DNA from: a virus
Reading direction: 5' to 3' (one strand)
Virus record (IMG/VR): IMGVR_UViG_3300025401_000080
Location: 1-29,685 of that record
Length of the DNA: 29,685 bases
Both the position numbers and the translations under genes were made by a program. Every line of letters begins with the position of its first letter. The first letter of the stretch is position 1. Shown here in pieces: positions 1 through 29,685 of the stretch. The notes under the pieces are model-generated. The model had not been told where the DNA came from. It was given only the letters and a program-made list of their open reading frames with translations, and made no database searches.

Positions 1-46
1 ATGTACCTAATTCCTTATTCTTGTATTCTACTGATTTTGCATACAT
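1..46 (-). CDS. Start of an unidentified gene running off the left edge
   Basis: An ATG at 46-44 begins two bases after the TAA stop (51-49) of the preceding gene and stays open to the window edge. Fifteen codons are visible, beginning MYAKSVEYKNKELGT. The tight spacing matches the packing of the other genes here, which is the main argument that it is real. Too little is visible to suggest a function. Confidence 0.45.
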   Translation of the reverse strand, partial: MYAKSVEYKNKELGT

Positions 47-48
47 TC

Positions 49-1386
49 TTATTGAAAATTTAATTTATGTTTATAGTATGATTTATGCTTTTCTACTCCT
101 GGTATATTCCAACCATTTTCAAAATCTCTAAATGTATGTCCAGGTTTAATATAATATTCCCAAATTGGGTTTTTTATATATTTTAAAAAAACACATAACA
201 AATCCTCTAAATCCATCGGCTTCATATTATATCTCTCTGCTAATTTTATAAAATCCCCATATTTAAATCCTGGCTTTAGTATTTTCATTGAAGCTGTAGC
301 AGTAGGACCTAATTTACAGTGTGTCCACTCATTTATTTCAAATAGACCATTTAGTTTAGTGTCAAGATTTACATAATTTGCAAGATCTCCTGCCATTAAA
401 AGATAGTGGAAATTAAATGCATGGAGTTTATTATCTCTATTATACTCATTCATTATATCTACTATACCATCAAGACTAGTACCTGGTTTTATTTTATCAA
501 TAATATGATCTGCCCAAGGTCTAAAATGATTTATTACTAGATCTTTTAGTGGATAACGTGGAGGTTGGTTTACACAGCAGCTTACAAAATTTCCAGTATC
601 TGCTTTCATAAAAGGATAAAAATCTTCATAAGAATTAAATCTTTGGAAATTCAATAATATAGTATTATTATATCCATGATTATATTGATTTGAAGTACCT
701 GATCCAAATATTCTATGTGAGTAGATCAAGAAGAGATAATCATAAATTCCCCAATTAGGATTTGCTACTGGTTTATATAGATCCCAAGTGAGTGAATTTT
801 CTTGCATAAAATAATCTTCAAGCAAGAATATAAAGCCCTCATATCTTCTATCAATATTATGAAATAAATTTACATTATCTATATATTTATCTCCAGTATT
901 AAATTCTCTTTTCTTAGTATCTATAAAAACTTTTTCTGTCTTTCGATTAATATCTATATAATAGTCAAGACATTCTAGAGCTATTGGATTAAATCCCTGT
1001 TCATTTAATATCACACTCTTCTTTGTAATTTTTTCTGTATCTTCAAGTTTATATACACTCTGAGATCCTTTTGGTGGATCAGATATACTTCCAGCTAAAT
1101 CTATCTCGGATAATTCAGGGTATTTTTCAAGTATTTCAGACGTCGTCATGTTTGGTCCTGAGATATTCATTTCCATATTAGGAGCTTTGAGTAAACTCGC
1201 CCATGATATAGCATCTTCTTTTTTTGGTTCTTCATTATAATTTTCTAAATCATCTATAGAATCATTTAAAGTTTTATAAAACCATTCAGGTAAATCAGAT
1301 AGATGATTATTCTTAAGTGAAGTTTCTTGTAACCAGCTTTTTAATCCTCTGAGATTTATAGCAATATTTTTAAGTTTATTACTCAT
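49..1386 (-). CDS. Putative thymine-hypermodification-related protein (AGPT-pyrophosphorylase / HMUDK-helical-domain-like)
   Basis: This 445-residue protein has no transmembrane segment or signal peptide. Residues 142-181 carry the spaced pattern YYIDINR, T-x-D (164-166), then N-x-x-RR (177-181). Residues 350-364 carry a EW-x6-GPTAT element. The order and spacing resemble the helical, glycosylase-like fold of alpha-glutamyl/putrescinyl-thymine pyrophosphorylases and the helical domain of 5-hydroxymethyl-dU DNA kinases, which have T-x-D, N-x-x-R and TW-x3-GPG motifs. The first 130 residues are extra and unrecognised. The start ATG overlaps the stop of the GIY-YIG gene as ATGAGTAA, so translation is probably coupled. 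It lies downstream of a dCMP-hydroxymethylase-like gene, which fits a role in base modification. The assignment rests on remembered motif spacing only. It could be an unrelated phage protein. Confidence 0.4.
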   Translation of the reverse strand: MSNKLKNIAINLRGLKSWLQETSLKNNHLSDLPEWFYKTLNDSIDDLENYNEEPKKEDAISWASLLKAPNMEMNISGPNMTTSEILEKYPELSEIDLAGSISDPPKGSQSVYKLEDTEKITKKSVILNEQGFNPIALECLDYYIDINRKTEKVFIDTKKREFNTGDKYIDNVNLFHNIDRRYEGFIFLLEDYFMQENSLTWDLYKPVANPNWGIYDYLFLIYSHRIFGSGTSNQYNHGYNNTILLNFQRFNSYEDFYPFMKADTGNFVSCCVNQPPRYPLKDLVINHFRPWADHIIDKIKPGTSLDGIVDIMNEYNRDNKLHAFNFHYLLMAGDLANYVNLDTKLNGLFEINEWTHCKLGPTATASMKILKPGFKYGDFIKLAERYNMKPMDLEDLLCVFLKYIKNPIWEYYIKPGHTFRDFENGWNIPGVEKHKSYYKHKLNFQ

Positions 1387-2008
1387 TATTTAATTTTTTA
1401 CAGTTATCAAAGTGCCATCTTCTCATTGGACTTGGAGCACCATAAACATTACAAAATGGACATTTTATAATATTTTTTTTTACTCCTTTATGAGCTTTTG
1501 ACATTTTACTTATTGTATCTTTACTATGTTTATGACCTGGTCGACCCTTTTTCTTATTTATTTCATTAGAATATACTTTACCAGTTTTTAATTCTGATAC
1601 TTTTTTTCTATGAAGATATGAAAATCCTCTTTTCCATCCCAACTTTTCATATGATTCTAATTCAAATAATAAAATTCTTTTTTCTTTATCATCTTTAAAA
1701 ATACATATTTTATTATTTGTAGTATCTCCACCATCTCCCCCAGATGTTATATTTGCTAAACATCCAGATCCTTCGCATATTCTTCCAAAAAATTTAATTA
1801 AATATTTCTCTTTTTCGCAAGCTTCTTCCCAAGAAATATCTCTTTCTACAATTTCAACTTTATATTTAGTTGAAGAAACAATATTTTTCCACAATTGATT
1901 TCTTCTTGTTTTATTATATGCTCTCTTAAAAGTATTATCATCTTTACCAATACCTATATAAAATACAGTATTATTATCTAATCTTACATGTCTATATAAA
2001 TAAGCCAT
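1379..2008 (-). CDS. GIY-YIG homing endonuclease with NUMOD3-like motif
   Basis: This 209-residue free-standing homing endonuclease begins with a GIY-YIG nuclease domain: LYRHV then FYIGIG at about residues 4-20, a conserved Arg in the KRAYNKTRRN stretch, and the metal-binding Glu in EACEKEKYLIKFFGR. A NUMOD3-like DNA-binding element (GRPGHKHSKDTISKMSKAHKG region) follows. The C-terminus is a CPFC-x9-RRWHFDNC cluster typical of the zinc/recognition tail of phage GIY-YIG enzymes. It would nick or cut a related phage genome lacking the gene and spread by recombination. It sits between the hydroxymethylase-like gene and the 445-residue gene, overlapping the latter by 8 bases. I see no intron boundary, so it looks free-standing. 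A TATAAATA-type motif lies just upstream of its start. Confidence 0.88.
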   Translation of the reverse strand: MAYLYRHVRLDNNTVFYIGIGKDDNTFKRAYNKTRRNQLWKNIVSSTKYKVEIVERDISWEEACEKEKYLIKFFGRICEGSGCLANITSGGDGGDTTNNKICIFKDDKEKRILLFELESYEKLGWKRGFSYLHRKKVSELKTGKVYSNEINKKKGRPGHKHSKDTISKMSKAHKGVKKNIIKCPFCNVYGAPSPMRRWHFDNCKKLNNE

Positions 2009-2017
2009 ATCATTTAT

Positions 2018-2027
2018 TTATAAATAT
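2018..2027 (-). promoter_or_regulatory. Candidate late-promoter-like motif upstream of the GIY-YIG gene
   Basis: The minus strand reads ATATTTATAA followed by ATAAATGAT and the ATG, with 9 bases between motif and start. The larger element is the 12-base palindrome TATTTATAAATA (2015-2026). The same decamer recurs at other gene junctions in this window. It resembles the T4 late promoter core TATAAATA, but the AT-rich background makes chance matches likely. Confidence 0.25.
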
Positions 2028-2064
2028 GTAGATTTGTTAGAAAGGTGTATATAAAATTTATAAA

Positions 2065-2706
2065 TTATTTTTTAAACATATTATAATGTCTTGGATATAT
2101 ATGTAAATTTGTTATAAAAAAATGCATAGATCCAATTTCTAATCCCAATTCTGTATTGACTTTATTCATAAGCTTTGCAAAAGTATATTGATCATTGCAG
2201 AATCCCAGCCATAAATCAATACTTCTTGCGAATACTGTAAGATTAAGTCGACCATCAACTATTGTGAAGTTTAATACAACATTACATGGAGTGTCTGAGG
2301 CATATCTGTCTAGCTCATTTATATCGTAATGAACTACTATCGCTCTTCTTGTATTCGGGTTGCTCTTGAGCTCCTGGATAGCACGGTCTAACTGTCCATT
2401 TTTATTCCAAAAAAATCCATAATTACTATTCACTTCTGTAGTGCCTGGAATCATCATGTTCTTCCATATCTTAGCACGTTCAGAAATTTCAGATGCGTCT
2501 CTATTTCCTGTTAAATACCAATGCCACTCATATTCTGCATAGTCTACATTAAACTTGCGTTCTGGTTCTGTGATAATCATCTGTATTGGATTATCTAAAG
2601 TAAAAGAGGCATTAAATTTTGCTTTAGTACTAGCAAAATCTACCCCCGTAGACATTATATCTAAGTAAAGACTTTTAAATGCTTCATTTGCGTTTTTAAA
2701 TCTCAT
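2065..2706 (-). CDS. Thymidylate-synthase-fold enzyme, probable dCMP hydroxymethylase
   Basis: This 213-residue enzyme of the thymidylate synthase superfamily has the catalytic Cys at 141 (DTPCNV), the phosphate-binding RR pair (120-121), RS (161-162) and an LHIYPRH ending. At the position that discriminates uracil from cytosine, E. coli TS has Asn177. This protein has Asp172 in GFCNDQY, matching the Asp of T4 gp42 (GFRNDY). NSNYG and EIW-type elements also look more like gp42 than TS. The predicted reaction is dCMP plus methylene-THF to 5-hydroxymethyl-dCMP, with THF released; a dCMP methylase or plain TS is less likely. Its start overlaps the dCMP deaminase stop by 11 bases, and dUTPase follows in the same transcript order. 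It is somewhat shorter than gp42 (about 246 residues). Confidence 0.72.
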   Translation of the reverse strand: MRFKNANEAFKSLYLDIMSTGVDFASTKAKFNASFTLDNPIQMIITEPERKFNVDYAEYEWHWYLTGNRDASEISERAKIWKNMMIPGTTEVNSNYGFFWNKNGQLDRAIQELKSNPNTRRAIVVHYDINELDRYASDTPCNVVLNFTIVDGRLNLTVFARSIDLWLGFCNDQYTFAKLMNKVNTELGLEIGSMHFFITNLHIYPRHYNMFKK

Positions 2707-3097
2707 ATTTGGAAATTTCTATAAATTGTTTTAAAAAATCTATACCATCAGTTTTTCTATACTGCTCTAGATATAGTACTCTTTTTATTCCAGATTGTAA
2801 TATTAATTTTGCGCATTCAATACAAGGACTAAGAGTCAAATATAAAATGGCATTATTTATTGAATATCCTGATTTTGCAGCTTTAAGAATAGCATTCATT
2901 TCAGCATGTACAACATACGGGAGTGTAATATTGTCTCTTTCACAGCAATTATCCATTCCAGAAGGAGTACCATTATACCCAAATGCTATAATATTTCCAT
3001 CTTTTATTAAAAGTGCACCTACTTTATTTCTCTCACAATGAGAAAGGGCGGCTATCTCTTTTGCAATATTAAGATAAACTTTATCTAATTTTGACAC
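2696..3097 (-). CDS. dCMP deaminase
   Basis: This 133-residue cytidine/deoxycytidylate deaminase family protein converts dCMP to dUMP, feeding dTTP synthesis. The zinc site is complete: HAE at residues 64-66, where Glu66 is the proton shuttle, and PCIEC at 91-95. The N-terminal part carries the RNKVGALL and GYNGTPSG elements typical of phage and bacterial dCMP deaminases. A HCE/CCE set of extra Cys and His residues (20-52) could form a second metal site, as in T4 cd. It overlaps the hydroxymethylase-like gene by 11 bases and follows dUTPase, so the three act on the same pyrimidine pool. Deamination and hydroxymethylation would compete for dCMP if the neighbour is indeed a dCMP hydroxymethylase. 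Confidence 0.92.
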   Translation of the reverse strand: MSKLDKVYLNIAKEIAALSHCERNKVGALLIKDGNIIAFGYNGTPSGMDNCCERDNITLPYVVHAEMNAILKAAKSGYSINNAILYLTLSPCIECAKLILQSGIKRVLYLEQYRKTDGIDFLKQFIEISKYEI

Positions 3098-3115
3098 AAC
3101 CTTTATTTTATTTTT

Positions 3116-3547
3116 TTAGTTAATTCCAGTACTTCCAAATCCACTTTCACCTCTTTGAGTCTCTATAGAATCTAATTGATCTACTACTTCAACTTCTTCA
3201 TAATTTACTGGTACGAGTATAAACTGAATAATTTTTTTACCTGCTTCAAGTATATCATTTGCTTTACCTGCATTGAATATGTGAATATGAATTTCTCCAG
3301 TATAATCCTCATCTACTATTTCAGCTCCTTTAATGAGCTTATTTTTTGTAGCTATTCCACTTTTATTTGCTGCCATTAACATATATCCAGTAGGAATATT
3401 TGCTTTAATACCTGATGGAATTAGAATATCTTCTCCTGGTCTAAGTATTGTACATTCAAAATCATTTGGAATATAAAAGTCTATACCTGCACTTTTATTA
3501 GTACCTCTGGTTGGAGTTTTTACTGGTCTTGTTTTAATTATCTTCAT
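3116..3547 (-). CDS. dut: dUTPase (dUTP diphosphatase)
   Basis: This 143-residue trimeric-type dUTPase hydrolyses dUTP to dUMP and pyrophosphate, keeping uracil out of DNA and supplying dUMP. All five family motifs are visible in order: AGIDFY (I), NKSGIA (II, where PRSGLA is usual), GAEIVDEDYTGEI (III), KIIQFILVP (IV) and RGESGFGSTG (V, the flexible C-terminal loop). The length is normal. It lies 3 bases after the DUF6378-like gene and 18 bases before dCMP deaminase, in a pyrimidine-metabolism cluster. The catalytic Asp of motif III is present, so it should be active. Confidence 0.94.
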   Translation of the reverse strand: MKIIKTRPVKTPTRGTNKSAGIDFYIPNDFECTILRPGEDILIPSGIKANIPTGYMLMAANKSGIATKNKLIKGAEIVDEDYTGEIHIHIFNAGKANDILEAGKKIIQFILVPVNYEEVEVVDQLDSIETQRGESGFGSTGIN

Positions 3548-3550
3548 ATC

Positions 3551-3832
3551 TTATTTTGTTTTATTATAATCTTCTTTATAATGATCTACCATTGCTGCCA
3601 TATAAGATATAGCATCTAGTATATTATCATACTTTTTACTATAAGATTCTCTAGACATTTTTAATGCTACCATACAAAGATACATGTCTTTTGCTGTAAT
3701 TTCTTTATTGCACATAGTAGAAGCTAATAGAGCGGCTTTTTCCATACTCTCTTTCATAGGACCATATTGTCTAGATCCCTCTTCACCTCTTTTAAAAACT
3801 ATATTATTTGCTTGTTCTAATATATTACTCAT
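3551..3832 (-). CDS. Small DUF6378-like phage protein
   Basis: This 93-residue helical protein has the pattern R-x-YG, E-K-A-LLAS, ITAKDM, MVALKMSR, KYDNILDAISYMA. It matches my recollection of the DUF6378 family of phage proteins, some of which are compared with all-alpha nucleotide pyrophosphohydrolases (MazG/HisE-like). The family's function is not established. Conserved acidic residues (Asp68 and Asp72 region) and its place directly before dUTPase make a role in nucleotide metabolism reasonable, but that is inference. It ends 3 bases before the dUTPase start and is probably co-transcribed and coupled with it. Confidence 0.6.
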   Translation of the reverse strand: MSNILEQANNIVFKRGEEGSRQYGPMKESMEKAALLASTMCNKEITAKDMYLCMVALKMSRESYSKKYDNILDAISYMAAMVDHYKEDYNKTK

Positions 3833-3858
3833 AATAGAATTTAATCATATTATTATTA

Positions 3859-4782
3859 TTAAGACAATATATCCTGTAAGTATGGATAATATTTAGGTTT
3901 GAGATGTACACTTTGCCTAGATTCTAAAATATCTAACATCGCAGTACCATCATCATCAATCCAGCTATCTGGCCATGATATAAATTTAAGTCCAGAATTA
4001 GCAATAATATCATTTGCTATTTGTCTTAATTCCATTCTTTGCTGTCTAGATCCAAAAAATGGTTGCTTTTTATATAATCCAGTTCCTGGTATTTTACGAG
4101 ATTCATGTTCTATTGGAAGTAATTGAACTAGTATAGGATTATTTAATTCTTTTGCAAAATTTACATATTTTGTAAATAATTCTTTTGTGGCAGTAATTGG
4201 ATCTACTTGACGAGCTAGATGGAATCTGGTATCAATATTTCCAAAGTAAAGTACTACATTACCTGATCTAGTTGCATTTATAGCTTGTGCATTTGCATGT
4301 TTAAGCCAACCATATAGCGTTTTACCTGGATTAAAACTAAGAGCGTACCCTGGTCTCCAGACTGAGAGAGAATGTGAATCTCCTATTACAATATTAGGAT
4401 TTGGTTTAGAAAAATAATCTACAGCACTGCTTATAGGCCAATTATGACTATCGACTTTTATCCTCTGGTTAAATTTTCTAAAATCAAAAGTTTTATTAAC
4501 AAATTCAAATTCGCCTTCAAATTCAGATATTGCCTGCATCTTCTCAGTATGAATTGACTGAGGTCCTCCTGGGATATTAAAACTACCATCAGTAAAATTT
4601 ACACCTTCACATATATAAAGTTTTTCATATTGACTCCAAGTACTAGGATCTGGATTGACATCTATTACATCTTGTGGATTTTGATCTTTGACCATTTTTG
4701 CGCATATGAGACCATATCCAGATCCTTGAGAATTCATCCCAGTTCCTATATTACTCATTATTGATATTAATGCAGCTTTCAT
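3859..4782 (-). CDS. SGNH/GDSL-hydrolase-like protein of unknown substrate
   Basis: This 307-residue protein has no signal peptide. Its C-terminal two thirds carry features of an SGNH hydrolase: a GDSHS nucleophile-type motif (134-138), a GNIDTRFH block (181-188, supplying Asn) and a VHLKP block (292-296) that could hold the catalytic His. The N-terminal 110 residues are distinct, with a Gly/Ser-rich SQGSGYG stretch and a YICEGVNFTDGSFNIPGG element. They might form a separate nucleotide- or sugar-binding domain. It lies between groEL and the DUF6378-like gene behind a 137-base gap with an inverted repeat. Its substrate could be a carbohydrate or a modified base, but nothing in the sequence decides this. 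A plain structural role is also possible. Confidence 0.5.
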   Translation of the reverse strand: MKAALISIMSNIGTGMNSQGSGYGLICAKMVKDQNPQDVIDVNPDPSTWSQYEKLYICEGVNFTDGSFNIPGGPQSIHTEKMQAISEFEGEFEFVNKTFDFRKFNQRIKVDSHNWPISSAVDYFSKPNPNIVIGDSHSLSVWRPGYALSFNPGKTLYGWLKHANAQAINATRSGNVVLYFGNIDTRFHLARQVDPITATKELFTKYVNFAKELNNPILVQLLPIEHESRKIPGTGLYKKQPFFGSRQQRMELRQIANDIIANSGLKFISWPDSWIDDDGTAMLDILESRQSVHLKPKYYPYLQDILS

Positions 4783-4811
4783 AAATCTTTATTTTTTATT
4801 TGCAGAAATAA

Positions 4812-4858
4812 TAATAAAAGCTTTTATAATCCATATCTAGAAATAAAAGCTTTTATTA
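4812..4858 (-). terminator. 16-bp perfect inverted repeat after groEL (candidate terminator or mRNA-end hairpin)
   Basis: The arms at 4843-4858 and 4812-4827 are exact reverse complements; on the minus strand they read TAATAAAAGCTTTTAT and ATAAAAGCTTTTATTA, with a 15-base loop. Each arm is itself nearly palindromic around AAAAGCTTTT, so this could also be a tandem operator with centres 29 bases apart. It lies in the 137-base gap between the groEL stop and the SGNH-like gene. The U-rich stretch after the stem is short and mixed, so I am unsure it is a classic terminator. Confidence 0.4.
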
Positions 4859-4919
4859 CATATATTATGGTTTAAAATTGAATTATAATCAAATAATTAT
4901 ATAATATCCTTAGTAGAGA

Positions 4920-6569
4920 TTACATACCCATGCCCATCATAGGATCTGGAGTGTCTTGCTCTTTATCTGATTTTTTTTCAAGTACCACGGCATCTACTGT
5001 GAGTATTGTACCAGCTACACTCGCTGCATTTTTTATAGAAGATATTACTACTTTTGTAGGATCAAGTAGACCAGCTTCAATACCATTTACTACTGCTCTA
5101 TTTTTAGCATCAAATGTTGTAAATGCATCGTCTTTAGAATTTACATTATATAAAATTTCATACCAATTCTCAATACCTGAATTTGATAGAATTGTTTTAA
5201 ATGGCGCATAGCAGGCAGTTTCTACTATAGAAAGAGCAATCTTTTCATTTGAATTCCAATTTATAGTATTATTCTTTATAGACATAAATGCTTTGATAAG
5301 TGCAATACCACCGCCTGGAAGTATACCTTCTGCAAGTGCGGCTTTAGTCGCCAGAAGTGCATCTTCTACTCTGTCTTTCTTTTCTTTGATCTCAATTTCA
5401 GAATTTCCACCTACATTTATAATAGCAACTCCACCTACAAGTTTACCAAGACGCTCTTGAAGTTTCTCTTTTTCAAAAAATGATGTTGCACTTTCTATCT
5501 GCTCTTTAATCTCATTTGCTCTATTAGAAATTGCTGTCTCATCCCCTTTACCATCTACTATTGTAGTAGTCTCTTTAGCTACTGTGGCAAGACGTGATTT
5601 ACCTAGATATTTATCTAATTCTGAAGATGAGAGTTTATCAAGTTTATGTCCTTTGCTTTTTGACATTACTGTACCTCCAGTAAGAATTGCCATATCTTCA
5701 AGAATCAAAGTTCTTCTATCTCCAAAGTCTGGTGCTTTTACTGCACATACTTTTACTACATTTCGCATTTTATTTACGATCATTAGTGCGAGTGCCTCAT
5801 CTCCAAAGTCTTCTGCAATTACTAGAAGTGATCTATTTTCAGTATTTGCTTTCTGTAGAAATGGAATCATCTCAGCTGCAGTTTGAATACGACCATCATA
5901 GAGCATAATATAGCAATCATCTAGTACTGCATTCATTGTAGTATTATTAGTCACAAAATATGGACTCTTATATCCACGATCAAATTGCATACCTTCAACT
6001 ACTTCAAGAGTAGTTTCACCGGTCTTAGATTCTTCAATAGTCACAATACCTTCACGACCAACTTTATCTATAGCAGCAGAGATTAGCTCTCCTACTTCAA
6101 TATCATTATTACCTGAGATAGTTGCCACTTGTTTAATTTGATCTTCTGTGCTGACATCTACTGATAGTGATTTAAGTTGATCTATAATCATAGAGACTGT
6201 CTTATCAATACCGTGCTTAACTTCTACTGCATTAACTCCTTGACGTATAGTCTTCATTCCCCCTTGAATCATCTTTGTTGCAAGTAACGTAGATGTTGTT
6301 GTACCATCACCAGCCTCATTTGCTGATTTAATTGATACTTGTTTTACCATCTGTGCTCCAAGATCTTCTATATCATTTTCAAGTCTATTAAAGGCCTTTG
6401 AGCAAGTTACTCCGTCTTTTGTGGCTTTTACTTCACCATAAGGTTCACGTATTAATACTGTTCGTCCACCTGGACCTAATGTAGATGATACTATATCATT
6501 GAGTTTATTAATTCCAGCAAGAAGTTGCTCTTTAAGTTCTGTCCCTATTAAATGTTTTGTTTCGCTCAT
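4920..6569 (-). CDS. groEL: GroEL-type chaperonin (60 kDa subunit)
   Basis: This 549-residue protein is full length for a group I chaperonin. It forms the ATP-driven folding chamber, presumably for phage proteins such as capsid or replication subunits that the host chaperonin handles poorly. Visible landmarks are LGPGGR (31-36), the ATP-site Asp52, the DGTTT nucleotide loop (88-92), the PGGG signature of the C-terminal equatorial domain (ILPGGGIAL) and the hydrolytic Asp in [15 protein letters not shown]. It ends in a GMGM tail. The gene starts 1 base after the groES stop. Apart from sequence divergence I see no missing catalytic residue. Chaperonin genes are uncommon in phages and are known from a minority of large ones. 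Confidence 0.97.
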
Positions 6570-6570
6570 A

Positions 6571-6861
6571 TTAATTTATTATTGCTAAAATTTCTGTTTC
6601 TCTTGTTATATAATAGTCTTGTCCTTCTAGTTTTACTGACATTGATCCAAGTTTTGGAATAAGTACAATGTCTCCTACATTTAGATTTGAAGGGACTTCT
6701 TTATCAGTGTGATAGTTCCAAGCATTTGAGATTGCTACTACTTCACCTGATTCTGGACGCTCTTTGCCCATGTCTGGAAGGATAATATTTCCTACCATAT
6801 CTTCCGATGTTTCTACTGGTCGCAGTACTACATGACCATTTAGTGGTTTTAATTTTGACAT
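6571..6861 (-). CDS. groES: GroES-type co-chaperonin
   Basis: This 96-residue co-chaperonin would form the heptameric lid for GroEL. It contains the N-terminal LKPLNGHVVLRPVE strand, a mobile loop in SEDMVGNIILPDMGKERPE (the hydrophobic IIL tripeptide contacts GroEL), GEVVAI, VGDIVLIPKLG and a C-terminal ITRETEILAII strand. The length is normal. It is immediately upstream of groEL with one base between stop and start, the usual groES-groEL order, so the pair is co-expressed. The two probably work as a matched set, though use with host GroEL cannot be excluded. Confidence 0.95.
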   Translation of the reverse strand: MSKLKPLNGHVVLRPVETSEDMVGNIILPDMGKERPESGEVVAISNAWNYHTDKEVPSNLNVGDIVLIPKLGSMSVKLEGQDYYITRETEILAIIN

Positions 6862-6875
6862 AACGATTTATTTAA

Positions 6876-7154
6876 TTAAAGTTTGTTTGCTATTTTTAAA
6901 ATTGCGTGTTCATCTTCTACACTCAGTCTCCATTTATTTTCAACTAGTTTTGAACAGGCATTTATAAATGTACTAGGTTCTGATGAATGCCCTATATGAG
7001 GCATTACTATCACATCACTTGATTGAGCGATATTATATCCTCTAATTTCTTCATCAATTAGGCCTCTAAATTCTAATAATTCTGGACCTGTCATTGATTC
7101 AATTATATCATAAACATCTACTTCAACTTCTGTGTCTATTTGAATGTATCTCAT
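6876..7154 (-). CDS. Hypothetical protein, 92 residues
   Basis: I do not recognise this acidic 92-residue protein. It begins with a beta-rich MRYIQIDTEVEVDVYDII segment, followed by a likely helix (GPELLEFRGLIDEEIRGYN). The end, VEDEHAILKIANKL, also looks helical. No cysteines, transmembrane segments or catalytic motifs stand out. It lies 14 bases before groES and 85 bases after the polymerase gene, so it may belong to the chaperonin transcript. The start is the only ATG giving the whole open frame, and there is no Shine-Dalgarno sequence. Confidence 0.7.
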   Translation of the reverse strand: MRYIQIDTEVEVDVYDIIESMTGPELLEFRGLIDEEIRGYNIAQSSDVIVMPHIGHSSEPSTFINACSKLVENKWRLSVEDEHAILKIANKL

Positions 7155-7239
7155 AACTGTATATTATTAAATTGATTTGATATTAAAAAACTTATTTTTA
7201 AAGTGTGAAATTCTATAATAAATACTCTAAATTTATATT

Positions 7240-9549
7240 TTAGTGGCCATCTTTCCAATTGTAGGCAATAGCTGGAGGTGCTTTAAGATCTATGCTTATT
7301 TTAGTAGTATTTTCCATACAATCTTGTACTATCTTAGCACAGATTTCTGCATCTTTTGCTGGCACTTCTGTAATAATCTGATCATGAATTTGTGCACATA
7401 CCCAGCCATTTATACCTAAATCTTTGAGTCGTCTATTAATTGCAATGGCAGCACGGTTTACTATAGATGCAGATAACCCCTGAATCTGTACATTTCTGGC
7501 ATTATTAATACCATTAATATAGTCTCTATACAGCTTAGTAACTTTATCTTTACCATATTGTTTAATTAATAATTGTCTAACTTGCCAATCAGTAATAGCC
7601 TCTCCTAGAGTATCATGTATCTTTTTAACCTTGTCTAAGTGACGTATACGACCTACTTGAGTTTTTACATACCCTAGATTTTGTGCATCATATTTAGATC
7701 TGTCCATCCACTCTTTTAGTGCAGGAAATCCATTAAGATAACCGTCTACTAAAACTTGTGCCTGTTTTGCTGGTATACCTAGATTCATACCAAGTGCATA
7801 AGCTCCCATACCATAAGGAATACCTAGAGCATAGGCTTTGGCTTTATTTCTAAGTTTTGGCGCCTGCTTTCTTAAGAAATTTTCTGCTTTTTTATCAGGG
7901 GAGTATTGATCTAATTTTTCTGTTTTTATTGCGATAGTAGAGTAGAAGTCCCAGTTATTCCTAAAGATGTCCTTGAGTCCATCATCTCCAGATACATGTG
8001 CGAATACATGTGGCTCAAGAGACTCATAGTCACAATCTATAAATTTATTATCTGTATCTGGAATAAAGAATGCTCTTACTAGATTTGTATATTCTACTAC
8101 TATAGGATCATCATCGCCTTCTTCTTTAGGTCTAGGTAATTGCTGAGAGTCTGAACCATATCTTCCAGAGACTGTGCCATGCTGTTTATAATAAAAGAAA
8201 TATCGACCATCTTCATGTGCTTCTAAGAATCTATCCATATAAGTAGATCTTATTTTTAGTAACTTACCATATATCCTTAGATTTTTAGCCCATTCATATT
8301 TATCTGAAATACTTTGAATAAGTTCATCATCAAATTGTGGTTTGCCTCCTGGTGTACTTGATAGTGGTTTTATACCTAGTGCATTGAATGCAATATCTCC
8401 CATTTGATCTTTAGACTGTATATTAAAAAATAGTCCATCATTATCGTCTTTCCATAGTTTAAGACTAATTGCTTGAATATCAGAATCTTCTAATAAAAAA
8501 TCATGACCTTCAATTAAAAATCTCTGTGCTGGTGAAGCGGGCAATAAAGTTAGATTTGATCTTGTAATATTATATTTTCCAGTTTTTTCAGATTTTGGAA
8601 GTGGTAATTTATAATAATCTGCAATAGCTTGAGCAAATTTGCCTTTATTACTTACTGGCCACTCTTGTTGAGCCTTATTTAATATCCAAGTTTTAACTTG
8701 TTGTTTTGATAGTAGATCTTTAGTAATTATATCTATATACTTGCTCATCTCCATATTTATCTTTTCTCTTGAAGATTTAATGAGTTCAATATCTAATTTT
8801 ACCCCCTTATCTTCCATAGGTATAGTTACTTCTTTATAAAGAGGCATAACCTCATCATTAAAAAAGAAATTAGTCAAACCCTGTTCTTCAATCTTAGTAA
8901 GATAGTAATCATATATCCTAAGAGTTAAGTCAACGTCAGCGCAGGCGTATTTTGAGAGTATATCAAGATCAGCTTTCCAAATCTCATAATTGTCTTTTGT
9001 AATACTACCCCCATTTCTTTTTATAGACTCTTTAAGTTCTATCTGCTCTTGATTAGCCTCACTAGATACATCAATGCCAATTTCAGATTGTATGCTTTTA
9101 GCCACCTCTTTAAGTGCAAAAGACCCACCTCCATTTTCTGAATTTACACCCTCTTCTTGAATAGTATGCACCATAAGTATAGTATCTGCATGAATACTAT
9201 TAATAAGATCTACTCCATAAAAATTATTAACGAATCTGGCATCGAAAGATAAGTTATGCCCTATAATTTTTTTATCAATTAATAGTGCAATAATTCTCTT
9301 AGCTATATCATGGCATAGCACACCCTCTATCTTAGAGTCTATAAGCAGACCATCTTGAAGGATCATAGTAGGCATATAGTAACCATGATCCCTTTCTCCA
9401 GTAATAGAGAATCCTATAATTTTACCTTTTCTGGGATTTAGAGAGTTTGTTTCAGTATCAAATGCAATTATATCATGCTTTTGAATGTGAGCTATCATCT
9501 CCTTGACGCTCGCTAAAGTATTTACTGTTAAATATTGTCTCTGAGTCAT
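7240..9549 (-). CDS. polA: Family A DNA polymerase with 3'-5' exonuclease (main replicase)
   Basis: This 769-residue replicative polymerase has an N-terminal DnaQ-like exonuclease with Exo I FDTETNSL (about 30-37), Exo II GHNLSFDARF and Exo III YACADVDLTLRIY. The polymerase domain carries TVSGRYGSD, motif A DCDYESLEPHVFAH (catalytic Asp507), motif B RNKAKAYALGIPYG (from 567) and motif C IHDQI (His722, Asp723). In motif C, Gln replaces the usual Glu of HDE. In motif A the E of DYSQIE appears as the E of LEPH. There is no 5'-3' nuclease domain; that activity is encoded separately at 16747-17775. Its start lies inside the end of the preceding 84-residue gene (77-base overlap). The order of genes around it differs from T4, which uses a family B polymerase. 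Confidence 0.96.
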   Translation of the reverse strand: MTQRQYLTVNTLASVKEMIAHIQKHDIIAFDTETNSLNPRKGKIIGFSITGERDHGYYMPTMILQDGLLIDSKIEGVLCHDIAKRIIALLIDKKIIGHNLSFDARFVNNFYGVDLINSIHADTILMVHTIQEEGVNSENGGGSFALKEVAKSIQSEIGIDVSSEANQEQIELKESIKRNGGSITKDNYEIWKADLDILSKYACADVDLTLRIYDYYLTKIEEQGLTNFFFNDEVMPLYKEVTIPMEDKGVKLDIELIKSSREKINMEMSKYIDIITKDLLSKQQVKTWILNKAQQEWPVSNKGKFAQAIADYYKLPLPKSEKTGKYNITRSNLTLLPASPAQRFLIEGHDFLLEDSDIQAISLKLWKDDNDGLFFNIQSKDQMGDIAFNALGIKPLSSTPGGKPQFDDELIQSISDKYEWAKNLRIYGKLLKIRSTYMDRFLEAHEDGRYFFYYKQHGTVSGRYGSDSQQLPRPKEEGDDDPIVVEYTNLVRAFFIPDTDNKFIDCDYESLEPHVFAHVSGDDGLKDIFRNNWDFYSTIAIKTEKLDQYSPDKKAENFLRKQAPKLRNKAKAYALGIPYGMGAYALGMNLGIPAKQAQVLVDGYLNGFPALKEWMDRSKYDAQNLGYVKTQVGRIRHLDKVKKIHDTLGEAITDWQVRQLLIKQYGKDKVTKLYRDYINGINNARNVQIQGLSASIVNRAAIAINRRLKDLGINGWVCAQIHDQIITEVPAKDAEICAKIVQDCMENTTKISIDLKAPPAIAYNWKDGH

Positions 9550-9727
9550 GACTTTTATTTTTATAGGGAAGTAATCTATTTAGTGCACCTTGTCGTCTTT
9601 GGCATCCACAGTCCTGTAAACCTAGTATTTTTTTAGCAAACCATGAAGAAAATTTATCAAGTCCAAAGAAATGCGTAAATTTAGCTACAGTGTCTCCAAA
9701 ACCTCTACTGCTTATCTTGTTTTTCAT
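9473..9727 (-). CDS. Small CGC-motif phage protein, 84 residues
   Basis: The first 56 residues read like a small protein seen in several phages: GFGDTVAKFTHFFGLDK, a helix, then LQDCGCQRRQGALNRLLPYK. The C-G-C pair followed by basic residues could bind metal or nucleic acid, but no function is known to me. Residues after about 58 are Ser/Asp-rich and coincide with the first 77 bases of the polymerase gene in another frame, so the tail may be a by-product of the overlap. It also overlaps the upstream membrane-protein gene by 23 bases. All three genes are probably translationally coupled. Confidence 0.65.
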   Translation of the reverse strand: MKNKISSRGFGDTVAKFTHFFGLDKFSSWFAKKILGLQDCGCQRRQGALNRLLPYKNKSHDSETIFNSKYFSERQGDDSSHSKA

Positions 9728-9902
9728 CTATCTTTTTTTCTAATACAGTCAATGCACTTGCTACACCTATTACTATATTGTGTATTTGTAATTCTAATTG
9801 AACTTTAAGTGATTTTATTTTAGACCACTGATACACTTGCAATATTATCAGCAATAAGATAATTGATAAATAAATATTCTCTGTTGTTATAGTAAATGTC
9901 AT
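9705..9902 (-). CDS. Small single-span membrane protein
   Basis: This 65-residue protein has one strong hydrophobic segment, from about residue 10 to 24 (IYLSIILLLIILQVYQW), followed by a charged helical region ending KKIDEKQDKQ that could form a coiled coil. The short N-terminus without positive charges and the basic WSKIKSLK after the span suggest the C-terminus faces the cytoplasm. Its function is unknown. It has the size of an accessory holin/spanin-like or superinfection-exclusion protein, but it lies in the replication region and nothing supports lysis. It overlaps the next gene by 23 bases. Confidence 0.65.
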   Translation of the reverse strand: MTFTITTENIYLSIILLLIILQVYQWSKIKSLKVQLELQIHNIVIGVASALTVLEKKIDEKQDKQ

Positions 9903-9952
9903 ATTTAAATCTATGATTTTTTTATAACATTATTAAATATTTCTTATGAGTA

Positions 9953-10768
9953 TTATAATTCTATACTCAATCTTTTAAGAAATCTCTTATATAATTGCTC
10001 ATCAGTTGACCAAGCCTTAATCTTGACCAGCTCAGAATAAAAATTATCTCTTGCTGTCTCAATTCTGTCTTTTATCCACGGTCCTCTTAGGAATAAAAAA
10101 GGAACTGCTGTATTTTTATACTTATTATATACCTCATCGTAGCTCTTAGTCTTTATGTCAGAAAGAGCCTTAAATAGTTGGCTTTTAACTGTTGACATTG
10201 CCACCTTATCCTTGTCTTTCTTTGCAAGCCCTGAGGCTATTGTATTTATCAGAGTTGAAGTATGTGCATCAAATTCTGCAGGTGAATTTAAGTGCGCTAT
10301 AAGATCCTTTTCATATTGCTCTATTTTATCTGGGCTTGCATTCTTACTCGGGGCTTTAGGTGCTCTCACTCCAAGTTTTGCATCTAATTCTGCATCATAG
10401 GCTTTTGGGTCTATAGCATGTACTAGTTCGTGTTCTATGCTTGTTACAAAATTATACTCGTCTGTTAATTTTGAGAGATTTACTATAACTGCCCTGTTCT
10501 GCTGGTCCATTCTAGCATAAGCATTATCTTTAGGATCATTATACAGTCCTAGACTTATCGATATTAAATTACCTCTAAGATCTTCTATATTAAATATATT
10601 CTTAAAGCTCTTAGGAATATACGGGTCTTGTATATAGCTTTTAGGTGATTTCTTTTTAAGAGAGTCTGCATTCTTTTTTATGTAAGAAAACGCAGAATCA
10701 GCCTTTAATAACTGACTCTGCGGTATCTTTATTATCTTCTCAGTAAGTAGATCTACTAATTTTATCAT
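9953..10768 (-). CDS. Putative zinc metallopeptidase (HExxH)
   Basis: This 271-residue protein has HELVH at 113-117, within a hydrophobic-flanked helix (TSIEHELVHAID). This is the classic zincin active site, with Glu114 as general base. A downstream EFDAH (165-169) could give the third ligand. The rest is rich in Lys and helices, with a Pro/Lys linker near residues 135-150. The first 17 residues, MIKLVDLLTEKIIKIPQ, resemble the start of the leucine-rich-repeat protein at 20458-20883. That may be a packaging or sorting tag, or a propeptide. The target could be a virion or host protein; I do not see a link to known prohead proteases. Its start lies 3 bases after a TATAAATA-like motif at the NrdJ-C stop. 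Confidence 0.6.
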   Translation of the reverse strand: MIKLVDLLTEKIIKIPQSQLLKADSAFSYIKKNADSLKKKSPKSYIQDPYIPKSFKNIFNIEDLRGNLISISLGLYNDPKDNAYARMDQQNRAVIVNLSKLTDEYNFVTSIEHELVHAIDPKAYDAELDAKLGVRAPKAPSKNASPDKIEQYEKDLIAHLNSPAEFDAHTSTLINTIASGLAKKDKDKVAMSTVKSQLFKALSDIKTKSYDEVYNKYKNTAVPFLFLRGPWIKDRIETARDNFYSELVKIKAWSTDEQLYKRFLKRLSIEL

Positions 10769-10771
10769 ATA

Positions 10772-10781
10772 TTATAAATAT
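10772..10781 (-). promoter_or_regulatory. ATATTTATAA motif at the nrdJ-C / metallopeptidase junction
   Basis: The minus strand reads ATATTTATAA one base after the NrdJ-C stop codon and 3 bases before the metallopeptidase ATG. It is identical to the motif at 2018-2027, 12616-12625 and 20443-20452. If it were a promoter, the transcript would be leaderless or start inside the gene. A role in mRNA processing or translation is equally open. Confidence 0.2.
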
Positions 10782-10782
10782 G

Positions 10783-11466
10783 CTATACTGCTATCTCACA
10801 TGCATTTCCAGCACATGCCACTTGATCCTTAAGATCTGTATTATCATCTGACTCTATTACTTTTGATAAGTCTATATTTGTCAATGATTTCATCATCTCT
10901 TCATATTTCTCCTTAGTGCAATCTTCAAAAGGCGCTTGGATATATGTATGATCTGAAAATGGAAGTACTGAAAGTCCATTATAGCAATTCTTATTCTCCC
11001 ACATCCAATTACCAACTTCCTCCCACTCATTATCTTTAATTGATACTGTTGCAGAAATATTATGCGTATTTTGTCCAGTGATATGACCAGGCTTAATCCA
11101 ATATTCGTAAAAATGTTTTACTCTATTTAAAAGATCTAATGCTGATTCTGTTCTTAATATTGACCCTTGTGGAGCTCTTTGAGGTACTGATATTACTGCT
11201 GTATCATGTGGTCTAAAGTATTCATCTTGTACCAGCTCTGGATGATATATGCTTAGATATGTATAGATTGCTTCATTCTTACCTACTCTTATATTCCTGA
11301 TATAATATTCATTATGCCATGCATGTATGCCAGAAGATGTGCCCAGGACTAAAGAGGAGGTGTTATGAACCACAGATTTATTTTTTAGTTGATATGTATG
11401 AGTATTATCTACTTCTATGTCAACAGTAAATTTATTTCCAGACTTTGTTATCTTTTTAATTTTCAT
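10783..11466 (-). CDS. nrdJ-C: NrdJ C-terminal fragment preceded by a split-intein C half
   Basis: Residues 1-35 are the C-terminal half of a split intein, ending HTYQLKNKSVVHN. Asn35 is the cleaving residue and the next residue, Thr36, is the extein nucleophile. Residues 36-227 are the last 192 residues of a class II, adenosylcobalamin-dependent ribonucleoside triphosphate reductase: TSSLVLGTSSGIHAWH, PQRAPQGSI and a C-terminal CAGNAC, whose C-x4-C spacing equals the redox-shuttle pair C731/C736 of the Lactobacillus enzyme. It must be joined to the middle fragment by trans-splicing, giving KPSG-TSSLVLG. The start overlaps the homing endonuclease stop by 11 bases. The conserved PSGT phosphate-binding loop is completed only after splicing. 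Confidence 0.93.
   Translation of the reverse strand: MKIKKITKSGNKFTVDIEVDNTHTYQLKNKSVVHNTSSLVLGTSSGIHAWHNEYYIRNIRVGKNEAIYTYLSIYHPELVQDEYFRPHDTAVISVPQRAPQGSILRTESALDLLNRVKHFYEYWIKPGHITGQNTHNISATVSIKDNEWEEVGNWMWENKNCYNGLSVLPFSDHTYIQAPFEDCTKEKYEEMMKSLTNIDLSKVIESDDNTDLKDQVACAGNACEIAV
11362..11466 (-). other. Split intein 2, C-terminal half (35 residues)
   Basis: This intein fragment contains block F (FTVDIEVDNTHTYQL) and block G (SVVHN, then Thr). The penultimate His and terminal Asn needed for Asn cyclisation are present. It pairs with the N half at 12669-12995. The 35-residue length is typical of naturally split C-inteins. Confidence 0.9.
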
Positions 11467-12601
11467 AATATTTAATTAATTCTATTATATTTTCTAATAT
11501 TAATTGCTTGTTTTTTAAATAATCTGATTCTTTAACTCTAATTAAATTTAATCCTATATTAGCATATATCTTATCCTTTAGTCTATCTCTCTCTATATTA
11601 TTAGGTAGAGAATGCCAATAATCTCCATCAAATTCAATTACAGTATTTCCTATTTTAATATCTGGTACTATGCACTTTATTGGATAATCATTCTGGTTTA
11701 GATTTATAAAATATGGTTTTGTTATTGGGTAGCCAAAAAATATTTCTTTTTGCTTACTATTTAATAAACCATATAGTGATAAATTAAAATCTTTTTCTAT
11801 ATTTGAACTAAAATCTGGAAAATAACTAATTTTCTTTTTTATCATATCAGAATATAAAAGTCTACCCTCTACTTCTCCAAATTTATCTATATAATATTCC
11901 AGTCTTCCAGATTTTCCTCTACTATAACATAATTCTTTATATCTATTTAAACCTTCAGTTTTTCCAAATTTAGAAATATAATAATCTTTAGTTTGTGTAT
12001 ATGCTCTTTTCTTATTAGCAAAATTATATTTTTCCTTTCCTATATCACTACCATACTTTTTTATATAATAATCCAATCCTCTTGATTGATTCTTACTAAC
12101 AAATTCTTTAGCTTCTGATTCACTAATATTATAATATTTCATTACAGATTTATAATCTCTATTAGAATATCCACCATCTATCTTCTTTTTGTATCTTAAT
12201 CTACCTTCATCTTCTCCATATTTTTTTATCATACTTTCTAAGTCAGTCTTTGAATTGATAGAGTGTTTTTCTTTAATAGCTTTTATCTCCTCATCACTAT
12301 ATCCATTTAATTTTAAAGCATTTATACTAACTGAAAGTCTACTATTTTTTTCTAGATACTTTTTTCTACCTACTACTTCTCCATATCTTTTAATAAATCC
12401 GTCTATGGTATTTTTAAACTTATCATTTTCTATTTTTTGTTTATATCTGATCAAGCCTAAATCTTTTCCATATTTAAATTGTAATACTTTTAAAGAAGAT
12501 CCTCGCATTAAATTTGCACATCTTTTGCTACCCTCCTTTTCTCCAAGTAAATGAATTAGTAGTCTTCTAAGTCTATTAATTTTTTTTATATCTTTTTTCA
12601 C
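11456..12601 (-). CDS. Vsr-like (EDxHD) homing endonuclease between nrdJ fragments
   Basis: This 381-residue protein has two parts. Residues 1 to about 270 hold about seven imperfect copies of a [KR][YF]G-x3-G-x2-RY-x2-K motif, which look like DNA-binding repeats. Residues 313-381 form a Vsr-type nuclease core: PDIKIGNTVIEFDGDYWH (Glu323, Asp325, Asp327, His330), then RDRLKDKIY and GLNLIRVKESDY. The same layout, a free-standing EDxHD endonuclease between two split-intein halves, was described in metagenomic fractured genes by Dassa and colleagues. It would cut uninterrupted nrdJ alleles and spread the split-intein cassette. The start is GTG (12601-12599), inside a 15-bp inverted repeat that may restrict translation. 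Its stop overlaps the NrdJ-C start. Confidence 0.85.
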   Translation of the reverse strand: MKKDIKKINRLRRLLIHLLGEKEGSKRCANLMRGSSLKVLQFKYGKDLGLIRYKQKIENDKFKNTIDGFIKRYGEVVGRKKYLEKNSRLSVSINALKLNGYSDEEIKAIKEKHSINSKTDLESMIKKYGEDEGRLRYKKKIDGGYSNRDYKSVMKYYNISESEAKEFVSKNQSRGLDYYIKKYGSDIGKEKYNFANKKRAYTQTKDYYISKFGKTEGLNRYKELCYSRGKSGRLEYYIDKFGEVEGRLLYSDMIKKKISYFPDFSSNIEKDFNLSLYGLLNSKQKEIFFGYPITKPYFINLNQNDYPIKCIVPDIKIGNTVIEFDGDYWHSLPNNIERDRLKDKIYANIGLNLIRVKESDYLKNKQLILENIIELIKYYEN

Positions 12602-12660
12602 AATTAAGCCTTTTATTATAAATATCTAATTAATTATGATAATAAGCTTAATTGTGAAAA
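12595..12660 (-). promoter_or_regulatory. 15-bp perfect inverted repeat burying the homing-endonuclease start codon
   Basis: The arms at 12646-12660 and 12595-12609 are exact reverse complements; on the minus strand they read TTTTCACAATTAAGC and GCTTAATTGTGAAAA. The GTG start codon (12601-12599) lies in the 3' arm and the loop is 36 bases. In mRNA read through from nrdJ-M the start would be paired. A transcript starting inside the loop would leave it free. T4 homing endonuclease genes are known to use such sequestering hairpins. Confidence 0.55.
12616..12625 (-). promoter_or_regulatory. ATATTTATAA motif inside the hairpin loop before the Vsr-like endonuclease
   Basis: The minus strand reads ATATTTATAATAAAA, 14 bases before the GTG start and within the loop of the inverted repeat. 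A promoter here would produce mRNA lacking the 5' arm and so expose the start codon. The motif recurs at other junctions. The promoter role is inference. Confidence 0.3.
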
Positions 12661-12665
12661 TTAAT

Positions 12666-13475
12666 CTAATAATTTACAATATCATCACTATCTTCCAATT
12701 CATCTGCTCTAATCCACCCTCTATTTTTAGTTAAAAATTTATGATTTGCTGTAACTGTAACTACCAAGCCATCTTCAAACTCTACATCAAATGTTTCTTC
12801 TATTCCATTAATGTATAATTTATTAATTTGTTGCCATTCATCATTTAAGTCTTTGACTTTTATATCTTCTGTTACTTCTAAAAATAGCTTTTCATTATTC
12901 TTAAAATCAAGTAAATCATATCCATTTGCTTTAAATATCTCTTCTAATGAAAGAATTCCTTTATTTGTTATTATTTCAGTTTCAGGTACCATACACCCAC
13001 TGGGTTTTATTGTAGTACAACGAGCAGCAGAATTAATTCCTATGATTTTAGCCACCTCTAAATTAGTGCTTTTTACTATATTTGAGGCCATTTCAAGATC
13101 TAAATTTTGAACAACTCCAGATCCAATACCAGTCATACCAACTCCTATAAGTGCCTCTTTTTCTGTAGTTCTCTGCCAAACTGATCTAAGATAGTGGAAA
13201 TTTGTGTAACCGGCTTGCAATGTTCCAATTAGCGCGGCAGCTTTAACTCTTTTATTAAGATCCGCTTGATCTACTACATCTGATACATTTACTTCACATA
13301 AATTACAGAATTGGAAAGGACGTAGTGCAATTTCACAACAATTATGTACTAGTAATCCATTAGCAAAGAAGTTGTGATTTTTCTTCATACTAATATCATA
13401 TACATCCTCATTTGACACTATACTCTTTTTTATTATTTTTATTTTGGTAATTCCAGTAATCGAATTTCTTTCCAT
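12666..13475 (-). CDS. nrdJ-M: NrdJ middle fragment flanked by two split-intein halves
   Basis: This 269-residue protein is a sandwich. Residues 1-45 are the C half of split intein 1, ending NFFANGLLVHN. Residues 46-160 are 115 residues of class II ribonucleotide reductase, beginning CCEIALRPFQFC and ending TTIKPSG. Residues 161-269 are the N half of split intein 2, beginning CMVPETEIIT. The extein's first Cys and the Cys 11 residues later match the thiyl-radical C408 and redox C419 of Lactobacillus RTPR, with E410 in CCE. So the active-site core is carried by a fragment that must be spliced at both ends. The upstream 99-residue gene overlaps its start by 37 bases. It has no known activity unspliced. 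Confidence 0.94.
   Translation of the reverse strand: MERNSITGITKIKIIKKSIVSNEDVYDISMKKNHNFFANGLLVHNCCEIALRPFQFCNLCEVNVSDVVDQADLNKRVKAAALIGTLQAGYTNFHYLRSVWQRTTEKEALIGVGMTGIGSGVVQNLDLEMASNIVKSTNLEVAKIIGINSAARCTTIKPSGCMVPETEIITNKGILSLEEIFKANGYDLLDFKNNEKLFLEVTEDIKVKDLNDEWQQINKLYINGIEETFDVEFEDGLVVTVTANHKFLTKNRGWIRADELEDSDDIVNY
12669..12995 (-). other. Split intein 2, N-terminal half (109 residues)
   Basis: It begins with Cys1 in CMVPETEI (block A) and has block B TANHKFLTKNRGW with the conserved T-x-x-H. It ends EDSDDIVNY at the stop, just where naturally split N-inteins end. No endonuclease domain is inside it. It pairs with the C half at 11362-11466 and inserts at KPSG|T of NrdJ. Confidence 0.9.
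13341..13475 (-). other. Split intein 1, C-terminal half (45 residues)
   Basis: Block F is VYDISMKKNHNFFANG and block G is LLVHN followed by Cys (+1). The SNEDVYDI and NFFANG elements resemble the C half of the split intein named NrdJ-1. It pairs with the N half at 13767-14114. Confidence 0.92.
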
Positions 13476-13738
13476 TTTTTTAAATAGTTTATATTTTTTA
13501 TTTTATATAAATTAATATTCTGTATTAATGATATTTGTGTATTTATAACTTTTTTAAGTTTTTCAACTTTATAAGAATTAACGGTTAAATATCCCTTTAT
13601 TTCTACGATAACATTCAAATTATCATACTCATCAGATATTTTTATATTACAACCTTTCTGAAATCTACCATATGATTCATTGTATACATCTAATATAAAT
13701 TGAACTTCTTCTTTTGTAAAATTGGGGTATAAATCCAT
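13439..13738 (-). CDS. Small protein in the first intein break, possible PD-(D/E)XK remnant
   Basis: This 99-residue protein lies between the NrdJ-N stop and the NrdJ-M start, the slot occupied by the Vsr-like endonuclease in the second break. It contains YDNLNVIVEIKGYLT (Asp39, Glu46, Lys48), a D-x6-E-x-K arrangement. This resembles the PD-(D/E)XK nuclease core, where a hydrophobic strand ending E-x-K-G-Y is common. The rest is Lys/Ile/Asn-rich and unremarkable. It could be a minimal or decayed homing endonuclease or an unrelated small protein. It overlaps the NrdJ-M start by 37 bases and follows NrdJ-N by 25 bases. Confidence that it is expressed is moderate; confidence in the nuclease idea is low. 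Confidence 0.5.
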   Translation of the reverse strand: MDLYPNFTKEEVQFILDVYNESYGRFQKGCNIKISDEYDNLNVIVEIKGYLTVNSYKVEKLKKVINTQISLIQNINLYKIKNINYLKKWKEIRLLELPK

Positions 13739-13763
13739 GTTATTATTTTACAAAAAATATCAA

Positions 13764-15050
13764 TTAAATTGAGATTAATACATCATCTTCAATTAATTTT
13801 GCTGCTTCTGTCCAACCTCTATTTTCTGTATAGACTCTATGATCTGGAGTAAGTTTTATAGTTTGTCCATTATCTAAACTTAATTCTATTAATTCTGCAT
13901 TTTCTTTTGTCTTTTTAGCCCAATTCATATAATCATATTCTAATTCCTTCGTATCTTCATTAAATGTTAATACCATAGGAGGATAATCACTAGTTTCATA
14001 TAAATCTACTAATATCTTCATTGGAATTTGATATACTACTCCTTCAGATAAAGATTCATTTCCAGATACTCCATTGTGATCTTTTACAGTAATTAAAGAA
14101 TCTCCTGAAATACATGGGTTTGTACCCCAATCTTTATCATTATTTAAGTAGATACCAGGCTCTCCACTGCCTGAATTTTTAATCTTATCCCAAAGACTCA
14201 TAAAGAATTCTTTGGTTATTTTATTTCTAAGAAGTACTGCTGAGTTATTTGCTCTGCCACGTTGAGGATTAAGTTCCCACCAATTTCCAGATTTACAAGA
14301 AATCATTTCATCATCATCAGCAGAGAATAGAGAAATCAGCGCAGCTCTACGAATGCCTCCGGCTAATACTGCATCTGCAATATGACACACCATATCATGC
14401 ACTTCTATTGAAGATAATTTATCCCCATTCTCCTTTTGACTTAATATGCTCTCTAATTTAAATAGACACTCTTTTAGTGGTTGAGGTCCTGGTGCTTTAC
14501 CTCCTGAAGTAACAAGTGCTGCACCTTTAGGTCTAATATCAGAGAAATCAAATTCTAGAGATGAGCTGCCTTCAAAATAAGATTTTACTAGAGCTTTTAC
14601 TGCATCTGCCCAGCCTTCAATAGAATCATTGATTAAGAATCTCTTTTTTCTCTTTTTATTTGGAAGTTTTATCTCTGGTAACTTTTCTACGTGATGTTTT
14701 TGTACTGAAAATCCCACTCCAGTTCCACCTAGTAAAAGAAACATAGTCTCTGAAAATGATCTATAATCATCTATAGGCAGATATGCACAGTTATAAATTC
14801 TATTTGGACTGATTTCGATAGACTTTCCTCCAAATTGAAGGCTTCTCATAGAAGGAAGTACTTTCTTATCATAAACTAATTCATATGCATCTTCAATCTC
14901 TTTAGTTAATTGAGGGTACTTTTTAAGATGCATTTCCATGTTTCTCGTAACTAGATCTTCCCAAGTCTCTCTTCTTTGCAATTGCGGCAGATATTTTGAG
15001 TATTTCATATATACTGTAATATCTGATAATATTTTCTGTTCTATATTCAT
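13764..15050 (-). CDS. nrdJ-N: NrdJ N-terminal fragment followed by a split-intein N half
   Basis: Residues 1-312 are the N-terminal part of class II (adenosylcobalamin-dependent) ribonucleoside triphosphate reductase of the monomeric RTPR type: PSMRSLQFGG, YNCAYLPIDD (Cys88, equivalent to redox C119), LLLGGTGVGFSVQ, GGIRRAALIS and SGEPGIYLNND, ending WGTNP. Residues 313-428 are a split-intein N half. After both splices the mature enzyme would be 312+115+192 = 619 residues, shorter than the roughly 740 of the Lactobacillus enzyme. It reduces ribonucleoside triphosphates without oxygen and without a second subunit, but needs host or scavenged B12. The 75-base leader has no recognisable B12 riboswitch. 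Confidence 0.94.
   Translation of the reverse strand: MNIEQKILSDITVYMKYSKYLPQLQRRETWEDLVTRNMEMHLKKYPQLTKEIEDAYELVYDKKVLPSMRSLQFGGKSIEISPNRIYNCAYLPIDDYRSFSETMFLLLGGTGVGFSVQKHHVEKLPEIKLPNKKRKKRFLINDSIEGWADAVKALVKSYFEGSSSLEFDFSDIRPKGAALVTSGGKAPGPQPLKECLFKLESILSQKENGDKLSSIEVHDMVCHIADAVLAGGIRRAALISLFSADDDEMISCKSGNWWELNPQRGRANNSAVLLRNKITKEFFMSLWDKIKNSGSGEPGIYLNNDKDWGTNPCISGDSLITVKDHNGVSGNESLSEGVVYQIPMKILVDLYETSDYPPMVLTFNEDTKELEYDYMNWAKKTKENAELIELSLDNGQTIKLTPDHRVYTENRGWTEAAKLIEDDVLISI
13767..14114 (-). other. Split intein 1, N-terminal half (116 residues)
   Basis: Cys1 begins block A CISGDSLITV. Block B is TPDHRVYTENRGWTEA with the conserved T-x-x-H. It ends EDDVLISI at the stop. The upstream residue is Pro of GTNP and the joined product reads NP-CCEIAL, an exact class II RNR active-site sequence. 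Confidence 0.93.
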
Positions 15051-15125
15051 TATTAAAATTTTGACAATATTTTATACTTTGGGCTCTGAGATGAGTCCAT
15101 TAATTAGATCAATATTTTTAAAATA

Positions 15126-15326
15126 TTATTGACCTGGAGTCTTTGGATTTGATATTTTAGAAGGTCCTATTGTAGACAGTCTATTCAATTTGCTAGTGCT
15201 AAGTGAATTTTGATTAGTTGCATTTAATGCAGCAACACTATCATTATATTTACTAGGCGCATCAGTTGTTCTGTAATTATTGTTCTTAGTTGCCTTTTTA
15301 AATAGATCTATTAAAAAATTTGCCAT
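15126..15326 (-). CDS. Small Ser/Asn/Thr-rich hypothetical protein
   Basis: This 66-residue protein starts with an amphipathic helix (MANFLIDLFKKATKN). The rest is low-complexity and polar (Ser, Asn, Thr, Pro), probably disordered. There are no cysteines or motifs. It lies between the helicase gene (36 bases away) and nrdJ-N (75 bases away). It resembles small phage structural or accessory proteins of unknown function. An AT-rich dyad (AATATTTTTAAAATATT, 15111-15127) covers its stop codon. Confidence 0.5.
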   Translation of the reverse strand: MANFLIDLFKKATKNNNYRTTDAPSKYNDSVAALNATNQNSLSTSKLNRLSTIGPSKISNPKTPGQ

Positions 15327-15348
15327 ATGTTAGTTTTTTTCTTCGTAA

Positions 15349-15358
15349 TAATAAATAT
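15349..15358 (-). promoter_or_regulatory. Variant of the junction motif after the helicase gene
   Basis: The minus strand reads ATATTTATTA, one base different from the recurring ATATTTATAA. It lies 4 bases after the helicase stop and 22 bases before the start of the 66-residue gene. This is a weak match, noted only because of its position. Confidence 0.15.
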
Positions 15359-15362
15359 ACAA

Positions 15363-16739
15363 TTATTTTGATAATTCAAAGAATTTTTTACTTAATATTG
15401 CTTTTTCTTCAGAAGATAATCCTGTTTTATCTTGAGTTTGAGCTGATGCTGCTGCCATGGTTCTGATTTCTTCTTCAGTTAGTTCTTTATCATCTATTTG
15501 TATAAACCCATTATCTGTATCTATTATAGCATTATATGTCATGCCATCACTACCATATCGGTTTTTCATAATATGTACTCTACCAGTTTTATTGATCTTA
15601 TCAGCTCGTTTTCTTGATAATGACATAATAAAATCTGCAATCATGATCTTATTATATGAACCAGCAGCCTTGTCTCCTTCTACAATATCATCTTTAGCGC
15701 CTTGACGATTAACTTGACTTACTGACCATATTGGAGTATTAAGCTCTCTTGCCATGCCTTTTATTGCAGTATACACATCATCTATTTCATCTTTTATTTC
15801 ACCGCCAACTCTCTTCGACTTTAATAGATCTATATAGTCGATAATGATTAGATCTGGCTTGTGTCCCATGTCTGTGCATTTTCTAATATGAGATTCTACT
15901 GCATTTACAGTAGTTTTACCCATCGGGTATTCTGCAATAGTTAATCGACCTGGGAGATTGCTTACTGCCTCTTCTACTTTCTCTCTATGTAAGTGTATTT
16001 TTTTAAATCCTATTCCTGTAAATACTGAGTCATATCTTTTACCTGTGTAGATGTCTGATAGTTCTAATGTATAATGATTTACTGTTAAACCATTCTTTAC
16101 TGCCTCTGCTCCCAAATTTACTAAGAACCATGATTTACCTGAGCCTGGTCCACCAAATATAATACCAAGATCTCCTCTTCCTAGTCCGCCCATAAGATGA
16201 TCACTTATATTCTTCCATGGAGTTGGTACTGCCTTTCTATCATCTTCTCTGTATCTTTGTTCAATGTCTTGAAGATACTCATGTCCTATATTCTTATCAG
16301 CTCCAGCTTTAAGTGCAGAGTCTATTATTATTCTTATATCTTCAAATTGACCTTTAGACAGCAGATCTACTGAATTAAGTAGTGCTTTTTTGAGTTGTTG
16401 ATTTTTACAAAAATTAGAAAATTCCTGCTCAATATAAAGATGATCCTCATTTGATGCTTTAAGTGCCTCCTTAACCTGTTCTGCTACTGAGATTTTAAGC
16501 ACTTCATTTTGTATCTTCTTTACTTCTACTTGTAAAAATTCTATAGATGGATTTGTATGATATTTGAAATAGTACCTTAAAGTCTCTTTAACAATCCATT
16601 GTGATGCTGGACTATCAAACATCTCTGGCTCTACAACATCACTGATATTCTGTAAAAATTCTCTATGTTTTAAAAGAGAATTAAGAACTTTTGTTTGAAA
16701 ACCAGACCCATAAGAATTTAAGGAGTTTAATTGACTCAT
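15363..16739 (-). CDS. DnaB/gp41-like replicative helicase
   Basis: This 458-residue hexameric helicase of the DnaB superfamily, close in size to T4 gp41, unwinds the fork 5' to 3' ahead of the polymerase. The N-terminal 165 residues form the helical collar domain. The RecA-like motor has Walker A GGPGSGKS (196-203), a catalytic Glu in YTLELS (about 225), Walker B LIIIDYIDLL (298-306), a VSQVNRQGAKD sensor and GSYNKIMIADFIMSLSRK. All motifs are intact. The next gene upstream is the 5' nuclease, with SSB and UvsX further upstream, so this is the replisome cluster. I see no DnaG-type primase in the window. Confidence 0.94.
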   Translation of the reverse strand: MSQLNSLNSYGSGFQTKVLNSLLKHREFLQNISDVVEPEMFDSPASQWIVKETLRYYFKYHTNPSIEFLQVEVKKIQNEVLKISVAEQVKEALKASNEDHLYIEQEFSNFCKNQQLKKALLNSVDLLSKGQFEDIRIIIDSALKAGADKNIGHEYLQDIEQRYREDDRKAVPTPWKNISDHLMGGLGRGDLGIIFGGPGSGKSWFLVNLGAEAVKNGLTVNHYTLELSDIYTGKRYDSVFTGIGFKKIHLHREKVEEAVSNLPGRLTIAEYPMGKTTVNAVESHIRKCTDMGHKPDLIIIDYIDLLKSKRVGGEIKDEIDDVYTAIKGMARELNTPIWSVSQVNRQGAKDDIVEGDKAAGSYNKIMIADFIMSLSRKRADKINKTGRVHIMKNRYGSDGMTYNAIIDTDNGFIQIDDKELTEEEIRTMAAASAQTQDKTGLSSEEKAILSKKFFELSK

Positions 16740-16746
16740 AACTTTT

Positions 16747-17775
16747 TTATTTGTATTTTGCTATTTCGTTAAAATTTGTATATAACCAAGATTGTAAATT
16801 TGTAATGCTTGCTCCTAGTTGATCTTCATTATATAGAGAAGTAAATATTGCAGGTTCATATCCTTTATTAGGATTTTGTATCATTGAGTCTATTTCAATC
16901 TTTGAATCTTCTGGAATATTAGGTTCATCTAAATCCATTAATTGTCTATTGATCTCTAATTGATTTTTAAAAGCGTATATCTTTTGCAATATTGGTACTT
17001 CACTATCTTTGCATTTGTTTATAATATGCTCTAGATTAATAGTACGTAATTCTCCTAATTCTGGAAAATGCTTTAACAAAGTCTTAGGACCTAATCCTTT
17101 AACTCCAGGAACATTATCGCCCTTGTCTCCAAGTAGTATCTTCTGAGTTAAGAAATTATTAGATGTGACTTCGTACTCACTTAAGACGTCTTTTGGAGAA
17201 TAGAATTTTTTCTTTGTTGGAGAGTAAATACTTATTCTATCTGATGCTAGCTGTAGATAATCTCTGTCTGAAGACATAATAGTTACCTCTTTTCCTATAT
17301 GTTTTGCTATATATCCTATGACATCATCTGCCTCTATCTTGTCTATTGATAGTAGATCTACTGGAAGACATTTGAGATAGTCTATGAGCCTCAGAAGCTG
17401 GTTTTTAATAGCATCAGATTCTTCATCTTGTGAATCAAATATATCCCAATTTGTAATGCGTTTTACTCCTCGATTGGCTTTGTATTCAGGGTAGAGGTAG
17501 CGCTTATTTGTAGAACTACCTCTACCATCGAATACTATTATGACACGTGTTGGTCTTACTAGTCTCATCCCATATGCCATAGACTTAAGAAACCCTGTTA
17601 GTGCTCCTATATGCTGCCCTGCTGGATTTACATGCTGGATCATTGCAAAGGATCTTAGAAAGTTGTTGAGTTAAAGACCGTCGACTATGAAAACCTTTGA
17701 ATTCAGGCTTAAGTCGACGGTCTGTGTATTATTTTGTGAAAGATCATTTATCATTTCTGCATATCTACTATTCAT
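16747..17775 (-). CDS. FEN/RNase H-type 5'-3' nuclease interrupted by an in-frame TAA (candidate ribosomal hop)
   Basis: This nuclease would remove RNA primers and 5' flaps. The downstream part holds the usual motifs: IIVFDGRGS, YPEYKANRGVKR, IEADDVIGY, MSSDRDYLQL and the helix-hairpin region LGDKGDNVPGVKGLGPKTL. Read from the first ATG (17643), the enzyme lacks its N-terminal strand with the first catalytic Asp. That piece lies in the same frame upstream. An ATG at 17775, overlapping the previous gene's stop as ATGA, opens 34 codons ending KVFIVDGL, followed by TAA (17673-17671) and then LNNFLRSFAMIQHVNPAG. Family members read DGLNxF. Removing CTT-TAA, or hopping from CTT to CTC, gives exactly DGLNNFLRSF. 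TAA ends other genes here, so the code is standard. A broken gene is the alternative. Confidence 0.85.
17668..17723 (-). promoter_or_regulatory. CTT-TAA-CTC hop site preceded by a perfect 12-bp inverted repeat
   Basis: On the minus strand the arm AGACCGTCGACT (17723-17712) is repeated in inverted form as AGTCGACGGTCT (17686-17675) with a 25-base loop. The second arm runs into the CTT codon (17676-17674), which is followed by TAA (17673-17671) and CTC (17670-17668). One tRNA-Leu with anticodon GAG reads both CUU and CUC, so re-pairing 6 bases downstream is possible. The inverted repeat could slow or reposition ribosomes, as structure does in T4 gene 60, or be incidental. Confidence 0.55.
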
Positions 17776-17987
17776 ATTATAGATTTAATTTTTTTTATTT
17801 TTTGTAATTTATTTAAAGATTCCCATTCGGCCTGCCAAATTACTATATATCTTATATTATTACTTATAGCATGCGCTTTTCTATTATCATCTATGGTCCA
17901 CTGTTCTGGTGTAAGTTCTAGATCTTCTTTCTTAGTCCAGAATTTCGCATCTTCTTTTTTCTTTAATATAAAATCTTTTAGCGTCAT
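17772..17987 (-). CDS. Small protein resembling the C-terminal end of a Vsr-type endonuclease
   Basis: This 71-residue protein is Lys-rich at its N-terminus. Its second half, DDNRKAHAISNNIRYIVIWQAEW, matches the closing helix-strand of Vsr-like and related endonucleases (R-K-x-A-x6-Y-x-V-x-W-x-x-E-W). The catalytic part that should precede it is missing, and only 9 bases separate its start from the UvsX stop, so no room exists for it. It is either a remnant kept as a small gene or an unrelated protein. Its TGA stop overlaps the new 5' nuclease start as ATGA, supporting both calls. If it is a homing-endonuclease relic, it lies directly beside the interrupted nuclease gene. Confidence 0.5.
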   Translation of the reverse strand: MTLKDFILKKKEDAKFWTKKEDLELTPEQWTIDDNRKAHAISNNIRYIVIWQAEWESLNKLQKIKKIKSII

Positions 17988-17996
17988 GTCTGTATT

Positions 17997-19094
17997 TTAT
18001 TCTTCTGAATTATCTATTATGCTAGCATTATCATCTTCCTCTTCTGTAATATCAAAATCACCACTTCCAAGTATTTTAAGCCACTCATGAGCATGCTCTT
18101 TTTTATATTTCTCAATATCGGCTTTATTAGTTTTATCATCATCTATAAATCCGTGTACAGTTACAAGTAATTTTCCAGCAGCAGTAATCCCAGTAATATG
18201 ATTTTTATCACAACTCAATCTAGTTCTTTTAGCAAATTCAACAGTTTTACCGTTTTTAGTAGCGCTAATTTTATTAGTACCCGCTTTACTTATACCTCCA
18301 AATGTAATTACTAATGAAGAATCAAACCACATTGTATTACCACCTTTATTTTGTAAAGTGGGCTGTCCCATTCTCACTTCTGGTTTTGCAACCCATACTT
18401 TATTTATAGCTACAAGGGTATTAGTATATGGTTGACTTTCTTTTCTAGACATGGTAATTCTTTGATTAATAAAATTACCAAATTGAGTCGACATAGCACC
18501 AGCATTCCATTCATTATTATTGGAATTAGACTCTATACTTAGTCTACATGGTATTGATCCTACAGAATCCCAAAAGAAGCAAATATTATATGGTAGATTG
18601 CCTTTCTTTTGTTCATCTAGAACATCAGATATAAATGCAGCAACATCTTCTACACAATTCATTTTTTCACGATCTACATAGATAAAAAATCCGCTATAAT
18701 CTACTACTTCCCCAGTCTCTTGATTAACTACTTCATCAAATTGCAAACCCATTGTCTTAGCATGATCCCAAGACCACTTCATCTCAGTAATTATAAACAC
18801 TGGTAATATTCCAAGTCTTTGAGCACTAACGGCCGCTTCAAGTAGAGCGGTTGTCTTTCCTGTATCACTATGACCTCTAAGCAGAGTAATATGACCCATA
18901 GGAATACCTGGAATTTGTAATGTGTCTTTAAAAGCACTCGAGAGTGGAATCCACCTAGTCTCTTTAAACTTTACTGATGTTGATGTGAGGTTTTTTGACT
19001 TTTTAAATTTGTCAAGAGGTGATATATTACTATCTGATTTGATAGCATCTGAGAGCGCTCCAGTAAGCCCCTCTTTTTTCTTTGTTGTTGCCAT
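17997..19094 (-). CDS. UvsX/RecA-like recombinase
   Basis: This 365-residue recombinase forms filaments on single-stranded DNA for strand exchange and recombination-dependent replication. It has Walker A GHSDTGKTT (74-82), a catalytic Glu in FIITEMKWSW (about 104) and Walker B ICFFWDSVGSI (171-181). QFGNFINQRITMS and INKVWVAK elements follow, equivalent to the L1/L2 DNA-binding region. The C-terminus is strongly acidic (DITEEEDDNASIIDNSEE), as in proteins that interact with SSB and loaders. It is preceded by the gp32-like gene, 17 bases away. The general layout matches T4 UvsX rather than bacterial RecA. Confidence 0.92.
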   Translation of the reverse strand: MATTKKKEGLTGALSDAIKSDSNISPLDKFKKSKNLTSTSVKFKETRWIPLSSAFKDTLQIPGIPMGHITLLRGHSDTGKTTALLEAAVSAQRLGILPVFIITEMKWSWDHAKTMGLQFDEVVNQETGEVVDYSGFFIYVDREKMNCVEDVAAFISDVLDEQKKGNLPYNICFFWDSVGSIPCRLSIESNSNNNEWNAGAMSTQFGNFINQRITMSRKESQPYTNTLVAINKVWVAKPEVRMGQPTLQNKGGNTMWFDSSLVITFGGISKAGTNKISATKNGKTVEFAKRTRLSCDKNHITGITAAGKLLVTVHGFIDDDKTNKADIEKYKKEHAHEWLKILGSGDFDITEEEDDNASIIDNSEE

Positions 19095-19111
19095 TAAAAC
19101 CTTTTATATTA

Positions 19112-19936
19112 TTATATTTTAAATAAATCATCTATCTCTTTATCTACATCTGTCTTCTTTGTACTTAAAGAGTAGCTCTTTTTTGGCTTCTGCTCTTCTG
19201 TTTTTTCCCAAGGTAAATCTCCTACTGTAGAATCTTCATCTGATTCTTTTACGGTTGGTGTTTCAGTCTCTTCTTCTGGAGTAAGATGAGATTGTAGAGC
19301 TGACTTCATTTCCTCATAAGTGTATTTCTTAAATTGATCAAGTGGATTTGGTTGATTTGAAAGCCAATCTTTAACTTGAGCTGCATTATCAGAAAGTGGG
19401 GTTGATTTACCGCGAACACGTACTTTAGATTGATTGTAATTTGTACCATTTGTTTCTGGTGCAGTTGTTTCTATAGTAATATCACGACCAGACATTACAT
19501 CTGTATAATCACCTACGTCCTCATCTTCTGCAATAGCGAGTAGTTCCATAAATACTTGCTTACCAAATTCCCAAAGACGTACGCCTTTATCTTCCTCACC
19601 ACGTACAATTACAGGCACAAATACTCGCATTTTTGATTCAAGTTTTTTTGCAATCTGCCAATCTTCTTTGTTTCCACTCTTACGTAGCTTTTGAGTAAAT
19701 TCAACAATCGGATCTTTTTCTCCAAAATTCACTGGAGAGATCATTGTCTTGTTATTAATCCCGTAATAGATTAATACCTCTTTAAATGGATTTGATTTGT
19801 CATACGCGCTAGGTAGGATCCTAACTGAATGTTTACCTACGGTAGGTCTCCAAAGAGTCTTGTTTTGCTCTTTATTACCACCACCTTTTGGATTTTGTAG
19901 AGCCTGAAGACGACTCTTTAATGCATCAATGTTCAT
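19112..19936 (-). CDS. gp32-like single-stranded DNA-binding protein
   Basis: This 274-residue protein has the three-part layout of T4 gp32. A basic N-terminal stretch (LKSRLQALQNPKGGGNKEQNK) serves cooperativity. A central OB-like core includes LWRPTVGKHSVRILPS, PVIVRGEEDKGVRLWEFGKQVF and a DVMSGRDITIET strand. A long acidic C-terminal tail (from about 220, ending KEIDDLFKI) would bind partners such as UvsX and the helicase loader. The protein contains no cysteine at all, so the zinc ribbon of T4 gp32 is absent. It coats single-stranded DNA at the fork and in recombination. It lies directly before uvsX. Confidence 0.88.
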   Translation of the reverse strand: MNIDALKSRLQALQNPKGGGNKEQNKTLWRPTVGKHSVRILPSAYDKSNPFKEVLIYYGINNKTMISPVNFGEKDPIVEFTQKLRKSGNKEDWQIAKKLESKMRVFVPVIVRGEEDKGVRLWEFGKQVFMELLAIAEDEDVGDYTDVMSGRDITIETTAPETNGTNYNQSKVRVRGKSTPLSDNAAQVKDWLSNQPNPLDQFKKYTYEEMKSALQSHLTPEEETETPTVKESDEDSTVGDLPWEKTEEQKPKKSYSLSTKKTDVDKEIDDLFKI

Positions 19937-19995
19937 AAATATAACAGTTTATTTTAAAAGAAAATAATATTAATCCTCTAGATAGGAAAATAAAT

Positions 19996-20436
19996 TTATA
20001 AAGTCGTATTAATTATCTTATGTACGACAGTATTTAATTTCTTAAAATCTTGCCCTTGAGTAAGTAGAACGCTATTTTTATATTCTGTCCAGTTTATAGG
20101 ATATTTGGTATCTAAAACTCCAGAATTAAGACTTGAAATTAATATATTGAGAGCGTTGATTGTATATAGGGTGTTTGTTTCTTTTTTTCTGTGGAGTAGA
20201 ATTGTATTTGATAATACTGTAGCTTTACCCCCTTCAATCTCTATATTATAAGTACACATATACTCATCTATCTCTGGAGAAGCTAATATAAATATTTTGC
20301 CATACATGATTTTATATTGAGAATTTATTTCTCTTAATCTCTCATCAAGTAGGTCTTTTGATGTAAAGCTACAAAATAATCTATTTGCCAAACTTTGTGG
20401 TGTTATTGTTACTATTTTATAATTCTGCATAACCAT
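19996..20436 (-). CDS. Hypothetical protein, 146 residues
   Basis: I do not recognise this protein. It has a mixed alpha/beta pattern: a YKIVTITPQSLANRLF start, a beta-rich middle (KIFILASPEIDEYMCTYNIEIEGGKATVLSNTILLHRK) and a helical end with LYTINALNILISSLN and LDTKYPINWTEYKNSVLL. The regular alternation of hydrophobic residues argues for a folded soluble protein. Two in-frame ATGs (20436 and 20430) could start it. It lies 59 bases before the gp32-like gene, a position where phages often encode replication or transcription accessory proteins. An ATATTTATAA motif precedes it. Confidence 0.7.
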   Translation of the reverse strand: MVMQNYKIVTITPQSLANRLFCSFTSKDLLDERLREINSQYKIMYGKIFILASPEIDEYMCTYNIEIEGGKATVLSNTILLHRKKETNTLYTINALNILISSLNSGVLDTKYPINWTEYKNSVLLTQGQDFKKLNTVVHKIINTTL

Positions 20437-20442
20437 TTATGT

Positions 20443-20452
20443 TTATAAATAT
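20443..20452 (-). promoter_or_regulatory. ATATTTATAA motif before the 146-residue gene
   Basis: The motif is 5 bases after the stop of the leucine-rich-repeat gene and 6 bases before the ATG at 20436. It is the same decamer as at 2018, 10772 and 12616. A promoter or processing role is inferred from its repeated junction position only. Confidence 0.22.
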
Positions 20453-20457
20453 ACTAA

Positions 20458-20883
20458 TTATTTTATATAAATATCTCCTTTAATATCTCCACCTTGTTGA
20501 ATTATTATATTTTTAATTTCTTCATTAGTGTATTTTTTTGAGATAGGAGTATTATCTAAATCTAAATACCCTCCTACTTTTAAATTATCTGGTAGTGAAG
20601 TTATTTTAGTACCACTTAAATTTAAATCCCCTCTTACTTCTAAATTATCTGGTAGTGAAGTTATAGGAGTACCACTTAAATATAAACCCCCTCCTACTTC
20701 TAAATTATCTGGTAATGAAGTTATAGGAGTATCATTTAAATCTAAATTGCCTTTAGACCCATCTTTTATATACTGTTGTATTTTCTTTTGAATTGAAATT
20801 TTATAATTCTTTTCACGTTCTTCTGAGGAACGTCTTGGAATTAGTATGTTTTCCTCTTTTAAGAAAGAAATTAATTTTATCAT
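20458..20883 (-). CDS. Small leucine-rich-repeat protein
   Basis: This 141-residue protein has an N-terminal MIKLISFLKEENILIPRR leader, a charged helix to about residue 45, then LRR units of 20 residues: LDLNDTPITSLPDNLEVGGG, LYLSGTPITSLPDNLEVRGD, LNLSGTKITSLPDNLKVGGY, and a partial fourth. The LPDNL core resembles the short bacterial LRR type seen in IpaH/YopM and in many phage proteins. The likely role is protein binding; partner unknown. The leader resembles that of the metallopeptidase-like protein at 9953-10768, which suggests common targeting. The DNA of the repeats is nearly identical, suggesting recent duplication. No signal peptide is evident. It lies between the mini-PolA gene and the 146-residue gene. 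Confidence 0.8.
   Translation of the reverse strand: MIKLISFLKEENILIPRRSSEEREKNYKISIQKKIQQYIKDGSKGNLDLNDTPITSLPDNLEVGGGLYLSGTPITSLPDNLEVRGDLNLSGTKITSLPDNLKVGGYLDLDNTPISKKYTNEEIKNIIIQQGGDIKGDIYIK
20565..20744 (-). repeat. Three tandem 60-bp repeats encoding LRR units
   Basis: The phrase TAAATTATCTGGTA followed by TGAAGTTA recurs at 20581, 20641 and 20701, exactly 60 bases apart. The unit equals one 20-residue LRR. The high nucleotide identity allows unit number to change by slippage or recombination, so copy number may vary between related phages. Confidence 0.85.
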
Positions 20884-20902
20884 TATTTTATTATTTATAT
20901 AT

Positions 20903-20912
20903 CTATAAATAT
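20903..20912 (-). promoter_or_regulatory. TATAAATA-type motifs before the LRR gene
   Basis: The minus strand reads ATATTTATAG followed by ATATATAAATAATAAAATA and then the ATG at 20883. A full TATAAATA lies on the coding strand between this motif and the start, at a T4-late-promoter-like distance. The stretch is almost pure A/T, so significance is modest. Confidence 0.28.
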
Positions 20913-20922
20913 ATTAATTTTA

Positions 20923-22230
20923 TTAAAAATTATAATTTTTAGAGTATTTATGTTTTACTGCAAAGCCATTTTCACATAGTATTTTTTTTATCTCTATTAA
21001 AAATTCTTTGCCATCATCTATAGAGTAATCAAAAAGAAATGCATCATAGGTAATTAGTACTAATTTACTTTTACATTTTTTAGATTCGATAAAATTTTTT
21101 ATTTTTTCTATTTTAAAAATATTATTTTTAGTCTCTAGATTTTGTATAATATAATTAAAAAGCTTAAGCTTATTTATTTCTTGAGATTTTCTTAATAATT
21201 TTCCAGTAGGTAATATATAAGAACCATTTCTTTTATAAATATTCCAAGAATTCTCTATAAAATAGTCTAATCTAGAAAAAAATTCTATATTTTTATATTG
21301 ATCATCAATACCCCCATATAGTTGTTTAAATGAAATTTCTTTAGATTTATTATACTCCTCTTGTGTAAGTTCATCTTTTGAAAAGTATAATTTTCCTAAT
21401 TGAGTATGTATAGACTCTTGAGGATTTGTAAATTTATAGTCTATTAACTGCGCTATTAGCCTAAGATGATATGCATCAAAATCAAATTCTACTAAATAAT
21501 CAAATCTAGGAATAAAACACTCTCTAAATTCTGGAGTTTTAGGTACTGCTACAAAATTTATATTTGAGAATGAATTTGATGGTCTACCAGTAGTATTATA
21601 CATATTATAATATGAATAGACTATATTATCCTTTATTAGCAGATTTGGAATAGTAAGATGATACGCGCTAATTAATTTAGAATTGTCTACTGCAATACCC
21701 TGAGTCTCAACCCAATTATATAAATATGAGGCCTTATTTAATATTTCATAATCTCTTTCTAAATCAAATAAACTTTCTACTTTCTTATATAAACACTCAT
21801 ATTTTTCATAATGCTTTGTGATTGGTATAAGTTCATTTATATACTGTGATGGGGCTCTATTATAATAAAAATCCCGATGTATTACTGTATCACACTCAAG
21901 CTTATTTTCTTCTATCCCCTGATCTAGTCTTATAAAATTTAAATCTACAGTATTATTAAGATCTAGAAAGTAAGAGTGGAATTTTTTATCGAGTAAATAG
22001 ACTTTCTTGTGTGAATTTATAAAAGATTGAATCTGGGCTATTTCTAAGCTAAATCCTTCGCTGTGGTTTACAGGGAATATGTAACCTTTGCTGCCATTAT
22101 TATAATAGACCAGTGAGCATCTAGTAAGCGCAGGATGACTTTTTTCTGAAGAGGGTATTACTTGAATAAAACAAACATCACTTGATTCCAGCCTTGAAAG
22201 CTGATCAGACGTTTCTATAATAAAATACAT
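20923..22230 (-). CDS. Compact, divergent family A DNA-polymerase-like protein
   Basis: This 435-residue second PolA-type protein has core motifs in order. TTGRPS (213-218) corresponds to TGRLSS. EFDFDAYHLRLIAQL (248-262) is motif A, with Asp250 in the place of Klenow D705 but His255 replacing the usual Glu. SKEISFKQLYGG (296-307) is motif B, with Lys297, Phe301 and Tyr305 conserved. LITYDAFLF (392-400) is motif C, with Asp396 retained and HDE changed to YDA. The first 130 residues look like a degenerate exonuclease fold without the D-x-E residues. The thumb appears shortened. Both metal-binding Asp are present, so activity is possible; translesion, gap-filling or priming roles are open. The main replicase is at 7240-9549. 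Confidence 0.75.
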   Translation of the reverse strand: MYFIIETSDQLSRLESSDVCFIQVIPSSEKSHPALTRCSLVYYNNGSKGYIFPVNHSEGFSLEIAQIQSFINSHKKVYLLDKKFHSYFLDLNNTVDLNFIRLDQGIEENKLECDTVIHRDFYYNRAPSQYINELIPITKHYEKYECLYKKVESLFDLERDYEILNKASYLYNWVETQGIAVDNSKLISAYHLTIPNLLIKDNIVYSYYNMYNTTGRPSNSFSNINFVAVPKTPEFRECFIPRFDYLVEFDFDAYHLRLIAQLIDYKFTNPQESIHTQLGKLYFSKDELTQEEYNKSKEISFKQLYGGIDDQYKNIEFFSRLDYFIENSWNIYKRNGSYILPTGKLLRKSQEINKLKLFNYIIQNLETKNNIFKIEKIKNFIESKKCKSKLVLITYDAFLFDYSIDDGKEFLIEIKKILCENGFAVKHKYSKNYNF

Positions 22231-22284
22231 ACATAACCTTTAATAGAATTTACATTATAATATCAAATTTTATCTATCTATCTC

Positions 22285-22950
22285 TTAAGTTGTTGGTCTA
22301 GCATATTTATCATACTTTCCATTTATAAAATCTTTTATACCTAAAAACGTAATATCTAAAGTCTCTGTTAATCTTTTATTTGTATCTATGATCCCAGCTC
22401 TAGAATCAAATTGAGATATTCTTATAGTATTAAGTGGTCCAGTTAATTTCCAAAAAATAGAAGCTGTCTGCCACAAGGTTATATCATATGGAGTAGTACC
22501 ATTATTTATAGAGCTGTACTCTTCTGGTGATATTTCTATAACATAGCCCTTATTATTTATTTTCTTAGCAAAATATCTAATAATATAACCTCTTATATAA
22601 TCACTATCTAAAATATATGGATAGTATGGCACTGGGCCATTTGCATTTGCATTAGACGTCTGAGTTGGATTTATTGTCTTTGTAGATGAATTAGTAGACG
22701 ATATTGCATTTATTACTGATTGAGGTGTATTACTACTCGCAAGATTTAATAGAGCTGGAGAGTTTAATATTTGCGTTTTAGGAGTTAATTTCTCGCCTGG
22801 TCCTGTGAGAGGATCTGGTCCTGAATATGCTGAGCCGTCATATGTTAAATAGTACTGACCTACAAAAGATTGACCATTTAGAATAAAATCTCCTCCAGTA
22901 GTCTTTTGATTTGGTATTACTCTTGCAGATGGATAATATCTTAGTGGCAT
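22285..22950 (-). CDS. Probable virion structural protein (tail region)
   Basis: This 221-residue protein begins LRYYPSARVIPNQKTTGGDFILNGQSFVGQYYLTYDGSAYSGPDP, a beta-rich, Gly/Tyr-rich pattern I associate with uncharacterised virion proteins of marine phages. A Ser/Thr/Asn-rich linker follows (residues 75-105), then a mixed domain ending ETLDITFLGIKDFINGKYDKYARP. It has no enzymatic motif. It starts 1 base after the stop of the large baseplate hub gene, so it is very likely made with the tail proteins and may be a wedge or hub accessory. The exact role is unknown. Confidence 0.6.
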   Translation of the reverse strand: MPLRYYPSARVIPNQKTTGGDFILNGQSFVGQYYLTYDGSAYSGPDPLTGPGEKLTPKTQILNSPALLNLASSNTPQSVINAISSTNSSTKTINPTQTSNANANGPVPYYPYILDSDYIRGYIIRYFAKKINNKGYVIEISPEEYSSINNGTTPYDITLWQTASIFWKLTGPLNTIRISQFDSRAGIIDTNKRLTETLDITFLGIKDFINGKYDKYARPTT

Positions 22951-22951
22951 A

Positions 22952-25900
22952 TTATATTAAATTATTTATTTGTTGTAATGTAGTATCTTTATCTATATTA
23001 TTATATCCTTTAGATTTAAAATACCCAATAACAGTATTAGTATATGATACAGGATTATTTTTAGGATCACTTGGGGGCGCGTAGTAAGATAGATATTGAA
23101 ATAAAGTCATATTTGATGTATAGATCCTTGATGTATTATTTAAAGCTCCTTTTAATACCTGACTCCATTGTGCTTTTATACCATCCTCTAATGTAAGATA
23201 TGATGTTATAGTACCCTTACTAGTATCTGTGCGTACATTACCTGGATTATTTGTTTTATAAGCTACATTAGTTTCATCTCCAAATCCTTCAACTTGAGCT
23301 TGAGCTTGCATTAATATTCTTATACCTTTAGAAATATTAGGTAGCGCTTTATCTTGTGCTGGAATATAGATAGTTCTTATAATATCATTTACACTTACAT
23401 TTGATGCAGATACTATATTATTTTGAATAATAGCAGTCTGTTTTTGAAGCGGTATTGTACCAGATTTAGATCTTACAGATGTATATGCATCACTATTTCT
23501 AAGTATAGTCATAAATCCATCTATAGTAGTAGTCCACTCACTATTTTGAAAATTATGAGATATTCTGCCTATTGAAAATGCAACTCTTTTTGGAAAATTT
23601 TGAGTACTTAATTTTGATCTACTATATCTATATGGCAGCAGCCCCTCATCTATAGTAAATAATTGAAATGGATATAGACTTGATATTCCATCCATAGTTA
23701 TATTTACTCTTACTGGAATTATCATCGCATGTACATTACCAGACTCTTGATTTCTAATATGCGCCATTTTTTCTATATAGTAATTTAAAGCCCTATTTTT
23801 TACATCATCTGTTAAAGAAAATGGCTGATTATCATTACTATTTACTTTAGCTCCATATATAGTTCTTACTACTTTATCAAAATTTATTGCTAATTCTGCT
23901 CTGCTAAATCTATCAGTAGGTTGAGTATTACTATTTAAATTTCTTAAATTTTGAGCATCTCCAATTTCATTTTTAAATCTATCCCTCGTCCCGTAATTAT
24001 ATATCCCAAAATCTGAAGTATCTTTTGAAAGACTTACTTGACTCCCTGGCACTGGATTTGCTGCAATGGATATTAAATTTGAAATTTTATTACTTATATC
24101 AGTTCTTAATTCAAAAGATCTAACTATTGAACCAACTCCATAAATTGGCAATTCAAATGCAGTATCATTATTTTTATCATAATTTATACAAATACCGTTT
24201 GTAGTTATAGAAGTATCTGCTGCGCCATTTACTTGATCATCTACTATAATATAGCAATTAGCATTATCATTATACGCTAATCTAAATGCATTTATTCCTC
24301 CAAGATATTTATTTAAATCTACTATTATAGTCTGTATAATAGACTGAAAATACACCTCATGATTATCGCTTGCTTTAGCATATCCTGATATAGTTTTTAA
24401 AAGATAATTAATATCAACTAAAATATTCATGAATTTACCAACATAACCATCTGTTTGAAGCCCGCCGTATTCGCTATTTTGTAATGGTAGATATTGATTT
24501 ATAATATTATCAGTCTCTGGATCAAAGATTGTCTGATTAAATTCCTGCTTTTCATTTTCTCCATTAGTATTTTGTATAGTTTTTTTATAGTATATAGTTC
24601 CATTACTTGAAAGAATATCTTTATCAAATAGACTATCATAGTCACTTTTATCTCCTGTAAAACGTATTAAAAATTTTTCTGGGTCTATCGAAAATTGTTT
24701 TTTATTACTTAAAAAGAAATTAGTCTCTGGATTAAAATCTATATATGCCATAGGAGTTATGACTTCACTATTATAATTTGATCTATTATAAAGAATACCA
24801 GTGTGATTTAGCATCATAAGAAAAGATCCTAAGGTAATATAAATAGACTGTTTAGTGTCTTTATCTGGCACTTCCAAATTTAAAGATTCATTATATCCAG
24901 CAGTAAAAAGAGTAAATAATATTTCAAAATCTACTGGTTTTATATAATTATAATGATTTTTTAATGTTGGATTATTTCCAGTTACATTAAAAGCATTTTC
25001 TCCACTCATTAAATATCTGCTATTTCCATAATAGGTATTTATTTTTAATCTCTCTTTTTCATCTAATCCTCCATTTATGTATTTACTATATACATCATCA
25101 GTCAATTCAGCTTTTATTTGATCTACTGTAGGGAATCTTCCATCAGGAAATATAGTTGAATATGCACCTTCAGAAAATAAATCTTTATAAAATTGATCTT
25201 GTATTTCTTTTTTTATAGTACTTTGATTTGGATTATTATATACATATAGCATTATTGATTTAAGCATAAGCTCAATAGCAGATTCAGATTCTATAGCGCT
25301 TTTAAATTGATCTATATTATATTTAGCATTTATAGATTTTTTTTTATCTTTTATATCTTTATCATAATCTTGTTGTGCGGCTGAAATAGATTGATTATAT
25401 TTATCTACTGGTTTATTCTCTGATAAAGGCTGAGGTCCTTCTACAGTTTTTATTAATGATAAATCGGCTAATGCTCTTAATTGATATTCTGATATATCTG
25501 CTCCTCCTAAATATATTTGTAATTGAAATTTATTAATTGGTTCAATAGCTGATAATTTTATATAAGAATATAAATCAGATGTAGATTTCCCATTTATATT
25601 AGAATCTATAGCTTCAATTTTATATTTTGTATTTGAATTATTATATGCATCATAAATACTAGTAGGATTATTTATACCTTTTGGTATAGCAATACCTATA
25701 GCATACTTATAATCTGGACCATATTTTATAGCCCTTGTATAATAATTACTAGTTAATAAATCTGATAAAAAACCATCTATACTATCTCCAGATTTTCGAA
25801 TAGTATCTGTAAAAGCATTTGCATTAGGACTAGTTACTTTTAATAATTCAAGTAATCTAGGAATATCTAAAGTTACATGTATATCACCTATATCATCAGA

Positions 25901-27367
25901 TGATAAATGTGATAAATTAAATTGTTTTGGTGCTATATATTTACCATTTATATCATTATTTATATTTTTAAAAAATATTGCATTATTTGTAGTAAATGAT
26001 GACCCCCCTTCTATATAATATGCTATATCTTCATCTGCTGTAGATGATTGATTATTTGCAGGTTTACTAAATTCATATTTTGAGATCCATGTATCTGTAT
26101 CTGTTTGAGCTGATGATTTATATAATGTTAAAGCTTCATCAGATTGTACATATAATTTTCCTAAATTACGTATAGCTTGAGAATATCCAAATTGTTTATA
26201 ATCATTATTAAAAGTATTTTGATTTTTATTATAAAAATCGACTGCTTTTCTTTCAACATCTGGGGTATTAATATAAGAATGATCTCCTATCTTGATATGA
26301 CCTGTATTAAATAATAAATTTTGAAAAGGGTCAGATATTTGTAATTGAGCCCATAAATTATTCGTATTATTCAAATCACCTATTGCTTGTGTGTAAATAC
26401 TTTGTCTATTAGCATCTGCTTGCGCTTCTGCCTGAGCTACCTCTCCTTTTCTTCTTCTATCTAAATAATCTTTAAGTTGATTTTCATAGGCTCTTGTCAT
26501 ACCAGGATGATTAATTTTCATATTATCCATAAGCGCGCCTAATGCAAGTGCTTTTATAGTACAATCATAGCCACCCTCTGAAGTCATGGCAAAATTAAAT
26601 TGAGTTATAGTTGCAAGAAATCCGCCGTAATTCCCTAAAGATTTTTGAGTATTTGTATTTATTTTGATCATTAGCTCCTCTTTAGTCCAATCAGATTTAA
26701 AAGGATTTCCAATCATAAACATCTCTGATGAATTTAATTTCCCTAAATTATCAAAATATTTTGTATGACCCCACTCTATAAGAATTGTAAAACCTGGTCT
26801 AAAGTATAGCGCATCTATAATATCAAGCTGTGATTTATCCCAAACTTTAAGATTTATATTTACAGTCCTAAGCGATCCCATTTTACCAGTAGACTCCACT
26901 GTCATACTAGTAATACCTGGCATAGGTCTATAACCATACTTTTTAATTTCACTATCTCCAAGCATGCCATATGATCCACCTAGACCATATCTAAGATTCA
27001 TAGATCCATCTGTAAGAGATGGTTTTATTGTATATTGTGAAGTACCTCCATATAATACAAATTTTTCAGCAAGACTGCTCTCATTTGGTAATGTGTCGCC
27101 TATTATATCTTCATAATTTTTATAAAGAGGGGATTTTTGTTGAATAGTAATAGAGGCGCCTGGATTATCGACTGATTCATTTTCAATTAAATCAACTGAA
27201 GACACTACTCTTATCCAAGAATTTTTATTTGCAAAATAGATTAGATCTTCTTGACTTCTATTCTTTTCAGAAAGTTTTTCACTTCTTTTTTTAAGCTGAT
27301 TTGCAGCCCAGGGGTATATTGAATAACCTGCAATATTACATATTTGCTCTAAATCTGCTGTAGGCAT
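22952..27367 (-). CDS. Large baseplate hub protein with C-terminal muralytic-type domain
   Basis: This is the largest gene here, at 1471 residues. The N-terminal quarter includes NLRYGLGGSYGMLG, a beta-rich MTVESTGKMGSLRTVNINLKVWD region and FRPGFTILIEWGHTKYF, patterns typical of gp27/gpD-like hub modules. The middle is long and Asn/Ser/Ile-rich with a charged coiled coil (QDYDKDIKDKKKS). The region before the end holds a second beta domain (VNITMDGISSLYPFQLFTIDEGLLPYRY). The last 130 residues (from about 1341) carry QVEGFG, TNNPGNVRT and LTLEDGIKAQW, a pattern seen in phage muramidase/P5-like lytic domains with Glu in EGF. It probably combines hub and cell-wall-penetrating functions. Neighbours on both sides are tail genes. 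Confidence 0.8.
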   Translation of the reverse strand: MPTADLEQICNIAGYSIYPWAANQLKKRSEKLSEKNRSQEDLIYFANKNSWIRVVSSVDLIENESVDNPGASITIQQKSPLYKNYEDIIGDTLPNESSLAEKFVLYGGTSQYTIKPSLTDGSMNLRYGLGGSYGMLGDSEIKKYGYRPMPGITSMTVESTGKMGSLRTVNINLKVWDKSQLDIIDALYFRPGFTILIEWGHTKYFDNLGKLNSSEMFMIGNPFKSDWTKEELMIKINTNTQKSLGNYGGFLATITQFNFAMTSEGGYDCTIKALALGALMDNMKINHPGMTRAYENQLKDYLDRRRKGEVAQAEAQADANRQSIYTQAIGDLNNTNNLWAQLQISDPFQNLLFNTGHIKIGDHSYINTPDVERKAVDFYNKNQNTFNNDYKQFGYSQAIRNLGKLYVQSDEALTLYKSSAQTDTDTWISKYEFSKPANNQSSTADEDIAYYIEGGSSFTTNNAIFFKNINNDINGKYIAPKQFNLSHLSSDDIGDIHVTLDIPRLLELLKVTSPNANAFTDTIRKSGDSIDGFLSDLLTSNYYTRAIKYGPDYKYAIGIAIPKGINNPTSIYDAYNNSNTKYKIEAIDSNINGKSTSDLYSYIKLSAIEPINKFQLQIYLGGADISEYQLRALADLSLIKTVEGPQPLSENKPVDKYNQSISAAQQDYDKDIKDKKKSINAKYNIDQFKSAIESESAIELMLKSIMLYVYNNPNQSTIKKEIQDQFYKDLFSEGAYSTIFPDGRFPTVDQIKAELTDDVYSKYINGGLDEKERLKINTYYGNSRYLMSGENAFNVTGNNPTLKNHYNYIKPVDFEILFTLFTAGYNESLNLEVPDKDTKQSIYITLGSFLMMLNHTGILYNRSNYNSEVITPMAYIDFNPETNFFLSNKKQFSIDPEKFLIRFTGDKSDYDSLFDKDILSSNGTIYYKKTIQNTNGENEKQEFNQTIFDPETDNIINQYLPLQNSEYGGLQTDGYVGKFMNILVDINYLLKTISGYAKASDNHEVYFQSIIQTIIVDLNKYLGGINAFRLAYNDNANCYIIVDDQVNGAADTSITTNGICINYDKNNDTAFELPIYGVGSIVRSFELRTDISNKISNLISIAANPVPGSQVSLSKDTSDFGIYNYGTRDRFKNEIGDAQNLRNLNSNTQPTDRFSRAELAINFDKVVRTIYGAKVNSNDNQPFSLTDDVKNRALNYYIEKMAHIRNQESGNVHAMIIPVRVNITMDGISSLYPFQLFTIDEGLLPYRYSRSKLSTQNFPKRVAFSIGRISHNFQNSEWTTTIDGFMTILRNSDAYTSVRSKSGTIPLQKQTAIIQNNIVSASNVSVNDIIRTIYIPAQDKALPNISKGIRILMQAQAQVEGFGDETNVAYKTNNPGNVRTDTSKGTITSYLTLEDGIKAQWSQVLKGALNNTSRIYTSNMTLFQYLSYYAPPSDPKNNPVSYTNTVIGYFKSKGYNNIDKDTTLQQINNLI

Positions 27368-27370
27368 AAC

Positions 27371-27688
27371 TTATCTTACTGTGTTTATTTGATTATAATT
27401 ATTTACTATTGATCTAATATCTGAAGGAAGTCTTAATTGTACTCCTATTGGAGGAAAAACACTATCGCATGATAATGAATTTGCAGATGCAATTACCCAC
27501 CAATATCCAGGATCTCCATAGATATTATTTGACATAACATCCATTCTATCTCCTAATACAGTAATAACATAAATATCATTATCAGACAGAGGAATATCTG
27601 GATATATAGCATTTACATATATAGATTTTGATCTAGGATCTACTGGATCGCTCTTTATTGTTAATATATTTTGATATCTATTTATCAT
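27371..27688 (-). CDS. Baseplate wedge protein, gp53/LysM-like
   Basis: This 105-residue protein has IYVITVLGDRMDVMSNNIYGDPGYWWVIASAN, the tail LysM-type signature (D-R-x-D-x-L/M, YGDPxxWW-I-A-x-A-N) found in T4 gp53-like wedge proteins and small tail X-like proteins. It probably clamps baseplate subunits together. The length fits a minimal LysM-like wedge; T4 gp53 is longer. It lies 3 bases before the hub gene and 23 bases after the tube-junction-like gene, the usual tail-operon setting. The C-terminus PSDIRSIVNNYNQINTVR is an added helix. Confidence 0.78.
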   Translation of the reverse strand: MINRYQNILTIKSDPVDPRSKSIYVNAIYPDIPLSDNDIYVITVLGDRMDVMSNNIYGDPGYWWVIASANSLSCDSVFPPIGVQLRLPSDIRSIVNNYNQINTVR

Positions 27689-27711
27689 TGTTTTATATTA
27701 ATTATAGGTAA

Positions 27712-29352
27712 TTATAATGGTATTTCTGGAATAGGAGTTTGAGTAATAGGAGTAGGAGTAGGGGTTTGTTGATTTATTTTAGATATTGCATCATAAACAC
27801 GTAATTTAGATTGTAAAAATCCCTGTTTTGTACCATTTGTAATTAAATTAGTAATAGAATCTGGCGTTGATCTACTTGGTAATATATCATGTATAGGTTT
27901 AAAAGTTATAGATACATCTAAAACATGTGGTAATTCTTGTAAACTAGGATTATCATCTATATTTATTTCCCAAGGTATACTATTGTCTACAGTGATATTT
28001 ACATTTTCTAAAAATCCAGGTACTCTATATAAATAGTCCCCTAAAGTAATTTTTACTAGAGGCGCTCTCATAGTCTGATTTCCATTAGTAGAGTAATCTG
28101 GGTAGACTTGAGATATTAAATAATTAAGTTTATTATATAGAGGTTGTAGTTCACTTGCACTAAATGCTGCTACTTTAAAAGAAAATGATATACTTCTTGA
28201 AAATCCTTGATAAGTATAAAATTCTTCTCCTCTACCATAATATCTAAAAGAATTTAGTACTGCAGAATTTGAGTCTGTAAATCCATTAGATAATAGTACT
28301 CTAAATATAAGGGCCACATAGTTATTTGGATGATCATTATCTACACACTCAAATCCAAATTTTATACTATCAGTCTTTGGTATTTTTAATATACTAGCCA
28401 TTATTTTATAAGGATCATCTCCATTTATAGGATTTATAGCTTGTGGATATAGTGAATTTATAACATCATTTCTTGATCCTGAAGGCGCTGAAACATTATA
28501 TACTCCTATGCGATTTTGCATAGATTTTTTATTAGTATAAGGTTCTGTTTTAGTAAAATCCTTGCTGCCTTTTACAGGGGTCTGTTGTGCAATTTGAGCA
28601 TATGTCATATTACTACCTATTAAATTTATAGTAGTATCAAATGCTCTTTTTATTACTGTATTTCCAGATTGATACCCTGAATTTGGTCCACCCGGGTAAT
28701 TAAATAGTGTATTTGCAGTTGTAGAAATACCTAAACTTTTAGCAAGTGCTAGATCTATTATTGGCACACTAAATACTGTAGTAGGTGCAGTAGTCATATT
28801 ACTAATCTTTAATTTAGTAAGTAATAATAATCTATTATTTACTGCATCATTAGATATATTTTGAAATCCTACTGTATCTGCATAGTATTGATCTCTAGCG
28901 CCAAAATTAACACTGCCCACTCTTGTAAGATGTCCTCCGGTGCCCTGTATTTTAACTTGACCTAAAAGATTATCTACACTATATACTCGAGTATTTTCTA
29001 CAATTCCAGGCAAAATTTGTGAATTATATGAATCTATAAAACTAGGACCAGTTTCCATTTTAGGATTTGTAAATTGTAAAGTTCTCTGTTTATCTAAAAA
29101 TACTTTACCTTTTACTGGATCATTTAAAAATGCCTTAATCCTCTGCGTGTCTATTTCTCTTGAAGGGTATGTACCTCCTCTAATAGGAAAATCTACTAAT
29201 GTCCCAATATCCGCTTTTATAGTAACGCCTCCAACATCAGCAGAGCCGCTATTATTAAATTTCACATATGGCTGTCCAGAATAACCTCCTCCTTTTTGAT
29301 CTTGTGAAAATTTTAAAGATGTGTATTTAGTTTGTAGATTTATAAGTGCCAT
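27712..29352 (-). CDS. Tail tube / baseplate-junction-like virion protein
   Basis: This 546-residue protein has a C-terminal third with FSFKVAAFSASELQPLYNKLNYLISQVYPDY, then MRAPLVKITLGDYLYRVPGFLENVNITVDN, PWEINID, and LPHVLDVSITFKPIHD. This beta-barrel-rich layout is characteristic of tube-like modules in gp48/gp54-type baseplate-tube junction proteins and related virion proteins. The N-terminal part is Gly/Asn-rich with FPIRGGTYPSREIDTQRI. The C-terminus is a Pro/Thr tail (TPTPTPITQTPIPEIPL). It is a structural protein, but whether it corresponds to gp48, gp54 or a separate class is not decidable here. It precedes the wedge and hub genes. Confidence 0.68.
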   Translation of the reverse strand: MALINLQTKYTSLKFSQDQKGGGYSGQPYVKFNNSGSADVGGVTIKADIGTLVDFPIRGGTYPSREIDTQRIKAFLNDPVKGKVFLDKQRTLQFTNPKMETGPSFIDSYNSQILPGIVENTRVYSVDNLLGQVKIQGTGGHLTRVGSVNFGARDQYYADTVGFQNISNDAVNNRLLLLTKLKISNMTTAPTTVFSVPIIDLALAKSLGISTTANTLFNYPGGPNSGYQSGNTVIKRAFDTTINLIGSNMTYAQIAQQTPVKGSKDFTKTEPYTNKKSMQNRIGVYNVSAPSGSRNDVINSLYPQAINPINGDDPYKIMASILKIPKTDSIKFGFECVDNDHPNNYVALIFRVLLSNGFTDSNSAVLNSFRYYGRGEEFYTYQGFSRSISFSFKVAAFSASELQPLYNKLNYLISQVYPDYSTNGNQTMRAPLVKITLGDYLYRVPGFLENVNITVDNSIPWEINIDDNPSLQELPHVLDVSITFKPIHDILPSRSTPDSITNLITNGTKQGFLQSKLRVYDAISKINQQTPTPTPITQTPIPEIPL

Positions 29353-29362
29353 TATATTACTA

Positions 29363-29685
29363 TTATTTTGTTTGAGATGCGCCTGTTTGACCTCCAGTAT
29401 GATATGGATGAGTATTTGTACTATCTGCTGCTGGTAAATTATAATACACGGTCTGATTAGCCTGTCCTACTTTATGACCTTCTTGTTGTATAGTACTATT
29501 TAATTGAATTGTAACCGGTTGTACTCTATTTTGAGTAGGCGTAGTAGATGGTGTGGCTGCTGATGTATTATCTCTAAAACCTACTTGATTTGATATAGCA
29601 TTTGGAGATACCTCTTCTGGCTTAAAAAAATCTGAAACTTTTCCAGCCGCAATATCTAATCCGGCTCCTACTGCAAATGATTTCG
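29363..29685 (-). CDS. C-terminal part of an unidentified structural protein
   Basis: A frame open from the right edge ends at TAA (29365-29363) and gives the last 106 residues of a protein. It begins KSFAVGAGLDIAAGKVSDFFK, then has a Thr/Ser/Pro/Gln-rich linker, TIQLNSTIQQEGHKVGQANQTVYYNLPAADSTN and a Gly/Thr-rich end. The small-residue helix followed by polar linkers would fit the C-terminus of a tape-measure or other tail protein, and the position upstream of baseplate genes agrees, but that is inference. It ends 10 bases before the next gene's start. Confidence 0.6.
   Translation of the reverse strand, partial: KSFAVGAGLDIAAGKVSDFFKPEEVSPNAISNQVGFRDNTSAATPSTTPTQNRVQPVTIQLNSTIQQEGHKVGQANQTVYYNLPAADSTNTHPYHTGGQTGASQTK

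Follow-up and report, generated by a model that had tools for sequence, protein, structure and literature searches.

A 5' nuclease gene split by an in-frame stop codon

The window, that is, the whole stretch of DNA analysed here, is a 29,685-base virus record. On its minus strand, it contains a 5'-3' exonuclease gene in which 34 codons terminating in KVFIVDGL are followed by TAA and, in the same frame, by the remainder of the enzyme, the frame being uninterrupted from the stop down to 16747. A previous sequence-only reading had proposed that ribosomes hop over this stop, leaving the CTT codon before it (take-off) and resuming on the CTC codon after it (landing). The coordinates it gave for the gene, the CTT and CTC flanks, the overlap of the nuclease ATG (17775-17773) with the TGA of an upstream 71-aa ORF as ATGA and the 12-bp inverted repeat are all present in the sequence. 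The repeat had been described as ending in the take-off codon, and its 3' arm does reach the second base of CTT. The features of the locus are the following:

17772..17987, minus strand: 71-aa ORF with a homing endonuclease remnant in its C-terminal part (HMM E = 1.4e-11, profile positions 265-320)
16747-17775, minus strand: stop-split 5'-3' exonuclease gene (34 codons, TAA, same-frame remainder)
17674..17775, minus strand: first coding segment, 34 codons, MNSRYAEMINDLSQNNTQTVDLSLNSKVFIVDGL, carrying the first conserved Asp of the 5' nuclease
17712..17723, minus strand: 5' arm of the outer 12-bp stem (AGACCGTCGACT); predicted fold, with a covarying counterpart in the 25 aligned carriers
17691..17710, minus strand: inner 6-bp stem and 8-nt loop within the hairpin (arms 17705-17710 and 17691-17696); predicted fold
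17675..17686, minus strand: 3' arm of the outer stem (AGTCGACGGTCT), whose last base is the second base of the take-off codon
17674..17676, minus strand: take-off codon CTT (Leu), read from the sequence
17671..17673, minus strand: in-frame stop TAA, the putatively skipped triplet (TGA in contig L095)
17668..17670, minus strand: landing codon CTC (Leu), read from the sequence; undecoded under the hop model
16747..17670, minus strand: second coding segment, 307 aa plus stop, remainder of the FEN/5'-3' exonuclease (PF02739; under purifying selection in carriers other than the window)

Carriers are hereafter the contigs with this arrangement, and L-numbers are labels of the IMG/VR contigs compared. 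The window protein matches PF02739 with E = 1.9e-27, and the second segment matches PF01367 slightly below its cut-off. In an alignment based on a profile of relatives, the Asp of the first segment corresponds to that in the VDG of Taq polymerase. The N-terminal part of the 71-aa ORF is also present in a 192-aa ORF of L001. Elsewhere on the minus strand, two frames (4920-6569 and 6571-6861) resemble by eye a phage chaperonin pair of the GroEL and GroES type.

Recurrence of the arrangement in divergent phage nucleases

The 6-nt arrangement was found in 53 IMG/VR contigs besides the window, with 26 distinct upstream sequences after near copies were collapsed. Their common design is [IV]-D-G-L, with Leu encoded by CTT, CTC or CTG, then any of the three stops, and then L-N, with Leu encoded by CTN. 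One pattern scan not fixed to CTN gave 13 matches, 4 of which were dropped as other proteins. When any codon was permitted between DxL and LN, 11 matches were obtained, all with a stop; ten came from the window's group, and the other was L096, a diverged nuclease that reads CTT TGA CTA and has a 10-bp inverted repeat of its own, the end of which falls in the take-off codon. A second pattern (CTT, TAA or TGA, CTN) retrieved 36 matches, comprising 30 nucleases and 6 that were dropped. A third ([IV]DG-CTN-TRR-YTN-N-x-[FY]) retrieved 53 viral matches, of which 51 were stop-broken 5' nucleases by translation and two (L221 and L227) were dropped as non-nucleases; L100 and L104 were found by the second pattern alone. 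CTN at take-off was built into the scans that yielded most carriers. A longer pattern aimed at other take-off codons, narrower than the CTN scans, retrieved no matches, and neither did the third pattern in genome_contigs, which holds 257 billion bases by its description.

We also assembled a collection blind to the stop, using conserved internal motifs. Its best 80 members included one 6-nt form (L138, the contig of L205) and one 5-nt form, L177. Since this collection yielded so few, carriers are a minority among relatives, albeit numerous in absolute terms. In L177 (positions 1990-2010), TTG and TAG are followed by a 5-nt offset before AAT, and both the hairpin (-26.3 kcal/mol, folded separately) and an upstream endonuclease are present; this contig represents either a frame-changing variant of the hop or a 1-nt sequence error. 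Cultured phages were screened by tblastn, the queries being the nuclease parts of the window, L107, L099, L115 and L102. The junction was read in three of the nearest records (LR756508.1, PP395634.1 and MW353177.1), all of which lack the stop, a result that holds for these three and does not clear the collection.

Codons at the junction

The take-off codon is CTT in 36, CTC in 8 and CTG in 2 of the 46 distinct carrier segments (22, 3 and 1 in the 26 distinct carriers), and the landing codon is CTN alone. The matching take-off and landing codons of bypassing are thus found as CTN on both sides in 46 out of 46 segments, at take-off partly by choice of pattern; the patterns and collections not fixed to CTN recovered only CTN, except for the TTG of L177. 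The two codons are identical in 12 out of 46 segments and share their first two bases in the others. Among the 26 distinct carriers, landing codons are CTC (12), CTA (5), CTT (5) and CTG (4), and stops are TGA (10), TAA (8) and TAG (8). TGG, which the TRR of the third pattern permits, occupied the stop position in 0 out of 51 cases.

The third pattern also allowed TTR at the landing position, and its absence there is not due to composition, because non-carriers from the best 80 of the internal-motif collection use TTA or TTG for 27 out of 58 Leu codons at the same place. The chance of finding no TTR at landing would be (31/58) to the power 26, that is, 8e-8, for carriers that are in fact not independent. 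In the window itself, Leu is encoded most often by TTA (360 out of 800 codons), and CTC is seldom used (35). All 46 distinct segments have C immediately after the stop; in E. coli, a C following the stop weakens termination.

A covarying hairpin before the stop

The RNA from 17730 to 17669 of the window folds at a predicted -26.4 kcal/mol (z = -7.0), and none of 200 shuffles were equally stable. We extended this analysis to 54 carrier rows, including the window and excluding L177; L101 was dropped, as it has no upstream DNA. These rows comprise 33 distinct sequences, 26 after collapsing near copies, of which 25 were aligned (without L092). In a search confined to stems ending in the last six bases, all 33 distinct upstream sequences contained a stem of 7-19 uninterrupted pairs that ends 0-4 nt before the stop. 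The mean fold energy over 72 nt was -25.5 kcal/mol in the 26 distinct carriers, compared to -12.0 kcal/mol in 99 distinct non-carriers (Mann-Whitney p = 4e-12). When upstream codons were shuffled, an equally long stem arose in at most 5 out of 300 shuffles for 16 of the 26 carriers, in 9 to 28 for four and in 38 to 108 for the remaining six, in which stem length alone is therefore unremarkable.

In the MAFFT alignment of 25 carriers, 91.2% of stem cells are paired, and the covariation score was 0.329 versus 0.175 in shuffles, with 0 out of 500 shuffles as high. At three pairs, both partners are altered in 8 to 11 sequences, and shifting the partner by 1-3 columns lowered the score. Two further measures were unexceptional, namely the number of pairs with double changes (138 out of 500 shuffles as high) and the pair types (58 out of 500). 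The catalytic Asp codon (GAC/GAT) pairs through its third base with the other arm as G-C in 16 sequences, A-U in 8 and G-U in 1, and another pair reads A-U, G-U and G-C across L216, L224 and L218. An mRNA structure at the take-off site is thus present and covaries in carriers, and it may stimulate the hop.

Hairpins are not confined to carriers, since 10 out of 99 distinct non-carriers fold below -18 kcal/mol. In L161, L169, L173 and L178, a strong hairpin lies farther upstream. In L129, L143, L148 and L182, it ends at the DGL codon with no stop after it, and these four share one branch of a quick tree with carriers L096, L220 and L222. The stop may therefore have been lost in them; alternatively, the hairpin may serve a separate purpose.

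Purifying selection on the nuclease downstream of the stop

Downstream of the stop, dN/dS was 0.03-0.24 in 13 out of 18 carrier pairs. Synonymous sites were saturated in four of the others, and the last, L223/L226, gave 0.82 from only 4 changes. The 13 include one pair from the window's group (L087/L085, dN/dS 0.05), whose divergence is probably mostly older than the stop-containing block. Exactly one PF02739 match, each with one internal stop, was found in 11 out of 11 carrier records (26-157 kb), which may be incomplete, as may that of the window (29.7 kb); a twelfth record, that of the non-nuclease L221, had no PF02739 match. The second complete 5' nuclease that, according to the sequence-only reading, would have undermined the hop is thus missing from all 11 carrier records searched. 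The first ATG, GTG or TTG of the downstream frame is found anywhere from 2 to 89 codons past the stop, at no conserved position; no start codon was seen in L108, which is shortened by its contig.

The homologous genes, whose comparison had been suggested as a check, show an uninterrupted Asp-x-x-Asn (DGLN-type) motif in 151 out of 151 non-carrier rows (70 and 81 from two sets). In 22 aligned non-carriers, Asp37, Gly38, Asn40 and Arg44 are identical throughout and Leu39 is almost so, and the alignment with Taq polymerase has no gaps between Asp and Arg. An AlphaFold model of the non-carrier L124 (mean pLDDT 88.0) predicts that a strand stops at Asp37 and that a helix runs from residue 38; its structural matches include T5 flap endonuclease, E. 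coli ExoIX and T4 RNase H. The window thus belongs to the FEN/5'-3' exonuclease family by PF02739, and a non-carrier relative does so by profile and fold, against the Taq, T5 and T4 enzymes.

The stop-containing block in close relatives of the window

Relatives were fetched with the part of the protein from MIQHV on (best 80 of 545), and 79 of them span the region. The same in-frame TAA block is present in 9 out of 79 of these best matches and absent in 70. Over ~120 bp, it is identical to the window in 8 out of 9 further IMG/VR contigs; in the ninth, L004 (= L092), it has two substitutions and a 2-nt upstream deletion. This deletion falls in the 5' arm of the hairpin and shifts the usual ATG out of frame, and an alternative ATG would hold VDLSLNSKVFIVDGL, the end of the first segment, in frame. 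The block occurs on two nuclease backgrounds separated by 122 synonymous nucleotides and 50 codons, and four distinct upstream arrangements precede it. Its spread looks like local horizontal transfer.

A tenth contig, L095, has TGA and the landing codon CTT and retains Leu-stop-Leu-Asn. It differs from the window at 9 positions over ~12.1 kb, three of which fall within 8 nt at the stop and landing site (TAA>TGA, CTC>CTT and AAC>AAT) and six elsewhere. The clustering of these differences at ~17665-17672 of the minus strand suggests local conversion or repair. In the downstream gene, the window's near group shows 0-2 synonymous and 0 nonsynonymous changes, too few for a selection test.

Association with homing endonucleases

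A protein of ~320-340 aa is encoded directly before the nuclease in 12 out of 46 carriers (L177 included) versus 0 out of 145 non-carriers, counting contigs with at least 1.2 kb upstream. This association is significant for contigs (Fisher p = 1e-8) and for collapsed sets (3e-7), with a bias towards detection in carriers, as proteins from seven of the carriers themselves served to build the profile. Six of the upstream proteins were scanned: NUMOD3 was above the cut-off in three, MTES_1575 was below its cut-off, and five matched PHROGs named homing or HNH endonuclease. The endonuclease of L097 had no match in 50,697 phage records, and its PDB matches, mostly designed ankyrin repeat proteins, were uninformative. 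A different endonuclease-like gene of 202-205 aa precedes the nuclease in two carriers, L004 and L011, and in one non-carrier, L007. In the window and L095, the 71-aa ORF retains the terminal portion of the ~320-340 aa family. No upstream endonuclease is present in L102; its near relatives L103 and L113 have one.

In a quick tree of 140 nucleases, whose details are uncertain owing to long branches and in which L177 was scored as a non-carrier, the 30 scattered carriers require at least 12 gains or losses, 6 of them forced by starred branches. The two marks of a mobile cassette, an adjacent endonuclease and presence/absence variation, are thus both found. The element probably originated, and was disseminated, as a self-immunity change tied to a free-standing endonuclease inserted just upstream, an enzyme whose likely target would be the conserved active-site codons. 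We propose that the hop renders this change harmless, so that the element can outlast the decay of its endonuclease, as in the window. On balance, we consider it likely that carriers represent a widespread mobile family of stop-hops (a stop between CTN codons and a 5' zipper hairpin), which endonucleases would carry into the codons for the active site of phage 5' nucleases, with the hop as the price of immunity.

On the minus strand of the window, positions 10783-15050 contain a ribonucleotide reductase alpha gene in several frames, with matches to intein splicing domains at 13764-15050 (below cut-off) and 12666-13475 (above cut-off) and an MTES_1575-type frame at 11456-12601 (below cut-off); the region resembles split inteins accompanied by free-standing endonucleases. 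Another gene of homing-endonuclease-like type (phrog_314) lies at 1379-2008, also on the minus strand. By eye, recA/uvsX-like genes seem interrupted by endonuclease- or intein-like frames in L105 (~9168-10200), L209 (~41-1270) and L223 (~289-2000, reverse complement).

A proposed translational hop and its alternatives

Relatives read D-G-L-N without insertion, and a 6-nt hop would therefore restore the family motif exactly. The two segments jointly match the family without loss, the gap between them being presumably untranslated. From these sequence comparisons, we infer that the insert is a programmed stop-hop element, that is, a short translational bypass, linked to homing endonucleases, and assign this reading a probability of about 0.8. 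The hop put forward in the sequence-only reading is accordingly the explanation we favour. The ribosome would translate the first segment up to CTT and stall with the stop in its A site. The peptidyl-tRNA-Leu would then let go, the mRNA would move by 6 nt, and the tRNA would re-pair with the CTN codon past the stop, so that decoding would restart at Asn and yield the normal DGLN enzyme. The 3' arm of the hairpin would span the P-site and E-site codons and could zip fully only after they exit the ribosome. By analogy with T4 gene 60 and its 5' stem loop, the hairpin may form behind the ribosome, pull the mRNA and bar return to the take-off codon. A hop of this kind requires just an empty A site, and any stop should therefore work, as observed.

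The alternative that survives best, which we nevertheless regard as unlikely, is programmed readthrough, in which a near-cognate or special tRNA would decode the stop and Leu would follow, giving a DGL-X-L-N protein two residues longer. The shared frame downstream of the stop and the C that follows it in all 46 distinct segments agree with readthrough, and RNA structures are known to promote it in other systems. It is at odds with the use of the three stops about equally and leaves CTN on either side unexplained. Moreover, a sense codon stood at DGL-X-LN in 0 out of 11 open-pattern matches (from two lineages only), TGG in 0 out of 51, and insertions in 0 out of 151 non-carriers. The spacing of Asp, Gly and Asn is fixed in 22 out of 22 aligned non-carriers and ungapped relative to Taq polymerase; as the modelled helix starts right after Asp, two extra residues would land in its first turn. 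Readthrough would also run out of frame across the 5-nt offset of L177, a single contig.

Two other explanations appear very improbable. The gene could produce a short peptide and, from an internal start, a two-piece or altered nuclease, or the truncated form could be dominant. The window does have an ATG as the tenth codon past the stop, and split genes beside homing endonucleases are known in T4-like phages (PMC2988022). Against this, the first in-frame start varies from 2 to 89 codons after the stop and lies more than 40 codons in for L096, L097, L107, L211, L212, L220 and L223, and neither the matched CTN codons nor the hairpin would be explained. The other, equally improbable, is that polymerase slippage or RNA processing, aided by the hairpin, removes the 6 nt from some transcripts. 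A hairpin with short flanking repeats could in principle assist transcript realignment, but only CT is common to all segments, which is probably too short for usual slippage, and the inserted triplet is always a stop, a property relevant to the ribosome and irrelevant to polymerase.

A sequencing error or a decayed gene, to which the further 2-nt deletion upstream in L004 might point, can be set aside almost entirely, and the earlier argument against decay is strengthened, given that the block is common to nine other contigs, dN/dS is below 0.25 in 13 out of 18 carrier pairs, the hairpin has compensatory changes, and the stop-bearing gene is the sole 5'-3' exonuclease match in 11 out of 11 carrier records. 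An intron was ruled out, as the block comes straight after a uvsX-like gene in L002 and L087. An alternative genetic code was also ruled out: the 32 gene-like frames of the window end in TAA (27), TAG (3) and TGA (2), and all three stops are found at the site in carriers.

Implications

The best reading of the sequences is that the locus encodes a natural in-frame stop hop, a variant of bypassing akin in kind to the T4 gene 60/mobA cassette. If true, this would be the first natural hop of its type, and homing endonucleases would repeatedly recruit ribosome bypassing for self-protection. Knowledge of efficient bypassing was previously based mainly on one phage gene and yeast mitochondria; dozens of natural variants of take-off codon, stop, landing codon and hairpin would make the release and re-pairing of the ribosome directly testable. 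Gene finders are likely to truncate or overlook this replication nuclease in carrier phages, and the hop suggests that some genes with apparent readthrough may instead be stop-hops.

Comparison with known systems

No such element appeared among the papers listed from the open-licence literature on bypassing or hopping (since 2015), phage ribosomal hops, endonuclease-linked bypass and flap endonuclease recoding, which is not proof of absence in print; the sequence-only reading had likewise regarded a natural short stop-hop in a phage replication nuclease as new. The closest constructs, made in E. coli, are synthetic stop-hops (Weiss et al. 1987, cited in PMC5009743), in which matched codons around a stop allowed 9 nt to yield one amino acid; they share the matched flanking codons with the element, but were constructs, whereas the element is natural. 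A 2016 review considered that in-frame stop hopping could underlie some supposed cases of readthrough, with no occurrences known (PMC5009743). In Magnusiomyces capitatus mitochondria, ribosomes skip inserts, several of which have imperfectly matched codons, as in the element; unlike the phage element with its conserved hairpin, these inserts are mitochondrial nucleotide blocks said to be independent of mRNA context (PMC5009743).

The endonucleases of the element resemble the seg and mob endonucleases of T4-like phages in lying between genes, beside conserved ones, with co-conversion of flanking DNA (PMC2988022). They differ in that their matches are of NUMOD3 and MTES_1575 type, and any GIY-YIG or HNH class would be putative.

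A natural system akin to the element is T4 gene 60/mobA. Like the element, it has a take-off codon followed by a stop, a matching landing codon and stem loops at or 5' of take-off, and it combines an insert in a replication gene with an adjacent homing endonuclease and a proposed protection from cleavage (PMC5009743, PMC11194080 and PMC3014915). The carrier hairpin lies where the model for gene 60 places a fold that forms behind the ribosome and pulls the mRNA (PMC5009743). The two systems differ in gene and in endonuclease family, and the ~50 nt gap of the gene 60 type is not found here: gene 60 has a 50 nt gap between Gly GGA codons, whereas the element has 6 nt in frame (5 nt in L177) between Leu CTN codons, with any of the three stops. 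Gene 60 also has a KKYK-type nascent-peptide signal; in the element, a counterpart at the gene 60 spacing is unlikely, given first segments as short as ~19 codons (L109 and L115). Finally, the T4 case is termed apparently unique to T4 in PMC3014915, whereas the element is present in many uncultured phages.
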